Shown: positions 1 through 64,000 of the stretch, piece after piece | How positions within the stretch are numbered: the stretch's first letter is position 1 | Layout of the letters: every line of letters begins with the position of its first letter | NCBI GenBank assembly: GCA_020073165.1 | Contig: JAIQFP010000003.1 | Coordinates: forward strand, 1 to 64,000 | Direction: 5' to 3' | DNA: 64,000 nucleotides | From: Terriglobia bacterium | GTDB taxonomy: Bacteria; Acidobacteriota; Terriglobia; Terriglobales; Acidobacteriaceae | Translations under genes and position numbers: made by a program | Notes under the pieces: generated by a model | Database searches by the model: none | What the model was told of the DNA's origin: nothing | The model's input: only the letters and a program-made list of their open reading frames with translations

Positions 1-78
1 ATGTATAGCTCCAACTCTCGCACCTAATTTAGCCGCGCTCAGCGTAACCTGCAACCTCCGCAGGTGGAAGCCTCTTCT

Positions 79-102
79 GGGAAACCCGGGGGGAAACCCG
101 GG
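79..102. repeat. Tandem 12-bp GGGAAACCCGGG repeat in the left-edge gap
   Basis: GGGAAACCCGGG occurs twice head to tail, and each unit is a near-palindrome. The first 167 bases hold no convincing gene. The GC-rich text after the repeat (about 103-150) resembles the flank of the structured repeats near 33.5 kb (CTAGGCTC followed by GGCTC), so it may be a decayed relative of that family. The repeat lies downstream of the minus-strand VWA gene and could act as a weak 3' hairpin, but there is no T-run. Confidence 0.45.
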
Positions 103-167
103 CTAGGCCCTGGGCGCTACGCTCGACTCTAGGCTCTCGGCTCTGGGGGATTTGCCGCGAGAAGAAA

Positions 168-1214
168 TCATTCCGTGGGTGCGTAATAGCCCTTCTTGGC
201 ATACAACCGGAACTTTGCTTGAGATGCCGATCCTGCGAGGTGAACCTTCAGCCTGCGCCATTTGCCGTCCCGGGTGCGATTGCTCGGGTAATAACCAAGC
301 ACGTACTGATTGCGCAACTCGTGGCTGATCTGGGTCACGGCGCGTGAAAGTTCTTCGGAGTCATGTGCAGAGAACACTCGGCCTCCGGTAACCGATGTGA
401 CTTCGTCGAGCTGGAGTGGCCCTGTCTTTTCCTCGAGTCGTCTTGCGAACCTGTCGAACATGCCGATCGCGTACACCTCTACATCGGCCTCTTCCAACAG
501 AGACTTTACCTGGGACTCCGTATACCGGCTATGGTTATCACCCCCATCGGAAATCACGACCATCGCCTTTCTTTGGTAATGCGAGTTCTCTAGTTCCTTG
601 ACGCCGAGATACATCCCATCCCACAACGCCGTGAAGCCGTCCGGCTGAAGAGCTTCCACCAGTCCATGGATTTCGCTCGCGGAGTCATCGAAGTGAAGAG
701 TAACCTGGGGCTTGTCACGAACGATGACCAGACCAAAATCATCTTGCGGGTTGGATGTGTTGATGAGTTCGGTGAGAGCCTTTCGTGCTTCCTGGATTTT
801 CGCGGCCATACTCGCGCTGGCATCGAGAACCACAACCAGGGATATCGGCTCGTCTACATTAGAAAGGTACCTGACAGTCTGGGGATTCTTGTCATCCAGC
901 ACCGCAAAGTTTGCCCGCTCCAGTCCAGTAACCGCTCGACCCGCATGATCCAGAACCGTCACGTTAACCAGCACCAAGTCGACCTTAGCTCGAAGGACTT
1001 GCTGCGTGGGAGCGGGAGAGCCGGGCATGACGTGTGGCAGAACGTGTACTTCATTAATATCTACCTGTGCAGTCACATAGCTGGACGCGGCCAGTGCCAC
1101 GACCACAGCAAACAGAAAGCGTGGAAGCGGGCTGGAGCAAACGCCTGCAAATAGTCCTAGTGGCGTTCGCCACTGCTGAATAGCAGATGACGACTTGGCT
1201 CGAGCGACAACCAT
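168..1214 (-). CDS. VWFA-related acidobacterial domain protein, exported
   Basis: A 348-aa protein with an N-terminal hydrophobic export segment (about residues 32-49, ending near VTA-Q) followed by a von Willebrand A domain. The MIDAS signature DASAS lies near residues 131-135 and SDGGDN further on; the region before it (VDLVLVNVTVLD, NFAVLDDK) is the lead-in typical of the VWFA-related acidobacterial family. It probably acts in the periplasm or at the cell surface as a metal-dependent adhesion or scaffold module. The start at 1214 is preferred over an upstream in-frame ATG at 1307 because GGAG sits about 10 nt before it and the signal segment becomes properly N-terminal. It diverges from the regulator at 1528, and the shared upstream region carries phased repeats. 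Confidence 0.85.
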   Translation of the reverse strand: MVVARAKSSSAIQQWRTPLGLFAGVCSSPLPRFLFAVVVALAASSYVTAQVDINEVHVLPHVMPGSPAPTQQVLRAKVDLVLVNVTVLDHAGRAVTGLERANFAVLDDKNPQTVRYLSNVDEPISLVVVLDASASMAAKIQEARKALTELINTSNPQDDFGLVIVRDKPQVTLHFDDSASEIHGLVEALQPDGFTALWDGMYLGVKELENSHYQRKAMVVISDGGDNHSRYTESQVKSLLEEADVEVYAIGMFDRFARRLEEKTGPLQLDEVTSVTGGRVFSAHDSEELSRAVTQISHELRNQYVLGYYPSNRTRDGKWRRLKVHLAGSASQAKFRLYAKKGYYAPTE

Positions 1215-1309
1215 CCAGACATCTCCGCAGCTAGCGTACTTCAAGGAAAATGAAAAAGTACTAAACAGTGCATAAAAAGAACGTATGCATCGACGGATTT
1301 CCGTCACTA

Positions 1310-1386
1310 AATAAGCAAGGCATAAAGGAAGCGCAAGTAAGCCATAAAAAGATCATAAAAAGATCGTAAAACCAACATGACCAACG
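1310..1386 (+). promoter_or_regulatory. Array of 11-bp-phased CATAAAA-type direct repeats
   Basis: Consecutive 11-mers in register: AATAAGCAAGG (1310), CATAAAGGAAG (1321), CGCAAGTAAGC (1332), CATAAAAAGAT (1343), CATAAAAAGAT (1354), CGTAAAACCAA (1365), CATGACCAACG (1376). The shared core is C(A/G)T(A/G)AAA. A second phased block, ACTAAACAGTG (1260), CATAAAAAGAA (1271), CGTATGCATCG (1282), lies inside the upstream region of the VWA gene. One-helical-turn spacing of direct repeats is how OmpR/PhoB-family winged-helix regulators bind DNA, and such a regulator is encoded right next to the array. Binding is inferred, not shown. Confidence 0.6.
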
Positions 1387-1527
1387 TAACGGGGCTGATA
1401 GGATCGAAATCGAAGTTCATTCCATAAAGCGAGCGCCGAGAGAGTGGAGCGAAATGCAACGGGGAAAACGTCGGCCAGGGAAGACTGCGCCTTTGTCTGA
1501 CTATACCGACGGCAAAGAGGACTGCTC

Positions 1528-2268
1528 GTGATGTCGACAAAACAATTCAGTGTCCTAGTGGTGGATGATGAGTCTCCATTACGCCGAGTGCTTCTCACCT
1601 CTCTGAGGAACAGCGGCTTTGCGGTTGAGGAAGCTCGTACTGCGGAAGAAGCTCTGGAAGTGATGAAGGAACAGATTTTTGATCTGGCCTTGCTTGAGAT
1701 CAATTTGGCAGGAATGAATGGGCTCGAACTCTGCCGAGAAATACGCGCTTTGGGACAGCCGATTGGCATCGTCATGGTCACTGTGCGCGACGCCGAAAAA
1801 GACATGGTTCAGGCGCTAGAGGCAGGAGCCGACGACTGCGTCACCAAACCATTTCGGTTGGGCGAGTTGATGGCCCGCTGTCACGCAGTGCTGCGGCGCG
1901 TTCATGCCGGCAATGCAGCCGGCGAGGCGTCAATCAGCGCTGGCGACCTGGAGCTGGATCTGGATCGTCGCCTACTGCGTAAGGCTGGCAAGGTGGTACG
2001 TCTCACTCCTACAGAATTTAATCTGCTGGCATTCCTGATGAAAAACCAGGGAGTACCCTTAACTCACGCCAAGCTTTTACGTACGATCTGGGGTCCGGAA
2101 TACGGCAAAGAACTGGAATACTTGCGCTCCTACGTCAGACTGCTGCGCAAGAAAATTGAAAACGATCCTGCGCAACCGAAATATCTGGTGACGGAGCCGT
2201 GGTTGGGATATCGGTTCTGCAGCCCTTCGAGTCCAGAGTCCTTGCCCTCAAACGCGGGACAACCCTGA
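1528..2268 (+). CDS. OmpR/KdpE-family response regulator with Glu at the phospho-acceptor site
   Basis: A 246-aa protein with a receiver domain (residues about 8-125) and a winged-helix DNA-binding domain (about 140-235; LTPTEFNLLAFLM, then the RSYVRLLRKKIE recognition region and a GYRF end). The acidic pocket D13-D14, the conserved Thr and the Lys of CVTKPF are present, but the residue that should be the phosphorylated Asp is Glu57 (LALLEINLAGMNG, codon GAG). Glu can mimic phospho-Asp, so constitutive activity is plausible. Start is GTG at 1528 or the adjacent ATG at 1531, both after AGAGG. No kinase gene is adjacent, which fits phosphorylation-independent control. The likely targets are the flanking VWA gene, itself and the receptor at 2584. 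Confidence 0.9.
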   Translation: MMSTKQFSVLVVDDESPLRRVLLTSLRNSGFAVEEARTAEEALEVMKEQIFDLALLEINLAGMNGLELCREIRALGQPIGIVMVTVRDAEKDMVQALEAGADDCVTKPFRLGELMARCHAVLRRVHAGNAAGEASISAGDLELDLDRRLLRKAGKVVRLTPTEFNLLAFLMKNQGVPLTHAKLLRTIWGPEYGKELEYLRSYVRLLRKKIENDPAQPKYLVTEPWLGYRFCSPSSPESLPSNAGQP

Positions 2269-2412
2269 TCTGCGATATCTGCCGAGGATTCAGGGGACGC
2301 CAACTCCTCGTCTTCGCCGAAGGATCTTCTCCAACGCGTCTCCTCTTTGGCTCGCTGCGAGTGACAGCCCGGTCATTCGAATCCTTTATTGACCCTATAA
2401 AAATTATGAGTG

Positions 2413-2456
2413 CCATCCTTACGCGCATTTTATGGGTCTTTCATGCGCTTTTCACG
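2413..2456 (-). promoter_or_regulatory. Second phased 11-bp repeat array upstream of the receptor gene
   Basis: Read on the minus strand, four abutting 11-mers are CGTGAAAAGCG (2456-2446), CATGAAAGACC (2445-2435), CATAAAATGCG (2434-2424) and CGTAAGGATGG (2423-2413). They share the C(A/G)T(A/G)A core and the exact 11-bp phase of the array at 1310-1386, in the opposite orientation. The array lies about 130 bp before the receptor start codon, in a gap of roughly 315 bp that holds no gene. It is the natural candidate for control of the receptor by the regulator encoded at 1528. Confidence 0.6.
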
Positions 2457-2583
2457 CATCAACCTCTACCTTCTTCGCACTGTGACTCGTAATGATTGAT
2501 TGCCCTGCCGCTCCGAGTGAAACGGAGAGAGAGGCAGCGCGTCTGCAGCGAATTCACGCGAGCACAGCATAGGAGGCCTCCCG

Positions 2584-5500
2584 ATGTCGTCCCGCATAGT
2601 AGCCCTGCTGATCACGGTTGCAATCGCAACGCAGTGGGCAAACGCTCAATCAACCTTTGGAAGCATCGTCGGCGCTGTGAAGGATCCGGGAGCGTTGGTG
2701 GTGGCGGGTGCCGAGGTCACACTGACCGGCCTGGACGATAATTCCAGCCGCCATGCCGTTGCCGATGGGGACGGAGCCTTTCAGTTCATGAACGTGAAGG
2801 CGGGTAAATACCAGATCACCGTGAATGCTGCGGGGTTCGCAGATTTCAAAATGCCTTCAGTCCAACTTGATGCGAGACAAACCCTCCGGGTGGATGTTTC
2901 CCTCAAACTGGCAACAACGTCAGAGGTCATTGAGGTGGCAGATCAGGCTCCGGTGATCAACACTGAGAATGCCACACTCGCCGACACGAAGGACGCTGTG
3001 CTGCTCACCCAACTGCCGGTGAACTACCGGGGCGCAACCACCAGCCCCTTGGCCGCCCTGGTCACCGTTCCGGGGACGCAACAGGACTCCAACGGAAACG
3101 TTTCCATCGGAGGAGGCATTCCATCGCAGGTCCAGTATTCGGTCGATGGCGCATCGACCGTGAACATCCGCCAGAATGGGGTTCTGGGAAACATGAATCC
3201 GTCTTCCGAGCTGATCAGTGAATTCAAAGTCGCGCAGTTCAACAACAGTGCGGAATTTGCGCAGTTGGGGGACATCACCATCACTACCAAGAGCGGCGCG
3301 GAGCACTTCCACGGCAGCGCATTCGAGTATCTTCAGAATAGTGCTCTGGATGCCACGACCTATGGTTTTGACAGCAAGCCACACAAAGCCTTCAATACGT
3401 TTGGTGGAAGCTTCAGCGGGCCGTTGCGGATACCCAAGCTTTCAGGTCCGAACCATCAAACGTTCTTTTTCGTGGATTACGAAGGGAATCGCCGCCGCTA
3501 CACAACTCCAGAGCAGTGGTCGGTTCCGACCCAGGCAATGCGAGCGGGGGACCTAAGCGGTCTTTGTCCTCCCCCGCAGTGCAGCATTGTGGATCCTCTA
3601 ACCGGCCAACCCTTTGCCGGAAACCGGATTCCGTCTGCTCGAATCAATTCGGTAGCCACCAATCTGTTTCAGCTTTATCTTCCGCTTCCGAACTTTGGAA
3701 ACGGCAGCGACACCAACGCGAACTACCGGACTCAAGTTCCCACACCCAGCAACACCGACGGCTATGATGTACGCGTTGACCACATGCTCACCAGCAAGCA
3801 GTCGATGTATGCGCGATGGAGTTCGAAGAACATTGATAGTACAGTCCCTAACGTTTTGCTTCCTTCCGATCAAGACAGCGAAACCGACCGAAACTTCATC
3901 TTCTCTCACAACTACGCGATCACGAATACCCTGGTGAACGAAGCGCGCTTTGGTCTATCGCTGTTCAGGCTGGGTGTTCAGTTTCCTATCCAAGGAGCGG
4001 ACGCGATTCAACAGTTGGGTCTGGTTGGCCTGAATATCAGTGATCATCCAACTGCCCAGGCGTTTCCTACTATTGATTTCAGCGATGGTACCGGTTTTAC
4101 CGCCTTCGGCCGGGACAAAGCACCGGTCACAAAGTCGCAAACCATTCAGTTTGCCGACAACCTGAGTTGGGTCAAGGGGAAACACACCATGAAATTCGGT
4201 GTGGATGTGCGCCGCGTGGCCTATGCAGACGTAGAGAGCTTCGGCGGTTCGGACGATTTCGGAGCCTTTACCTTCTCTGCTGGCACCTTCACGGGAAACG
4301 CCTTCGGGGACTTCCTCCTGGGATTGCCTGCGAAGAGCTATATTGCGCAATCCGGCCCCGACGTCCTGGCTCATGCCTTTCAAACCGGTGTTTACGCACA
4401 GGACGAATGGCGTGTGAACAATCGCCTGACAATAAACTTCGGCCTTCGCTGGCAAGCGCTACCGCCATTCGTGAGCCCTCTAGGAAATCTGACGGCATTC
4501 GATCAACGAAATGGTGGCGTGATCATCCCCGATCGCAATAAGCCAGTTGCCGGATTCCTCGAATCGATCAATGCGTGCCCGGGAGCGTATAACCCCGCTC
4601 CAGTGCCCAATCCCGCCCTGCCCTGTGGCCCGGTGGAAGCTGCAAGCTCGCTTGGACTCGGTCCTGGTGTACGTCAGTTCTACAAAAGAAACTTTCAGCC
4701 ACGGATTGGATTTGCCTATCGCCCCTTTGGAGACGAAAAGACGGTGGTTCGAGGAGGCTTTGGCATTTTTACCATGACGAACCTGGGGCAACTCTCCTTC
4801 AATACAACCAACATCGATGTTGGTGTCGTGCGCACGACTCCCAACTCCATCCAAAACGGTCGACCTGCCTACCAGTTCCCCAATGTGCAAACCCCGGACA
4901 ATCCGTTGACCGTCGCGGGAACAGGTGACTTCTATCAAAACGTGCCCACCAACTATCGCGATCCACAATCGGCGCAGTGGAACCTAACCGTGGAACGTGA
5001 ACTGGTGCGCGATTTAACCCTTCGTGTCAGTTATGTGGGAACCAACTCCTACCGGATGAGCCAGACCGTGGACCTGAACCAGGTTCACCCGAGTACGTCT
5101 GCCTACGATTCCAACCTTCGCCCGTACCTCAACTGGGGACGCATACTCTCCTCTGAAAACCAAGGCTCGGTCAACTATGAAGGCTTACAGTCGGAGCTCA
5201 ACCAACGCTTTCGAGGAGGGCTGAGCTTCCAGGCGAGCCACGTTTGGGCCAAAAGCCTGGGTAACGTGGGAGGAGATGCTCCGAGTGCGTTCACGCCTGA
5301 AGTTATCTACGGCACGCCGGTTGCCGATCGCTTCAATCTCGCTGCGAACCGAGGCAACATTGCCGCAGTCCGTCGAAGCCGGGTGTTGGTCTCGGCAATT
5401 TACGACCTGCCGGTCGGACGCGATCGGAAGTTTTTACGTCAGATGAATTCTTTTGCGGAAGCAGTGTTGGGCGGGTGGTCCCTCAGCACGATCAGCATGT

Positions 5501-5946
5501 GGCAGACAGGACCCTATCTCACGCCGACCATCACTCCCAGCCTGGATCCGGCAAACCTGAACTTGGTTTATCGGGGCGCGTCGCTGCGGCCGGATTGCGT
5601 GGGAGACGGCAATCTGGCAAATCCGACTCCCGACCACTACTTTGACATCAATGCGTTTGCACCTCCCCCGGCGAACAGCGGACGGCTGGGCAACTGCGGG
5701 GTGGGAACTCTTGTGGGGCCCGGCACCGTGGCAATCGCGGGAGGATTCTCAAAGACCTTCGCTTTCGGCGAGAGAGTTCGAATGAGAGTGGAGAGTACGT
5801 TTACGAATCTGGCGAACCATTCCAATTTTGCGCCGCCAGCAGTCAATGTGTCATCACCGGCAACATTCGGGAAAATAACCAGCGTGCAGTCATCGGAGAA
5901 TAGCGGAAATCGCACAGGTCAGGTGTCCTTGCGGATCGAGTTCTGA
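2584..5946 (+). CDS. Large TonB-dependent receptor with N-terminal carboxypeptidase-regulatory-like domain (Oar-type)
   Basis: An 1120-aa outer-membrane protein. Residues 1-22 form a signal peptide (cleavage near WANA-QS). Residues about 25-115 are a CarboxypepD_reg/Cna-B-like beta domain (GSIVGAVKDPGA ... TLTGLDDNSSRHAVADGDG). A plug region follows (VQYSVDGAST; ISEFKVAQFNNSAEF) and then a long beta-barrel ending in the terminal aromatic residue of LRIEF, the usual outer-membrane insertion signal. Start ATG 2584 follows AGGAGG at 2571. Such very large receptors are abundant in Acidobacteriota and are assumed to import carbohydrate or other complex substrates; the ligand cannot be read from sequence. 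It stands alone, downstream of the regulator and a phased repeat array. Confidence 0.93.
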   Translation: MSSRIVALLITVAIATQWANAQSTFGSIVGAVKDPGALVVAGAEVTLTGLDDNSSRHAVADGDGAFQFMNVKAGKYQITVNAAGFADFKMPSVQLDARQTLRVDVSLKLATTSEVIEVADQAPVINTENATLADTKDAVLLTQLPVNYRGATTSPLAALVTVPGTQQDSNGNVSIGGGIPSQVQYSVDGASTVNIRQNGVLGNMNPSSELISEFKVAQFNNSAEFAQLGDITITTKSGAEHFHGSAFEYLQNSALDATTYGFDSKPHKAFNTFGGSFSGPLRIPKLSGPNHQTFFFVDYEGNRRRYTTPEQWSVPTQAMRAGDLSGLCPPPQCSIVDPLTGQPFAGNRIPSARINSVATNLFQLYLPLPNFGNGSDTNANYRTQVPTPSNTDGYDVRVDHMLTSKQSMYARWSSKNIDSTVPNVLLPSDQDSETDRNFIFSHNYAITNTLVNEARFGLSLFRLGVQFPIQGADAIQQLGLVGLNISDHPTAQAFPTIDFSDGTGFTAFGRDKAPVTKSQTIQFADNLSWVKGKHTMKFGVDVRRVAYADVESFGGSDDFGAFTFSAGTFTGNAFGDFLLGLPAKSYIAQSGPDVLAHAFQTGVYAQDEWRVNNRLTINFGLRWQALPPFVSPLGNLTAFDQRNGGVIIPDRNKPVAGFLESINACPGAYNPAPVPNPALPCGPVEAASSLGLGPGVRQFYKRNFQPRIGFAYRPFGDEKTVVRGGFGIFTMTNLGQLSFNTTNIDVGVVRTTPNSIQNGRPAYQFPNVQTPDNPLTVAGTGDFYQNVPTNYRDPQSAQWNLTVERELVRDLTLRVSYVGTNSYRMSQTVDLNQVHPSTSAYDSNLRPYLNWGRILSSENQGSVNYEGLQSELNQRFRGGLSFQASHVWAKSLGNVGGDAPSAFTPEVIYGTPVADRFNLAANRGNIAAVRRSRVLVSAIYDLPVGRDRKFLRQMNSFAEAVLGGWSLSTISMWQTGPYLTPTITPSLDPANLNLVYRGASLRPDCVGDGNLANPTPDHYFDINAFAPPPANSGRLGNCGVGTLVGPGTVAIAGGFSKTFAFGERVRMRVESTFTNLANHSNFAPPAVNVSSPATFGKITSVQSSENSGNRTGQVSLRIEF

Positions 5947-5960
5947 GGTTTTGGTGCAGG

Positions 5961-6000
5961 CGGGTGGCCCACCTTTGCGTTTTTTGCAAAGGTGGGGCGC
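5961..6000. repeat. Interspersed hairpin repeat (GGGTGGCCC family) after the receptor
   Basis: An 11-bp perfect stem, CCCACCTTTGC (5968-5978) with GCAAAGGTGGG (5986-5996), around a T-rich loop. It lies about 20 bp after the receptor stop and could end its transcript, but no T-run follows. A related sequence (GGGTGGCCC plus the GCGTTTTTTGCA core) recurs at 13562-13660, so it is better read as a member of a dispersed repeat family. Confidence 0.6.
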
Positions 6001-6081
6001 GATCGAGGCCTGGGCTTTGCGCGTAGAACCTATACCGCGAGGCCACCGTTCGTGCAAGTCAATCTCGGTGGTGGATAAATC

Positions 6082-6104
6082 TGGCGGAGAGAGTGGGATT
6101 CGAA
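6082..6104 (-). other. tRNA-Ser 3'-end fragment, probable attachment-site remnant
   Basis: On the minus strand these 23 nt read as the T-loop TTCGAAT, the 3' half of the T-stem and acceptor (CCCACTCTCTCC), then G-CCA, matching the 3' end of a bacterial tRNA-Ser. The match stops exactly at the 5' edge of the T-loop: the preceding bases cannot form the T-stem, so this is not a complete tRNA. Such fragments are left when an integrative element inserts into a tRNA 3' end. It marks the left edge of the accessory region (6.1-20 kb). No integrase and no intact tRNA-Ser were seen in the window. Confidence 0.55.
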
Positions 6105-6272
6105 TCCGCAATTGAACGTAGTCTCAACAAGATGCAGAGCAACGGATGGCGGTTTTAGCGGTGTTAGGAGATGCAAGGCAGTGGTAATGGATTGTGAACG
6201 GATTGTGGAAACTGCCTGTCGCTAGCCCCAATCTTCTAGTCGAGAGGAGGATACCCGCATAGCGTACTCAAC

Positions 6273-6983
6273 CTACCTAAGCGGCGAGGGTCGAGCATTG
6301 GGCTGAGAAAGGAGGAACTGGATGCGCGCCTGCGCCTGCACCGGTACCGGTTTCCCATCCCGCCGACCGGGAGTGAATCGCCAGTTCTTGAGGGTTTGGA
6401 CTGCGTCATCGTCGAGGCCCATGCCAACCGGCGTAACAATGGCAATATCGGACAGTCGCCCGTCTTCCCCGACAACGGCGTTAAACGCCAAGGTGAGTTG
6501 CCCCAGTTTCGCTCTCTCCTGCGCCCAGGTGAAAATCGGGTCAGGAGCGAACTCCAGCGCAGGAAGGGAGGCTCCGGGTTGGCGGACATATCCCACACGA
6601 TGCTCTATCAAATACAATCGAGTGCCATTGTGCAGCGTGTTGTCAGGAGGGATCGCTTCCCACGCTAAGTCTTTGACGGAAACTTGGGCTGCTTTTGTCT
6701 TGTCATCGCCTTCGCATTCCCAGGGCGCACCTTTGGTTGGGCGGCTCACCTTTTGGCTTAAGCAATTGGCCCAATACGGCGGTGCGAGGGTCTCCAACTT
6801 CTCGTGGCTGGTAATGAAGACCTTTTGAAGAACTGAGAGCGTTGTTTCCAAGCTTGTCTGGTTTGGTGCCAGCGAAACTGCGATCTCGACGCGATCTCCG
6901 GTGCGAACGTTGAGAAATTCGCCAGTTTCTGTATCGAACTCGACGCAATAGCGGTCTCCTGCCATGACCAGTTCGCCACTGTG
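6273..6983 (-). pseudogene. TonB-family energy-transducer fragment, 5' end lost
   Basis: About 236 codons remain. The C-terminal ~90 residues carry the TonB C-terminal signature: LTLAFNAVVGEDG, then ALDD-like GLDDDAVQTL, then NWRFTPGRRDGKPV. The N-terminal membrane anchor and Pro-rich linker are missing. Instead the reading frame begins with MDVSEA at 6984-7001, which belongs to an IS3-type OrfA, so the gene was decapitated at about 6983/6984. The open frame technically starts at ATG 7001 and could still make a soluble protein without an anchor. The remaining N-terminal part (HSGELVMAGDRYCVEFD) is a beta-rich domain I do not recognise. Confidence 0.65.
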
Positions 6984-7143
6984 GGCTTCGCTCACATCCA
7001 TCCCGCCGTACTTCGCCTTTCCAGGCGTAGATCGTGTGCTTCGACACCCCGACCTCTCGCGCCACGTCTTCCGCCTTCCGTCCTGCCTCCAGTTGTTTCA
7101 GCGCCCCGATCATCTGCGCTTCCGTGTGATTGCTCCTCGACAT
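6984..7143 (-). mobile_element. IS3-family OrfA 5' remnant with a one-base insertion
   Basis: The minus strand encodes the N-terminus of an IS3-type OrfA helix-turn-helix protein: EAQMIGALKQLEAGRKAEDV, EVGVSKHTIYAWK. After AWK the frame shifts: one extra G separates it from the family continuation (KYGG)MDVSEA, which is read in the next frame. At 6984 the similarity ends and TonB-gene sequence begins. OrfB and the right end of the element are absent. It is a dead fragment that records an insertion followed by deletion or recombination. Confidence 0.7.
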
Positions 7144-7199
7144 ACCCGCTTCCCCTTTCTTTCGCTGAAATCAGGTGCTCAGTCGTGTAGCCGGTCGGT

Positions 7200-7571
7200 T
7201 CACCCGGCCCACTGCTTCCTTTGTGTTTCTGCTTTGAGGCCCAGTGCGGGCGCTCCATCCGCAGTGATTCCGACGTAAAGCCCGGACGTTCGCCCGGAGG
7301 CCACGCTCTTGAATCGATCCGCATGATCTCGAACTCGACCGAGCACGTCATCCAGGCAGGCCCGAACCTTCTCGCCTACGACGAGAGGGTCTTCATTTAT
7401 TTCCACTTTCGATTCGAGACTCCATGAGTTCGTCTCGTAAGCCTTGCCAGTCTTGCCGCGTGGATCACCTATTTTCCACGACGCGTCTGGCGGCAGTCCA
7501 ATTCGAGCGGAGATTTCCTCCGCCGTCAAATCGGCAGATTCAATGAATAGCCACACTGTAATTCTGGCCAT
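7200..7571 (-). CDS. DUF4279-like protein, putative immunity for RHS tip A
   Basis: A 123-aa soluble protein that starts MARITVWLFIESADL. The pattern of short beta strand, DLTAEEISARIGLPPD, WKIGDPRGKTG, then NSWSLES resembles the DUF4279 family. I chose the start at 7571, not the longer frame to 7592, because AGAGG lies 7 nt upstream. It comes just after the toxin-like RHS tip at 7526-8365, in the position where RHS immunity genes lie, so a neutralising role is inferred from context only. If the frameshift in tip A is real, its partner may already be inactive. Confidence 0.6.
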   Translation of the reverse strand: MARITVWLFIESADLTAEEISARIGLPPDASWKIGDPRGKTGKAYETNSWSLESKVEINEDPLVVGEKVRACLDDVLGRVRDHADRFKSVASGRTSGLYVGITADGAPALGLKAETQRKQWAG

Positions 7572-8365
7572 AGTTTTGCCTCTAGGAAGCACCTGTAACT
7601 ACTCAGGCTTCGGTTCCGGCTTCGGCTCCGGCGGTTTAAGGGTTTAACCACAATGTCCCCCTGATCGTTTTTGTACATTTCGAGATTTCCAACTTTTTTG
7701 GTTCCCATCGTCTCCTGTTTGATTTCCTCTGCGCTTTGTCCAGTGTTTTCCTTGAGATTGTTGATTTCGCCCTTTGTCAGCTTCTTGTCCTGTGCCCCTC
7801 CTTTGTCGGACTTACTTTGATCGGGCTTACCCTGATTTGGGTCTGCAGGCGTGCTTTGGGATTGAGACTGGTTTTGTGAGGTAGCCGGGGGCGGGGCGTT
7901 CTTGTTAGCGGTATCGTCCGAGTTGTGGTGATAGTAGACATAGGCGGCTACGCCAACAGTAACCAAGATGCCTACGCCTAACCCAATCGCAGCTCCGGGG
8001 GGCCCGCCAACGGCGCCGCCAACGCACATTGGAGCGGTCATTGTGTCGGTACAGTGTCCATCCGGATCGCCGAGCGTAGTTGGATTGTTCTGAACGTAGC
8101 TGTAGAGGTTGAGGCTTTGCGGATTGCCGAAGTGCGCGTAGGGAACATTGACTGGCTTGGAGGCCCAGTCGGGCGTCATAAATCGGCCAAGGCTGCTACC
8201 GTAGTATCGGGCACCGAACATATCCAGGCCGGATTCGGTATCGCGTTCTTTGCCAGTGTACTTGTAGAACTCCAGAACGCTACGCTGAGTGAGCACGCAC
8301 TGAAGGCCATCATAGTGATAGAGCCACCGTAGTAGGCATAGATTGGGCTGCCCATTAAAGATTGC
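7526..8365 (-). CDS. Orphan RHS C-terminal tip A (putative toxin), 3' frameshift likely
   Basis: Only the end of an RHS protein is present. The RHS-associated core runs YKYTGKERDTESGLD, ARYYGSSLGRFMTPDW, then NPQSLNLYSY and the GDPDGH junction. A transmembrane-like stretch and a Gln/Ser/Pro linker follow, then a variable tip with KLTKGEINNLKENTG and LEMYKNDQGDIVVKP, which resembles polymorphic-toxin type 33 tips. In the present frame the protein runs on with basic residues into the next gene to 7526. Shifting by one base after VVKP gives a Pro/Glu-rich end and a stop at 7599, leaving room for the immunity-gene ribosome site, so an indel is likely. The 5' end starts directly after the stop codon of the preceding 74-aa gene. 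Confidence 0.7.
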   Translation of the reverse strand, partial: AIFNGQPNLCLLRWLYHYDGLQCVLTQRSVLEFYKYTGKERDTESGLDMFGARYYGSSLGRFMTPDWASKPVNVPYAHFGNPQSLNLYSYVQNNPTTLGDPDGHCTDTMTAPMCVGGAVGGPPGAAIGLGVGILVTVGVAAYVYYHHNSDDTANKNAPPPATSQNQSQSQSTPADPNQGKPDQSKSDKGGAQDKKLTKGEINNLKENTGQSAEEIKQETMGTKKVGNLEMYKNDQGDIVVKPLNRRSRSRNRSLSSYRCFLEAKLWPELQCGYSLNLPI

Positions 8366-8590
8366 TTATCCCTCCACGCCTGGGCCGCCACCCGCTTTAG
8401 GCTTCCCTCCAAGTACTTGTAATTCTGATAGCAGTTCTTCCCGGCTCTTTCTGACCTGTTTCGCAGTTAGTTCTCCACCCTCAGGCGATAGCTCACCGGT
8501 CGACACGAGTTGCTGTACTCTGGCCTCCTCCCCTTCCAAACGTTTCAGCATTCGCTTGACGTAGGCGATTCTTGTGCTCTTTGATGGCAT
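8366..8590 (-). CDS. Small 74-aa helical protein, putative immunity for RHS tip B
   Basis: Not a recognised family. It is charged and predicted helical (YVKRMLKRLEGEEARVQQLV, QVRKSREELLSELQVL) with a Gly/Pro-rich tail and no signal peptide. It starts 30 nt after the stop of RHS tip B and ends exactly where the frame of tip A opens. This is the slot taken by immunity genes in the neighbouring cassettes, which is the only basis for the suggested role. It could also be the start of a longer gene cut by the next cassette. Confidence 0.45.
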   Translation of the reverse strand: MPSKSTRIAYVKRMLKRLEGEEARVQQLVSTGELSPEGGELTAKQVRKSREELLSELQVLGGKPKAGGGPGVEG

Positions 8591-8619
8591 ATACTCGTGG
8601 CCCCGTTCCTTCCGTGCAA

Positions 8620-9477
8620 CTACTCATTGGGCTTCAACTTAATCGTCTTAATCCAGTTGCCAGTCGCCTTTCCATTCTTGATTTCCTGAGAAAAGCCCTG
8701 GCTCGACAGCAGCTTCGCCATCGAATCTTTCACCATCGACGCGGTTATCTTCACCGACTCGGCGCCAGTGGCTTTTGCGGCGTTAATTACTCCAGACTCT
8801 AGCTGCCCCAAGGTGCCAGCAGGCCCTTTGACGAACGATATTCCAACGCCCAACTCAGAACCAGCTTTAGAGAAGTTCACAGCGGCGGTAGCGCCGTTCT
8901 TCAATTCCCCGCCTACAAGACCTCCTGCTGACTCGAACGACTTGAAACCAAACGCCTCAGCAGCACCAGCCACGGAGAAGGAAGGAGTGCCCGGAGGCGC
9001 TATCGTGTCTGCAATCGTTTCTCCAGCTCTCTGTAACTGGGGGCCATTTGCAAGTCCGATGCCGATTAGAGTTCTGAGCAAGGCACTGCCACCGAGTTCA
9101 GCGCCGCCCATCGCGAGCCCCATTGTTCCGCCCAGCATCACAATCGGCTCCAGCGTTGCTCCGACCGGATGTTCTGCCGCGTATTGTGCGTACCTTGCTC
9201 TGCACTCTGCGCTGCAGAATGTTCCAGCGTCGCTATGTCCATCGGGGTCGCCGGTTGTTGTCGGATTGTTCTCGACATAGGCGTAGAGATTCAGGCTTTG
9301 CGGGTTGCCGTAATTCGCGTAAGGGACTGCAGTTGGCTTGCCCGCCCAGTCGGGAATCATAAACCTGCCGAGGCTGCTGGCGTAGTATCTAGCGCCGAAC
9401 TCGTCGAGGCCCGATTCAGCGTCGCGTTCTTGGCCGGTAAACTTGTAGCCCACAGCGTCATAGGCATAGAGACCCAA
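8620..9477 (-). CDS. Orphan RHS C-terminal tip B (putative toxin)
   Basis: A 285-aa frame starting inside an RHS protein: YKFTGQERDAESGLDEF, ARYYASSLGRFMIPDW, NPQSLNLYAYVENNP, then the GDPDGH junction. After it come a Cys-containing segment (FCSAECRARY), hydrophobic Gly-rich helices and a C-terminal domain of about 90 residues (ESVKITASMVKDSMAKLL ... GNWIKTIKLKPNE) that I cannot assign. No ordinary start codon or ribosome site is evident; the frame begins 6 nt after the stop of the exported gene at 9483-9890. It is therefore probably silent unless recombined onto a full RHS gene. The core closely matches tip A, and the sequences diverge just after the junction. Confidence 0.7.
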   Translation of the reverse strand: MGLYAYDAVGYKFTGQERDAESGLDEFGARYYASSLGRFMIPDWAGKPTAVPYANYGNPQSLNLYAYVENNPTTTGDPDGHSDAGTFCSAECRARYAQYAAEHPVGATLEPIVMLGGTMGLAMGGAELGGSALLRTLIGIGLANGPQLQRAGETIADTIAPPGTPSFSVAGAAEAFGFKSFESAGGLVGGELKNGATAAVNFSKAGSELGVGISFVKGPAGTLGQLESGVINAAKATGAESVKITASMVKDSMAKLLSSQGFSQEIKNGKATGNWIKTIKLKPNE

Positions 9478-9482
9478 TCGAT

Positions 9483-9890
9483 TCAGACCCCGACCGGCAT
9501 CGCGAACTTGATCTCGTCGGTCTTCGCAGCTTTCTTGGAGACCGTGATGGTTCCCATCATAGATTGAAACCCGTTTAGGGTAGCCTTGAACTTGTAGGCG
9601 CCCTCCGGAACGTGGCCTATTTTGAATCGACCATGCTGGTCGGTTTTAGATCGCCTGATCTTTCGGTCGGTGCTCGGACCTTGGATTTCGAACAGAACGT
9701 CTGGCAAGGGGCCTTGGTCCCCCTGCATTCGGCTGATGACCCCGGCCACCGACCGCACGACAAAAGGCTGCTCTATCTGGTTGATAATGTGCTCGGTTGG
9801 AGACTTCGTAAAATCTCCAATCGTTGCCTTCTCCTGGGGCCTGCCTAGCGTCGTAATTGCAATGAGGCAGACTAGCAGCCACGGTTTCAT
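9483..9890 (-). CDS. Exported carboxypeptidase-regulatory-like small protein, partner of RHS tip C
   Basis: A 135-aa protein with a short signal peptide (MKPWLLVCLIAITTLG) and a transthyretin/CarboxypepD_reg-like beta domain: VAGVISRMQGDQGPLPDVLF, then TDQHGRFKIGHVPEGAYKF. The start at 9890 follows the toxin stop (9900) by 9 nt, with TAGGAG overlapping the stop, so translation is coupled. A protein of the same fold, also exported, follows the related RHS tip at 17283. That repeated pairing suggests a periplasmic immunity or accessory role for a toxin family that carries HELAEAY. The role is inference; the domain is a guess from pattern. Confidence 0.65.
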   Translation of the reverse strand: MKPWLLVCLIAITTLGRPQEKATIGDFTKSPTEHIINQIEQPFVVRSVAGVISRMQGDQGPLPDVLFEIQGPSTDRKIRRSKTDQHGRFKIGHVPEGAYKFKATLNGFQSMMGTITVSKKAAKTDEIKFAMPVGV

Positions 9891-9899
9891 TGGGGTCTC

Positions 9900-10856
9900 C
9901 TAGTTGTGGGGATCTCTGATTAATTGATCGCCAGCACGGCCACTGTTTTGCACATTCGGCCTCTGTTCACGAAGCTTGAACTCTCTCTGGACAGCTTGGT
10001 TATGCGCTCCCTGTTGTGGCGGCCCGACTTGAAGGGTTGTTCCATTCACTACGTTGATATTTTGAAAATCTCCGTACGCCTTCCCGCCGTCGATTTTGCC
10101 GTATGCTTCCGCTAGCTCATGAAAAGCGAGACTTGAGAGGGACACTGAGCGTCCCTGGGAGTCTTTGAAGTGAGCAGTGTTGGGATTGATGGTGACCTGA
10201 TCAGCAACGCCTTTCGGCGGCAGATCGGTCGCGGCCTTGCCTTTGCCATATCGATCGTCGGGCCGGTTGTCGAGATTACTGATCGGGTCATTCGTCATCT
10301 TCACTGGACCGCCTGCGGTATTCGCGGTGTCGCTTAAGGCGAACGCGTAGGTATCCGAACTGGTCACCAGTTGATTAACGAGTGCTGCCCCCTCATTTGC
10401 GCTCAGGTCAAGCCCACTCGTGTTGAAGCTGACGGTGTTGTTTTTTTCATCTATCGAGACGCGGTCGCAGTTGCTGCTCCCGACGATGTCGCATATTGCT
10501 GCCTTGTCCGCAGCGAGATCGCCAGATAGCTGCAGGATTTCTCCCGTCGGGTCTACCAATCGAAGGGGGTTGTTTCGGACGTACGCATAGCGGTTGAGTT
10601 GCTGGGGGTCTACCTTCCGCTCTGGAGTGATAATCACAGGATCAACAGACATGAACCTGCCGAGGGAACTGGCATAGTGCCTTGCCTCGAAATAATCCAG
10701 CCCGGACTCGCCATCCCGTTCTTTGCCGGTGAACTTGTGGTGCTGCTCAGACGCTACGCTAAATGAGCATGAGCCGTGGACCGTCATGGCAATAGCCGCC
10801 CCGTCATAGGCGTAGCTCGAGCCGTCGCAATTCCGTTGCTGATCAAGACGATCCAT
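9900..10856 (-). CDS. Orphan RHS C-terminal tip C with HELAEAY putative metallopeptidase toxin
   Basis: The RHS core (HKFTGKERDGESGLDYFEAR, SSLGRFMSVDP, PQQLNRYAYVRNNP) ends in the DPTGE junction. The tip of about 200 residues contains AFHELAEAY (about residues 244-252 of the longest frame) and, further on, AHNQAVQREFKLREQRP. The HExxE motif followed by a later His looks like a zinc-binding arrangement, and the 17283 tip keeps both motifs although the two proteins have diverged elsewhere. That argues for a catalytic metallopeptidase-type toxin, though zinc binding is inferred. The frame's first ~25 codons overlap the preceding immunity gene (10843-11127) and are probably not native RHS sequence. 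Confidence 0.75.
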   Translation of the reverse strand: MDRLDQQRNCDGSSYAYDGAAIAMTVHGSCSFSVASEQHHKFTGKERDGESGLDYFEARHYASSLGRFMSVDPVIITPERKVDPQQLNRYAYVRNNPLRLVDPTGEILQLSGDLAADKAAICDIVGSSNCDRVSIDEKNNTVSFNTSGLDLSANEGAALVNQLVTSSDTYAFALSDTANTAGGPVKMTNDPISNLDNRPDDRYGKGKAATDLPPKGVADQVTINPNTAHFKDSQGRSVSLSSLAFHELAEAYGKIDGGKAYGDFQNINVVNGTTLQVGPPQQGAHNQAVQREFKLREQRPNVQNSGRAGDQLIRDPHN

Positions 10857-11127
10857 CCGTTGCGACCACGTTTATCAGCGCCAAACCGTTCTTTACTGAA
10901 CCGGTCAAACACCAGACGCCAACGCAGCCACCGAGTGGAACCGGACGGTCAGATTCGATTATCGAGATCAGCTCGTTTCGGGTGATTGCCCATTTAGCCA
11001 ATTCCTGGTCTTGCAGTTGGGACATCCAATTAGGAAGGGCTGCAGCTGGCGACTCTCCGGAGACCTGTGAAATGTATGTTCCTCCGCCAAACTCCAAAAT
11101 AACTGTGTAGAGTTTCTTCTTGTTCAT
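10843..11127 (-). CDS. Small 94-aa protein, putative immunity for RHS tip D
   Basis: A soluble 94-aa protein (MNKKKLYTVILEFGGGTYIS ... WAITRNELISIIESDRPVPL) of no family I recognise. Its ATG overlaps the stop of RHS tip D by 4 nt (ATGA), so the two are translationally coupled. Predicted alternating beta strands with a short helix fit a small immunity protein. Its 3' end overlaps the 5' end of the next RHS fragment (tip C), which marks the cassette junction. Confidence 0.6.
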   Translation of the reverse strand: MNKKKLYTVILEFGGGTYISQVSGESPAAALPNWMSQLQDQELAKWAITRNELISIIESDRPVPLGGCVGVWCLTGSVKNGLALINVVATDGSS

Positions 11128-11918
11128 TGCTGCTGCCCCTTCTCTTTCCGCGAGTGCGTCTCCGACTTCTTCATCCGATCATTTTCCCGATTGATAGCTT
11201 TATTGAGTTTGTCCAGTTTTGCTTTGTCCGCTGGTGTCTTGTTCGCCTTGCTCTTCAGCGTGTCCCTCTCTTGCTTCAGGCCGCCAAGCTTGTCTTTCGC
11301 GCTGTCGTTTCGTGCTTGATTGCTTTTCTGCTCATTTCGCCCGCCACCCGTGGAGTCATTCGCAGCCTTCAGGAGGTGTGCTCCGCCTATCAAAACCGCA
11401 GAACTTCCTTGCACAATTGCAGCAGTTGAAACAACACCTACGGGCACCCCGGCAACTGCGCCTACTCCAGTCGCATCGAGTGCCACCCCACCCACTTCGC
11501 CACCTGCACCCAAGAGCGTTTCGCCCGCACCCACAACGGTAGCACCGAAGTCTCCTATGGCTTGTCCCACCTTGTAATCACCGTTTTCAGAGTCCTGGCG
11601 TCCCGCACCACCGAAGAAATCACTGCCAAAGGCATTCGCAGCGCCTTTTACGATGTCCCAAGCGTCGTGGCCATTCGGATCAACGTAGCGCAGCGGATTG
11701 TTGTAAACGTACGTGTACTTGTTCAGCGATTGTGGGTTGAAGATGTCAGCATACGGCAGCGGACCCGCAGCAGAAGGACTCGGATCAAATACATCGACCG
11801 GCCCACCCGAGAACTCATCGACTTGCATGAATCTGCCAATCGAACTGGAGTAGAACCTAGCCTCGAAGTCGTCCAACCCCGATTCGGCATCGCGTTCCTT
11901 GCCGGTGAACGTGGCCAC
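11124..11918 (-). CDS. Orphan RHS C-terminal tip D (putative toxin, highly charged helical end)
   Basis: The RHS core starts at FTGKERDAESGLDDFEARFY and continues SSSIGRFMQVDEF, NPQSLNKYTY and the junction DPNGHDAWDIVKG. A Gly/Ala/Val-rich hydrophobic segment follows, then a basic helical domain (KDKLGGLKQERDTLKSKANK ... ENDRMKKSETHSRKEKGQQQ) typical of a nuclease-sized tip but unassigned. Just upstream, remnants RRIYMYDASILH are readable in another frame, so the 5' join carries a frameshift and no full RHS gene is present. The core and junction match tip E almost exactly, while the tips differ. Confidence 0.7.
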   Translation of the reverse strand: MATFTGKERDAESGLDDFEARFYSSSIGRFMQVDEFSGGPVDVFDPSPSAAGPLPYADIFNPQSLNKYTYVYNNPLRYVDPNGHDAWDIVKGAANAFGSDFFGGAGRQDSENGDYKVGQAIGDFGATVVGAGETLLGAGGEVGGVALDATGVGAVAGVPVGVVSTAAIVQGSSAVLIGGAHLLKAANDSTGGGRNEQKSNQARNDSAKDKLGGLKQERDTLKSKANKTPADKAKLDKLNKAINRENDRMKKSETHSRKEKGQQQ

Positions 11919-11971
11919 AAACGTGCGTCCATCTTACGTGAAGGATGCTTGCGTCGTACATGTAGATGCGC

Positions 11972-12244
11972 CTACCTGAAGCTCGCCCTATCAGCGACGA
12001 AATGGGCGATCGTCAATCCTACAAAGCAGGCTGCCGCCCAGCGATAAAACAACTTCCTAATCCTCGAATCTACGGGTTGTCGCCAGGCACTCCGAAACAG
12101 TAGGACGTAAGGACCTAAAGCAACGATACTGATGGCGAACACAATTCTGCTTGAAAGGCCATCGGTCCGAAGCAGAACCAGCAGTCCCATAATCAGGACG
12201 ATCATGGCAAGGAAAAAACTCCATATGCGAAATTCGTTCGTCAT
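11972..12244 (-). CDS. Small membrane protein, putative immunity for RHS tip E
   Basis: A 90-aa protein with two or three hydrophobic helices (WSFFLAMIVLIMGLLVLL; FAISIVALGPYVLLF; AACFVGLTIAHFV). The start at 12244 is chosen because GGAGG lies immediately upstream; an in-frame ATG at 12277 abuts the toxin stop but has no ribosome site. A membrane-bound immunity protein usually guards against a toxin that acts on or enters the inner membrane, which fits the hydrophobic Gly/Val-rich tip of its neighbour. No family recognised. Confidence 0.6.
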   Translation of the reverse strand: MTNEFRIWSFFLAMIVLIMGLLVLLRTDGLSSRIVFAISIVALGPYVLLFRSAWRQPVDSRIRKLFYRWAAACFVGLTIAHFVADRASFR

Positions 12245-12277
12245 CGTTCCTCCGTTATTCTCGTCACCAAGCGTCAT

Positions 12278-13567
12278 CTAGTGGCACTTACCGTCGCTTG
12301 TACATTTTGGCGCTGGCGGTGGCGGGGGCGGCGGGGGCACCGTGACGTACTGTTTCGCGCCATTCACTACTTGGGTCACCGCTTTTACAGCCGAACTCAC
12401 TTTTTTCGCAGCCTCTCCAACCTTGCTAGGATCCTTTACGGCATCCTTCACTGCTTTTCCCGCGTCTGCTACTTTGTTGACGGTATCTGCCGCCTTGGCT
12501 CCTTTCTGGATGTCACCCGTTACGGCTGTTCCAATGACTCCCACTGGATCAGGCAACCCGTTCTTGCCGGTGACAACCTGTACACCAGCCTCGGCATCCT
12601 TTGTGTCCAACTTGGGATCAATACCCTTGCCCAGGTCTATGGCACCTTTTCCCATCAATGCAACCCCGCCCAAGGCGATCGGAACGCCCACCCCAACTTC
12701 AGAAGAAGCCGCACCGACGACTACGGCGCCAAAGCCAATCACGGTTTCCCCCGAACCCTTCACAATGTCCCACGCATCGTGTCCATTGGGATCGATGTAG
12801 CGTAGTGGGTTGTTGTACGTGTACGCGTACTTGTTTAGCGATTGTGGATTGAAGATGTCGGCATACGGCAATGGACCCGCGCTTGACGGACTCGGGTCAA
12901 GCACATCTATCGGTCCACCTGTGAACTCATCGACTTGCATGAATCTGCCAATCGAGCTGGAATAGAACCTGGCCCCGAAGTCATCCAGCCCGGACTCGGA
13001 GTCCCGTTCTTTGCCGGTAAAGTGCAGGGGCGTGGGATCGCACGAGCCGCTGGCCACTTGACCGTCGCCGAACGCCAAACTCACAATGGTTTCGCACCGG
13101 GTCCCGTTTACCTGGGTGCGTGCTCGCTCGGTCCCCAACCAATCTGTGAAGGCGAAATTGGTGGTGCCACCGGCGCCGCCGGCGTATGTAGCGAGGTGGC
13201 GGCCTCCCAGAAACACCTCACCTCGCGTCCACGTCCCGGTCGAACTCACCTCCGTCATGGCATGCCCGCCCAGATCGTAGAGGTAATCCGACACTGCGCC
13301 CGAGACCACCCGCCGAATTCTCCGTCCCTCGGCATCATACGTATAGACCCCAGCCGTGGTGTCCACCGTACTCAACCGGTTCTCGGCATCGTAGGTGTAG
13401 CTGTAGGTGTGCGAACCATTGTTGTACGTTTTCACGTTTCCCGCAGCGTCAAAGGTGATTCCGTCGGTGGGAAGATTGTGGTTGTTGGCATCGAACGTCT
13501 GCACGCTGGTGTACGGCCCGTTCTGCTGGCGGGTGGCCCAAACCTGGCGAAGTTCGTTGCCTCCCAC
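12278..13567 (-). CDS. Orphan RHS fragment E with hydrophobic tip (putative toxin), 5' truncated
   Basis: The longest RHS piece in the accessory region that lacks an in-frame stop: 429 codons. It carries YD repeats (TYDAENRLSTVD, YTYDAEGRRIRR), the FTDWLGTERAR segment, FTGKERDSESGLDDF and the DPNGHDAWDIVKG junction. The tip is hydrophobic and Gly/Ala/Val-rich, then has a Lys/Ala helix and a poly-Pro tail ending in KCTSDGKCH. Real RHS similarity begins near 13528; upstream codons come from a dispersed repeat. The core is about 93% identical by eye to the copy at 18.06-18.59 kb. There is no signal for secretion or independent start. A membrane protein gene follows, so a membrane-active toxin is possible. 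Confidence 0.75.
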   Translation of the reverse strand: MGGNELRQVWATRQQNGPYTSVQTFDANNHNLPTDGITFDAAGNVKTYNNGSHTYSYTYDAENRLSTVDTTAGVYTYDAEGRRIRRVVSGAVSDYLYDLGGHAMTEVSSTGTWTRGEVFLGGRHLATYAGGAGGTTNFAFTDWLGTERARTQVNGTRCETIVSLAFGDGQVASGSCDPTPLHFTGKERDSESGLDDFGARFYSSSIGRFMQVDEFTGGPIDVLDPSPSSAGPLPYADIFNPQSLNKYAYTYNNPLRYIDPNGHDAWDIVKGSGETVIGFGAVVVGAASSEVGVGVPIALGGVALMGKGAIDLGKGIDPKLDTKDAEAGVQVVTGKNGLPDPVGVIGTAVTGDIQKGAKAADTVNKVADAGKAVKDAVKDPSKVGEAAKKVSSAVKAVTQVVNGAKQYVTVPPPPPPPPAPKCTSDGKCH

Positions 13568-14742
13568 CCTTGCAAAAAACGCGAGGAGCGGGGCACCCCC
13601 CCAATTACTTTACGACTTATAATTTGCCCGCCGAGGGCGGGCCACCCGCCAGGCGCCGCTGCTATGAGACACTTCGCCGCGAGCTTGCTTGTATCCCAAA
13701 TCCATACTCCCTCCCCGGATCGTGTCTGGGAGAGGATGGAATTGTCTTTGGCTCCTACCAAAAGAGTTCCATCTGGACTGAGAGAACCGCTTTCGCTGTA
13801 CATCAAGTCCGACACGCAGGTTTGACCGGTGGTGATGCTCCATACCCACAACCGATCATCACTGTGGCCAAAGATAGTATTGTTAGTGCCGACGGCTGCA
13901 AACCCTCCAGCGGCACCATTGAACTTGGGCAGTTCCGGTTTGGGGGAACTCGGAAGAGGCTCGCCGGTGCTGAGGCGCAGCAGTCGGAAAACCCCGGACG
14001 AAGTAATAACGAAACTGTCTGCCTCCGGATTCAATGCGAGTGGAATTGCGTAAGCTGGAGACCTGGGCAGCGTCCCTTTCTGCCTCCAGTCGGAAGTGGA
14101 CCACAACGTGAAGTCAGACTTGCTGACCGTCATCAAGATATCGCCTTGCGGCGACAAGAGAGGCGCGTATGTGTCTTTCAGTTCAACCAGTTGCTTGTCC
14201 GTGGAGATGTCGAGCACGTGTGTCACGGCAGCATTGTCCGAGACAACCATCCATGTACCGGCTGGACTGAAAGCTGCAGTGTGCACGTATCCGTTGAAAT
14301 AGCTGTAGGTGCGCACCAGTTTTCCGTCAGGCAAGTGCCAAAGTTTCAGACTAAATCGATCTCCGTCCCCTCCGGTTGCCATCAACTGCCCATCTGCAGA
14401 AAGAGCGACAGCATGGACAATGCCTTGGCCCGTATCAACTGCGCACAGAAACTTCCGGCTCCGCACATCCCAAACGACGACCCTACCAAAGTCCTTGCCG
14501 GCGGCAAGCAGTCTACTGTCTTTCGAGAACGCGAGGACGTTAATCGTCGTAGGAGTTCCCACTCCTGACTGGATAGTTAGTGTATTTCCCGGCCCGAGAT
14601 GGACTCCGCTCTTCGGCTCCTTGTGCTTCACATCCGCCAAGATCGTATCTGGCGGCGGGAAACTCGGAACCGCCTGAGCGGCTATGACTCGGAGGGCAAC
14701 GCCGACAACGAAGAAAAGCAGAGCCTGCTTCAAAGGCCACAT
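13432..14742 (-). CDS. Exported WD40 beta-propeller protein, 3' end altered by a repeat
   Basis: 436 codons are open, but WD40 similarity covers only residues 1 to about 360. There is a signal peptide (residues 1-22, VIAA-QA), then repeats such as INVLAFSKDSRLLAAG, GRVVVWDVRSRKF, VHAVALSADGQLMATGGDGD and the last blade GVWIWDTSKLAAKC. From about 13660 the frame runs through a dispersed GC-rich repeat and then antisense to RHS fragment E, giving a meaningless tail. The original C-terminus was therefore lost or the stop removed when the repeat landed. WD40 propellers are scaffolds for protein contacts; no partner is suggested by the neighbours. Confidence 0.7.
   Translation of the reverse strand: MWPLKQALLFFVVGVALRVIAAQAVPSFPPPDTILADVKHKEPKSGVHLGPGNTLTIQSGVGTPTTINVLAFSKDSRLLAAGKDFGRVVVWDVRSRKFLCAVDTGQGIVHAVALSADGQLMATGGDGDRFSLKLWHLPDGKLVRTYSYFNGYVHTAAFSPAGTWMVVSDNAAVTHVLDISTDKQLVELKDTYAPLLSPQGDILMTVSKSDFTLWSTSDWRQKGTLPRSPAYAIPLALNPEADSFVITSSGVFRLLRLSTGEPLPSSPKPELPKFNGAAGGFAAVGTNNTIFGHSDDRLWVWSITTGQTCVSDLMYSESGSLSPDGTLLVGAKDNSILSQTRSGEGVWIWDTSKLAAKCLIAAAPGGWPALGGQIISRKVIGGVPRSSRFLQGWEATNFARFGPPASRTGRTPACRRSMPTTTIFPPTESPLTLRET
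13562..13660. repeat. Dispersed GC-rich repeat at the WD40/RHS junction
   Basis: It contains the CCCACCCTTGC-AAAAAACGC module also seen (reverse orientation) at 5968-5996, and a second palindromic module, GCCCGCCGAGGGCGGGC (13618-13634), joined to GGGTGGCCC on the opposite strand. It separates the broken 5' end of RHS fragment E from the broken 3' end of the WD40 gene, so it was probably the recombination point. Confidence 0.55.
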
Positions 14743-14845
14743 GCGAGGCAGTGTACCTCAGAAAGCCGGTGACTGTCGCAATCAGGATGGTGTCACATAG
14801 AGCTCGCCGATGGTTCGATTAGAAGCACGGCGCGAATGATGAGAT

Positions 14846-15886
14846 CTATTCACTGGCATCCCAGATTTCCGAACCAGCCCTGTCCACGTAGCCCCATTCA
14901 CCTTCGTAGTTCGTAGGCGTCATTTCGTTGAAATGCCATTTTCCGGCGCGGGAAACCATCGCCAGACCATTCTGGAAATCAAAGCTCATGTCGTATTTCG
15001 GACTGATCACCAATCGGCCGGATGGATCGATGAATCCATGCTTGTGGTCGGCAGCGTTCACGACGCAGGCAAGCCCCTCACTGAAGCTGCACGCATGCTC
15101 GAATTGTGGCTGAATAACCATCTCGCCCTGTCTGTCGATATACCCATATTTGAAGTGAACCTCCACTGCGGCTAGCCCTTCTTTGAAGTATCCTCCGTCC
15201 CCAAACCGCGGCGTTATTATCACGGAGCCGGTGCGATCGATGTACCCCCACTGATCCTTCCCATCACTGAACTCAACAGCAGCCAGCCCTTCTGAAAAAT
15301 CTAGCACTTGATGGAATCGCAATGGGATCGCAATGGCGCCGCTCGTGTCGATGAAGCCCCACTTGTCTTTATTCTGGACCGCCAGTAATCCTTCGCTGAA
15401 CGACCACCAGCTGAAATCAAATAGACCAGAAACCAGATTGCCGGTTCTGTCGATAACGCCGTGCTTCTCCCCCACCAGTACAACAGCTCGGCCTTGGGAA
15501 AACCCCTGCGCATACTCGAACTTCGGGGGGATTATGAGTTTGCCTTCCACGTCCGTGTAGCCCCATTTCTGACCCACCCTTACTGCGGCCAGTCCTTCGG
15601 AAAAAGACCAGCGCACTTCGTCGAACTTCGGTGTGATTACGGGCCTGTCACTTTGATCTATAAATCCCCATTTGTTACCGATAAGCACGGGTGCGTAGTC
15701 TTCGGAAAAATCACGGCAATCCTGAAATGTCGGGGCCACTATGAATCGCCCAGTAGAGTTGATGTACCCGCAACGCTCGCCTTTGCGCGACACAAATAGA
15801 GAGGGCGATGACTGAGCGCTAGCCTGAACATTGATAGCCAGCAACATTGCCGCGACATACCGCCAAGGGAACGAGTTGAATCGCAT
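14846..15886 (-). CDS. Exported WG-repeat protein
   Basis: A 346-aa protein with a signal peptide (MRFNSFPWRYVAAMLLAINV, cleavage near ASA-QS) followed by about eight WG repeats of roughly 35 residues: KWGFIDQSDRPVITPKFDEV, KWGYTDVEGKLIIPPKFEYA, and so on, each with FSEGLA spacers. WG repeats form a beta-propeller-like or solenoid surface of unknown ligand. The start at 15886 is preferred: GGGAG lies 6 nt upstream and the signal peptide begins there; the frame is open much further (to 16492) but that part reads antisense to the transposase. It stands between the WD40 gene and the transposase element. Confidence 0.85.
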   Translation of the reverse strand: MRFNSFPWRYVAAMLLAINVQASAQSSPSLFVSRKGERCGYINSTGRFIVAPTFQDCRDFSEDYAPVLIGNKWGFIDQSDRPVITPKFDEVRWSFSEGLAAVRVGQKWGYTDVEGKLIIPPKFEYAQGFSQGRAVVLVGEKHGVIDRTGNLVSGLFDFSWWSFSEGLLAVQNKDKWGFIDTSGAIAIPLRFHQVLDFSEGLAAVEFSDGKDQWGYIDRTGSVIITPRFGDGGYFKEGLAAVEVHFKYGYIDRQGEMVIQPQFEHACSFSEGLACVVNAADHKHGFIDPSGRLVISPKYDMSFDFQNGLAMVSRAGKWHFNEMTPTNYEGEWGYVDRAGSEIWDASE

Positions 15887-16036
15887 CGTTTCTCCCGAGG
15901 AAACAGTATAGCCTTGCAGAAGAGTGACCTGCGAACTGTCATCTAATGCCATCGGGTGGCAGTGGTTATAGTCTCCTCCAGATCCCCACGTAAGACAGCA
16001 TAGCCGGGACAGATAATTGATAATTCGGGATAATTC

Positions 16037-16889
16037 GGGGACAGACGGGACATTCCCCAATTCTTTTTGGCCCGATATGGGAAATATCGTCCTCCCAGTC
16101 CGCCTCGAAAGTACACGCATGATCTGCAGACCGATCATTTCTGCTAATTTCAAGCCATGGCTCGGTTCGCGCGAGTCGTCGCGGTGGACGTGGCTCATCA
16201 TGTTACGCAGCGGGGCAACGCTCGACAAGTGATTCTTGGCAGCGACGCCGATCGCATGATTTACCTGGGGTTGCTGCGCCAGTATGCCCAGCTTCACGGT
16301 CTTGCGCTGCTGGGTTACTGCCTGATGTCCAACCATGTGCACCTGATCGCGGTCCCGCAGACTCCGGACGGGCTCGCGCAAGCGCTCAAGCAGGCGCATG
16401 GACGCTACGCATCGTATTGGAATGCGCGTCGGTCGTCGAGCGGCCACGTGTGGCAGGGCCGATTCTATTCTTGTCCGCTTGACGAGTCTCACCTGTGGAA
16501 GGCGTTGCGCTATGTGGAGTTGAATCCCGTGCGTGCCGCCCTGGTGGGGCAGCCGAACAGTGGAGATGGTCTAGCGCAGCGGCTCACTGTGGCACTGGCA
16601 CTGCGGATGCGCCCCTGGAGATGGAGCGGTGGAGGAGTCGCTGGACGGTGGCGGAGTGGGTGGAGTTCCTAGCGGCTGCGGAATCGCCCAGCGAGGTTGG
16701 CGAATTGCGCCGCTCGACGCATACCGGACGCCCTCTGGGGACGGCGGAATTCGTCACGGAGTTGGAGAAATCGATGCTGCGTCCACTGGCGGCGCGAAAA
16801 GCCGGACGACGCAAGAAGCCGGCAGGCAATTGGTCCCAGCCCGAGCTTACCTTTGTTGCCTGAAATGAGGGAATGTCCCGTCTGTCCCC
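16037..16889 (+). mobile_element. REP-type (Y1/RAYT) transposable element with 21-bp terminal inverted repeats
   Basis: The left end at 16037-16057 begins GGGGACAGACGGG and the right end at 16869-16889 is its exact reverse complement over 21 bp. The 853-bp interval holds a single Y1-type transposase gene, now frameshifted. Long identical ends around a Y1 HUH transposase are typical of REP-associated tyrosine transposase units, where the ends are the REP-like sequences that the enzyme recognises. Confidence 0.7.
16157..16863 (+). pseudogene. REP-associated tyrosine (Y1) transposase, one-base deletion
   Basis: The N-terminal 130 codons read HHVTQRGNARQ, the HUH motif SNHVHLIAVPQ, the helix with HGRYASYWN and the catalytic-Tyr region RYVELNPVRAALVG. 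Near 16556 the frame is lost: the family continuation QWRWSSAAAH and the rest (TVAEWVEFLAAAESPSEVG ... GRPLGTAEFVTELE) appear in the next frame, ending at 16863. Restoring one G after CAGCCG gives the usual PEQWRWSS. As it stands the product would stop at 16672 with a nonsense tail. It lies between 21-bp inverted repeats. Confidence 0.8.
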
Positions 16890-16909
16890 GCATTTCCAAC
16901 GTCCTGGCC

Positions 16910-17281
16910 TCATGTGGCGATGCTCAGATGAATGCTCAGATCATGAGCGGCATGTTTGCTGAGGCGAACCTTAACCTGAAGCGGATTCATGCCTGGGGAG
17001 GAGAACCGCAAATGGAACAGCTTTCCTGTCGGCTTCTCAAGCGAAAAATACCCGTTGTCGTCAGCCTTTGTGGAGGCCAGAACCGTTTTCCAGTCGGGGC
17101 TACACAGTTCGACCGTGACCCCCTTTCCTGCCACCTTTTCCAATCCAACGTCGACATGGCCTGAAAGCGAGCGACTGACGATCACACTTTCCTGTACAAC
17201 GAGCTGGGTCTGAGCTTGCGCTGACCAGGCGACGCAGAACAGGAGAACAAGGAGACACGCAAGCCACTTTGAGTTCTTCAT
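16910..17281 (-). CDS. Exported carboxypeptidase-regulatory-like small protein, partner of the 17283 RHS tip
   Basis: A 123-aa protein with a signal peptide (WLACLLVLLFCVAWSAQA-Q) and a transthyretin/CarboxypepD_reg-like beta domain (GHVDVGLEKVAGKGVTVELC, DDNGYFSLEKPTGKLFHL, VRLSKHAAHD). Its ATG lies one base after the stop of the RHS tip, so the pair is coupled. The exported paralog at 9483-9890 occupies the same place behind a related HELAEAY tip. The suggested role is to neutralise or chaperone that toxin in the periplasm; this rests on the repeated pairing. Confidence 0.65.
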   Translation of the reverse strand: MKNSKWLACLLVLLFCVAWSAQAQTQLVVQESVIVSRSLSGHVDVGLEKVAGKGVTVELCSPDWKTVLASTKADDNGYFSLEKPTGKLFHLRFSSPGMNPLQVKVRLSKHAAHDLSIHLSIAT

Positions 17282-17282
17282 G

Positions 17283-18893
17283 TTATTGCTTAATGATGAT
17301 TTTCCCTTCAGGATTTGGAGAGTTCGCTGGCCCTCCAGCACCGGTGTTGTACTCCTTGAGGTAGGGACGTTGATCTCTCAACTCTAGTTCTCGTTGCAGA
17401 GCCGCATTGTGACCCGCCGCGTAACTCCCGCCCTTTCCGCCGTCGATCTTCTCGTAAGCCTCGGCAAGCTCATGGAACGCAACGGTCCACTCCGGGGCTA
17501 CTTGCAGATTGGTGTTTGACCCTCGCGTCACTTTTGGATTGTTGAAGTAGAGAGCGACGATGTCACTGACGCCAGCCGGAGGATTTCCGCCTTTGGGTTG
17601 GTCGCCAAATGTCCGAAGGTTCGCGGTAATGTAATCGATCTTGACGGCCCCCTTATCCGTCATGACGGTGGGGCCGATACTGAAGTCGTACGTATTTTTG
17701 CTGCCGACGAGATCGTTAACGAGCGCCGCTCCCGCATTCTTGCTTAGATCAAGGTCTTTGGTATCGAAACTAACCACCCCTGTTTTTGCATCCATCGAGA
17801 GTCGATTTGCAGCGTCCCCGGCTACCTGCTGCAGGTCCGCAAAGCACTGCTTTTGTTGGTCGGCGTTGCCGACGCATTGCAAAATCTCTCCGGTTGGGTC
17901 AATAAAACGCAGTGGATTATTCGCGACATACGCATAAAGATTGAGCTGTTGCGGGTTCACCAGCCGCTCTGTCGTAATCACAACTGGATCGGTGGTCATG
18001 AATCGGCCCAAGCTCGATGAATCGTAGCGTTTGCCGAAGTTATCCAAGCCGGATTCGGAATCGCGTTCTTTGCCGGTGAAGTGCAGGGGGGTGGGATCGC
18101 ACGAGCCGGTGGCCACTTGACCGTCGCCGAACGGCAAACTCACAATGGTTTCGCACCTGGTCCCGTTTACCTGAGTGCGCGCCCGCTCCGTCCCCAACCA
18201 GTCGGTGAAGGCGAAGTTCGTGGTGCCACCAGCGCCGCCCGCGTAGGTGGCGAGGTGGCGACCGCCCAGAAACACCTCACCGCGCGACCACGTCCCGGTC
18301 GAACTCAACTCCGTCATGGCATGCCCGCCCAGATCCTAGAGGTAATCCGACACTGCGCCCGAGACCACCCGCCGAATTCTCCGTCCTTCGGCATCATACG
18401 TATAGGCCCCAGCCGTGGTGTCCACCGTGCTCAACCGGTTCTCGGCATCGTAGGTGTAGCTGTAGGTGTGCGAACCATTGTTGTACGTTTTCACGTTTCC
18501 CGCGGCGTCAAACGTGATTCCGTCCGTGGGAAGATTGTGGTTGTTGGCGTCGAACGTCTGCACGCTGGTGTACGGGCCGTTCTGCTGCCAGCGGTTGCCA
18601 AAGCGGTCATACAGATAGGTGTACGACGCTCCCGTCTTGGAGCTGCTTGTCAGCCGATTGAAGTCGTCATACCCATAGGTCCAGTTCCCGTTGATACTGT
18701 CGTTGGCGGTCAAGACATCGCCGTTTGGACCATAGGAGGCCATGCTCAGGCTGTAGATGCTGCCACTTGTTCCCACGCTGTGAGAACCCAGCCAACCCCG
18801 GTTCGCCCCGTTGCCGGTTGTCACCACGGTCTGAGTTTCGGCAATGCTCACATGCCCTAGGTTATTATCCCCCAAGGTGGCCGCAGTGTTCAT
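17283..18893 (-). pseudogene. RHS C-terminal gene with HELAEAY tip, interrupted by an in-frame amber codon
   Basis: The 5' part (18893-18336) has YD repeats (YGYDDFNRLTSSSKTG, TYDAENRLSTVD) and ends VSGAVSDYL-TAG. In the same frame the gene continues YDLGG-like HAMTELSSTGTWSRGE, the core FTGKERDSESGLDNFGK, the DPTGE junction and a tip with AFHELAEAYEKIDGGK and AHN...LQRELELRDQRP. At the TAG (18336-18338) fragment E has TAC, so one base change made the stop. The downstream half could restart at ATG 18317. The 5' end abuts the stop of the propeller gene (18912), so it too is a truncated RHS, and there is no signal peptide. Confidence 0.75.
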
Positions 18894-18911
18894 GCCACAA
18901 GGGAGCGCATT

Positions 18912-20012
18912 TCACTTGGTTATAAAAATGGACGAAGGGGCGGCGACGGTGTCGAAAGGTGAACCCGGAATCACGGTGAGTTCGCCAGTCGTCATGTCCC
19001 GCGTAAAGGCGGCGATGTTCTTGGAGCCCTGATTTCCAACGTAGAGAAACTGCCCTGTGGGATCCAGGGAAAGAAACACCGGCCCGGTACCGGCAGAGAT
19101 GGTCGCGGTCGTGATCTGGCTAGGCAGGCCGCTGGTGGGATCCAGCGTGTAGACAAAAACATTGTTAGAGCCGGTATTGGCGACGTAGAGGAATTGGCCG
19201 GAGGGATCGACAACGATCCCGATGGGACCGGTACCGGCGGCGAAGGGGGTAGGGGTGAGGGAGGTCAATCCCCCGGAAACGGGATCGATGGTGAATCCGG
19301 TAAAGCCGTTCGCGGCCGGCAACGTGACGTAGAGATGTTGTCCGGAAGGATCGATGGTCATAGCCAGGGGAGCCGCGGTCAGGATGACAGGTGAGCCTGG
19401 GATTTCCTGCAAGGTTCCCACCCCGGGCGCGATGGAGAAAATGGAGAGGGAAAGTGAGTTCTGGTTTGCGACGTAGAGGAAGTTGCCGGACGGCGAGACC
19501 ACCAGCCGGCTTGGAGCAAGACCTGCCTTGAAGGGAGAGTCGGTAATTTCCGTCAAGGCCCCGTTGGAGGAACTTATGGTGAACACGGAAATGTCGTTCG
19601 TTCCCTGGTTGGCGACAAACAGTAAGCCGCCGGCGGGATCGGTGGCCAGGGCGGTTGGATTCAGGCCCGTGCTGGCCCGGGGCATCACTTCGCTCAGTAC
19701 GCCACCGGAATCGATCGTGAACAGCGACACATCGCCCTCGGCTTGGTTGGCGACATAGGCAAACTGGTTGGAAGGATGCACACAGACAGCAGCCGGGGAA
19801 GTACCTGACGCAAACGGCGATCCGGAGATCGGGTTCAGCTTGCCGGACGTGTCGTTGATGTGGAAGCCCATCACCTGATTATTCTGCGGCACGGTCACAT
19901 AGGCAGCGTGGCTTGACCCGCCACCGCCACCGCCGCTGCTGCTGCAACTGATTAAGAGTCCTGCCGCCAGCAGCATCACGAATAACAAGAAGATTGCTTT
20001 GCCTCGAATCAA
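18912..20012 (-). CDS. Beta-propeller lipoprotein (lactonase/YncE-like fold)
   Basis: A 366-aa protein with a lipoprotein signal (LLAAGLLISC, lipobox Cys23), a Ser/Gly linker and seven blades of the lactonase-type propeller: SNQFAYVANQAEGDVSLFTI, GGLLFVANQGTNDISVFTIS, SGQFLYVANTGSNNVFVYTL. It is anchored to a membrane and faces the periplasm or surface. The catalytic function of relatives (6-phosphogluconolactonase) is unlikely in this secreted group; binding or structural roles are usual. Its stop codon touches the truncated 5' end of the neighbouring RHS copy, so the accessory region begins or was recombined here. Confidence 0.85.
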   Translation of the reverse strand: MIRGKAIFLLFVMLLAAGLLISCSSSGGGGGGSSHAAYVTVPQNNQVMGFHINDTSGKLNPISGSPFASGTSPAAVCVHPSNQFAYVANQAEGDVSLFTIDSGGVLSEVMPRASTGLNPTALATDPAGGLLFVANQGTNDISVFTISSSNGALTEITDSPFKAGLAPSRLVVSPSGNFLYVANQNSLSLSIFSIAPGVGTLQEIPGSPVILTAAPLAMTIDPSGQHLYVTLPAANGFTGFTIDPVSGGLTSLTPTPFAAGTGPIGIVVDPSGQFLYVANTGSNNVFVYTLDPTSGLPSQITTATISAGTGPVFLSLDPTGQFLYVGNQGSKNIAAFTRDMTTGELTVIPGSPFDTVAAPSSIFITK

Positions 20013-20162
20013 TCAGAGCCTCCCCGGGAGACAACGCCAGACATATTTACACACCTTGCTGAACCTGGAACCCTGGCCAAATGAAGAGTTCGGGCTCGAA
20101 CAGGATACAACACATCTCTCCCGGAAGAGTTGCATCGAGGAGGCACCAACGCTTGCAAGTCG

Positions 20163-21479
20163 TCAGGCGATGCTACGTTTGAGGCGCGAAGTGCGGCGCC
20201 GGGAGGGGGAGGCGGCGGTTTCCACACGGTTGCGGCCATTCTGCTTGGCGCGGTACAGCGCCTTGTCGGCGGCCTGCATGACCTGCTCGAGTTCGCGTAG
20301 CCGGGCGGTTGGCTCTGCAACTCCGATGCTGACGGTCACGGACAGATCGCCGCTGGGGTTTTGTGGGCGGACACGGCGGTCGCGTTTCCCGCGAGCGGCA
20401 ACTCTGCGATCCGGGCCGCGGGCGACGGTGCGTCGTTCCTCACCGGCGCGCACCCGGAAGGTCGAGGCCTGAATGAGAATGCGCAAGCGATCCAGATGTT
20501 CGACCACTTCTTTCGTAGACTTTCCCGGAAACAGGATGGAAAACTCTTCTCCGCCCACGCGGAATGCCTCGCCGCCGCCGCTCACCCCGGCCAGTCGGCC
20601 CGCCACCATGCGCAGCACCTGATCCCCAGTGTCGTGCCCGTAGGTATCGTTGAAGGACTTGAAGTGGTCGATGTCGACGACAGCCACGGCATACGGGCCC
20701 TCCAGGCGAAGCAATGCGTCGTTGAAGGCACGCCGCGAGGGTAACCCGGTCAACTCGTCGTGATAGGCGAGAACATATGAGGTTTCGATGATGGAGCTGA
20801 GCAGAATCAGCCCTCCCGTGGCCAGATACGCGCCCGCGATGTGTCCCACGGCGCCGGCTTGCAATCCCAGAAACACAGCCAGAAGCGACCACAGCAGACC
20901 GCCCTCTACCGGCTTGCGATAGAGCAAGAACCGGACTAGCAGGATTGCGCAGGCCACCGCGAAGGCCAGCAAAGCGGGTTGCGGAAGCTTCGTCCACTGG
21001 AAGAGGTGCCGATCCAGGAAAGCGTAGTGGAAAAGAGCGGGGCCGCCGGTTTGTCCGGGGCGGCAGATGAGGGCGACGAACACGGACTCGGTGAACAACA
21101 GTCCCAGGCGTGAGGCGATGGCAGGAAACCCCAGGCCGCGCTCGCGGATGAAGGAAAGAAAGATGAAGTTGACTGGCAGGAGGAAAGAAATGGCCTCAAT
21201 TGCGATGCGTCCAGGGCCGACCAAGGGGGGGCGCCCGGCGGAAAAGAACTCAGCTGCACGATGCGCCAGAAGAAGAAAGACCAATGCGAACAGGACGCGG
21301 CTGGAGTGGAATCGCCAAGCCAGCAGAATTCCAGCGGTGAAGGCTGCGTAGTAGTAGAAGTCGAGAGCGGAGGCGGAGATCGGCACGATCCCGCCCTGAA
21401 GCAGCACCACCGCGGCAAGCAGAAGGGCGCCGCCGGGCAAAAGCAGAGACTTTAGTACTCCCTTGCTCCAAAGATCCAC
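20163..21479 (-). CDS. Membrane-bound diguanylate cyclase (GGDEF)
   Basis: A 438-aa protein. Residues 1 to about 240 are a multi-pass membrane sensor (LLLPGGALLLAAVVLL, AAFTAGILLAWRF, ALVFLLLAHRAAEF and further helices). The GGDEF domain starts at DELTGLPSRRAFNDALL, with VVDIDHFKSFNDTYGHDTGD and the active loop GGEEF at about 309-313. It should make cyclic di-GMP from two GTP. The usual inhibitory RxxD site before the loop reads SGGG, so product inhibition is probably lost. A charged insertion (RVAARGKRDRR) lies before the final helix. GTG start at 21479. It diverges from the flagellar block, where cyclic di-GMP often controls motility. Confidence 0.9.
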   Translation of the reverse strand: MDLWSKGVLKSLLLPGGALLLAAVVLLQGGIVPISASALDFYYYAAFTAGILLAWRFHSSRVLFALVFLLLAHRAAEFFSAGRPPLVGPGRIAIEAISFLLPVNFIFLSFIRERGLGFPAIASRLGLLFTESVFVALICRPGQTGGPALFHYAFLDRHLFQWTKLPQPALLAFAVACAILLVRFLLYRKPVEGGLLWSLLAVFLGLQAGAVGHIAGAYLATGGLILLSSIIETSYVLAYHDELTGLPSRRAFNDALLRLEGPYAVAVVDIDHFKSFNDTYGHDTGDQVLRMVAGRLAGVSGGGEAFRVGGEEFSILFPGKSTKEVVEHLDRLRILIQASTFRVRAGEERRTVARGPDRRVAARGKRDRRVRPQNPSGDLSVTVSIGVAEPTARLRELEQVMQAADKALYRAKQNGRNRVETAASPSRRRTSRLKRSIA

Positions 21480-21679
21480 TGAGTGCTTTCCCAGGCCATG
21501 AACTAGCGTTTAGCAATTATCCCCGGCTGGTGGAAGCGGAGTGAGTGGCAGTGGAGGTTCGTCCCAATTCTGCAGCGAGTTCTCTCCTTGGAAAGTGAGA
21601 CCTTCGTGCGTGGCGCAATCTCTTGTCCTGACTCCATGTCCGCCTAGAATCGGAATGTCATATTAGAGGCATCTTACCT

Positions 21680-22366
21680 GTGAGAATTCTTATCGCGGAA
21701 GACGACGCCGCCCTCGCCAGTTTTGTCAGGAAGGGCCTGGAAGCGGAGCACTATGCAGTGGACGTTTCTGCCGACGGGGAACAGGCACGAGCCATGGCGG
21801 AGGAATTTGATTACGACCTGGTAGTGCTGGACCTGACTCTGCCGCGGCTGGATGGAGTTTCGATCCTGCGCTACGTGCGCACTCGCAAACCGAGCATTCC
21901 AATCCTGATCCTGACCGGGCGCAGCCGGGTGGAGGACCGAGTGCAATGTCTCGATCTGGGAGCGGACGACTACCTGGTCAAACCGTTCTCATTCTCGGAG
22001 TTGTCGGCGCGCATCCGGGCGCTGCTGCGGCGCTGTCACCTGCCGGTGGAGTCGGTGCTGGCGGTGGATGATCTGAAGCTCGACCGGGTGGAGCGGCGAG
22101 TGGAGCGGGCGGGGCGGCGCATTGAGCTGACATCGAAAGAATTCGCCTTGCTCGAGTACCTCATGCGCAATGCCGGGCGGCGGATTACCCGCGCCATGAT
22201 TATCGAGCACGTGTGGAACCTGTCATTCGACACTTACACGAACGTAGTTGACGTGTATATCAACTACCTCCGCCGCAAGGTAGACAGCGGCGCGAACAAG
22301 CGGCTAATTCACACCATCCGGGGCGTGGGCTATGAGTTGAGCACACGCTCCGAGGCGCGGGAATGA
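21680..22366 (+). CDS. OmpR-family response regulator at the head of the flagellar block
   Basis: A 228-aa protein with a complete receiver (D8, D9, phospho-acceptor D51 in VVLDLTLPRLDG, Thr of ILTGRS, Lys of YLVKPFSFSEL) and a winged-helix domain (IELTSKEFALLEYLMRNAG, VVDVYINYLRRKVD). GTG start after AGAGG (21665). Its stop overlaps the next gene by 4 nt (ATGA). The regulator probably acts with the adjacent kinase-like protein; the DNA targets are unknown, perhaps the flagellar genes that follow. Confidence 0.92.
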   Translation: MRILIAEDDAALASFVRKGLEAEHYAVDVSADGEQARAMAEEFDYDLVVLDLTLPRLDGVSILRYVRTRKPSIPILILTGRSRVEDRVQCLDLGADDYLVKPFSFSELSARIRALLRRCHLPVESVLAVDDLKLDRVERRVERAGRRIELTSKEFALLEYLMRNAGRRITRAMIIEHVWNLSFDTYTNVVDVYINYLRRKVDSGANKRLIHTIRGVGYELSTRSEARE

Positions 22367-23103
22367 AAGCGGCAGCGGCAGGAGGCGAGATTGCAGCCAG
22401 GGGCGAACGGCGGAAACTGCTTTCTGAATTGTTTCATGCTCTGAATCAGCCCCTCACAACGTTGCGCTGCGCACTGGAGCTCTCGCTGCAGCGACAGCGC
22501 TGGGAGGAAGAATCCCGCCACACCGCGCAGACTGCGCTGGAGCAAGCCGAGAGCATCACCCGGCTTACGTGCGGCATCCGCGAATTGCTGGAAGCCGATG
22601 ACCCTGGGGACCAACTCCAAGTGGTGGCGCTGGACGCCACGGTGCGGGAGGCGCTGCGCGATTGGCTGCCCGTGTCGGAGGCGGCGCACATTACGCTCTC
22701 CTGTCAGAGCCTTGCTCCTTGTCCGGTGTGGTTTGAGGAGCAGCGACTGCGGCAAGCGGTGTTCCATTTGCTGGAGTTTGTACTGCTTTCCGCCGCCGGG
22801 GGCGCAACCGTGAAGGTCGATCTGGCGCAGCAAGAGGGTGCGGCTCTGCTAAGGATAGCAACCTCACGAATGGACCTATCTGCCGGCGTGGAACCCGTTT
22901 CTGCTGACCCTGCAGAGTCCAAGATGGAGCAAGTGCAACGCAAGCTTGGACTGGCCATCACGCGCAGTATCTTCGAAGCGGCGGGTGGAAGCTTGGAAGT
23001 GACTGGCGGCAAAGAACTGCGGGTTGAGATTCGGCTGACGCTGGCGGAAGCTCCCGCAGAGGCCAAGCGCTCGTGCGGGCGGGGCTGTGCGGTCCAAGGA
23101 TGA
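22363..23103 (+). CDS. Degenerate histidine-kinase-like protein
   Basis: A 246-aa cytoplasmic protein with no membrane segment. An H-box is present (LFHALNQPLTTLRCALELSL, His25) and the end of an ATPase fold (KLGLAITRSIFEAAGGSLEV, a G2-like motif). The N-box that should hold Asn reads QAVFHLLEFVLLS and the DxGxG box is missing (IATSRMDLSAG). ATP binding is therefore doubtful; it may be a phosphotransfer or allosteric partner for the regulator with which it overlaps, rather than a working kinase. Another kinase of the block (24502) has intact motifs. Confidence 0.75.
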   Translation: MKAAAAGGEIAARGERRKLLSELFHALNQPLTTLRCALELSLQRQRWEEESRHTAQTALEQAESITRLTCGIRELLEADDPGDQLQVVALDATVREALRDWLPVSEAAHITLSCQSLAPCPVWFEEQRLRQAVFHLLEFVLLSAAGGATVKVDLAQQEGAALLRIATSRMDLSAGVEPVSADPAESKMEQVQRKLGLAITRSIFEAAGGSLEVTGGKELRVEIRLTLAEAPAEAKRSCGRGCAVQG

Positions 23104-23235
23104 TCCTTCCCAACCACCGGGCAGATTTTTCCCATTTCCGCTAACCCTTCTTGAACTGGGAAAGACTTGCCGGAAAAAGAAATTCTTAATCTCCTTCTAA
23201 TCGCCTTCCAAGCTTCTCCGGATGAAATCGGTAAC

Positions 23236-24456
23236 ATGACTTTAGCGGCGATTCTTCCTCCTCTCACGGGAGGCGTACTGGTGGCCAGCCCCAGCACCTT
23301 TCTGCGCGAACAGGTGCTGCACAGCCTTCCCGACCGACGCTGGCCGGTGCAGGAAGCGCTGGGCGGGGCCGAAGCCCTGGTGAAACTGGAGACCGGCGAC
23401 TGGCAGGTTCTCTATCTGGACCGCCGCCTGCCCGACCTAGACGCTGAAGAACTGATCGAGATCATCAAGCAGCGCTTCCCCGGAATCGAAGTGGTCATGC
23501 TCGACTCCGACAGCGGGGAGCCGCTGCCGGCCTCGGGCGCGGGCCATCCGCAGTGGTGGCGCGAGGCGCCCCAACGCACCCACCTGCGTCCCGCAAACTT
23601 GACCGAGGAACGGCACCCGGCAGCAGCGCGCCCCGAGCCCGGGGCAGACGTCGAGCCTTTGCCGGGCATGATCGGCAGCACCGATGTCATGGAGCGCCTG
23701 TATCAACTGGCCCGGCTGGTGGCGCCGCGCACCACTACGGTATTGATCACCGGGCCGACGGGCACCGGAAAGGAATTAGTAGCGCGGGCGATTCACCGCT
23801 TGAGCCCGCGCGCGGCACGTCCCTTCGTGGTGGTCAACTGTGCAGCGATTCCGGAGAGCTTGTTGGAGTCGGAGTTGTTCGGCTACGTGCGGGGCGCGTT
23901 TACGGGAGCGGTGCAGGCGTACAGCGGACGTATCCATGCCGCGCAGGGCGGCACGCTGTTTCTTGATGAAGTGGGGGAGTTGCCGCTCAGCCTGCAAGCC
24001 AAATTGTTGCGTTTCCTCGATCAGAAAGAAGTGCAGCGACTGGGCAGCGCGGAAGCGATGCGGGTGGATGTGCGCGTGGTCGCCGCCACCAATGCCGACT
24101 TGGCGCGGCGGGTCGCGGAGGGCAGTTTTCGGGACGACCTCTACTACCGGCTGTCGGCCTTTCCGTTGCAGCTGCCGCCGCTGGCGGAACGCGGGCGCGA
24201 CATCTTGCCGCTGGCGGAGCATTTTCTGCAGGTGACGGCATCGGCGGACCGCTCGCCAACGCCGCTTCTGAGCCGGGAAGCGGTGCGCATCCTGCAAGCG
24301 CACACCTGGGAGGGCAATGTGCGCGAACTGCAGCAGGTCATGGAACGAGCGGCCATCCTGGCGAACGGTGCCGGCACGATTCTGCCCGAGCATTTTTGTT
24401 TCCCGGCCCTGGCCCGCAGGCAACAGGAAAAAATTGCCGGGCGAAGGCGAGTCTAA
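23236..24456 (+). CDS. Sigma-54 activator (FleQ/FlgR-like) without a DNA-binding domain
   Basis: A 406-aa protein. The N-terminal domain is receiver-like but lacks the acidic pair (VLVASPSTF), though Asp is kept in [10 protein letters not shown]. The AAA+ domain has Walker A GPTGTGKE, the sigma-54 contact loop GAFTGA (220-225), Walker [13 protein letters not shown] and the arginine-finger region [10 protein letters not shown]. It ends [13 protein letters not shown] soon after the AAA+ module, with no Fis-type helix-turn-helix. It must therefore contact RNA polymerase from solution or be tethered by a partner such as the NtrC-type protein at 25740. The start at ATG 23236 is preferred; the frame is open to a TTG at 23167. 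Confidence 0.85.
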
Positions 24457-24501
24457 GAGGAATCTTAGCCGCTAGCCGAGCCGCTGGCAGGCGCTTTGCA
24501 T

Positions 24502-25739
24502 ATGCCGAGTTCAGCCATGGCAACGTCCCTCCTCCATCGCTGCGCTCCGCCAGAGACTGTTTCCCCCGAAGAACAGTCGTTGGCGCGGGCGTTCGCTTCG
24601 TTCACCGAGGCTGCGGGCTCGCTGGAGCGTTCCTACACCCAGTTGCAGGCTGAAGTGGCGCGCCTGCGGCGGGAACTGGAAGATACCAACCGCGACCTGG
24701 CCCGTAGCCTGGACGAGAACCACCGCATGCGGCAGCACCTGAACCGCATCTTGGAAGGATTGCCCTGCGGCGTCCTGGTGCTCGAGGCCGATGGCCATAT
24801 CTCCATCGCCAACCCGGAAACACAACACTTGCTGGGAGTTGCTGCGGGTGAAGCGCTCGAGGATTCCGAGCAGGTGCGCAGTTGGACCTGCGACCTGCTC
24901 CGGCGCATTCCGCCCGGTTCCAGCGAACACGAGTATCACTGTCGTAAGGGAGCGCTTGAGTGGGTGGCTATCCGTCACGCGCAGCTGCAGGCGGAGGATG
25001 GCGTTAGTTCGATCTTCATCCTGCAGGACATCAGCGCGCGCAAGCGTCTGGAGCGGGAGTACGAACTCCTCCAGCGCCGCCAGGCGCTGGCCCAGATGTC
25101 GGCCGTACTGGCGCACGAGATTCGCAATCCGCTGGGCAGCCTGGAGCTGTTCGCCGGCCTGCTGGCGGGCTCGGAACTGGCCGGGGAGCAGCGCGAGTGG
25201 GTCGAACACATGCAGGCTGGTCTGCGCACTCTGGCTGCCACCATGAACAATGTCCTGCACTTTCACAGCGGAGCGCAGCCAGAAATGGCGCCGCTCGATC
25301 TGGGGCAGTGGCTGCGTTCGCTGCACCACTTTTTGCGCCCGCTGGCGCAGCAGGCGAAGGTACACCTCGAACTGGTCCAGGGTCTCGACGGAGTGATGGT
25401 CGCGGCCGACCGCCATCGCCTGGAACAGGTTCTGCTGAACCTGGCGCTTAATGCCTTCCGCTTCATGCCGGGTGGAGGAGTGCTGCGAATTTCTGGCCAA
25501 CGGCGCGGGAAGGCAGCGGGAGCCAGCGCTGAAATCGAAGTCGCCGACACCGGGCCGGGGATCGCTCCGGAAAATCTGGCGCGCGTCTTCGAAGCCGGAT
25601 TTACCACTCGGCCGGGAAGTCCGGGACTGGGGCTGGCGGTGTGTCAGACCATCATGCAGCAGCATGGCGGAACCATCACTGCCACCAGCCGTCCGGGACG
25701 AGGAACCAAGTTCCGGCTGGAATTTCCGGGAGTGAATCC

Positions 25740-25743
<4 letters not shown>
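24502..25743 (+). CDS. PAS-domain histidine kinase, FlrB/FleS-like
   Basis: A 413-aa soluble kinase. A coiled coil (about residues 35-75, LQAEVARLRRELEDTNRDLA) leads into a PAS domain (ILEGLPCGVLVLEADGHISI). The H-box is AVLAHEIRNPLGSLELFAGL with His205. The ATPase has the N-box LLNLALNAFRF, DTGPGIAP, and GLGLAVCQTIMQQHGG. Its stop overlaps the start of the NtrC-type regulator (ATGA at 25740), so the two form a two-component pair. By analogy with FlrB/FlrC it should switch on mid-stage flagellar genes. ATG 24502 was taken as start; ATG 24517 is possible. Confidence 0.88.
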
Positions 25744-27048
<1,305 letters not shown>

Positions 27049-27062
<14 letters not shown>

Positions 27063-27405
27063 TACCCCGACCACGGAAGCGCTAAGCCGCTTCCTCGACG
27101 TGACCGTGTTTCGCCATGGTCTGATCACCGCCAACCTGGCCAATATCGACACCCCCGGCTACCGCACCCGCGACATTGACTTCCGCCGCGAGCTGGAGCG
27201 GGCGTCAGGCGAATTCGCCTTCGTCAATTTCTCACCGGTGGCGCGTCCGGTGCAGGGACTGCTGGAGCGTCCCGACGGCAACAACGTCAGTATGGAGCGC
27301 GAAGGCCTGCTGCTGGCCGAGACCCAGCTGCGCTTCCAGACGGGCGTGCAACTGCTGCGGGTGGAGTTTCACCGCTTGTCCACCGCCATCAATGAAGGGA
27401 AATAG
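27049..27405 (+). CDS. flgB: Flagellar basal-body rod protein FlgB
   Basis: 118 aa, normal for FlgB. The N-terminal rod signature is present: FRHGLITANLANIDTPGYRTR (residues about 22-42), followed by DIDFRRELERA; the C-terminal helix (LRFQTGVQLLRVEFHRLSTA) pairs with it in the coiled-coil rod. It forms the proximal rod above the MS ring and is exported by the flagellar type III system. It is the first structural gene after the regulators, 2 nt ahead of flgC. Confidence 0.95.
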
Positions 27406-27407
27406 CC

Positions 27408-27842
27408 ATGAACCTGTTTGGAGTGCTCGAACTCAGCGGCTCGGCGCTCGGCGCCGAACGCCAGCGGGCGGAGGTGGTGGCCAGCAACATGGCTAACGCC
27501 GAAACCACGCGCACGCCCGAAGGCGGGCCGTACAAGCGGCGCCTGGTGGTGTTTCGCGCCCAGCGGATGCCGCAGTTTTCCCTGGTGTTGGCCGGCTTTC
27601 AGAGCATGGCGGCGCGCGGGGTGCGGGTGGACCAAGTGATCGACTCGGCGGCACCGCCCATCCGGCGCTTTCAGCCCGGACATCCCGATGCCGATGCCCA
27701 GGGGTACGTCGCTTATCCCGCCATTGATCCGGTGGAGGAGATGACCGACCTGCTGGGAGCCATGCGCGCCTATGAGCTGAACTCATCGGCGGTGCAATCG
27801 GTCAAGGCCATGATCCAGCAATCGTTCGAGATTCTGCGCTGA
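27408..27842 (+). CDS. flgC: Flagellar basal-body rod protein FlgC
   Basis: 144 aa. It has the rod-protein N-terminus (ALGAERQRAEVVASNMANAE, then TTRTPEGGPYKRR), the FlgC middle section (VDQVIDSAAPPIRRFQPGHP, DAQGYVAYP) and the C-terminal helix (YELNSSAVQSVKAMIQQSFE). It forms the rod with FlgB, FlgF and FlgG. It lies 2 nt after flgB and is followed by fliE behind GAGGAGG. Confidence 0.95.
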   Translation: MNLFGVLELSGSALGAERQRAEVVASNMANAETTRTPEGGPYKRRLVVFRAQRMPQFSLVLAGFQSMAARGVRVDQVIDSAAPPIRRFQPGHPDADAQGYVAYPAIDPVEEMTDLLGAMRAYELNSSAVQSVKAMIQQSFEILR

Positions 27843-27866
27843 GAGGGCGCGAGGAGGTAAGCCGTG

Positions 27867-28163
27867 ATGAACCCGGTGTCAAGCCTGCGGATTCTTCCCG
27901 CCGAAATTGAAACACCACTGGCATCGCAGCCGGCAGGCGAGGAAGGCGAATTCCTAGATACACTGCGCGGGGCCATGGACCAAGTGGAGCAGTTGCAGGG
28001 CTCGGCCCAGAGCAAAGTCGCGGCCCTGCTCGACGGCAGCGGCATGGATGTGCACAGCGCCATGATCGCGGTGGAGAAGGCTGATCTCTCCTTTCAGTTG
28101 ATGATGCAGGTGCGCAACAAAATTGTGGCGGCGTATCAGGAAATCTCGCGCATGCAGTTTTGA
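27867..28163 (+). CDS. fliE: Flagellar hook-basal body protein FliE
   Basis: 98-99 aa. The C-terminal half matches FliE: DTLRGAMDQVEQLQGSAQSK, DVHSAMIAVEKADLSFQLMM, QVRNKIVAAYQEISRMQF. FliE joins the MS ring to the rod and is an early export substrate. GAGGAGG sits 8-12 nt upstream; a GTG at 27864 directly before the ATG is an alternative start. It lies between flgC and fliF, the common order. Confidence 0.95.
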   Translation: MNPVSSLRILPAEIETPLASQPAGEEGEFLDTLRGAMDQVEQLQGSAQSKVAALLDGSGMDVHSAMIAVEKADLSFQLMMQVRNKIVAAYQEISRMQF

Positions 28164-28182
28164 GGCGCACTAGGAGACGCGG

Positions 28183-29808
28183 GTGGCGGAGACGAAATCA
28201 TTCGGCCAGGCAGTGAACCAGGTGGGCGACATGCTGGGCGGGCTCAGCTTGCGCCAGCGTTTGCTACTGGTCGGAGGGTCGGCGCTGGTCGGAATCACGC
28301 TCTGGGTCTTCGTCGGCCTGATCGGCAAGCCGCGGTACGTCACGCTCTATTCTGGCTTGAAGCCGGCTGATGCGCAGGCCATGGGCGGCCGCCTGGCGGC
28401 AAAAAACATCCCCTATGAACTCTCGACCGACGGCGGCAGCTTGCTGGTGCCGGCGGAACAACTCGATGCCAGCCGCCTGGAGACAGCCTCGCAGGGGCTG
28501 CCGCGCAACGCCCGCCTGGGCTTCGAGTTGTTCGACACCCCCAACTGGGCGGGATCGGATTTCACCGAGAAGGTCAACTATCAGCGCGCGCTCGAAGGCG
28601 AACTGGAGCGCACCCTGCAGACGCTGAGCGAAGTGGAGGCGGTGCGGGTGCACCTGGTGCTGCCGCGCGAGTCCTTGTTCAGCGAGCAGGAACGCCAGGC
28701 CAAGGCGGCAGTGATTCTGAAGATGCGCGGCGGCAGGCTTTCCGAGCAGGCACAACTGGCAATTCCGCAACTGGTGGCCAGCGCCGTGGACGGGCTGCGC
28801 CCCGAGAATGTGACCGTGGTCGACGCCGACAGCAATACTCCCCTGCTGCATGCCCGTGGCCCCGGCGGCGCGAGCGGCGCCTACAGCCTGGATGAGGAAC
28901 TGGCCAAGACCGTGGTGCGGACACTCGAGCCGGTGGTAGGGACCGAGCACGTACGCGCCAGCGTGCACGTGGAGTATGACCTGAGCACCAGCGAGAGCAC
29001 CGAAGAAACCTACGATCCCAAAACCACAGCCGCGCTGACGCAGCAGAAGTCCGAAGAAAACATGGGAGGAGCGGGACCGGCTGGGATTCCGGGGACGGCC
29101 AGCAACCTTCCCGGAGGAGCGGCCGCCACGACGCAGGTAAATGCCGAGACTCAGTCTTCCCGCTCTGAGAGCGCCACCTATGCAGTGAGCAAGAGCGTGC
29201 ACCACAGCGTGCAGCCGCCGGGGAGGGTCCGGCGCATTGCCGCCGCGGTGCTGGTGGATGATGCGGTGGACATGGTGGAGAAGGAGGGCGTGAAGTCCGC
29301 CAACCGCCGCAAGCGCACGCCTGAGGAAATGAAGCAGATCGAGCAGCTGGCGAGTGCCGCTCTTGGACTCGACACCCAGCGCGGCGATCTGCTGGCCATT
29401 CAGAACCTGTCGTTCCAAGACTCGCCAGCAGAGACCCCGATCAAGCCCACCGCCATCGAGACCACTCGCCGCCTGGTAGTGGAATGGTCGGGCCTGCTGC
29501 GCTACGCGGGCGTGGCCGCGTTGTTTCTGATCGTGTACTTCCTGATGCTGCGCCCAGTAAAGAAGCAGCTGCTGGCCGCTTTCCGCGAGTTGCCCAAGCG
29601 GGCGGCGCAGCCGGCGAAGGAGTTGGCGCAAGCGGGCGGGGCGGCCGTGGCCGCGGCCTCAGCGGTGGAAATCGAGTTGCCGGCGGGGAGCGCAGGCGCT
29701 AAACGAGCGAGCGCGCTGAAGAAGCAGCTGGCGGAGAAAGTCAAAACCGAGCCGGCGGCCGCCAGCCGCCTGGTGCAGAGCTGGATCCGCGAGGGAAGCG
29801 CGCAATGA
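28183..29808 (+). CDS. fliF: Flagellar MS-ring protein FliF
   Basis: 541 aa with the two membrane segments of FliF, near residues 27-47 (LLVGGSALVGITLWVFVGLI) and 430-450 (VAALFLIVYFLMLRPV). The ring-building region between them is typical: YVTLYSGLKPADAQAMGGRL, PRNARLGFELFDTPNWAGSD, NYQRALEGELERTL, VHLVLPRESLFSEQ. A Gly/Ser/Thr-rich loop (about 290-330) follows the second ring motif. The C-terminal cytoplasmic tail that binds FliG is present. Start GTG 28183 after GGAG; the stop overlaps fliG by 4 nt. Confidence 0.96.
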   Translation: MAETKSFGQAVNQVGDMLGGLSLRQRLLLVGGSALVGITLWVFVGLIGKPRYVTLYSGLKPADAQAMGGRLAAKNIPYELSTDGGSLLVPAEQLDASRLETASQGLPRNARLGFELFDTPNWAGSDFTEKVNYQRALEGELERTLQTLSEVEAVRVHLVLPRESLFSEQERQAKAAVILKMRGGRLSEQAQLAIPQLVASAVDGLRPENVTVVDADSNTPLLHARGPGGASGAYSLDEELAKTVVRTLEPVVGTEHVRASVHVEYDLSTSESTEETYDPKTTAALTQQKSEENMGGAGPAGIPGTASNLPGGAAATTQVNAETQSSRSESATYAVSKSVHHSVQPPGRVRRIAAAVLVDDAVDMVEKEGVKSANRRKRTPEEMKQIEQLASAALGLDTQRGDLLAIQNLSFQDSPAETPIKPTAIETTRRLVVEWSGLLRYAGVAALFLIVYFLMLRPVKKQLLAAFRELPKRAAQPAKELAQAGGAAVAAASAVEIELPAGSAGAKRASALKKQLAEKVKTEPAAASRLVQSWIREGSAQ

Positions 29809-30824
29809 AGGCGGCTGCCAATCCGAGCGGGGGGCTGCGCAAGGCTGCGATTCTGCTGGTGCTGCTGGGCGAGGAGATTGCGATTGAGATCTACCGCAAC
29901 CTGCCGGAGCGAGATCTGCAGCAATTGACCCAGGAAATCGCCGAACTGGACTACATCGATCCCCAGAGTGCGCTGGCGGTGCTGGAGGAGTACTACGGCC
30001 TGGCGCTCACCCAGGATTATCTCGCTCAGGGCGGCACTGAGTACGCGGAGAAGTTGCTGGTGAAAGCCTTCGGCTCCGACGGCGCCCGGCAGCTTCTGGG
30101 GCAAGTCTCGCGGGCGGTGGAAATGAGCGCGGGTAAGCTCGACTCACTGCAGAAAGCCGACCCGCAGCAACTGGCCAAGTTTCTGGAAGGCGAGCACCCA
30201 CAAACCATTGCTTTGATCCTGGCGCACCTCGATGCCAAGCAGGCTTCGGTTCTGCTGATGCGCTTTCCGGAAAACCTGCGGGCGGAGACGGTCAAGCGGC
30301 TGGCACAGTTGCGGCAGTTTTCCCCCGAGATCGCGCAGAAGGTCTCCATGTCGCTGCACAAGCGGCTGGAATCCCTGGGCGAACAGCACCGGCGCGCCTA
30401 TGCCGGAGTGCAGGGCGTGGCCGACCTGCTCAACCGGCTGGACCCGGTCCCGAGCAAGGCCATTCTGGAAGCTATCGAGAAAGAGGATCCCAAGCTGGCG
30501 CTCAATATCCGCAACCTGATGTTCACCTTTGAAGACCTGCTGGGGGTGCCGGAGGCTGGAATCCGCGAACTGCTGTCGCAGCTGGACAAGAAAACCCTGG
30601 CCATGGCGTTGCGCGGCGCGACCGAGGAGCTGAAGAGCTACATCTTCAAGTCGATGTCGTCGCGCGCCGTGGAAATGCTGAAAGAAGATATGGAAGTGCT
30701 GGGGCCGGTGCGGTCGCGGGATGTCATCAAGTCGCAGCAGGAAGCGGTAGCGGTGGCCCGCAAGCTGGAAGCCGAAGGCAAGATCAGCCTGGGGGCGGAC
30801 GAAGAAGATGAGTACGTCGTGTAA
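29805..30824 (+). CDS. fliG: Flagellar motor switch protein FliG
   Basis: 339 aa, full length. The three armadillo-type domains are readable: the N-terminal FliF-binding part (KAAILLVLLGEEIAIEIYRN), the middle EHPQT motif (LEGEHPQTIALILAHLD, then PENLRAETVKRLAQL) and the C-terminal torque helix region (LSQLDKKTLAMALRGATEEL, SSRAVEMLKEDMEVLGPVRS). FliG transmits torque from the stator and sets rotation sense. Coupled to fliF (ATGA) and overlapping fliH by 17 nt. Confidence 0.96.
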   Translation: MKAAANPSGGLRKAAILLVLLGEEIAIEIYRNLPERDLQQLTQEIAELDYIDPQSALAVLEEYYGLALTQDYLAQGGTEYAEKLLVKAFGSDGARQLLGQVSRAVEMSAGKLDSLQKADPQQLAKFLEGEHPQTIALILAHLDAKQASVLLMRFPENLRAETVKRLAQLRQFSPEIAQKVSMSLHKRLESLGEQHRRAYAGVQGVADLLNRLDPVPSKAILEAIEKEDPKLALNIRNLMFTFEDLLGVPEAGIRELLSQLDKKTLAMALRGATEELKSYIFKSMSSRAVEMLKEDMEVLGPVRSRDVIKSQQEAVAVARKLEAEGKISLGADEEDEYVV

Positions 30825-31464
30825 TCCCGTTCTGGAACCGGCGCCGCAGCCGGAGGTACGGCCTTTCCCATACGCCGAGGCTGGCAGTATCGAGGCCAGC
30901 GGAGGGACAGCGGCGGCTGGAGACCCGGTGAGCGCAGCCAGAGCCGGATTGGACGCAGAAACCCAGGCGCACGAAACCGGGCGGCAGCAAGGTGAAATGC
31001 AGGCACGCGCCGCTTTCGACGAGCATTTGGCCCAGGTGCGGGAGAGTGTGCGCGCAGCCCTGAGTGACTTTGCCCGGGAGCGTGCTGCCTATTACCAGCA
31101 GGTGGAAGTCGAGGTGGTCGAACTGGCGCTGAGTATCGCACGCAAGATCCTGCATCGCGAAGCGCAAGTAGATCCTCTGCTGCTGGCGGGCATGGTGCGA
31201 GTGGCGCTGGACAAAATTGAAAGCGGAACCAAGGTAGTGGTTCGTGTGCATCCCGAACAGGTGTCGAACTGCCGCAGCCACTTCGCGCGCACCCTGGAGC
31301 CTGGAGAGGTTCCGGAGGTGGTAGAAGACGCCGCCATCGCCCGGGATTGTTGTGTCTTGCAAACCGGGGTGGGCACGACCGAACTAGGGCTGGAAGTGCA
31401 GTTGAAGGAAATCGAAAAGGGGCTGATGGACTTGATGGCGCGGCGGCCGGAGACAACGAAATGA
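30808..31464 (+). CDS. fliH: Flagellar export ATPase regulator FliH
   Basis: 218 aa, a long helical protein. The N-terminus is acidic and Pro/Ala-rich; the middle has the extended helix of FliH (ETGRQQGEMQARAAFDEHLA); the C-terminal domain is most conserved (VEVVELALSIARKILHREAQ, VVRVHPEQV, and an acidic end, CVLQTGVGTTELGLEVQL). FliH dimers bind FliI and control export ATPase activity at the base of the flagellum. It overlaps fliG upstream and fliI downstream (ATGA). Confidence 0.9.
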   Translation: MSTSCNPVLEPAPQPEVRPFPYAEAGSIEASGGTAAAGDPVSAARAGLDAETQAHETGRQQGEMQARAAFDEHLAQVRESVRAALSDFARERAAYYQQVEVEVVELALSIARKILHREAQVDPLLLAGMVRVALDKIESGTKVVVRVHPEQVSNCRSHFARTLEPGEVPEVVEDAAIARDCCVLQTGVGTTELGLEVQLKEIEKGLMDLMARRPETTK

Positions 31465-32774
31465 GCGCGCCGCGGCTGTTGTCTCCCTACTTCTCTCGCC
31501 TGGGATCCTGCTCGGCTGTTCGGTGGCAGGGCCGGGTGAAGCAGTTGATTGGTCAACTGGTGGAGTCGGAAGGACCGTTTTGCTCGGTCGGTGAACTGTG
31601 TGAGGTGGTCAATGCCAGCGGGCGTGTCTTTCCCGGCGAGATCGTCGGCTTTCGCGGCACCACGGTCTTGTCCATGCCTCTGGAGCGTCCGGCGGGCATA
31701 CGGTACGGCGACCAGGTGGTCACCTGGGGGGCGCGTCCGACCATGCGAGTCAGTTCGGAATTGCTGGGCCGCGTGATCGACGGAATGGGTGAGCCCCTGG
31801 ATGCACTCGGCCCCTGCCGCGGACGCGACTATCAGGCCCTGGATGCGGCCGCTCCTCTCCCGCTGGAGCGCGCCATCATCCGTGAGCCTCTGGGCTGCGG
31901 AATCCGCGCCGTAGACGGCTTCCTGACCTGCGGTCGGGGACAGCGCGTCGGCATTTTCGGCGGCAGCGGCGTGGGCAAGAGCACGCTGATCGGCATGATG
32001 GCGCGCAATACCAGCGCGGATCTCACTGTGTTGGCGCTGGTGGGGGAACGCGGACGCGAGGTGCGGCACTTTCTGGAAGACGCTCTCGGAGAGGAAGGCC
32101 GCAGGCGCGCGGTCGTGCTGGTTTCCACCTCGGACCAGTCACCGCTGTTGCGCATTCGCGCTGCGCTGGCAGCGACTGCCGTCGCGGAATATTTTTGCGC
32201 TCGCGGCAAGAACGTGCTTTTGGTAGTCGATTCGCTCACCCGCCTGGCGATGGCGCAACGCGAGATCGGACTGGCGGCGGGCGAACCGCCGACCGCCAAG
32301 GGCTACACCCCTTCGGTCTTCACCATGATGGCGCGTCTGCTCGAGCGCGCGGGGAAATTCAATGGCGGCAGCATCACCGCGTTCTATACGGTTCTGATGG
32401 AAGGCGATGACCAGCAGGATCCGCTGGTGGATGGGGCGCGCGCACTGCTCGATGGCCACATCATGCTGGACCGGCGGCTGGCGGCGCAGAACCACTATCC
32501 GCCGATCTCGGTTCTGGACAGCATCAGCCGGCTGATGCCCATGGTTTGTGGCCCTGAACACCTGGAGAAAAGCCACAGCTTACGGCGATTGCTCGCGACC
32601 TATTACGCGTCCGAAGATCTGATCCGCATCGGAGCTTACCAGAAAGGAAGCGACGCCACGCTCGACCAGGCATTGGCCCTGATGCCGGAGATCAACCGCT
32701 TCCTCGAACAAGGTCCCAAGGAAGCGGCGCCGCTGTCGGACACGGTGACCCGGCTGCTGGCCATCGCCGGCTAA
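31461..32774 (+). CDS. fliI: Flagellar type III export ATPase FliI
   Basis: 437 aa, F1-beta-like hexameric ATPase that powers and orders export of flagellar subunits. Walker A GGSGVGKST lies at 167-175, followed by VLALVGERGREVRHFLED (catalytic Glu), Walker B LLVVDSLTRLAMAQREI and the arginine-finger region LLERAGKFNGGSITAFYTVL. The start at 31461 overlaps the fliH stop by 4 nt; the frame is open upstream but that part lies within fliH. The C-terminal helical domain ends TVTRLLAIAG. Confidence 0.96.
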   Translation: MSAPRLLSPYFSRLGSCSAVRWQGRVKQLIGQLVESEGPFCSVGELCEVVNASGRVFPGEIVGFRGTTVLSMPLERPAGIRYGDQVVTWGARPTMRVSSELLGRVIDGMGEPLDALGPCRGRDYQALDAAAPLPLERAIIREPLGCGIRAVDGFLTCGRGQRVGIFGGSGVGKSTLIGMMARNTSADLTVLALVGERGREVRHFLEDALGEEGRRRAVVLVSTSDQSPLLRIRAALAATAVAEYFCARGKNVLLVVDSLTRLAMAQREIGLAAGEPPTAKGYTPSVFTMMARLLERAGKFNGGSITAFYTVLMEGDDQQDPLVDGARALLDGHIMLDRRLAAQNHYPPISVLDSISRLMPMVCGPEHLEKSHSLRRLLATYYASEDLIRIGAYQKGSDATLDQALALMPEINRFLEQGPKEAAPLSDTVTRLLAIAG

Positions 32775-32778
32775 CACC

Positions 32779-33225
32779 ATGGCCTTCCGCTTTTCTCTGC
32801 AAACGCTGTTGCAATTTCGCAAGAGTGTAGAGCATCAACAAGAGTTACTGCTGCAGGAAGCCAATCACCAGGTCACACGCGTACGGCACGAGATCGAGGG
32901 CGTGGATGGTTTTATGGCGGAGATGGCGGCGCGCAGAGCTCGCGAACTGGACTCCGGAGTCAGCGCCGCGGAGCTGCAGTTCGAAAACCTCTGCCGCCTG
33001 GTTCTGCTGGAACATCGCCGCCAACTGCAAAGGGCGCTGGCTGAGCGCGAGGAAGTGCGGGTCAACCGCAGCCAGGCCTTCCATGAGGCGCGGCGGCGGC
33101 GCGAGGTGGTTGACACGTTGCGCCGGCATCAACTGCAAGTCCACCGCCAAGAGCAAAAGCGGAAAGAGCAGCGCTATCTGGATGAGTTGTTTCTGCTACG
33201 ACGAGAGTTTCTGCGGCCGAGCTGA
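32779..33225 (+). CDS. fliJ: Flagellar export chaperone FliJ
   Basis: 148 aa, almost wholly coiled coil (FRFSLQTLLQFRKSVEHQQE at the start, then repeated heptads rich in Arg, Glu, Leu and a basic end QEQKRKEQRYLDELFLLRR). FliJ is the stalk-like protein that inserts in the FliI hexamer and links it to FlhA. It begins 4 nt after fliI, the standard position. It is the last flagellar gene here; later hook, filament and export-gate genes must lie elsewhere. Confidence 0.92.
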   Translation: MAFRFSLQTLLQFRKSVEHQQELLLQEANHQVTRVRHEIEGVDGFMAEMAARRARELDSGVSAAELQFENLCRLVLLEHRRQLQRALAEREEVRVNRSQAFHEARRRREVVDTLRRHQLQVHRQEQKRKEQRYLDELFLLRREFLRPS

Positions 33226-33409
33226 AACCTATCTATCTGCCGACAGTGGTCAGTTCAACCATTGGAAGATGCCATCCGGACCTATTGACATCGATGGCTC
33301 GGCGCCGCAGTCCCGGAAAGGGGCCTCGGTTTCTTAGATTGCCTTCGGTTTCGATGGCCACGCAAAGCAATCCCCCAAAAATAAGAATCCCGAGGTGATG
33401 TTGAACGCA

Positions 33410-33529
33410 TTCCTCTCGGCCAGTAGCTCGCTTTAGACCCTTACCGACCGGACCTCGTAGCTTCCCTTGCGGGGTGCTACGAGCGATCTAGGCTCGGGCT
33501 CCGGGCTTACCGCCAACCGGATAAACTTG
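33410..33529. repeat. Structured repeat, copy 1
   Basis: About 120 bp, alignable with copy 2. The central hairpin is CTCGTAGC (33454-33461) with GCTACGAG (33476-33483), enclosing CCC-TTGC-GGG. Conserved flanks: CTCGGCCAG and TTTAGACCCTT before it, GGCTCGGGCTCC and CCAACCGGATAAACTT after it. In copy 2 the outer stem has different bases but still pairs, and the TTGC loop is unchanged. Confidence 0.55.
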
Positions 33530-33573
33530 TTCAACGCCTCGGGACTCTATCTTGCCTTCGACATTGTGCTCTT

Positions 33574-33689
33574 GTTCGCCTCGACCAGCGCTTTGCTATA
33601 GACCCTTGCTAGCCCTCTCTTCGTCACCTTGCGGTGCGAAGAGTGACTTCGCTCGAGCCCCGGACGCCGCACCAACCGGGAAAACTTAG
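33574..33689. repeat. Structured repeat, copy 2
   Basis: It aligns with copy 1 over its whole length: CTCGACCAG, TATAGACCCTTGC, then a hairpin of CTCTTCG (33617-33623) with CGAAGAG (33637-33643) enclosing CACC-TTGC-GGTG, then GCTCGAGCCCCGG and CCAACCGGGAAAACTT. The stem sequence differs from copy 1 yet stays paired, which suggests selection on structure or a mobile hairpin family. Confidence 0.55.
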
Positions 33690-33967
33690 AACGTGTCAAA
33701 GAACGATTGTCTTTTTACTCTTCCTATTTCTGCAGTCAATCAAAAACACCAAGCTGCATCTGCTTTGTCTGCAATCGAGTGCAGCCGCTCCACAAGCCCC
33801 TGACCAGATTTGGTGCAGTCGCCGGGTTAGCACTCCCCCGCAAAGTCGCGCCCCACGCCACATTCGCGGTTTCAATGTTTGTGGTGCAGGCTGAGGGCAC
33901 AAATCCAAATGAGTTTCTAGTGTGGAAAATTGGACGGAATCGCCGTCGGGCGCGGATTTGGACAAAC

Positions 33968-34516
33968 TCAGGCCTGCCGGTACAGACCTCGTTCCGCCCA
34001 GAGCAGGACCTCGTCCGCCACGCTGAATACCTCAGCGGGGGATTCGGTAAACCGCGCGTCCATTCTGAAAGCCTGCACTTCCAGGGGAACCGCCAGGTAT
34101 CTCCCGGCCTTGGCGAAGGCTCGTATATAAAGCTCCAGGTACGGCCGCGTTCCCAGCAGTGCAAATTGGGCGGCATGGACCAGAGCGTGAAACAGTCGCC
34201 GCGGAGTGACCGTCTCCTGGAAGATCATCACGTCCACCATGGTGAAAGAGGCCATGTGGGCAATTTCTGGAACCTCCATCCCCCTGCCGAGAATGCTTCG
34301 CACGGACTCGGGAGGGCCCGCCAAGCGCTCCTGCTGAAGCTCGACGATTCTGACCCGGTCAAACAGAGTCCGTGAAAAGAAGGGTTCCAGGGGTTCCTTC
34401 TGCTGCGGATCAAGCGGCACAGCCAAGGGAAAGTAGTGGTTCCTCTGCCGCTCCACGTAGGCAGTGAATCCATCGATCAACTGCTTCAGTTCGACATCTG
34501 TCAGCGCTGCCGCCAT
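33968..34516 (-). CDS. Conserved hypothetical protein with an HALVHAAQ motif
   Basis: About 182 aa from ATG 34516 (the frame is open to 34621). It is mostly helical. The segment RRLFHALVHAAQFALLGTRP, then YLELYIRAFAKAGRYLAVPL and EVQAFRMDARF, resembles proteins that carry HELVHVVQ followed by a Tyr-rich stretch and IPLE, where HExxH binds zinc. Here the catalytic Glu of HExxH is Ala, so enzymatic activity is unlikely while the His pair could still bind metal. No partner is evident; it converges on the end of the flagellar block. Confidence 0.65.
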   Translation of the reverse strand: MAAALTDVELKQLIDGFTAYVERQRNHYFPLAVPLDPQQKEPLEPFFSRTLFDRVRIVELQQERLAGPPESVRSILGRGMEVPEIAHMASFTMVDVMIFQETVTPRRLFHALVHAAQFALLGTRPYLELYIRAFAKAGRYLAVPLEVQAFRMDARFTESPAEVFSVADEVLLWAERGLYRQA

Positions 34517-34675
34517 ACGCCCCAACACCGGGAGAGTTGTGGCCCTCTCCCCTGGCTGAATACTAGCGCGAAAACGAGACCAGGTACACAAGGCTCTGAC
34601 GATCGAAATCGCAAGGCTCAAAGATAAGGCCGCCAGTCCTCGCGGTGCTGGCGCCCAGAAGCTGTAGCAACGAGC

Positions 34676-36109
34676 TTACTGCTGCTTCTCAGGTGGGATC
34701 GGAACCCTGCCTTCCAGGTCGTAGAACTTCCTCGGGCCATGATCCGAATGAGCGCCGGGCACGGGTTGCTCACCCGCTGAACTGAAGGTCGGCCCGTTCT
34801 CTTCCGTACTCAGGCCCGTAGCCGGGGTGAACATCTCCTCGTTAAAGACCCCACCCGTCGGGGCGACGGCCTTGGCGAACACGCCGAACGCTTTGCCGTT
34901 CACGTACGAGGTGGAAATGTAATCGCCAACCATGCGGCCCTGGGTCGTGTTCGCAAGCCAAGTGGTTCTCATGGGGCCTGCCACATTGGTTGCCCGGCTC
35001 CAGGTCTTGCCCCCATCCTGCGAGGAGATGAAGCCGACCCCCAGCTTGCAGGTTGAGCCGCAATTGGTCACCGGGTAGAAATAATAGGTGAGCCCCAGGT
35101 GCGCGGTGCTCCCGGAAGTCGTGGGATCCACGGCAATTCCGGGGATGAAGTGATCTACGGTGCTCGTCGTCGGATCGATCGGAATCCGGCTCACCGCCGA
35201 CCAGGTCTTGCCATCGCTGGAGGTGCTCATCACGATGTCGTTGGACTTGCACCCGGTACGGAAGCGGCAGTCCTGCCACACCACGTACACCGTTCCCGCG
35301 GCGTCAATTTCGGCGGAGGGCAGGGCCGAGGTACGAAGTCCGCCCGCCACCCCGTGATCGCTGGTGGGGGAAACCGTCACCGGCCGGGTCCAACTCACAC
35401 CCCCGTTGGTCGAGGTGAAGGCCTGAACGCCTTCGAACGGCACGACCACGGTCCCGTTGGGCTGCACCACCGGCTGCCCACCCAGCCCAAAGGCCCCCGA
35501 AGAGGTGTTGGCCGCTCCCCAAGTCTGGCCGCCATCGGTTGAAACGCTCATCTTGATCTGGTCGCCGTTCCCGGCATCGTCCCACTCCACGTAGCAGTGG
35601 CCAAAGAACGGGCTGCTGGCGCTGTTGTCGCAGGCAATCCAGTCTTTGTCCGCAAATCCGTTCTTGTTGTTTACGGTGACCGGGTTACTCCAATTGATGC
35701 CGTCGCTGGAAAGACTCACCAGGACCGCCTCTCCGACCGCATTCGTGATGGCCAGCGAAGCAATCATCCACACCCCGTGAGCCGAATCAAACGCGACCGA
35801 TGGGTCACTCACCGCCGTGAAGTGTCCGCCCTGGAAAAATGTCGTGATTCCCGGCAGAAAGCCGTTGCTCCAGGTCGCCCCGCCATTGGTGGACGTAGCG
35901 AACCCGATGTCGGCGGACCCGCCGTCCAGGATGCGGCCAGTCTGAAAGGCGGTGACAATCATGGAACCGAACGAAAAGCTGTCCGGCTCAACTTCCGTCA
36001 TGTGCTGACTGGTACGGTTGGTAAATGTGTCGGTGCTGAGCTGGATCAGGGCCACGCCGACCGCCAGCATGGCAAATAAGAGGGCAGAGATACCCATAAC
36101 ACGGGTCAT
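34676..36109 (-). CDS. Exported sialidase-fold (BNR/Asp-box) protein
   Basis: 477 aa. The N-terminus MTRVMGISALLFAMLAVGVA is a signal or membrane anchor. Repeated Asp-box motifs mark a six-bladed propeller: STNGGATWSNG, SSDGINWSNP, STDGGQTWG, STNGGVSWTRP, SSDGKTWSA, SQDGGKTWSRA. Typical sialidase catalytic Arg/Tyr residues cannot be placed with confidence, so it may be a non-enzymatic binding propeller. It is a tandem paralog of the gene at 36319-37794 (shared order of motifs, DPTTSTVDHFIPG, WQDCRFRTGC), separated by about 210 bp. Confidence 0.85.
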   Translation of the reverse strand: MTRVMGISALLFAMLAVGVALIQLSTDTFTNRTSQHMTEVEPDSFSFGSMIVTAFQTGRILDGGSADIGFATSTNGGATWSNGFLPGITTFFQGGHFTAVSDPSVAFDSAHGVWMIASLAITNAVGEAVLVSLSSDGINWSNPVTVNNKNGFADKDWIACDNSASSPFFGHCYVEWDDAGNGDQIKMSVSTDGGQTWGAANTSSGAFGLGGQPVVQPNGTVVVPFEGVQAFTSTNGGVSWTRPVTVSPTSDHGVAGGLRTSALPSAEIDAAGTVYVVWQDCRFRTGCKSNDIVMSTSSDGKTWSAVSRIPIDPTTSTVDHFIPGIAVDPTTSGSTAHLGLTYYFYPVTNCGSTCKLGVGFISSQDGGKTWSRATNVAGPMRTTWLANTTQGRMVGDYISTSYVNGKAFGVFAKAVAPTGGVFNEEMFTPATGLSTEENGPTFSSAGEQPVPGAHSDHGPRKFYDLEGRVPIPPEKQQ

Positions 36110-36318
36110 TAGGATTTTCCTTTGAGCTGAGTTTCAGACGTCCGGTGAACTGCTGCGGCCTTTGGGGGAAGCAAACCGGGCCACCAGCAAGGCACGGCAC
36201 GTGGCCTGGGCGTGCTGCAAATATATTCTGGGCAATCTGGCACTGTCAATGTGAACAACTTTGCACATCTACGCAGGTACAAAGCCGCCGATCGTCTGGC
36301 CGACCGGCGGAGTTTCCT

Positions 36319-37794
36319 TCACTTCTTTGGCGGTTTCTTGGACGGCGGAATCGGGAACCGCCACTCATCGTCGTAGTAGCGTTTCACGTAGTCGGACTTC
36401 GCATTCGGCACTGGCTTGTCACCCCTGGAACTGAACCGCGGTTCGTCCGCGGAAGCCATGAGCGGGGTTGTGGTGGTGAATGTTGCCTGATTGAGAACAC
36501 CCCCGGAAGGTGCGCTGGCCACCACGAAGACTCCAAATGGGTTTCCATTGACGTACGAAGTTGACAGGTAATCGGCAACCATCAATCCAGAGAAAGTGTT
36601 GGGCAGCCAGTTTAACTGCATTGGCCCAGCCAGTTGTTTCCCAGCCGTCCACGTGTTTCCGCCATCATCGGAAATGACAAAGCCCACGTCCAGTTGGCAG
36701 GAATTGCCGCACTGGGACACGGGATAGTAGTAGTAGGTCAGAGCGAGGTGGGCCGTGGCGCCTGCCGTGTTGGGGTCTACACCCAAGCCAGGAATGAAGT
36801 GATCGACCGTGCTCGTGGTCGGGTCGACCGGAATGCGCGAGGGAGCGGTCCAAGTCGTGCCATCCGTGGAAGTGCTCAGCACCAGATCATTGCTACTGCA
36901 GCCGCTACGAAAACGACAGTCCGACCAAACCACGTAGATCTTGCCGGCGGCATCGATTTCGGCGGAGGGCAAGCCCGCGCTGCGCAATCCCCCCGCCTCC
37001 CCGTGCTCAATGACGTTCGAGATCGACTTGCTGCGGCCCCATGTGGCGCCCCCGTCGGTGGAAGTGAACGAGATCAGCCCGTTGCCGCCGGCAATGGGCA
37101 CCACCACCGTGCCATCCAGTTGCACCAGCGGCTGGCCGCCGACCCCGATCGCGTGATCCGCGGTCGATTTCGCCTGGCCCCAGGTCAGCCCTCCGTCCGT
37201 GGAGGTGCTCATGAAGGTGGTCGGTGTATCCCACTCGCTGTAACAGTTACCGAAGAACGGGCTGGTCGGTGTGTTGTCGCACACGATCCAGTTCTTGTCG
37301 TCTCCTCCGCTGCGGTCCACCGCGATCGGCTTTCCCCAGTGGATTCCGTCGGGGGATCGGCTCACACTCACGTCGGCCACGCCGCTCAGGGGAAGCGCCG
37401 AAATCAGCCATTGGCCGTGCTTCGCGTCGTAAGCCACGGACGCATCGCTGGCTGCCGAGAAAGCTCCACCCTTGTAGTTCACGGTGAGTCCCGGCAGAAA
37501 TCCGTGAGTCCAGGTGTTGCCTCCGTCGGTAGACGTAGCAAAACCAATGTCTGCGCCGCCGCCGCTAAAGATACGGGCGACTTGAAAGGCGCTCACGATG
37601 GTTGAACCAAAAGCGAAGGTGTCAGGTTCCACCTCGCTCTTGTGCTGGCTGCTGGCGTTGGTGAAGACGTCAATGCTGATCTTGCGCAGGGTAAATTGGG
37701 CCTGAGCGGCCGGCGCCACGAATGCGAGCACTAGCACAGCCGTGAAGAAGAAGATGGAGCAGCGACCGCAGGAACCCAGAATGGATCGGTGCAT
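36319..37794 (-). CDS. Exported sialidase-fold (BNR/Asp-box) protein, tandem paralog
   Basis: 491 aa with a signal peptide (FFFTAVLVLAFVAPAAQA-Q). Asp-boxes include STDGGNTWTHG, SPDGIHWGKP, STDGGLTWG, STDGGATWGRS, STDGTTWTAP and DDGGNTWTAG. It ends in a basic tail, PPSKKPPKK. Compared with its neighbour at 34676 the core is conserved (DASVAYDAKHGQWLIS vs DPSVAFDSAHGVWMIA), while the ends differ. It probably faces the periplasm or medium; substrate unknown. The pair arose by tandem duplication. The gap 37795-38124 that follows holds no gene. Confidence 0.85.
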   Translation of the reverse strand: MHRSILGSCGRCSIFFFTAVLVLAFVAPAAQAQFTLRKISIDVFTNASSQHKSEVEPDTFAFGSTIVSAFQVARIFSGGGADIGFATSTDGGNTWTHGFLPGLTVNYKGGAFSAASDASVAYDAKHGQWLISALPLSGVADVSVSRSPDGIHWGKPIAVDRSGGDDKNWIVCDNTPTSPFFGNCYSEWDTPTTFMSTSTDGGLTWGQAKSTADHAIGVGGQPLVQLDGTVVVPIAGGNGLISFTSTDGGATWGRSKSISNVIEHGEAGGLRSAGLPSAEIDAAGKIYVVWSDCRFRSGCSSNDLVLSTSTDGTTWTAPSRIPVDPTTSTVDHFIPGLGVDPNTAGATAHLALTYYYYPVSQCGNSCQLDVGFVISDDGGNTWTAGKQLAGPMQLNWLPNTFSGLMVADYLSTSYVNGNPFGVFVVASAPSGGVLNQATFTTTTPLMASADEPRFSSRGDKPVPNAKSDYVKRYYDDEWRFPIPPSKKPPKK

Positions 37795-38124
37795 GATGAT
37801 TCCCTTCTACGTGGAGATTAGGACTTTGCGGTACTAACGTGTTTCAGGACAGGCAGGGCATTCACCGCGCCCGGCCCAGTATACGGCACTGCTGGCTCGG
37901 GTATGTCGCCTCCGCTCGCCTCACGGTGAAATCTTTTGCACTGTATGGGGGTCCCTTTGCGCTGGATGCAAAAACTCCCTAACCCGTAAGACGATCCAGC
38001 GGGCGCAATCCATAACAAATCAGCAGCTTCCCGGGCTTGGCAGAGACGGTCACTGCGCACGGAGACGCACCGTCACATAGAATGGCCACGTCCAGCTATT
38101 ACATTTTCGTCGGGGAGGAAGTTT

Positions 38125-38967
38125 ATGCCGATGTTCAACGAAGGCCGTGGTCGAGTCATTGACGCCAACGGGGGCTTTGGATTGCGGCTGTTGGGTCTGG
38201 CCGTCGCCGCGGTCTTGATCGTGATTATGCTGTTCTCGGCAGTGGCCCGCGTGGAGTCCGGCCACGTGGGCGTGCTTACCCTGTTCGGGCGCGTGACCGG
38301 CGAGGTTCTGCCCGAAGGCATGCACATGGTGAACCCTTTCAAGACCAACAACGAAATGTCCATCCGTACCCAGGAAATCAAGGAGTCCGCCAGCGTGCCT
38401 TCCGCCGAGGGCCTGGTCATGAATCTCGACACTTCGCTCATCTACCACGTGGATCCAGCGAAAGCCTCGGACGTTTATCAGAAGATCGGACCTGGCTATG
38501 AGAACGTTCTGATCGAGCCCAACCTGCGGGCGGCAATCCGCGAAGCTACCGCCTCGCACTCCGCCAATGCTCTTTACACCGGAGAACGTGAGATGGTAGC
38601 CAAACAAATTTATGACCAGCTCGTCGAACGGCTCGGAGGTCGCGGCTTCATCGTCGAAAGCATCCTGCTGCGCGACATCCAGCTGCCCGCGACCCTGAAG
38701 ACCTCGATTGAAGCCAAACAGCAAGCCGAACAGGAAGCGCTGGCCATGAATTTCCGCCTGCAAAAAGAGAAGCAGGAAGCCGAGCGCAAACGCATCGAGG
38801 CCGGCGGCATTCGCGATTTCCAGCAGATCGTGGCCCAGGGCATCAGCCCACAGCTCCTGGAGTGGAAAGGCATTGAGGCCACGGAAAACCTGGCCAAGAG
38901 TGCCAATTCCAAGGTGGTGGTGATCGGCAACAGCAAGAACGGCCTGCCACTGATCCTTGGCCAGTAA
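38125..38967 (+). CDS. Prohibitin-like SPFH-domain membrane protein
   Basis: 280 aa. One N-terminal membrane helix (about 21-43, LRLLGLAVAAVLIVIMLFSA) is followed by the SPFH domain (VESGHVGVLTLFGRVTGEVL, PEGMHMVNPFKTNNEMSIRT, DTSLIYHVDPAKASDVYQKI) and a C-terminal coiled coil (EAKQQAEQEALAMNFRLQKE, KQEAERKRIEAGG). Prohibitins form large membrane rings that organise lipids and proteases such as FtsH. Start ATG 38125 follows GGAGGAAG. No protease gene is adjacent. Confidence 0.92.
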   Translation: MPMFNEGRGRVIDANGGFGLRLLGLAVAAVLIVIMLFSAVARVESGHVGVLTLFGRVTGEVLPEGMHMVNPFKTNNEMSIRTQEIKESASVPSAEGLVMNLDTSLIYHVDPAKASDVYQKIGPGYENVLIEPNLRAAIREATASHSANALYTGEREMVAKQIYDQLVERLGGRGFIVESILLRDIQLPATLKTSIEAKQQAEQEALAMNFRLQKEKQEAERKRIEAGGIRDFQQIVAQGISPQLLEWKGIEATENLAKSANSKVVVIGNSKNGLPLILGQ

Positions 38968-38987
38968 CCATCTGGACCAAGCGTCGT

Positions 38988-39014
38988 GTGTGGGACCGGG
39001 TCTCTGACCCGGTC
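38988..39014. repeat. GTGTGGG-hairpin repeat after the prohibitin-like gene
   Basis: GTGTGGGACC leads into a 9-bp stem, GACCGGGTC (38994-39002) and GACCCGGTC (39006-39014). It shares its GTGTGGG/GTGGGG lead and TCT-type loop with hairpins at 43686 and 54135. A second arm, CCGGGTCAAAGACCCGG, lies at 39114-39130, just before the ABC gene. No T-run, so not a simple terminator. Confidence 0.5.
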
Positions 39015-39148
39015 AGGCCCGCAGGGCCGCATTTGGTTGGCGGAATGGTCGGAGTGGAAGCTCCTGCTCACCCTTAGGTGTCGCTGGCTTCCAGCGCGGC
39101 CTTCGGCCGCTTGCCGGGTCAAAGACCCGGCGCCACGCCGGTGCTAGG

Positions 39149-40165
39149 ATGATTTCCTTGCCCACTCTCTTGCTCAACGTCCGCAATTTGACAGTCGAAT
39201 TCCCCACCGGCACCCGCACGGGAGCCGGGGCCATGCATCTGTCCGCCGTTCGCGACCTCAACTTCACCATCTCGAAGGGCGAGGTGCTCGGCCTGGTCGG
39301 CGAATCGGGTTCCGGAAAATCCGTCACCGCCCTCGCACTGATGCGCCTGTTGCCGCCACAAGCGCGCGCCTCCGGCGAGATCGTCTTCAGCAATGGAGGC
39401 GGCTCGCAGGACCTTTTGCAGCTTCCCGGCGAATCCATGCGCCATCTTCGCGGGTCGCAACTCGCCATGATCTTCCAGGAGCCCATGACGGCGCTCAACC
39501 CGGTGATGCGCGTCGGCGACCAGATTGCCGAGGCCCTCCTCGCACACGGCAAGGTCTCGAGGCAAGAGGCCTGGAACCGCGCCGTGGAGGCGATGAACGA
39601 TGTCGCCATTCCCGGTCCTGCTCAGCGCGCCCGTGACTATCCTCACCAGCTCTCTGGCGGCATGCGCCAGCGGGTCATGATTGCCATGGCCATCGTCAAC
39701 CGGCCGCAGTTGCTCATTGCCGATGAACCCACCACCGCGCTCGACGTCACCATTCAGGCGCAGATTCTCGAACTGCTGGCCGAATTGCGCGGAAAGTTTG
39801 GCCTGACCATGCTCTTCATCTCGCATGACCTGGCTGTGGTCTCGCAAGTTGCGGATCGCGTGGCCGTGATGTATGCCGGTAGCCTGGTGGAAGTGGGCTC
39901 CAAGCACGACATCTTCCATGCCCCGGCGCATCCTTACACTCGCGGCCTGCTGAACGCCGTGCCCACACTCAGGACCGACCGCACTCGCGCGCTTGAGACC
40001 ATCGAAGGCACGGTGCCGCCGTTGCATGCCGTTCCCCCCGGCTGCCCGTTTGAGCCACGCTGCGAGTTTCGCGTCCCCGAATGCGCGACCACGCTGCCTC
40101 CGCTGGTTGAAGTAAGCCCGGGCCACTCGGCGCGTTGCCCGGTAGTGAATTCGCAGCGTGGGTAG
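39149..40165 (+). CDS. Oligopeptide/dipeptide ABC transporter ATP-binding protein (DppD/OppD type)
   Basis: 338 aa. Walker [11 protein letters not shown]-loop [11 protein letters not shown], signature LSGGMRQR, Walker [14 protein letters not shown], switch His [10 protein letters not shown]. The C-terminal extension with [15 protein letters not shown] and the Cys-rich [18 protein letters not shown] is typical of DppD/OppD-class ATPases, some of which bind an iron-sulfur cluster there. No permease or binding-protein gene is adjacent, so it must work with subunits coded elsewhere. The start is uncertain: ATG 39149 has no clear ribosome site; TTG 39158 has AGGATG before it. Confidence 0.93.
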
Positions 40166-40311
40166 GGAATCCTTGCCTCATCCCTGAGGTGGCGTCATCT
40201 GAGCCCGATAGGGCGAAGAGCCTGCCCTGAGCGGAGTCGAAGGGATCTCGCGCGCAGTGGCAAAGCGCTGGGGCCGCAACGCTCCGCTGTGCCTCCAGCG
40301 ACCCACAGGTC

Positions 40312-40317
40312 TATAAT
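40312..40317 (+). promoter_or_regulatory. Probable -10 box for the phosphoesterase gene
   Basis: A perfect TATAAT lies 22 nt before the GTG start at 40339. The -35 region is weak (TGTGCC at 40289-40294, 17-bp spacing). The predicted transcript would begin near 40324. Confidence 0.35.
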
Positions 40318-40338
40318 CGGCAACTTGTCCGGTGACCC

Positions 40339-41094
40339 GTGCGCGTCCTCTTACTAAGCGACATTCACAGCAATCTCGAAGCCTTGGAGGCCTGCCTCGC
40401 CGCCGCCCCCGCATACGACGTCGTCGTCAACCTCGGCGACATCGTGGGCTACGGCGCCAGCCCCAATGAGGTCATCGAGCGTTCCCGCGGCCTGGGGAAA
40501 TTCTTCGTGCGCGGCAATCACGACAAAGCCGCCTCCGGCCTCATGGACCTCAAGGACTTCAACCCCATCGCCGGCATGGCGGCCATCTGGACCCGCGAAC
40601 ATGTTTCCCCGGAGAATCTGCAATGGCTGCGCGCCCTTCCTCGGGGCCCGATTTATGTCGACGGCCTGGATGGCGTGCAGTTCGTGCACGGCTCACCTAT
40701 GGATGAGGACGATTACGTGGTCACGCTACATGATGCCATCGAGCCTTTGATGGTCTCTCCGACCCCGGTGACATTTTTTGGTCACTCGCACCTGCAGGGA
40801 AGTTTCTGGTCCAACACGGTTACCCCGGACGTGTACCGTCCCGTGTACCGCACGGTGGGCCAAGCCGAAACTGTCGAGTTCCCGTTGCGTGAGGGACAGC
40901 ACTTCCTTGTAAACCCGGGCTCGGTGGGACAACCCCGTGACGGGGACTGGCGCGCCGCCTTCGCCGTCTTCGACTCCGACGCCCGCATCGTCACCTTCTG
41001 CCGCGTGCCCTACAACCTGAAGGATGCGCAGGACCGCATCCTCGCGGCGAACCTGCCTCAGCGACTGGCTACGCGGCTGGCGGCGGGAAGATAG
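40339..41094 (+). CDS. Calcineurin-like metallophosphoesterase (YfcE/DUF2437-like)
   Basis: 251 aa, cytoplasmic. The five metal-binding motifs are in order: SDIHSN (residues 7-12), LGDIVGYG, RGNHDKAAS, HGSPMDED and FGHSHLQG, with GSVGQPRDGD near the end. It should be a two-metal phosphodiesterase or phosphatase; the substrate is unknown. GTG start at 40339 (VRVLLLSDIHSN). It sits alone. Confidence 0.9.
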   Translation: MRVLLLSDIHSNLEALEACLAAAPAYDVVVNLGDIVGYGASPNEVIERSRGLGKFFVRGNHDKAASGLMDLKDFNPIAGMAAIWTREHVSPENLQWLRALPRGPIYVDGLDGVQFVHGSPMDEDDYVVTLHDAIEPLMVSPTPVTFFGHSHLQGSFWSNTVTPDVYRPVYRTVGQAETVEFPLREGQHFLVNPGSVGQPRDGDWRAAFAVFDSDARIVTFCRVPYNLKDAQDRILAANLPQRLATRLAAGR

Positions 41095-41129
41095 AGGCGT
41101 GGTAGATTCAAGGACGGAGAAGAGCTGAG

Positions 41130-41714
41130 ATGGACTGGCGCGCTCTGTTCGTGATTGCCGTTCTCGCACAAGTTCCATACTCTGCAGAGGCTCAAGTCGG
41201 CCCGGCTCATCAGGGAATTGTGGAGCTCCCAGGCTGAGCAACGGTGACTCGCATTCCATCTCCTGATGGACGCTGGATCTTGATCTTTGAGTGCCCAGAC
41301 AAAACCAAAGTAAGAAAGCTGTCGGTTGAAGACCGTACGTCGCACGGGCGAAGACTGGTGAACGAATACGAAAGAAGCTCGGGCGTTTCGTGGGCGCCTG
41401 ACAGCAGACGATTCTTCGTCAACGATGACTTCGGGAGCAATGGGTCACTTTCCTACGTAATCGATCCGTCAACGCTGAAGACGGTGGACCTAAGCAAGAT
41501 GATCACGGATAACGACGCAGACGCAAAGCAGTTCTTGAAAGCTGGCCATTCGTACCTCAGAGCAAAGCATTGGCTCAATTCGCACGAGCTGCTTGTCGTC
41601 TTGTTCGGGCACTTTGACGAAGGTCCGGCACATGGTTTCACTATTCAATATCGAGTCGACTTGAACGCTGGTGCTCGCAAGCTTTCCCAACGTTCCGTGG
41701 AGCAGCCGCAGTGA
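41130..41714 (+). pseudogene. Exported beta-propeller-like protein interrupted by an in-frame TGA
   Basis: ATG 41130 opens a signal peptide (MDWRALFVIAVLAQVPYSA-EAQ) that stops at TGA 41235-41237 after IVELPG. The same frame continues ATVTRIPSPDGRWILIFECP, then GVSWAPDSRRFFVNDDFGSN and LRAKHWLNSHELLVVLFGHF to 41714. SPDGRW and SWAPDSR are typical of WD40/TolB-like propeller blades. The stop replaces what would be a Trp codon (TGG to TGA). Either the gene is dead, or only the mature part is made from GTG 41244 without a signal. Selenocysteine recoding is not indicated. Confidence 0.6.
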
Positions 41715-41799
41715 TTCTTACGTTGTTAGTTCCTGACGAGTACTCCCCGCGGGTTCTAATTTCCTTGATCTGCAATGTAGCGGGAGAATTGAAGTCCTC

Positions 41800-42725
41800 A
41801 TGCGCAGGATTTGCATCCTCACTATCGCAACTATCACGGTCGTTCTCCTCACCCTTGCGGCGAACTCGGCGAGAAGCTATGCCCGCCGTGTATCCGCTGA
41901 CAAACGACGAACCATCACGTCGGCGGCAGAGCCCGTACCTACCTCCTGCACGTTCCCGACTCGCTAAAGAAGGGCCAGCCTGCTCCGCTGGTGCTGGTCT
42001 TTCACGGCGGCGGTGGCCATGCCCGCAACATGCCGAGGTTCACTCAATTCGATCGCCTGGCCGACGAGCAGGGATTCATCGTCGCCTATCCCGAAGGCCT
42101 CAACAAGCACTGGAGCGATGGCCGCGGCCTTTCCCCGGCCGACGACGTTGGCTTCATTCGCGCCCTCATCGCAGAGCTCGAGCGCTCCCAGAACATCGAC
42201 CCCAAGCGCGTGTACGCGACGGGCATCTCGAATGGCGGATTCTTCTCGCAGCGGCTGGCGTGCGACCTCGCGGACAAGATTGCGGCAGTGGCCTCGGTCG
42301 CGGCCACCATGCCGGAGCCGCTGGTGCCGACCTGCAAACCCGCGCGGCCGGTTTCGGCGATGTTTATCCAGGGCACCAAGGACCCGCTGGTGCACATCGA
42401 TGGCGGCCCGGTCGCGCGCACGCACGGCCGATGTGTGTCCCTGGCCGCAGCCTCCAGCTTCTGGCGCAACCGCGACCAGACTTCTTCCACCCCGGTCAGC
42501 GCCGATCTTCCCGATGACGCCCACGACGGAACCCGCATTCACCGCGACGTCTACGGTGGTGGCCAGCAGGGCACCGAAGTCGTGGTCTACACCATCGAAG
42601 GCGGAGGCCACACCTGGCCCAGCGGCCCGCAGTACTTGCCGGCGCTCCTCGTGGGCAAAACCAGCCACAACCTAGACGCCACACGCACCATCTGGGAGTT
42701 TTTCCAGAAGCACAGCCAGCCTTAG
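41800..42725 (+). pseudogene. Secreted polyhydroxybutyrate-depolymerase/feruloyl-esterase-like (LpqC) protein with a frameshift
   Basis: ATG 41800 starts a signal peptide (ICILTIATITVVLLTLAANS-ARS) in one frame. The mature enzyme is in another frame from about 41905: GGRARTYLLHVPDSLKKGQP, VFHGGGGHARNM (oxyanion region), the nucleophile elbow TGISNGGFFSQRL, FIQGTKDPLVHIDGG (Asp) and GGGHTWPSGP (His). All catalytic residues of an LpqC-type alpha/beta-hydrolase remain intact, so the indel near 41885-41905 is recent or a sequence error. The downstream part alone is open from GTG 41991. Confidence 0.65.
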
Positions 42726-42765
42726 CCACAGCAGCGGCTAAAGCCGGGTATGCCGGCAGTGGTTT

Positions 42766-42923
42766 CGGTATGGCTGAAGCCATACCCTGATACGAACCGC
42801 GATACGAACCGCGAGCGAACAGGTGCACTCGGGATTGGCATGGCTTCGTCCGCGACTGCTTTAACCAAGACAAGACTCAACCAACTCTGTCGGTTCGTAT
42901 CAGGGCATCGCTTCAGCGATGCC
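42766..42923. repeat. Paired REP-like inverted repeats (158 bp)
   Basis: The left arm at 42766-42799 (GGTATGG...CCATACCC, then TGATACGAACCG) and the right arm at 42891-42923 are inverted copies of about 33 bp, nearly identical (TGATACGAACCG exact), each with its own small hairpin (GGTATGG/CCATACC on the left, GCATCG/CGATGC on the right). The sequence GATACGAACCGC is also repeated in tandem at 42789-42812. This is the layout of paired REP units; no gene lies in the gap 42726-43055. Confidence 0.65.
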
Positions 42924-43055
42924 GCAAAGCCGGGCCGAGTCCATGCGCCTTCAGGCGCTGCGGGCCGCGGCGAAGCCTCAGCTCAGAAGAAGGCGCTCTT
43001 CGCAGCGCTGGAGCTCTGCACCACCCAAAAGCGACGCTCGTTGTAAACTGCCGCC

Positions 43056-43655
43056 ATGCCCTCGCACTCCCCGCGCACTCGCGACCTCTTCGGTTCCCAC
43101 ACCGCACCGGTCCCCCAGCATTATCTGATCGCCCACAGCGACGGCGGCGCCCGCGGCAATCCCGGCCCGGCCGGCTACGGGGTCGTGATCAAGGACGAAG
43201 CCGGGCACAAAGTTGCTGCGCTGAGCGAATACCTCGGCCACCAGACCAACAACTTCGCCGAGTATCAGGGACTGATCGCGGCGCTGGAGTTCGCGCTCAA
43301 GCACGGCCCCAAAGCGCTCAAGGTAGTCAGCGACTCCGAACTTCTGGTGCGGCAAATCAAGGGCATCTACAAAGTGAAGAACCCCACCCTGCAGGACCTG
43401 CATGCTCGCGCCAAGGAGCTAATCGCGCAACTGGACTGGTTCTCCATCGACCACGCCCTGCGCGAGCACAACCGCGAAGCCGACCGCCTGGCCAACGAAG
43501 CCATGGACAAAGGCACAGGCCGTGTGGCCGCGGGCGTCTCGCCCGCGCGGCCTTCCCCGCAGGAATTCGAAGGCGTAGTCCGCGATGGCAAGATCGAGTT
43601 GCAGAATGGCGAACTACCGGATGGAACAAGGGTGCAGGTGAGGGTGAAGAACTAG
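43056..43655 (+). CDS. rnhA: RNase HI-like protein with a C-terminal extension
   Basis: 199 aa. The RNase H fold lies at about 20-150, with the catalytic carboxylates in HSDGGARGNPGPAGYG, NNFAEYQGLI, VVSDSELLV and NREADRLANEAMD. It cleaves RNA in RNA-DNA hybrids. After an Ala/Pro linker, the last ~30 residues (FEGVVRDGKIELQNGELPDG, TRVQVRVKN) look like a short beta module of the AbrB/DUF104 antitoxin type, an unusual addition. ATG 43056. Confidence 0.88.
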   Translation: MPSHSPRTRDLFGSHTAPVPQHYLIAHSDGGARGNPGPAGYGVVIKDEAGHKVAALSEYLGHQTNNFAEYQGLIAALEFALKHGPKALKVVSDSELLVRQIKGIYKVKNPTLQDLHARAKELIAQLDWFSIDHALREHNREADRLANEAMDKGTGRVAAGVSPARPSPQEFEGVVRDGKIELQNGELPDGTRVQVRVKN

Positions 43656-43685
43656 CAAGGCTCATGGGGACAGGCAATGCTCATG

Positions 43686-43712
43686 TGGGGACGGGCGCCC
43701 TCGCCCGTCCGG
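43686..43712. repeat. GTGTGGG-hairpin repeat after rnhA
   Basis: TGTGGGGACGGGCG-CCCT-CGCCCGTCC: an 8-bp stem GACGGGCG/CGCCCGTC with a 4-nt loop. It is a relative of the hairpins at 38988 and 54135 and lies between convergent genes. Confidence 0.5.
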
Positions 43713-43735
43713 TCGCCGAAGGCGACAAGGGTTTT

Positions 43736-44188
43736 CTACTCCGTCGCCGACGTGTGGTCGTGCACGATCTTCCACCCATCCGGAAACTTGCGAAAGATCA
43801 GCGTAAACAGCCCATGCGGCGTCTTCCCGTCCGGCATGGTCAAATGCCACGCCCCGCGCACAAACGCCGCATCCCGGCCCAGAGCTTCGATCCGCAGATC
43901 GGAGAACTCCAGCTTGCCCATCTCCCGCCCTTCGCTCTGGTAGGTCTTGCGATAGCGCTCGATGGTGGACTGCCACCCCGCCGTCTCCTTCGCCCCGGAG
44001 AAGAACGTCAGCTCCGGCGAATTCCAGTACCCGCCCATGAACCCTTCCAGGTCATGCCGGTTCCAGGCGTCCTGCTGTCGTTGGAGGACCTGCTGGACCG
44101 CGGACTTTGCTTGCTCAGCGGAATTCTTTGCGGCCGAAAGGACCGGGGAGATCACAACAAGAGTGAGAATCAGAAAGGCAGTGCGCAT
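43736..44188 (-). CDS. Exported SnoaL/DUF4440-type NTF2-like protein
   Basis: 150 aa with a signal peptide ([19 protein letters not shown]). The mature part is an NTF2-like cone: [79 protein letters not shown]4440 proteins act as small-molecule-binding or catalytic pockets; the ligand is unknown. It faces the periplasm. Confidence 0.85.
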
Positions 44189-44297
44189 CCCAAGCCTCCA
44201 GAGCGCACTAGTGTCGCACAGGAATTGCCGATTGCTGAATTTTGATGGATGATTGAAGCCCGGCCCACCCGACGACTGATGGCTGACGACTGATTTC

Positions 44298-44780
44298 CTA
44301 CGCCCGTCCCTTTTTCGCCGCCGCCATCGCTTTCACCCCCGCCACTTCCCACGGACGCTTCGGGCGCTCCGTCGTCGGCTTGTCGCGGTCCACAATGCGG
44401 TCGTATTGGTACGACTCGCTCACCGTCCCCAGCGATTCGTTGTACAGGCTGGGCAGTCCCAGGCCTTCCTTCAGCTCTTCGGTGAATTGCTGCAGCGCCT
44501 TCAAGTGGTCCGCGGTCGCAGGGACCTCGGTCTTGGCTGTCTTCAGGAACTGCTGGTATCCCCGGTTCACCAGCTTGGAGATCTCGCTGCCGATCAGGTA
44601 GCCCGGATAGGCAAAGATCTTCACTCCATCCTCGGCTGTCTTCTGTATGGCTGCCGAGCAGGTGTACTTCTTCAGGAACACACGCCCTTGGGTCCCCGGC
44701 GCTTCGAGCACATCAAAGCCGTGCTCCCGCAACCAGTTCAACGCTTCGTCATAATTCCGTTGTTCTACCTTGGTGGTCAT
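44298..44780 (-). CDS. Conserved hypothetical protein, 160 aa
   Basis: No family recognised. It is soluble, with mixed alpha/beta pattern: [80 protein letters not shown] and a basic tail ([11 protein letters not shown]). No signal or membrane segment. Codon use matches its neighbours, so it is a real gene. It diverges from the cysteine gene cluster. Confidence 0.7.
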
Positions 44781-44877
44781 CTGGTCGTATGAAGCCCCTT
44801 CGTCTTCCCGATAAGGTTAGATGCGGATTCCGGGAAAAGGCATTTTGTGCAACCCCGCGCATCCAACCATCATCCCT

Positions 44878-44883
44878 TATAAT
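44878..44883 (+). promoter_or_regulatory. Probable -10 box for the cysteine cluster
   Basis: TATAAT lies about 75 nt before the cysM start, in a gap that is otherwise gene-free. No good -35 box is visible at standard spacing, so an activator may be needed. The transcript would have a 5' leader of roughly 65 nt; no riboswitch fold was recognised in it. Confidence 0.35.
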
Positions 44884-44956
44884 CTAAAGAGCAGTCCCTG
44901 AAACCTGATTTCGCCGTTACCCCACATTACGATGGTCACGGCAATCTCTCAAGCTT

Positions 44957-45967
44957 ATGGAACCAGCCTCTCGCAGATTCGCGCAAGTGTCAGATTCGTC
45001 AGTACATGCCCCGGCCAGAGGCATTGCGCACCGGATCGCGAATGAGGTCAGCCCGCTCGGCCAGCATACTCTCGATCGCATCGGCAATACTCCCCTGCTG
45101 CGTCTGCCTCGTGTCGTGGCCAAACATCCCGGCGTTGAACTGCTCGGCAAGGCAGAGTGGTTCAATCCCGGAGGCTCGGTCAAGGACCGTGCCGCGGCCA
45201 ACATCATCGCGGCCGCGCGGCGTAGCGGACAACTCCAGCCCGGGAAAATCCTGCTCGATTCCACCAGCGGCAATACCGGCATTGCCTATGCCATGATCGG
45301 TGCTGCCCAGGGGATCCCGGTCACCTTGTGCATGCCGGAAAACGTTTCTGTCGAGCGCAAGCGCATTCTGCAAGCCTACGGCGCGAACATTATTTATACC
45401 GACCCCGCCGACGGCTCCGATGGCGCCATTCGCATGGCGCGCGAACTCGCCGCCAAGCATCCCGAGCTGTACTTTTACGCCGACCAGTATTCCAACGACG
45501 CCAACTGGCGGGCCCACTACCATGGCACGGCCAACGAAATCTGGCAACAAACCGAAGGACGTATCACCCATTTCGTGTCCATGTTGGGCACCAGCGGGAC
45601 CTTTGTCGGCAACACCCGGCGCCTGAAAGAATTGAACCCGCACATCCGCTGCATCTCGCTGCAGCCCGATGCCCCGTTCCACGGCATCGAAGGCGCCAAA
45701 CATATGCCCAGCGCCATCGTGCCGAAAATCTACGATGCTTCCCTGGCCGACGCGAATCTCGAGATCTCGACCGAAGCATCCTACGCCATGGTCAAGCGCC
45801 TGGCCCGCGAAGAAGGCTTGCTGGTGGGAATCTCCGCCGCCGCAGCGGTGGTGGGCTGCCTGCAAATCGCCCAGCAACTGAAGAAGAACGAGCGCGCCGT
45901 GCTCGTCACCATCCTGTGCGACTCCGGCGACAAGTATTTGAGCGAGCGATTCTGGCAGGAGGAGTAA
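44957..45967 (+). CDS. cysM: CysM-type cysteine synthase (CysO-thiocarboxylate dependent, by context)
   Basis: 336 aa, PLP enzyme of the cysteine synthase fold. The PLP lysine is K76 in NPGGSVKDRAA; the substrate loop is STSGNTGIAYA; the phosphate-binding loop is LGTSGTFVG. An extra ~35 residues precede the standard start (LDRIGNTPLLRLP). In Mycobacterium a cysM paired with cysO uses O-phosphoserine and the thiocarboxylated carrier instead of free sulfide. Here the JAMM protease, cysO and an E1/rhodanese follow in order, so the same chemistry is inferred. The start at 44957 has no strong ribosome site. Confidence 0.9.
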   Translation: MEPASRRFAQVSDSSVHAPARGIAHRIANEVSPLGQHTLDRIGNTPLLRLPRVVAKHPGVELLGKAEWFNPGGSVKDRAAANIIAAARRSGQLQPGKILLDSTSGNTGIAYAMIGAAQGIPVTLCMPENVSVERKRILQAYGANIIYTDPADGSDGAIRMARELAAKHPELYFYADQYSNDANWRAHYHGTANEIWQQTEGRITHFVSMLGTSGTFVGNTRRLKELNPHIRCISLQPDAPFHGIEGAKHMPSAIVPKIYDASLADANLEISTEASYAMVKRLAREEGLLVGISAAAAVVGCLQIAQQLKKNERAVLVTILCDSGDKYLSERFWQEE

Positions 45968-45985
45968 TCGGCAATCCTGAGTTCC

Positions 45986-46420
45986 ATGCTCAAGATCTCC
46001 AAATCGGCCTACGACTTCATCCGCCGTCATGGCGAGGAAACCTACCCCCACGAATGCTGTGGTGTCCTTCTCGGCCAGATAAACGGTGAGGGGCGAGTGA
46101 TCACTTCGTCGGTGCCCTGCGGCAATACCCGCACCGACTCGCCCCGAAACCGCTACCACATCGATCCCAAGGAACTGGTACGCATCCAGCGCGAAGGACG
46201 CGATCGCAACGAAGACATTCTCGGTTTTTATCATTCTCATCCTGACCACCCGGCGCGCTGGTCGCGGACCGATCTGGCCGAGGCGCACTGGTTTGGCTGT
46301 TCGTACGTCATCACCAGCGTGGAAAAGGGCAAGGCCGTTCTCACAAATTCATTCCTGCTCGACGGAACCGGGGAAGGCGACAAGCACCTCGACGACGAAC
46401 GGATCGAGATTGCGCCCTAG
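45986..46420 (+). CDS. mec: JAMM/MPN+ metalloprotease of the Mec type
   Basis: 144 aa. The JAMM zinc motif is complete: E23 (YPHECCGVLLG) and H83-x-H85 ... S93-x-x-D96 in HSHPDHPARWSRTD. Proteins of this type cleave after the Gly-Gly of small ubiquitin-like carriers. In the mycobacterial pathway the enzyme frees cysteine from the CysO-cysteine adduct; here it could also trim the extra Arg after GG in the adjacent carrier. It starts 18 nt after cysM. Confidence 0.9.
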   Translation: MLKISKSAYDFIRRHGEETYPHECCGVLLGQINGEGRVITSSVPCGNTRTDSPRNRYHIDPKELVRIQREGRDRNEDILGFYHSHPDHPARWSRTDLAEAHWFGCSYVITSVEKGKAVLTNSFLLDGTGEGDKHLDDERIEIAP

Positions 46421-46529
46421 CGGTGTCAGGGTTGTGGAGCATGGGCCTATCGCCCGTGAGCGCGATGAATCCCCGCGCAGACCCGGCGCATCTTTGAATT
46501 GTCGGGTCGCGGCTTAACAAAGATTTGCT

Positions 46530-46802
46530 ATGAAAATCCTTATTCCCACTCCCTTGCGCCAGTATTCCGACAAGCAGCCCGCGGTGGAGGTCAAGGCCGC
46601 CACCGTGGGTGAAGCGCTTTCTGGTTTGGTCATGCGCCACCCCGATCTGCGCCGCCACCTCTACACCGAGGAAGGGAAGCTGCGCGCCTTCGTTAACGTT
46701 TACCTGAACGACGAGGACGTGCGCTACCTGCAGAAAGAAGCCACCCAGGTGCGCGATAGTGATACCATTTCCATCGTGCCTTCCATCGCTGGAGGCCGCT
46801 GA
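46530..46802 (+). CDS. cysO: CysO/MoaD/ThiS-like ubiquitin-fold sulfur carrier, GG-Arg C-terminus
   Basis: 90 aa with the beta-grasp pattern (MKILIPTPLRQYSDKQPAVE, TVGEALSGLVMRHPDLRRHL, LRAFVNVYLNDEDVRYL) and the end TISIVPSIAGGR. Carriers must end in Gly-Gly for adenylation by an E1; the extra Arg90 would have to be removed, and the JAMM protease encoded just upstream is a candidate. The GGAGG of the Gly-Gly codons (46791-46795) also serves as a ribosome site for the Cys-rich frame that follows. MoaD for molybdopterin is an alternative, but the cysM/mec neighbours favour cysteine synthesis. Confidence 0.9.
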   Translation: MKILIPTPLRQYSDKQPAVEVKAATVGEALSGLVMRHPDLRRHLYTEEGKLRAFVNVYLNDEDVRYLQKEATQVRDSDTISIVPSIAGGR

Positions 46803-46806
46803 ACCC

Positions 46807-46887
46807 ATGATCCTGGGATGGACTAACTCCCGAATGCCTCGCTACAGCGCCTGCTGCTGTTGTTGTCCGTCCTGTTGTTGTCGCTGA
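46807..46887 (+). CDS. Cysteine-rich leader peptide, probable cysteine-responsive attenuator
   Basis: A 26-codon frame, ATG 46807 to TGA 46885-46887, whose second half (from an in-frame ATG at 46834) reads MPRYSACCCCCPSCCCR: five Cys, Pro-Ser, three Cys. Eight Cys in the last eleven sense codons is far beyond chance in a genome where Cys is rare. GGAGG lies 11 nt upstream, inside the cysO 3' end, and the start is 4 nt after the cysO stop. It ends 57 nt before the E1/rhodanese gene of the cysteine pathway. When Cys-tRNA is low, ribosomes would stall here and change downstream expression, as shown for poly-Cys leaders in mycobacteria. No clear terminator hairpin follows, so the mechanism (Rho or ribosome-site masking) is open. 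Confidence 0.75.
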   Translation: MILGWTNSRMPRYSACCCCCPSCCCR

Positions 46888-46944
46888 GTTCCGCTTTCCA
46901 ACCGGCAATCGAAAATCTGAAATTGAAAATGTTTTGAGGTCTTT

Positions 46945-48117
<1,173 letters not shown>

Positions 48118-48216
48118 AAACCAGTAGCTGGCAGCTAGTGGCTGGCTGGGTAGCGCCACCGCTCCCTGGCTCGCTCGCCCACATTGTTCCTCTTCCGGAA
48201 CTGCCCAACGGAGCAC

Positions 48217-48244
48217 TTGCATTTCCCCGCGAGTTGGTCATAAT
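48217..48244 (+). promoter_or_regulatory. Probable sigma-70-type promoter of the M1 peptidase gene
   Basis: TTGCAT (48217-48222) and CATAAT (48239-48244) are spaced 16 bp. An in-frame ATG at 48243 lies within the -10 box, so it cannot be the start of this transcript; this supports translation from ATG 48270 behind GGAGG. Confidence 0.4.
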
Positions 48245-48269
48245 GAACCCGCTTCCCCCCGGAGGCCCT

Positions 48270-50702
48270 ATGTCGTTTCTCTTGCGTGCATTGCGTGTAT
48301 GCGCATTGGTGTGCGTGCTGCTCCTCTCGGGGATTTGCAGTGCGCAAGGTTCGACTCCCACTGCCCCCAACTCCGATCCAACCTACCAGCAGTTGCGCAA
48401 CCTCGGCCTGGGCGGGGAAGCGGTGTCGGTCAGTAACCTCGACTTGAAGCGCGAGGTGGCCACGTTCCATCTGCGGTTCGGCACGGTTTGCTTCGTATCA
48501 CCGGTCGCAGGCAAGGTCACCGGCGCGATCTTTGTGGGCGATGGCAGCCTGGTGCTCAACCCGCCCAACGCCAGTGAAAGGAGCATGCTGAAGCTGCTGA
48601 CCAAGGAAGACGACTTCAGCGAGAACTTCAGCCACCTGGTACTTCGATTCACCGACTCGACCTACGCGGAAATCAAGAAGGCCGGCGGTGCTGCCTCCGG
48701 TGGATGTGACGCTGGTCTACTGAAAGACAGCCAGAACCTGAGCCGCCACAAGTTCAAAGACAACCTGGAAGCCCGTGTCCTGGAAGACGTGCTCAGCCCC
48801 GAGCCGGGAATTTTTTTCGAAGCCTTTGTCCACGGCAAGCGCTACGACGACAAGGAACTCTACATCGTCGACCCATATGGCTCGCCGGATCAGGTCGTCT
48901 TGCAAACCTACGGCGAGAGTAAGTATGGGGTCTGGACGGCCTTGCCTCTGTCCGGCGGTTACGCCAGAAACACATCCGCTCGGGACCGGATTCATATAGA
49001 ACACCAGCAACTCGACACCTCCATTGAGAAGAGCGGAAACCTCATCGGCAAGTCAGCGACCAGTTTTTCCTCCCAAGTGAATGGCTTGCGGGTGGTTCGG
49101 TTCGACCTGTTCCCCACTTTGCGGGTGCAGGGTGTGACCGGGGAAGGGGGCCAGCCGTTGCCGTTCATCCAAGAAGACAAGAATGACGATGCCGATTTCG
49201 CAGTCATCCTCCCCAAGGCTCTGTCGGCAGGGGAGAAATATACGATCAGCACAACCTACAGCGGCAAGGAGGCAGTGTCCAACGAGGGTGGCGGCAACTA
49301 CTTCCCCGTGGCGCGCGACGACTGGTATCCCAACAACTACAACGCCTCAATGGGCGAATACGTCACCTATGACATGACCTACCACATTCCCAAGGGCATG
49401 AAGATAGCGGCGACGGGCACCCTGGTCAGCGAGACCAACGAGGGCGGCCAGGACGTGACCGTTTGGAAGAGCGAGGTCCCCCAGACCGTGGCTGGATTCA
49501 ACCTGGGCAAGTTTAAGGAAGAAGAGGTGAAGCTGACCAAACCCGAATACCTGGTACAGTCGTTCGCCAACCAGGAGCCCCCAAGCTGGGTGCAGGGGCT
49601 GCAACACGATGTCAGTGACGACATGCCGACCCAAGGTTCACACATCGGTTCCGGAGCCGCGCTGGGCAACATGAGTACTACGCCTCTGCTCAAGAAAGCG
49701 CTGGCGGAAGGACAGCTGGCAGTCTCACTCTACAGTGATTATTTCGGGCCGTCTTCTTACAAACGTGTCGCCCTCACCCAGCAGACGGCCTGCAACTTCG
49801 GCCAATCCTGGCCGGAACTGGTTTGGATCCCCATCTGCTACTTCTTCGATACCACCGTGCGCCACCAACTCGGCATGGACTGGGGCGACCGCGGCTACTG
49901 GAAGGTGGTCACGCCGCATGAGGTGGCGCACCAATGGTGGGGTCATACCGTGGGCTTCAGTTCGTACCGTGACCAGTGGATGAGTGAGGGCTTCTCTGAC
50001 TTCTCGGCTTCGCTCTTCTTGCAGATGATTGAGAAAAACCCGCAGAAATTTGTCAGCTTCTGGAACGATGAACGGGACCTGTTACTCGAACGAAACAAAG
50101 AGGGATTCCGCGCCATCGATGCGGGCCCGGTCACCATGGGGTACCGCCTCAGCAACAGCCGGTCGGGTTACGACATCACCCGCCGCCTCATCTATCCCAA
50201 GGGCGCCTACATCCTGCACATGATCCGCATGATGATGTGGGACCGCAAGACCGGCGACCAGAATTTCAAAGAGACCATGCAGGATTTCGTCAAGACCTAC
50301 TCCGGGCGCGCCGCTACCACCGAGGATTTCAAGGCCATGGTCGAAAAGCACATGACCCGGGAGATGGATCTCGACGGCAACCACAAGATGGATTGGTTCT
50401 TCAACGAATACGTGTACGGGACCGCACTCCCAACCTACAAGTTGGATTATTCCTTCGGCAAGAATCCGGCGGGGGATGTACTGTTCACCTTCAAGGTGAT
50501 GCAGTCGAACGTAGACAACAGCTTCAAGATGCTGGTGCCGATCTACCTCGAGTTGGCGGATGGACGCACTTTGAACTTGGGTCGCGCCCGGCTGGCAGGC
50601 AGCACGTCTGTCGAACAGAGCGTACCGCTGAACGGCCTGAAAGATGCCCCACGTCGCGCCCTGCTCAACTACAACGAGGATGTGCTGGCATCACCCAACT
50701 AG
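48270..50702 (+). CDS. Exported M1-family zinc aminopeptidase-like protein
   Basis: 810 aa from ATG 48270 (the frame is open from 48138; ATG 48243 is an alternative). Signal peptide: ALRVCALVCVLLLSGICSAQ. The gluzincin site is HEVAHQWWGH (H550, E551, H554) with the third ligand E573 in WMSEGFSDF, exact HExxH-18-E spacing. A large N-terminal beta region of about 400 residues precedes the catalytic domain and differs from PepN. The exopeptidase motif GxMEN is not evident, so its specificity is uncertain. It acts outside the cytoplasm. A bidirectional hairpin follows the stop. Confidence 0.88.
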   Translation: MSFLLRALRVCALVCVLLLSGICSAQGSTPTAPNSDPTYQQLRNLGLGGEAVSVSNLDLKREVATFHLRFGTVCFVSPVAGKVTGAIFVGDGSLVLNPPNASERSMLKLLTKEDDFSENFSHLVLRFTDSTYAEIKKAGGAASGGCDAGLLKDSQNLSRHKFKDNLEARVLEDVLSPEPGIFFEAFVHGKRYDDKELYIVDPYGSPDQVVLQTYGESKYGVWTALPLSGGYARNTSARDRIHIEHQQLDTSIEKSGNLIGKSATSFSSQVNGLRVVRFDLFPTLRVQGVTGEGGQPLPFIQEDKNDDADFAVILPKALSAGEKYTISTTYSGKEAVSNEGGGNYFPVARDDWYPNNYNASMGEYVTYDMTYHIPKGMKIAATGTLVSETNEGGQDVTVWKSEVPQTVAGFNLGKFKEEEVKLTKPEYLVQSFANQEPPSWVQGLQHDVSDDMPTQGSHIGSGAALGNMSTTPLLKKALAEGQLAVSLYSDYFGPSSYKRVALTQQTACNFGQSWPELVWIPICYFFDTTVRHQLGMDWGDRGYWKVVTPHEVAHQWWGHTVGFSSYRDQWMSEGFSDFSASLFLQMIEKNPQKFVSFWNDERDLLLERNKEGFRAIDAGPVTMGYRLSNSRSGYDITRRLIYPKGAYILHMIRMMMWDRKTGDQNFKETMQDFVKTYSGRAATTEDFKAMVEKHMTREMDLDGNHKMDWFFNEYVYGTALPTYKLDYSFGKNPAGDVLFTFKVMQSNVDNSFKMLVPIYLELADGRTLNLGRARLAGSTSVEQSVPLNGLKDAPRRALLNYNEDVLASPN

Positions 50703-50715
50703 GGCCATCGAAAGA

Positions 50716-50743
50716 AAAAATACGGGGAGCTCGCGCTCCCCGT
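50716..50743 (-). terminator. Rho-independent terminator between convergent genes
   Basis: Stem ACGGGGAGC (50722-50730), loop TCGC, stem GCTCCCCGT (50735-50743). On the minus strand it is followed by a T-run (ATTTTTTC), so it ends the minus-strand gene at 50766-51149. The A-run before it on the plus strand makes it usable for the M1 peptidase transcript as well. Confidence 0.8.
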
Positions 50744-50765
50744 TCCACTTAGGAGACTCCGCGAA

Positions 50766-51149
50766 CTATTTGCTGCTGGTGGCAGCGCTGGCTGACTCTT
50801 CGCCAATCGCCAACGCATACTTCTTGCCCGAAAAGCGAATCTCGGACAGGGACTTGCTCCCGTCGCTGTTGCTGCTAACGACTGCGGAATCGTCGGTCGA
50901 GGGACGATCCAGTTCGATCACTCGGGCCGGCACGGTGGCCACAACGTTCTTGCCCTGCATGATGTTGAGCTGCACGCTGGAACCGCTTCCGTCCCAGGTC
51001 AATTTGTAGTTGCCAACCGCTAGTTGTTTGCCCGCTACCGTCACGGGATCCGTTACCGCGACCGAGCCCTTGTTGGCTGCGAACGCGCTTGTCGCCAGCA
51101 GCACAGCCAGTCCCAGCAGCAAGCCCTTGGAGATTCTCGATACTTTCAT
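50766..51149 (-). CDS. Small exported protein of an acidobacterial family
   Basis: 127 aa from ATG 51149. Signal peptide: MKVSRISKGLLLGLAVLLAT-SAFA-AN. The mature part is all-beta: VAVTDPVTVAGKQLAVGNYK, LTWDGSGSSVQLNIMQGKNV, VIELDRP, LSEIRFSGKKYALAIGE. Similar small exported proteins are frequent in Acidobacteriota; no function is known. It ends in a strong terminator. The gap 51150-51777 upstream holds no credible gene. Confidence 0.8.
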   Translation of the reverse strand: MKVSRISKGLLLGLAVLLATSAFAANKGSVAVTDPVTVAGKQLAVGNYKLTWDGSGSSVQLNIMQGKNVVATVPARVIELDRPSTDDSAVVSSNSDGSKSLSEIRFSGKKYALAIGEESASAATSSK

Positions 51150-51777
51150 ACCACTCCTTTTTCTTTCCCGAAAAGCGTCGGGAACCGGTTCGGGGCGGCC
51201 TGGACTCGCCTTCGCGAAGAACTTGCGTTTGTCCGCGAAAGGCATACAATGCTGCCTCGGGGTTAAGCAAAAAGCGCCGGGCCGCAAGGCCTCGCGCTCT
51301 TTGCTGCGGGGATTGTTCTCACCTGGGCCGCCAAACCGAGCGTGAGACAGTCCCTTTAACCCCTGAAATTCTTCCTCGAACCGGGTGGGCTGGTTGGCTT
51401 CCCGGTCCCCACTTCCTCACTGTCGCGTCAAGATACGTTTGAATCCTGGAAGGAGTTCCATCTCATTCCAACTCATAGTTACGGCATTGGACGCGAATCG
51501 CGCATCGTTGTTAGCAAAAACCGTACCCCGCGCGCCTTTCACAGGATTCGTGTGTTTTGTTCAGTCGCGACATGGCGAGTGCACTCTTCGCTTCCCGACG
51601 CATTTCGAGACGGTGCACGTCTTTGTCCACGCCCGCGCGATGAAACACATTGATTACAAATGGGAGTGCGAACCAGAAAATCGACGAGTGTGTCCGTTAT
51701 CGAACTGGGGCGTTCGGAAGCGCACAGGCCGGAGGCCGATGCTAAGGCCGCAGGTCGCGGGGAAAGCCAGAGCAGTT
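51150..51777. other. 628-bp gap without a credible gene
   Basis: Short open frames here have uneven composition and no ribosome sites or recognisable motifs. The first part must hold the promoter of the minus-strand exported gene. Nothing else was recognised. Confidence 0.4.
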
Positions 51778-52752
51778 CTAAGGGCCTGTCAGTCGCAGCA
51801 CTACCTTCCCGAAATTTCTCCGTTCCAACAACAAGCGGTAGGCTGCCGTTGCTTGTGTCATCGGTAGCACGTGACCCACGACCGGGTGCAAGTGTCCCTG
51901 CGAAGTCCAGGCAGAGAGCTGCTTCCACGCCTCGTCCATCAACTCGCGCTTGGCGGAGAGATAGGTCAGCCACAATCCATGCACGCTCGCCCCCTTGGCA
52001 TAGAGCATGCGCGTGTCGAGCTCTGCTCGCTGTCCGGTCGCGGCGCCGTACACGATCACGCGTCCGAAATCCCGCAGACAGCGGACGCTCTTGCCAACAT
52101 GCTCGCCGCCCAGCATCTCGAACACCGCGTCGACGCCCTCGCCGTGAGTCAACCCCTTGATCGCGTCTTCGTAGTCGCGTTGTTTGTAGTTGATTCCGTG
52201 TTGGAGTCCGAGCTCTTGCACGCGGGCCAGCTTGTCATCGGAGGAAGATGTGCCGTACATCTCCGCGCCCAGCAGCTTGCCGATCTGCACCGCGGCTGTA
52301 CCCACGCCGCCGGCGACGGCGTGAATCAGCACTCGCGGCGGTTCACCCTTTCTGCGGGCGGGGTCTCCCAGGAGCCCCGCTTTCCAATACGCAAAATATG
52401 CGGTGAAGTAATTTACCGGGAAGGCGGCGCCCTCTTCCGCGCTCCAACCCGGCGGCACCGGCCACAGCAACTCCGGCCGCGTGGCGATGCGCTCCGCAAA
52501 CGCCGCCCACTGCGCGTAGCCCATGACGCGCTGCCCGTCGCGCTCCCGCACTCCGGCGAATTCGCGACCCGCCACCAGAGGCGGGGGCGGAGTCCCCGGG
52601 TAGCCGCCTTGCACAGTAAGGACGTCGGCAAAATTAACTCCGCCCGCTTCTACCCGGACGAGTTCCTGGCCCGGCTCTGGCAGCGGATCCGGAGCCTCTC
52701 TCACTTCCAGCACCTCGGGACCACCTAAACGACTGATCACAATAGCCTTCAT
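51778..52752 (-). CDS. Quinone oxidoreductase-like protein (zinc-free MDR family)
   Basis: 324 aa. N-terminal GroES-like part: MKAIVISRLGGPEVLEVREA, VRVEAGGVNFADVLTVQGGY. The Rossmann motif is AGGVGTAAVQ, followed by YGTSSSDDKLARVQELG. It lacks the structural zinc Cys cluster of alcohol dehydrogenases, as quinone oxidoreductases do. It should reduce quinones or enals with NADPH. The gap 52753-53025 after its start codon holds no gene. Confidence 0.9.
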   Translation of the reverse strand: MKAIVISRLGGPEVLEVREAPDPLPEPGQELVRVEAGGVNFADVLTVQGGYPGTPPPPLVAGREFAGVRERDGQRVMGYAQWAAFAERIATRPELLWPVPPGWSAEEGAAFPVNYFTAYFAYWKAGLLGDPARRKGEPPRVLIHAVAGGVGTAAVQIGKLLGAEMYGTSSSDDKLARVQELGLQHGINYKQRDYEDAIKGLTHGEGVDAVFEMLGGEHVGKSVRCLRDFGRVIVYGAATGQRAELDTRMLYAKGASVHGLWLTYLSAKRELMDEAWKQLSAWTSQGHLHPVVGHVLPMTQATAAYRLLLERRNFGKVVLRLTGP

Positions 52753-53025
52753 GCGCAGCAGTGTACCAGCGTTCCAGGGTCAAAGTGGGAAGCTCAGAGC
52801 ACCGTGGGATTTGCTGGGTTGCGCACTTTACGGGAGGTATATACTTCCCTTGGAATAGCTTGGCGGTTCCCCGTTTCGTTGGCGGGACGGGTGCGGAGCG
52901 TAGTTCATTTCTTTCATAGGCTCCGTTTATAGATCACTGGCTGCCGATATGCCGGCAGTTGGGTAGCCAGTGCGGAATTCTGCCGTGCGGTGAGGCGCGG
53001 GGTGGGATTCCGGGAGGGTTCATCC

Positions 53026-54123
53026 GTGGACGTGATATTGATTCGTGTCTTATTTGTTCTCTTTGTTGCTGTTACCTGTTACCTGATTCAGCCTTTCGGA
53101 CTCCCTTCCAACCTGGATGCAGGCGTGGGAGTGCTCCTCGGCGTAGGCATTGTCGTCTTTGAATGGCGACTGCGTCTGATGAGCCTGAAGCGGCTAATCG
53201 GATCTGCCATCGGCAGCATACTTGGCATCGTTGGTGCCTACCTGTTTGCCCTTGTCATTCGCAACAGCATTCCTCCCGGGCACACCCAAAGCTTTCTGAT
53301 GCTCATGGTCATGTTGCTGATGGCCTACGTTGGGCTGGCGGTCGGGGCCAACAAGGGCGATCTGCTAAACCTCTCGGCGCTGGGTGGGATCTTCGGCGGC
53401 GAGAAGCAGTCGAAGAAGAGCTACAAAATCCTCGACACCAGCGTGATCATCGACGGCCGTATCGCCGACATCGCTGAAACCGGCTTCCTGGACGGCACCA
53501 TTGTCATCCCGCAGTTCGTCCTGCGCGAACTGCAACTGGTGGCCGATTCCGCCGATTCCCTCAAGCGCAACCGTGGCCGCCGCGGTCTTGACATCCTGCA
53601 GCGGTTGCAGAAGGTTGCTTCGCTCCAGATCCAGATCGTCGAGGACGACTTTCCCACGGTCCGCGAAGTGGACATGAAACTGATCGAACTGGCCAAGCTC
53701 TACGAAGGCAAGATCATCACCAACGACTTCAACCTGAACAAGGTCGCGCAACTGCAGGGCGTTGAGGTGCTGAACATCAACGAGCTGGCCAACTCGCTCA
53801 AGCCGATTGTGCTGCCGGGCGAGATCATGAAGGTCTTCATCCTGAAGGAAGGCAAGGAGTATAACCAGGGGGTCGCTTACCTCGACGATGGCACTATGGT
53901 GGTGGTGGACAACGCCCGCAAGATGATCGGCAAGACCATCGACATTTCCGTCACCTCGGTGCTGCAGACCACGGCGGGAAAGATGATCTTCGGCAAGTGG
54001 GATGAGCGCGCTGCCGGGCGCGCGGAGTCCCGGCCCGCGGTCAGTGTGGTGACTGCGGTGCCGACCTCGGGCGCCGAGACAAAAAAGCCACAGCCCATCA
54101 TGGCGGAGCGCCCAATCGAGTAA
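53026..54123 (+). CDS. Membrane-anchored PIN/TRAM-domain protein
   Basis: 365 aa from GTG 53026 (GGGAGG 10 nt upstream; the frame opens at 52990). Four membrane helices in the first ~125 residues ([69 protein letters not shown]). A PIN nuclease domain follows ([40 protein letters not shown]), with the conserved acidic residues, and then a TRAM-type RNA-binding end ([19 protein letters not shown]). Such YacL-like proteins are probable membrane-bound RNases. A hairpin repeat lies after the stop. Confidence 0.9.
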
Positions 54124-54134
54124 GCCATTCTTGT

Positions 54135-54159
54135 GTGGGGCGGGCACTCTTGCCCGCCC
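54135..54159. repeat. GTGTGGG-hairpin repeat after the PIN/TRAM gene
   Basis: GTGTGGGGCGGGCA-CTCT-TGCCCGCCC: a 9-bp stem, GGGCGGGCA (54138-54146) and TGCCCGCCC (54151-54159), with loop CTCT. Same design as the repeats at 38988 and 43686. It lies between convergent genes without a T-run. Confidence 0.55.
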
Positions 54160-54212
54160 TGAGTTGCCCCGAATCCATGATTCCCATTCGAGCGGAGTTC
54201 CGCTCCCATACG

Positions 54213-54635
54213 CTACTGGCCTGCGACTGAGCTGACCGTGATCGTATCTCTTGTGAGTGTGCCTTCCGCCGTCACTCGCTGCCCTGCCAGCTTTTCAAAC
54301 TCTGCTTCATTCCCACTCAGCGCATAAACTCGGTCGCTGTTGATCAGCGTGTATTTGGCGCCCTTTCGCACGCAAGCCCGTACGCATTCCGCAGGACTCT
54401 TATCGGAGATCATGTGCCTCGCTCCGCAGTGCGAATCGGCGATCACCCCGGAAAATGCTTTCGGGCTGTGCGGCTCAGCGTTGGCCGGCGTGCTGCGGCC
54501 TGACTCTGTAGACTGGCCGAAGGCGAGCGCCAGAGTCGCGCCGGCAAAAAGAGGAGCGAACCCCAAAGCCGCTACCACAGCAGCGGCAGAACAGAAAATA
54601 ATCAATGCCAGCCAGGAGCAATTTCGCTTGTCCAC
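54213..54635 (-). CDS. Exported protein with an SDSHCGARH-type motif
   Basis: 140 aa. The N-terminus (LALIIFCSAAAVVAALGFAP, LFAGATLALAFGQ) is an export or membrane segment. The mature domain has AFSGVIADSHCGARHMISDK, SPAECVRACVRKGAKYTLIN and the beta end TAEGTLTRDTITVSSVAGQ. The paired CGxxH and CVRAC motifs recur in small acidobacterial exported proteins and could form disulfides or bind metal. Function unknown. Confidence 0.75.
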   Translation of the reverse strand: MDKRNCSWLALIIFCSAAAVVAALGFAPLFAGATLALAFGQSTESGRSTPANAEPHSPKAFSGVIADSHCGARHMISDKSPAECVRACVRKGAKYTLINSDRVYALSGNEAEFEKLAGQRVTAEGTLTRDTITVSSVAGQ

Positions 54636-54849
54636 AATTCCTCCACAGACGGTTCCCCAGGGTTCCTCTGTTATCGCAACTGGCTTGCCACTGAAGCCTG
54701 TGCCCGGCCCCCTCTAAGCTCCTGGCAACGTGTGACTTGGCCTGTGCCGCCGGAATGACAAAGCCGCCAGCGCAGGCCTGATCTGGCAAGAAATTCGCAG
54801 AGCGAGCAAAATGGCCATAGAGCCAATCCCGTAGGGAGAAAGTGCACCT

Positions 54850-55236
54850 ATGAAACGCGTCACCGGCATTGGCGGAGTCTTCTTCAAATCCGAGAATCCC
54901 CGGCAGCTCTACCGGTGGTACGAAAAGCACCTCGGAATCCAGCGAGAAGCGCATGGCCAGGGCGCTTCGTTCGAATGGCGCGAAGCTGAAGACAGCCACA
55001 AGAAGGGCACGACGGTGTGGTCCATTTTTCCTCGCAGTACGAAATACTTCGATCCCAGCCGCTCCGGCTTCATGATCAACTACCGCGGGGATGACCTCGA
55101 CGCGCTGCTGCAGGCGCTGAAGGAAGAAGGGGTGGAAATCGATCCCCACCGCGGAGACTATGACTATGGCCGCTTCGCCTGGATCATGGATCCCGACGGC
55201 AACCGCATCGAGTTGTGGGAGCCACCGAAGAAGTGA
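54850..55236 (+). CDS. VOC-family (glyoxalase/dioxygenase fold) protein
   Basis: 128 aa. The fold pattern is RVTGIGGVFFKSENPRQLYR, WYEKHLGIQREAHG, then FMINYRGDDLDALLQALKEE and the end WIMDPDGNRIELWEPPKK. The metal ligands usual in VOC enzymes (His near the start, Glu near IELWE) are only partly present: Glu is kept, the first His is Gly. Substrate unknown. It precedes ispD by about 80 nt and may share its transcript. Confidence 0.88.
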   Translation: MKRVTGIGGVFFKSENPRQLYRWYEKHLGIQREAHGQGASFEWREAEDSHKKGTTVWSIFPRSTKYFDPSRSGFMINYRGDDLDALLQALKEEGVEIDPHRGDYDYGRFAWIMDPDGNRIELWEPPKK

Positions 55237-55315
55237 AACTGAGAACTGAGAACCGCGAACTGGCAACTGCTTTCAATTTGAACTCCTCTGTGTGCCCTCG
55301 TATACTTGACGCCCC

Positions 55316-56050
55316 ATGAAGGTGGTAGTCATCATTCCGGCGGCCGGTCTCGGTACGCGAATGGCGTCGGCGCCCGGCGCGAAAGGCAAGAAGCCCGCGG
55401 CCTCCAAGCAGTTCACCGATCTCGGCGGCACCCCCATCCTGATTCACACCCTGCGAAAGTTTGCCGCCAGCCCCGAAGTTTCGGAGGTTTACGTTGCCCT
55501 GCGAAGCAACGAGATCAGCCCCTTCCGCACTCGCTTGGAGAAGGAGGCCAAAGACATCCTCCAGAAGAAGGTTCACCTGGTAGAAGGCGGCGAGCACCGC
55601 CAGCACTCTGTAGCGAACGCGTTGGCGGCCGTCGCCGCCGTGCCTGACGACATTGTTCTCGTCCACGATGCAGTGCGCCCTTTTGTGACCGAAGAGATCA
55701 TTCGGGACGTCGTTCAAGCGGCCCGGAAATATGGCGCCGCGATAGCTGGCTTGCCCGCCGTGGACACCGTCAAGCAAGTCGAGCGCACTTCCGAGGGCGC
55801 CCTGATCACCGCCACAGTCCCGCGAGAGCGGGTGGTCATGGCGCAAACTCCGCAAGGCTTTCGCTACGATGTACTCAAGAAGGCCTTTGACGAAGCCGCC
55901 GCCGACGGCTTCACCGGAACCGACGAAGCATCATTGGTTGAACGCTCCGGACACGAAGTGGCGGTGGTGATGGGTTCGCCGCGAAACCTGAAGATAACAA
56001 CCCCGGCTGACCTGGAACTGGCTCAGTTCTACTTGAAGGCCACGTCTTAG
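55316..56050 (+). CDS. ispD: 2-C-methyl-D-erythritol 4-phosphate cytidylyltransferase IspD
   Basis: 244 aa. Nucleotide-binding start VVIIPAAGLGTRMAS with the Lys-rich loop KGKKPAASKQF, then GGEHRQHSVANAL, VHDAVRPFV, TVKQVERTSEG, AQTPQGFRYDVL and TDEASLVERSG. It joins CTP and MEP to form CDP-ME, the third step of the non-mevalonate isoprenoid pathway. ispF follows 23 nt later and ispE is 4 kb downstream. Confidence 0.96.
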   Translation: MKVVVIIPAAGLGTRMASAPGAKGKKPAASKQFTDLGGTPILIHTLRKFAASPEVSEVYVALRSNEISPFRTRLEKEAKDILQKKVHLVEGGEHRQHSVANALAAVAAVPDDIVLVHDAVRPFVTEEIIRDVVQAARKYGAAIAGLPAVDTVKQVERTSEGALITATVPRERVVMAQTPQGFRYDVLKKAFDEAAADGFTGTDEASLVERSGHEVAVVMGSPRNLKITTPADLELAQFYLKATS

Positions 56051-56073
56051 CGATTAACGCGGAATCCAAACTG

Positions 56074-56631
56074 ATGCCAACGACTAACAACCAACGACCG
56101 GCGACGCGCATTGGCTACGGCTGGGACTCCCACGAGTTCAAGCGCGGGATCCCACTCAAGATCGGCGGCGTGACCATCGCCCACCCCAAGGGTCTGGGCG
56201 GCCACTCCGACGGCGATGTGCTTCTGCACGCCATTACCGACGCGCTGCTGGGTGCAATTGCCGGCCCGGATATCGGATCGCTCTTTCCGCCCTCGGATCC
56301 GCAATGGAAAGGAGCGGATTCGGTGGTCTTCCTGCGCGAAGCCTTGAAGCGGGTGCAAGCAGCCGGCTATGCCGTGGCGAATTTGGATTCGACCCTCATC
56401 CTGGTCGAACCTAAAATCGGCCCGCACGCTGCGGTCATTCGCGCGCGCGTCGCTGAATTACTCGCCCTCTCGCCCAGCGCGGTCGGAATCAAGGCCAAAA
56501 CTCCCGAAGGTATGGGTACGGACAACGCTGCCATTGCCCATGTCGCGGTTTTGCTAGAGAAAGTGGTGAAAACTTCCCGGAAGAAGAAGAGAGCGGGTGT
56601 TCAATCGTCAATCGAAAATCGTCAACCGTAA
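56074..56631 (+). CDS. ispF: 2-C-methyl-D-erythritol 2,4-cyclodiphosphate synthase IspF
   Basis: 185 aa. Metal and substrate motifs: RIGYGWDSHEFKRG (Asp and His ligands), HSDGDVLLHAITDALLGA, GSLFPPSDPQWKGADS, KAKTPEGMGTDNA. It cyclises CDP-ME-2-phosphate to MEcPP. The first ~10 codons (MPTTNNQRPAT) derive from the AAC/GAC-rich spacer type seen elsewhere in the window, so the true family start is effectively at RIGYG, and the extra residues are a neutral extension. The C-terminus is also extended by a spacer-like segment (KKKRAGVQSSIENRQP). Confidence 0.95.
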   Translation: MPTTNNQRPATRIGYGWDSHEFKRGIPLKIGGVTIAHPKGLGGHSDGDVLLHAITDALLGAIAGPDIGSLFPPSDPQWKGADSVVFLREALKRVQAAGYAVANLDSTLILVEPKIGPHAAVIRARVAELLALSPSAVGIKAKTPEGMGTDNAAIAHVAVLLEKVVKTSRKKKRAGVQSSIENRQP

Positions 56632-56633
56632 AT

Positions 56634-57398
56634 CTACAATCCTTCAAATTCCCCTACCAGCTTCTCATGCCGGGCTCGTGCCGCCTCCACCAGCGCGCGG
56701 AAGATCGCGCGTGAGCCTTCGTCATCCTCCACTGATCGCTCCGGATGCCACTGTACCGCCAGCACAAAATGATCCACAGAGGTGCCTTCCAGGGCCTCAA
56801 TCACTCCATCCTGCGGAGACCGCGCCACCACTCGCAGCCCGTCGCCAACCACGTCGGCCGCTTGATGGTGGCTGGAATTCACGTTCAACACTACTGGGGT
56901 GCGCTGGTTCGGCGCCGTGGCTGCCGCCACAACCTCCGCCAGCTTCGACTGCGGTTCCACCTCCACGGTGTGCGCCACCGGCACCTTGCGTCCAGCATCG
57001 TGATTCACAGGCGACTCCAGATGCTGCAGCAGCGTCCCGGTGCGGTACACATTCAAGATCTGCAAGCCGTAGCAAATGCCCAGCAGCGGCTTGTGCATGT
57101 TATAGGCGTCCTGAAGCAGCAACTCGTCCACAGTATCGCGCCGGGAATCGGCGTCCGCAGTCTGAGGATGCCGGGACGCACCGTACTTTGCCGGATCAAC
57201 ATCCGCCTTGCTCCCGGGCAACACGACTGCATCACAGCGTTCAATCAACTTCATTACCTCCGCCGGAGATTGGTTCAGCGGAATGCGGACCGGCTCTCCC
57301 CCTGCCATCTCGACCGCGCGCTCATATTGCGGCAGCGAACGCTCGGCGTAGGCGGGATCGCCCGAATGCGGTACCGGAATCGCGATGCGTGGACGCAT
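56634..57398 (-). CDS. Gamma-glutamyl-gamma-aminobutyrate hydrolase-like class I glutamine amidotransferase (C26)
   Basis: 254 aa. Catalytic Cys in KPLLGICYGLQILNVYRTG; His and Glu in VLAVQWHPERSVED. DAVVLPGSKADVDPAKYGA is the typical loop of the PuuD-like C26 family. It probably hydrolyses gamma-glutamyl amides. It is convergent with ispF, 2 nt apart, with no terminator between. Confidence 0.92.
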   Translation of the reverse strand: MRPRIAIPVPHSGDPAYAERSLPQYERAVEMAGGEPVRIPLNQSPAEVMKLIERCDAVVLPGSKADVDPAKYGASRHPQTADADSRRDTVDELLLQDAYNMHKPLLGICYGLQILNVYRTGTLLQHLESPVNHDAGRKVPVAHTVEVEPQSKLAEVVAAATAPNQRTPVVLNVNSSHHQAADVVGDGLRVVARSPQDGVIEALEGTSVDHFVLAVQWHPERSVEDDEGSRAIFRALVEAARARHEKLVGEFEGL

Positions 57399-57406
57399 GA
57401 GCTTAA

Positions 57407-57706
57407 CTAGCCCCTTTCAATCTCCGCCAGGGCCTTCGCCTGCCGGTAGTGCCTGATCTCCGTAAGGAGGGCGGACACTAGCACGGTTGCCCCTACCACT
57501 GCGGCGGCTGATGGCGCAACGTACTTGTATGCGATGGTCAAATTCGCGTGTGTGCCACGTAGCAGCCCGCCCAGCCCCAGCCCGAGAATGCCGAGCAGCA
57601 GGCTGACCGCAAACGAAAGCAGCGTCAGCAGAAAGGTCACCAGCATCACTCGTACCGGGATCCAATACCACCGAGGCGGGCGGACCTGGGTTCCCACGCT
57701 TGCCAT
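57407..57706 (-). CDS. Small membrane protein, 99 aa
   Basis: Two or three hydrophobic helices (VMLVTFLLTLLSFAVSLLLG, ILGLGLGGLLRG, AAAVVGATVLVSALLT) and a charged C-terminus. ATG 57706 chosen; the frame opens 8 codons earlier. No family recognised. It lies just upstream of the C26 hydrolase on the same strand (8 nt gap), so the two are probably co-transcribed. Confidence 0.7.
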   Translation of the reverse strand: MASVGTQVRPPRWYWIPVRVMLVTFLLTLLSFAVSLLLGILGLGLGGLLRGTHANLTIAYKYVAPSAAAVVGATVLVSALLTEIRHYRQAKALAEIERG

Positions 57707-57764
57707 GGCCTCTGATTGTAGCGCCAGCATCGCTGCGAATCATGGGTGCGCTAGAATACATGCC

Positions 57765-58502
57765 ATGTCGCAGGCTGCCCCGGCAATGACGCGTCCCCCG
57801 GCGGAGGTCGTCCGCCAAACCCCGGTGTCGCAGGCTCCCAACGGCATCTGCTACGCCATCTCCGGCGAGATCACGCTGGCAGAATCCGATCTGGAGCGCA
57901 TGGTCGCCGCGGTCCCGGACTCCGCCGCCGCAGCCCTGCACCGCAAGGCCTACTACTTTGTCCCGCTCACCGTGAACCAGGGCGACGAGACCGTGATCGC
58001 CGACCGCTACGACGTCGCGCTCAGCGACAACGCCGTCTGTCACCGCAATCTCGACCTGGGCGACTCGCAGTGCGTGTTCATCTCCACCCGCCTCATGGAC
58101 GACAAGTTTTCGGTCGCGTTCGAGTTCTATATCAATGTCGGGCATGCCGTAGTGGAGAGGGCAGGCGTGTCGCAGGCCTTTGCCGACATGGTGTGGAAGC
58201 AGGTGGAGGCCGGCGCTCGCGGCGAAACCTCACTCGACGCCTGGGAATCGCGCAAGCTAGCAACTACACCCGGCGCCGACGCCGAGAAATACAAGAACGA
58301 ATACTTTGCCGCCACTTTTGCCGACGCCATCTCGATTTACCTGCTGTCGCTGTTTATTGACGTGGACTACCACGATCTGCGCGAGCGCGACTACCCGCTT
58401 CTCGCGCCGACGCAGATGGCCGAACGGTTGCGCAAGGTGGCGGAGTTGTTTCCAGCCAACCCGGGCTACGAGTTTGCGGTGTATTACAAGAGGAGGAGCT
58501 AG
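57765..58502 (+). CDS. Conserved hypothetical protein, 245 aa
   Basis: Soluble alpha/beta protein from ATG 57765; the open frame extends further upstream only as antisense of the membrane-protein gene. Visible segments: GICYAISGEITLAESDLERM, YYFVPLTVNQGDETVIADRY, GDSQCVFISTRLMDDKFSVA, YFAATFADAISIYLLSLFID. No catalytic motif recognised and no signal peptide. Codon use fits the genome, so it is a real gene of unknown role. Confidence 0.7.
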   Translation: MSQAAPAMTRPPAEVVRQTPVSQAPNGICYAISGEITLAESDLERMVAAVPDSAAAALHRKAYYFVPLTVNQGDETVIADRYDVALSDNAVCHRNLDLGDSQCVFISTRLMDDKFSVAFEFYINVGHAVVERAGVSQAFADMVWKQVEAGARGETSLDAWESRKLATTPGADAEKYKNEYFAATFADAISIYLLSLFIDVDYHDLRERDYPLLAPTQMAERLRKVAELFPANPGYEFAVYYKRRS

Positions 58503-58515
58503 GCTCCACCAGTCC

Positions 58516-58899
58516 TTACTTCGGCCATGAAAGCTGGTCTTCTTTACTGAGCGCCGAGCGCTCGGGCTTCTCGGCCTTGTAACGAATGAAGACCATCTGC
58601 CCTTTCATGCCTTCAACAAACCGATCGGCTGCGGTTTCCCAAACGAAGAGCTTTTCGTAGTATCCCGCGTAATACTCGTTGTTAACCGTATAGGAGTAGT
58701 CGAGACGAGCCTTGTAGAGGTCCTTGTAACGGGTTCGCTGGGGAATGACGTTGCCGAATTCAATCCGGCCTGGGGTGGTTGGCCAGCCGCTGGCGAGCAA
58801 CCTTCTTACCAGGCCCCAGGCAAAGGTCCGCGCTACAAGGGCGACCAGGAACAGAAGCAAGAGCGTGTCAAACACCAATTCGCCAGAGTCGAACGCCAA
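58516..58899 (-). CDS. DUF3592-like membrane protein
   Basis: 127 aa with one N-terminal membrane helix (LVFDTLLLLFLVALVARTFA) and an extracytoplasmic beta domain: WPTTPGRIEFGNVIPQRTRY, ARLDYSYTVNNEYYAGYYEK, GMKGQMVFIRYKAEKPERSA. The WPTTxGxI start and Y-rich strands match DUF3592. Function unknown. Confidence 0.75.
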   Translation of the reverse strand: MAFDSGELVFDTLLLLFLVALVARTFAWGLVRRLLASGWPTTPGRIEFGNVIPQRTRYKDLYKARLDYSYTVNNEYYAGYYEKLFVWETAADRFVEGMKGQMVFIRYKAEKPERSALSKEDQLSWPK

Positions 58900-59035
58900 G
58901 GCGAGCCTCCAGGGTCGGCTGAGGGAACTTCAGTGGGATTCTACCGCGAGGACACCTTTTGGCAGGTGTCGTGACGCGATGCTCGTTCTCCCGACGCAGC
59001 ATCCGCACCCACTCCGCCGCTCTATGTGCACATAA

Positions 59036-59878
59036 TCAACTGCGCCCCCTGCCGACAGGCGTCCTCATCTGCACCATCCTCAGGATCCAGTACCCCGCCA
59101 TGGCCGCAGCCAGGTGCTTGAGCGTGTGACCACTTACGGCGCCTCCGAGGGCGTGGAAGATTATCCGATCGAAGGTCTCCAGCAGTTTCGCCAGGACATA
59201 GAACCCGACCACCACCGCCAGGTCCGAACCCCGGCTGTAGCGACGCGGCAAGAGCAGCGCCATTAGAACCACCATCGCCGAGCACACCTGCACCGCGGCG
59301 TAGAGACGCAAGTCACCCGCGCCGTGTAACTCGCTCGTATACCACTGCACCACGCTGCCCGCGCCGAGCGTCAGTAACACCGGCAGTAGCCAGAGGGCGG
59401 CACGCACGCTGATCCGCTCCGCAATCACGGCGGCCACCATGGACATGAACACCACGGTCATGGGCAACCGGTCCCATACCAACCGGGCGTTGTCGGGAGC
59501 CAGGTGATAGTAGGACGAGCCGAGAGCCGTCAGCAGCAGTCCGGCGAACACCAGCACATAGGGCCAGCGCTCGCCGGAATCGAGAAATCGTTCATCATCC
59601 GGCTTCAGCCGCAGCACAAACCACAATCCCCACAGCCCAACCACGGCAAACGGAAGGTTGGAGACCACGTCGCCAAAGTTCGGGATGCCGAGAAAACTTC
59701 GCTGGTCGGCGAAGTGGTGATAGGCCTGCGGTTGCGGGATTCTTGGCAGCAGCAGGAACACCAGCGCTACAACCGCAATGACAGCCAGCAGCAGAGTGAT
59801 TCCGGTTCTTCGAGAAATCAATTCGCATCCTCGCCAGACATGAACCGATCCGCCAGAGTATAGGCTGGAAACTAACAA
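59036..59878 (-). CDS. Ceramidase-superfamily (CREST) integral membrane protein
   Basis: 280 aa with about seven membrane helices. Signature residues of this hydrolase superfamily are present: YHHFADQRSFLGIPNFGDVV, SNLPF, GSSYYHLAPDN (Ser and His), VWDRLPMTVVF (Asp) and SGHTLKHLAAAMAGYW (His pair). The family includes alkaline ceramidases and related zinc-dependent membrane amidases; the bacterial substrate is unknown. The first in-frame ATG/alternative start is uncertain because the first 20 residues lack conservation. Confidence 0.88.
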   Translation of the reverse strand: MLVSSLYSGGSVHVWRGCELISRRTGITLLLAVIAVVALVFLLLPRIPQPQAYHHFADQRSFLGIPNFGDVVSNLPFAVVGLWGLWFVLRLKPDDERFLDSGERWPYVLVFAGLLLTALGSSYYHLAPDNARLVWDRLPMTVVFMSMVAAVIAERISVRAALWLLPVLLTLGAGSVVQWYTSELHGAGDLRLYAAVQVCSAMVVLMALLLPRRYSRGSDLAVVVGFYVLAKLLETFDRIIFHALGGAVSGHTLKHLAAAMAGYWILRMVQMRTPVGRGRS

Positions 59879-59921
59879 TCTCTGTGTTCTTCCTGCCCTC
59901 TGTGTTTAGAATCATCCATCC

Positions 59922-60962
59922 ATGCGCGTCACGGTTCGTTCCTTCGCCAAGATCAACCTCGGTCTGCGCATCGGTACGCTGCGTCCCGATGGCTATCACG
60001 AGCTGCGCACCGTGTACCAGACCATCGCCCTGCACGATCTGCTCCGGGTGCAGGTCACTCGCGGCAGCGGCATCGAGATCCGGTGCAACGACCCGCGGGT
60101 TCCCACCAACGAATCGAATACCTGTTACCGCATCATTGAGCGGGCGATGGCGGTGCTGAAGGCGCGCGGGCACGTAGTCATCGAGATCGAAAAGCGTCTG
60201 CCGGTGCAAGGCGGACTTGGTGGCGCGTCGGCCAACGCCATCTCGGCTCTGCTCGCCTTGGAACACGGATTCAAGAAGGAATTGCCCGGGCCGGAGAAGT
60301 TGCGGATCGCTGCTGAAGTTGGGTCCGATCTGCCTCTGTTTCTGGTGGGGGGGACCGTGCTGGGTGCCGGCCACGGCGAAGAGGTTTATCCCCTCTCCGA
60401 CCTCCCGCCGACCCCGTGTGTGGTGGCCACCCCCGAGATTGGTATCTCCACGCCCAAGGCTTTCGCAGACTGGGATGGGTTGTGCGGCGAACCCGGCTCG
60501 GCTCGAGAGGGTCCCGGCCTCGACAGAACTGACGCTAAATTGACGGCCTCCGCCCCCTCCGATAGAATGTTGATGTTCGGCCGCAGCGTGGCCGCGTGGC
60601 TGAGCGGTCTTTCCCAGCGCAAGACTAAGTCTGGGCAGGCTTTATCCGGTGTCCCTGTGAGTAGAGGCAGGGGCCGGGCCGAGACCCCGCTTCTCGACCT
60701 CGTCCGTACCGGGATAGAAAACGACTTCGAACAGGTCGTCTTTCCTCAATATCCCGAATTACGAGACGTAAAGCGTGTGCTGAAGCGTGCGGGGGCGGCG
60801 TATGCCTCGCTTTCGGGCTCCGGCTCGGCGATCTTCGGATTGTTCGGGACGCGCGCCGTTGCCCAACAGGCTGCGGTCCGCTTGCGAAAGGCCGGCGTCG
60901 CGGCGGTGGCGACCACTACGCTGACGCGCCCACAGTATTGGAAAGGAATTTTTGATTGTTGA
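59922..60962 (+). CDS. ispE: 4-diphosphocytidyl-2-C-methyl-D-erythritol kinase IspE
   Basis: 346 aa, GHMP kinase. Motifs: SFAKINLGLRIGTLRPDGYH, the ATP loop PVQGGLGGASANAISALLAL, DLPLFLVGGTVLGAGHGEE and the end YASLSGSGSAIFGLFG. It phosphorylates CDP-ME, the step between IspD and IspF. It is longer than most IspE (about 280-310 aa) because of an insertion around residues 190-240 (DRTDAKLTASAPSDRML, then a basic Ser/Gly stretch). tRNA-Gln follows 78 nt downstream. Confidence 0.94.
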   Translation: MRVTVRSFAKINLGLRIGTLRPDGYHELRTVYQTIALHDLLRVQVTRGSGIEIRCNDPRVPTNESNTCYRIIERAMAVLKARGHVVIEIEKRLPVQGGLGGASANAISALLALEHGFKKELPGPEKLRIAAEVGSDLPLFLVGGTVLGAGHGEEVYPLSDLPPTPCVVATPEIGISTPKAFADWDGLCGEPGSAREGPGLDRTDAKLTASAPSDRMLMFGRSVAAWLSGLSQRKTKSGQALSGVPVSRGRGRAETPLLDLVRTGIENDFEQVVFPQYPELRDVKRVLKRAGAAYASLSGSGSAIFGLFGTRAVAQQAAVRLRKAGVAAVATTTLTRPQYWKGIFDC

Positions 60963-61040
60963 TTCTTGATTGTTGATTGAAAATAACTCCGGTCGGGATC
61001 GCGGTTTCAGTCAACCATTGAAAAATCAACGATCGGCTTT

Positions 61041-61114
61041 TGGGCCGTCGACTAATGGTAGGTCAAGTGCCTTTGGAGCACTTTGTCTAGGTTCGAATCC
61101 TAGCGGCCCAGCCA
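61041..61114 (+). tRNA. trnQ: tRNA-Gln (anticodon UUG)
   Basis: Cloverleaf read by eye: acceptor TGGGCCG with CGGCCCA, D-stem GAC/GTC, anticodon stem AGTGC/GCACT around loop CTTTGGA (anticodon TTG at positions 34-36), T-stem CTAGG/CCTAG around TTCGAAT, discriminator G, encoded CCA (61112-61114). It reads glutamine codons CAA and CAG and lies between ispE and prs. Confidence 0.95.
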
Positions 61115-61199
61115 GGAAAACCAGCTCTTAGTTGTTAGCTCTTGGCTCTTAAGCTTGGACGCGAGCCCTGAGCTTCCTAAGGGCCACGAGCTGAAAACC

Positions 61200-62225
61200 A
61201 TGGCAACTCTTGCGACAGCGACGGAAAAGAAAGCTCAGATGAGCGCCGACGAGAAGCCGGAGCGCAAGCCTCAGCGCAGCCGGGCGGACGATAAGTTCAA
61301 GATCTTCTGCGGCACCGCCAACGAGCCGCTGGCCGATGAGGTTTGTGCTTTTCTTGGGATGACCCGCGGGCAAGCTCTGGTCACTCGCTTTAAGGACGGG
61401 GAGGCCTACGTCCAGATCCAGGAGAACGTCCGGGGCGCGGATGTTTTTGTGATTCAGCCCACCTGCCGTCCGGTGGACGAGCATCTCATGGAACTGCTGC
61501 TGATGATCGACGCGCTGAAGCGGGCTTCTGCGCGGCGCATCACCGCAGTGATTCCCTATTACGGCTACAGCCGGCAGGACCGCAAAGACAAACCGCGGGC
61601 CCCGATTTCGGCCAAGCTGGTGGCGGATTTGCTGACTACTTCGGGAGCGCACCGGGCGTTGCTGATTGATCCGCACGCGCCGCAAATTCAGGGCTTTTTC
61701 AACATTCCGGTGGACCACCTGTTCGCTTCGCCGGTGCTGGTAGACCATTTCAAGCGCCTGAACCTGCCGAATCTGACGGTGGTTTCGCCCGATGCCGGTG
61801 GCGTGGAGCGGGCGCGCTTCTTCGCCAAGAAGATGGATTCTGCGCTGGCTATCGTCGATAAGCGCCGTGTGGAAATGAACGTGGCTGAAGTGATGCACGT
61901 GATCGGCGATGTTCACGGACGCACCTGTCTGGTGATCGACGACTTGATCGACACTGCGGGTACGCTGGCGAAAACGGCAGCCGCGTTGATGGAGAACGGC
62001 GCCAGTGCGGTGTATGCCTGCGCTTCCCACCCAGTGCTCTCGGGCCCGGCGGTGGAAAATATTTCGAAGTCCTGCATCACGGAAGTGGTGGTGACCAACA
62101 CCATCCCGTTGACGGCAGAAGCAAAGAACGAGCCCAAGATCAGGGTGCTCACGATCGCTGGTTTGATCGGACGTGCCATCCAATCCATTCACGAGGAAAC
62201 GTCCGTCAGCAAATTGTTCTTGTAA
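61200..62225 (+). CDS. prs: Ribose-phosphate pyrophosphokinase
   Basis: 341 aa from ATG 61200 (frame open from 61155). It makes PRPP from ribose 5-phosphate and ATP for nucleotide, His and Trp synthesis. Motifs: KIFCGTANEPLADEVCAFLG, FKDGEAYVQIQENVRGADVF, YYGYSRQDRKDKPRAPISAK (flexible loop), DPHAPQIQGFF and the PRPP loop LVIDDLIDTAGTLAKTA. A charged N-terminal extension of about 30 residues (TATEKKAQMSADEKPERKPQ) precedes the fold. rplY follows 14 nt later. Confidence 0.95.
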   Translation: MATLATATEKKAQMSADEKPERKPQRSRADDKFKIFCGTANEPLADEVCAFLGMTRGQALVTRFKDGEAYVQIQENVRGADVFVIQPTCRPVDEHLMELLLMIDALKRASARRITAVIPYYGYSRQDRKDKPRAPISAKLVADLLTTSGAHRALLIDPHAPQIQGFFNIPVDHLFASPVLVDHFKRLNLPNLTVVSPDAGGVERARFFAKKMDSALAIVDKRRVEMNVAEVMHVIGDVHGRTCLVIDDLIDTAGTLAKTAAALMENGASAVYACASHPVLSGPAVENISKSCITEVVVTNTIPLTAEAKNEPKIRVLTIAGLIGRAIQSIHEETSVSKLFL

Positions 62226-62239
62226 ACAGGAATCAAATT

Positions 62240-62965
62240 ATGGCAACTGAAAGCAACGTCTTAGAAGCGCAACCGCGGGCCGCCGGTACCAAGAACGATG
62301 CCCGCCGGGTGCGCCGTGGTGGCAAGATCCCCGCTGTCCTGTATGGCGCCGGCAAACAGGCCACAGCGGTCAGCCTCGATCCGCGCCAGGTGGCGCGCAT
62401 CCTGCACTCGGCAAGCGGTCACAATACTATTTTCGATCTCAACCTCGACGGTGGAGAGCGCACCAAGGCCATGATCGTGGATTGGCAGTACGAGCCTATC
62501 AAGGGCTCTTTGCTGCACATCGATCTCAAGCGCGTCGCCATGGACCAAAAACTCAAGGTGCAGGTGCCCATCGTGCTTAAGGGCGAGGCGGCCGGCGTGA
62601 AGCAGGAGGGCGGCATTCTCGAGCAACTGCTGCGCGAAGTGGAGATCGAGTGTCTGCCGACTGACATCCCCAGCTCCATCGAGGCCGACGTTAGCCACTT
62701 GGTGCACGGGGTCGTGCTGCGCGTGTCTGATTTGCCACACGACGCGAAACTCAAATTCCTTTCCGACACGAACCGGCCCGTCGCTCACGTGGTTTCGGTG
62801 AAGGAAGAAGTGGCGCCCACTCCGGAAGCTGTGGCTGCCGAAGCCGCCGCTGTCCCGGCCGAGCCCGAAGTCATCAAGAAGGGCAAGCAGGAGGTCGAGG
62901 GCGAGGAAGGCGCCGAGGCGGCTCCCGAGAAGCCGGAAAAGGCCGAGAAGAAAGAGAAGAAATAG
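62240..62965 (+). CDS. rplY: 50S ribosomal protein L25/TL5 (general stress protein Ctc)
   Basis: 241 aa, the long two-domain form. The N-terminal 5S-rRNA-binding domain has GTKNDARRVRRGGKIPAVLY, GAGKQATAVSLDP and HIDLKRVAMDQKLKVQVPIV; the C-terminal TL5 domain has EIECLPTDIPSSIEADVSHL and LRVSDLPHDAKLKFL. The end is a long acidic/basic low-complexity tail (EGEEGAEAAPEKPEKAEKKE). It lies in the conserved order prs-rplY-pth. Confidence 0.95.
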   Translation: MATESNVLEAQPRAAGTKNDARRVRRGGKIPAVLYGAGKQATAVSLDPRQVARILHSASGHNTIFDLNLDGGERTKAMIVDWQYEPIKGSLLHIDLKRVAMDQKLKVQVPIVLKGEAAGVKQEGGILEQLLREVEIECLPTDIPSSIEADVSHLVHGVVLRVSDLPHDAKLKFLSDTNRPVAHVVSVKEEVAPTPEAVAAEAAAVPAEPEVIKKGKQEVEGEEGAEAAPEKPEKAEKKEKK

Positions 62966-63056
62966 TTGGTGGTCGTTCGTCGTTGGTCGTTGGCCGATCA
63001 AGACGAGCAGCAGGCTGGTTCGGCTTGTGAAGAGCTAGCGGCTAAGAGCGAATGAC

Positions 63057-63638
63057 GTGAAACTGATCGTCGGGCTGGGCAATCCCGGTATCGAATACCA
63101 GTTCACGCCGCACAATCTGGGTTTCCTCACCATCGATCGCATTGCCAGCGATCGTGGCGTGGAAGTGAAAAACCGTCAGTGCCGCGCAATTACGGCCCGC
63201 GCTGTGATTGGTTCGGAAACGGTCCTGCTGGCCAAGCCAGAGACCTACATGAACCTGAGCGGCTTGTCGGTGCGCGAGTTGTTGGCAAAGCTCGACCTCA
63301 GGCCGGAAGCCGACCTGATCGTGATTTACGACGAGCTGGATTTGCCGTTGGGCACGATTCGCATTCGCCAGCGCGGTAGTTCGGCGGGGCACAACGGCAT
63401 GGAGTCGATCATCGGCGCGCTAGGTACGCAGGAGTTCTTGCGCGTCCGGCTGGGCATCGCGCCCGAACGGAAGATCAAGGACGGCGTGAAGTACGTGCTC
63501 ACGCCCTTTCGCAAGGCGCAGCTCAAGAAGATTGACGAAGTGCTCGATAGCGCCGCTGAAGCCGTGAATGTGATTTTGACCGAGGGCCCGGCGGCCGCTA
63601 TGAACCGCTTCAACCGCAAGGTGGAAGCGGAAGATTAG
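63057..63638 (+). CDS. pth: Peptidyl-tRNA hydrolase
   Basis: 193 aa. Motifs: LIVGLGNPGIEYQFTPHNLG (catalytic His and Asn), LAKPETYMNLSGLSV, LIVIYDELDLPLGTIRIRQR (catalytic Asp) and SSAGHNGMESIIGALGTQEF. It rescues tRNA from prematurely released peptidyl-tRNA. GTG start at 63057. Followed by rpsF, 47 nt after its stop. Confidence 0.96.
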   Translation: MKLIVGLGNPGIEYQFTPHNLGFLTIDRIASDRGVEVKNRQCRAITARAVIGSETVLLAKPETYMNLSGLSVRELLAKLDLRPEADLIVIYDELDLPLGTIRIRQRGSSAGHNGMESIIGALGTQEFLRVRLGIAPERKIKDGVKYVLTPFRKAQLKKIDEVLDSAAEAVNVILTEGPAAAMNRFNRKVEAED

Positions 63639-63685
63639 CCAGGGACTTGCACGGCTGGATCCGTGCCGGAATTTTGGAGAAAAGC

Positions 63686-64000
63686 ATGAATCGCACTTAT
63701 GAATTGATGTTCATCGTCCGTCCGGATATGGCGGAAGAGGACCAGGACAAACTGATTTCCACGCTGGAATCGGCGGTGAGTTCGTCCGGCGGAACTGTGA
63801 AAAGCCTGGATCGCATGGGCAAACGGCGGCTGGCCTACGCGGTCCGCAGGTTCCAGGACGGCATTTACATGCTGCTGACCGTCGAGGGCAGCGGCGGCCT
63901 CATCCACGAACTGGAACGCCGCTTGCGCGTCACCGAACCGGTGATCAAGTTTCTCACCGTGCGCATTGACGAGGAGCAGAAGCGCCTCGACAAAATCAAG
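63686..64000 (+). CDS. rpsF: 30S ribosomal protein S6 (partial, runs off the window)
   Basis: The first 105 codons are present: MNRTYELMFIVRPDMAEEDQ, TVKSLDRMGKRRLAYAVRRF, GIYMLLTVEGSGG, LRVTEPVIKFLTVRID. S6 binds the central domain of 16S rRNA with S18. GGAG lies 8 nt before ATG 63686. The C-terminal end and the usual partners (ssb, rpsR, rplI) lie beyond the edge. Confidence 0.95.
   Translation, partial: MNRTYELMFIVRPDMAEEDQDKLISTLESAVSSSGGTVKSLDRMGKRRLAYAVRRFQDGIYMLLTVEGSGGLIHELERRLRVTEPVIKFLTVRIDEEQKRLDKIK

Follow-up and report, generated by a model that had tools for sequence, protein, structure and literature searches.

The window, that is, the whole 64,000-nt stretch of Terriglobia bacterium DNA analysed here, carries on its forward strand a presumed operon in the order cysteine-synthase-like gene, JAB peptidase, CysO-like carrier, leader, MoeZ-like enzyme. 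The upstream gene is cysteine-synthase-like (cysM-like; 44957..45967, +) and is followed by genes for a JAB-domain peptidase (Mec+-like; 45986..46420, +), a ThiS-fold sulfur carrier ending in AGGR* (cysO-like; 46530..46802, +) and an E1/rhodanese protein (moeZ-like; 46945..48117, +), the last being the presumed target of the leader. All four were assigned by homology, with Pfam hits to PALP/cysteine-synthase, Prok-JAB, ThiS and ThiF+Rhodanese. The nearest NCBIfam models stay under their curated cut-offs, so cysO, mec and moeZ are used as homology names only. In mycobacteria, MoeZR sulfurates CysO, according to the available portion of PMC3227635. An Rfam scan returned one tRNA gene in the window (61041-61111, +; RF00005) and only tRNAs in the loci of 19 relatives.

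Between cysO and moeZ lies a putative poly-Cys leader ORF (46807..46887, +), which translates to MILGWTNSRMPRYSACCCCCPSCCCR* and whose Cys run is kept in relatives. As the sequence-only reading had described, it consists of 26 sense codons plus TGA, and 8 of its final 11 sense codons encode Cys: five in a row (TGC TGC TGT TGT TGT; 46852..46866, +) and three more (TGT TGT TGT; 46873..46881, +). The ORF starts 4 nt past the cysO stop (46800-46802), and its candidate ribosome site GGAGG (46791..46795, +; 5/6 match to AGGAGG) is indeed built from the Gly-Gly codons of cysO, with a spacer to the leader ATG that is on the long side (11 nt). The leader ends 57 nt before moeZ, and this spacer (46888..46944, +) contains a candidate moeZ ribosome site picked by eye (GAGG; 46936..46939, +). 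It was said to lack an obvious terminator, and our scan of positions 44700-47000 agrees: we found no terminator-like match on the + strand, and thus no intrinsic terminator of the trp type, and a weak consensus scan of the same interval gave no promoter-like match on either strand.

Dinucleotide shuffling of the window gap, repeated 300 times, never attained its Cys run, and on sequence statistics the run is not a product of chance. In the whole genome, five matches to TGYx5 fall in four separate places; the three outside the cysO-moeZ gap are enclosed by long open frames that run in a different frame or antisense. TGYx4 has 50 matches in the same genome, and all 30 loci read (overlapping matches included) overlap some long open frame, the window leader too; among these 30, only the window leader has more than four Cys together with a stop at most 11 codons from the run start. 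Across 1.69 Mb (both strands of 127 loci), a signature of at least four Cys in 10 codons followed by a stop within four codons occurred 34 times within 260 nt 5' of moeZ vs 50 times elsewhere. The motif TGYTGYNNNTGYNNNCCNNCNTGY, present in 95 of 200 genomes of the family, was discarded as a genome-wide indicator, since a reversed-pattern control was similar per genome and the motif therefore uninformative; 12 inspected matches comprised two moeZ leaders, one that led to a peroxiredoxin leader and nine that overlap other open frames. An antisense ORF of 170 aa (46693-47205) also covers the leader. An antisense gene was rejected as the cause of the run, as the frames are open for at least 100 codons in only 13, 6 and 5 of 30 relatives.

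MoeZ homologues were gathered from 61 genomes (30 loci), 80 contigs and 27 of 28 further places (all but G048), giving with the window a total of 137 loci, L001 and the window being counted as one. Removal of 10 duplicates and of 23 loci with no cysO match in the 700 nt upstream left 104, of which 14 have gaps shorter than 40 nt that are not usable. One locus removed for want of a cysO match, L051, has a Cys run of its own (CPRCCCCQ*). At a MoeZ identity of at least 84%, 55 of 58 loci have a usable gap (at least 40 nt), and 30 of these 55 contain at least four Cys in 10 stop-free codons (hereafter positives), a conservation of Cys codons across relatives such as an attenuator calls for. Most positives (25/30) reach at least five Cys in their best 10 codons, and five have only four; in 27 of the 55 gaps, at most 3 of 300 dinucleotide shuffles attained the observed Cys value. 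Below 84% identity, 3 of 35 usable gaps were positive, all of them CysO tails (L133, L134 and L135). The intra-operon position emphasized in the sequence-only reading is conserved between cysO and moeZ: 25 of the 30 positives have the leader stop 44-62 nt ahead of moeZ, the other five 75-123 nt. A quickly built MoeZ tree of 73 loci, with 24 open forks, groups 28 positives in a single 56-locus clade (SH-aLRT 96); the two outside it, L012 and L018, are both fused to CysO.

The run is absent from 25 of the 55 usable gaps, close relatives included (L036, 92% MoeZ identity), and several copies look eroded, with Cys-to-Arg changes (L008, L049, L079, L086, L089 and L091). About half of the clade is without the run or has an eroded one, which the earlier reading had not foreseen; nor had it foreseen that in some genomes the run forms a C-terminal tail of CysO. 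By eye, the run-less gaps of L036, L013, L050, L052, L080, L067 and L068 show AT-rich inverted repeats or GTCATCCCGAGC-type repeats. Two contigs labelled Thaumarchaeota (L081) and Betaproteobacteria (L111) carry a moeZ close to Acidobacteriota copies and are likely mis-binned or mislabelled.

The run occurs in two coding forms, as a separate ORF in 25 of the 30 positives and as an in-frame fusion to CysO after Gly-Gly in five. A start codon from -4 to +65 of the cysO stop is available to all 25 separate ORFs, a count made without a chance control; at some loci the candidate start is no better than TTG or GTG, and the ribosome sites are often weak. Below 84% MoeZ identity, 19 of 37 readable CysO ends have Cys after Gly-Gly, and these 37 tails hold 34 Cys in 209 residues (TGT 25, TGC 9); read in its other two frames, this DNA gives 17 Cys in 410 codons. 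At 84% identity and above, Cys follows Gly-Gly in 16 of 58 loci (43 Cys in 361 residues). A search for CysO across the phylum yielded a match in 87 of 199 genomes. Among 40 loci read from this search (29 of its 30 loci and 11 hand-picked ones), cysO and moeZ are one gene in 19, with a protein of 473-500 aa (L249, L250, L252, L255, L257, L259-L261 and L263-L273); Cys follows Gly-Gly in 14 of the remaining 21, with at least two Cys in five. Among these five are CCPLAACCCR, TDAVSPCCSCCPSL and SACCSCCPLL, which all come from the window's own family. In L278 and L282, a hairpin (ACCGTC..GACGGT) with TTTT after it, possibly a terminator, was seen by eye between cysO, which has a one-Cys tail, and moeZ; L277 and L283 have an imperfect version of it.

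QbsE-type sulfur carriers bear a C-terminal extension that is removed by a JAMM peptidase, and the tails raise the question of whether the Cys run is a CysO propeptide cut after Gly-Gly by a JAB peptidase, the separate ORFs being derived from it or reached by frameshift or readthrough. We consider this unlikely. The likeness to the QbsE type is that some CysO homologues have residues past Gly-Gly and that a JAB gene is present in the window operon; the in-frame Cys-rich tails in five positives and in more distant genomes, where Cys exceeds that of the other two frames, point the same way. In 16 of the 25 separate ORFs the leader frame is open back over the cysO stop, and five others are in frame directly 3' of it. 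Because stop readthrough would thus reach five of the nine ORFs that a frameshift would not, the propeptide explanation was slightly strengthened and that of a leader slightly lowered. Four ORFs (L045, L056, L059 and L075), however, have a leader-frame stop 3' of the cysO stop and are closed both to a frameshift at the cysO end and to readthrough. Furthermore, CysO in the window ends in AGGR* with no in-frame extension of the JAMM-processed type, and the run is a separate ORF there and at 24 other positive loci. Retention of Cys codons for a propeptide function would also be unexpected in a detached tail, and the TGT excess described below would go unexplained.

Alignment of the gap in related Acidobacteriota, which the sequence-only reading had called for, showed the Cys run kept and its flanks drifting. 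Among the 25 separate-ORF loci, pairwise identity in the run (33 nt) is 69%; it drops to 55% in the downstream flank, 53% in the upstream flank and 59% immediately ahead of moeZ. After letter shuffling, the run gave 55% and the downstream flank 50%, and segments of cysO and moeZ, taken for comparison, gave 78% and 77%; the flank identity is near shuffled levels. A stop follows within four codons of the last Cys in all 30 positives, and the pattern CCP[SAP]C recurs in the leaders. This pattern and the conservation at the coding level would suit an independent Cys-rich micropeptide that has a function of its own, e.g. metal or thiol binding, but Cys number and spacing differ widely among the copies and the stretch ahead of the run is little conserved. 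Together with the biased codon choice and the maintained place before moeZ, this makes a micropeptide improbable.

When 28 leaders (26 positives together with L038 and L055) were aligned as DNA, blind to codons, no two bases aligned with each other within the run differed in codon phase, a result helped by the picking of leaders for in-frame Cys. Mismatch rates at codon positions 1, 2 and 3 are 0.34, 0.26 and 0.40 in the run, compared with 0.60, 0.52 and 0.53 upstream of it, where 2885 cells are out of phase. An earlier count of 68, 47 and 120 at these positions, from 46 pairs with at least 6/9 identical residues, favours position 3 because of that preselection; in the unselected repeat on the 28-leader alignment, the position-3 excess is milder. 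Codon choice sets the leaders apart from moeZ: their Cys codons are TGT 123 : TGC 50 (71% TGT) vs 33 : 267 (11%) in moeZ of the same 30 loci (Fisher p 1.6e-41, overstated since the loci are related), and the TGT fraction is above that of the own moeZ in 30 of 30. Pooled codons other than TGN have the same T:C balance as moeZ. Because Pro codons also shift to the rare CCT (24/39 in leaders vs 66/732 in moeZ), the bias extends beyond Cys. A sensor that works by stalling might favour codons that are otherwise avoided, and the strong TGT preference gives a direct handle on whether the sensor codons are tuned for slow decoding. Taken together, the run is real, keeps its codon phase, lies mostly at a similar distance before moeZ and is TGT-rich where moeZ avoids TGT.

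The TGT and CCT excess yields a near-constant core, CGCTGTTGT..CCTTCCTGTTG, and with the modest size of the position-3 excess it would fit an untranslated nucleic-acid element, either an RNA-binding motif or a DNA site such as CTGTTGT. The absence of out-of-phase cells from the run (in leaders picked for in-frame Cys), the nearby stop in 30 of 30 and the lack of any pair predicted by RNAalifold all argue against such an element, which we regard as quite improbable. A relic or chance run with no present function, which would fit the half of the clade that lacks the run or has it eroded, is very improbable given that the run is conserved above its flanks in 25 loci and that the Cys-run-plus-stop signature is enriched upstream of moeZ.

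The reading we prefer, at somewhat better than an even chance, is that of a translated, cis-acting cysteine-sensing leader inside the operon. Scarce charged tRNA-Cys would slow ribosomes at the leader Cys codons, and the position of the ribosome in the cysO-moeZ gap would alter moeZ expression in cis; the stability of the upstream cysO part might be altered as well. The outcome would be sulfur-carrier charging matched to cysteine demand. Leader translation would rely on reinitiation once cysO ends, or on read-on in loci whose run is fused to cysO, with stalling presumably as the signal and moeZ going up on starvation. More tentatively, and at somewhat less than an even chance, the cysteine sensor may have shifted in evolution between CysO tail and free ORF, in which case the ribosome that ends cysO would gauge the cysteine supply and set the carrier-to-activase ratio from within the operon.

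As for the route to moeZ, the sequence-only reading had named Rho or masking of the moeZ ribosome site. While the conserved run and its place in the operon sustained the leader interpretation, masking was not borne out: folds of the 30 loci showed no consistent pairing of leader RNA with the moeZ ribosome site, and its predicted accessibility averaged 0.427 with the RNA free, 0.425 when a ribosome stalls on the first Cys codon and 0.395 when one sits at the leader stop (stall vs free p 0.45; stall vs stop p 0.011, a small effect). A conserved leader hairpin linking the run to moeZ was rejected, with zero conserved pairs predicted by RNAalifold on the 28 leaders. By eye, a short ACAA/UUGU hairpin is visible in several leader copies. 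A Rho site in the leader is not clearly indicated by base composition: the C-over-G excess is modest (C/G 1.30 in leaders vs 1.02 in coding windows, p 2e-6; values as high as those of the leaders occur in an average of 22% of coding windows) and the window leader itself unremarkable (1.25 vs 1.16). Because no terminator, promoter or masking hairpin was recognised around the window leader, Rho- or RNase-mediated polarity is left as the best fit, by elimination only.

In trp/his-type attenuators the control codons specify the amino acid made by the operon, and in mycobacterial-type attenuators the downstream ribosome site is freed from structure when a ribosome stalls. The codons of the window leader likewise correspond to the amino acid made by its operon, but the cysO-moeZ gap has no terminator/antiterminator pair, and a structure that masks the ribosome site is unsupported there. 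Canestrari et al. reportedly described polycysteine leaderless short ORFs in mycobacteria in 2020. Like these, the window has a short ORF with contiguous Cys codons 5' of a cysteine-metabolism gene. In the available portions of the publications, mycobacterial polycysteine short ORFs are cysteine-responsive attenuators (PMC13236596, PMC9094748, PMC9031893) that sense through ribosome speed at Cys codons (PMC9031893, PMC9094748). They are leaderless there, whereas the ORF in the window is internal and follows cysO, and is sometimes fused to CysO in relatives; its SD-like site inside cysO and the lack of a promoter-like match in the weak consensus scan would speak against a leaderless start.

A second comparison is the uORFC-8-2 motif of Rhodobacterales, a uORF with tandem Cys codons upstream of cysS for which ribosome-mediated attenuation is predicted (PMC8632094). 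Both place tandem Cys codons before a cysteine-related gene; as far as the available text of that source goes, however, uORFC-8-2 is a 5' leader that combines stems and a terminator with two conserved Cys codons, while the window leader has eight Cys codons, lies within an operon and has no terminator. Among the open-licence papers inspected, there was no report of a cysO-moeZ Cys leader in Acidobacteria. With Cys-codon leaders known from mycobacteria and predicted for cysS in Rhodobacterales, Acidobacteriota would add a phylum. If true, the case would represent leader control inside an operon with neither terminator nor masking hairpin, acting on the balance of carrier and activating enzyme.

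A second Cys leader of 19-26 codons (starts chosen by eye) was found upstream of a peroxiredoxin gene in 13 of 25 loci (L219-L223, L224, L225, L226, L233, L236, L238, L239 and L241), L224 being that of the window's own genome (G000:C4:50862-51509). These ORFs carry CC, CCC or CMCLCCCCCC. A TTGAC..TAT-like promoter lies at most 11 nt from the leader start in 10 of the 13, and an intrinsic-terminator-like hairpin follows the leader 3' in 10 of 13; no such hairpin was recognised after the leaders of L222, L223 and L224. Near the leader end, the stretch that pairs best is complementary to the 5' arm of the terminator in L220, L221, L233 and L239, the arrangement of a classical attenuator (without a pairing control); in L219, L222, L236, L238 and L241 the best pairing is located elsewhere. 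From its sequence, the peroxiredoxin leader looks like a classical Cys attenuator and resembles the trp/his type. Its presence raises the plausibility of Cys-codon sensing in the clade and says nothing direct about moeZ. The PBC-28-3 motif, found before AhpC-like genes, is a different-looking RNA motif in the available text of PMC8632094.

A tRNA gene lies near the peroxiredoxin gene in 9 of the 13 leader loci, tRNA-Cys in five and tRNA-Sec in four. The former, tRNA-Cys(GCA), is found in L233, L236, L238, L239 and L241, and the latter in L219, L220, L223 and L224; these nearby tRNA genes may share control by the peroxiredoxin Cys leader. In L233, the tRNA-Cys gene lies ~60 nt downstream.
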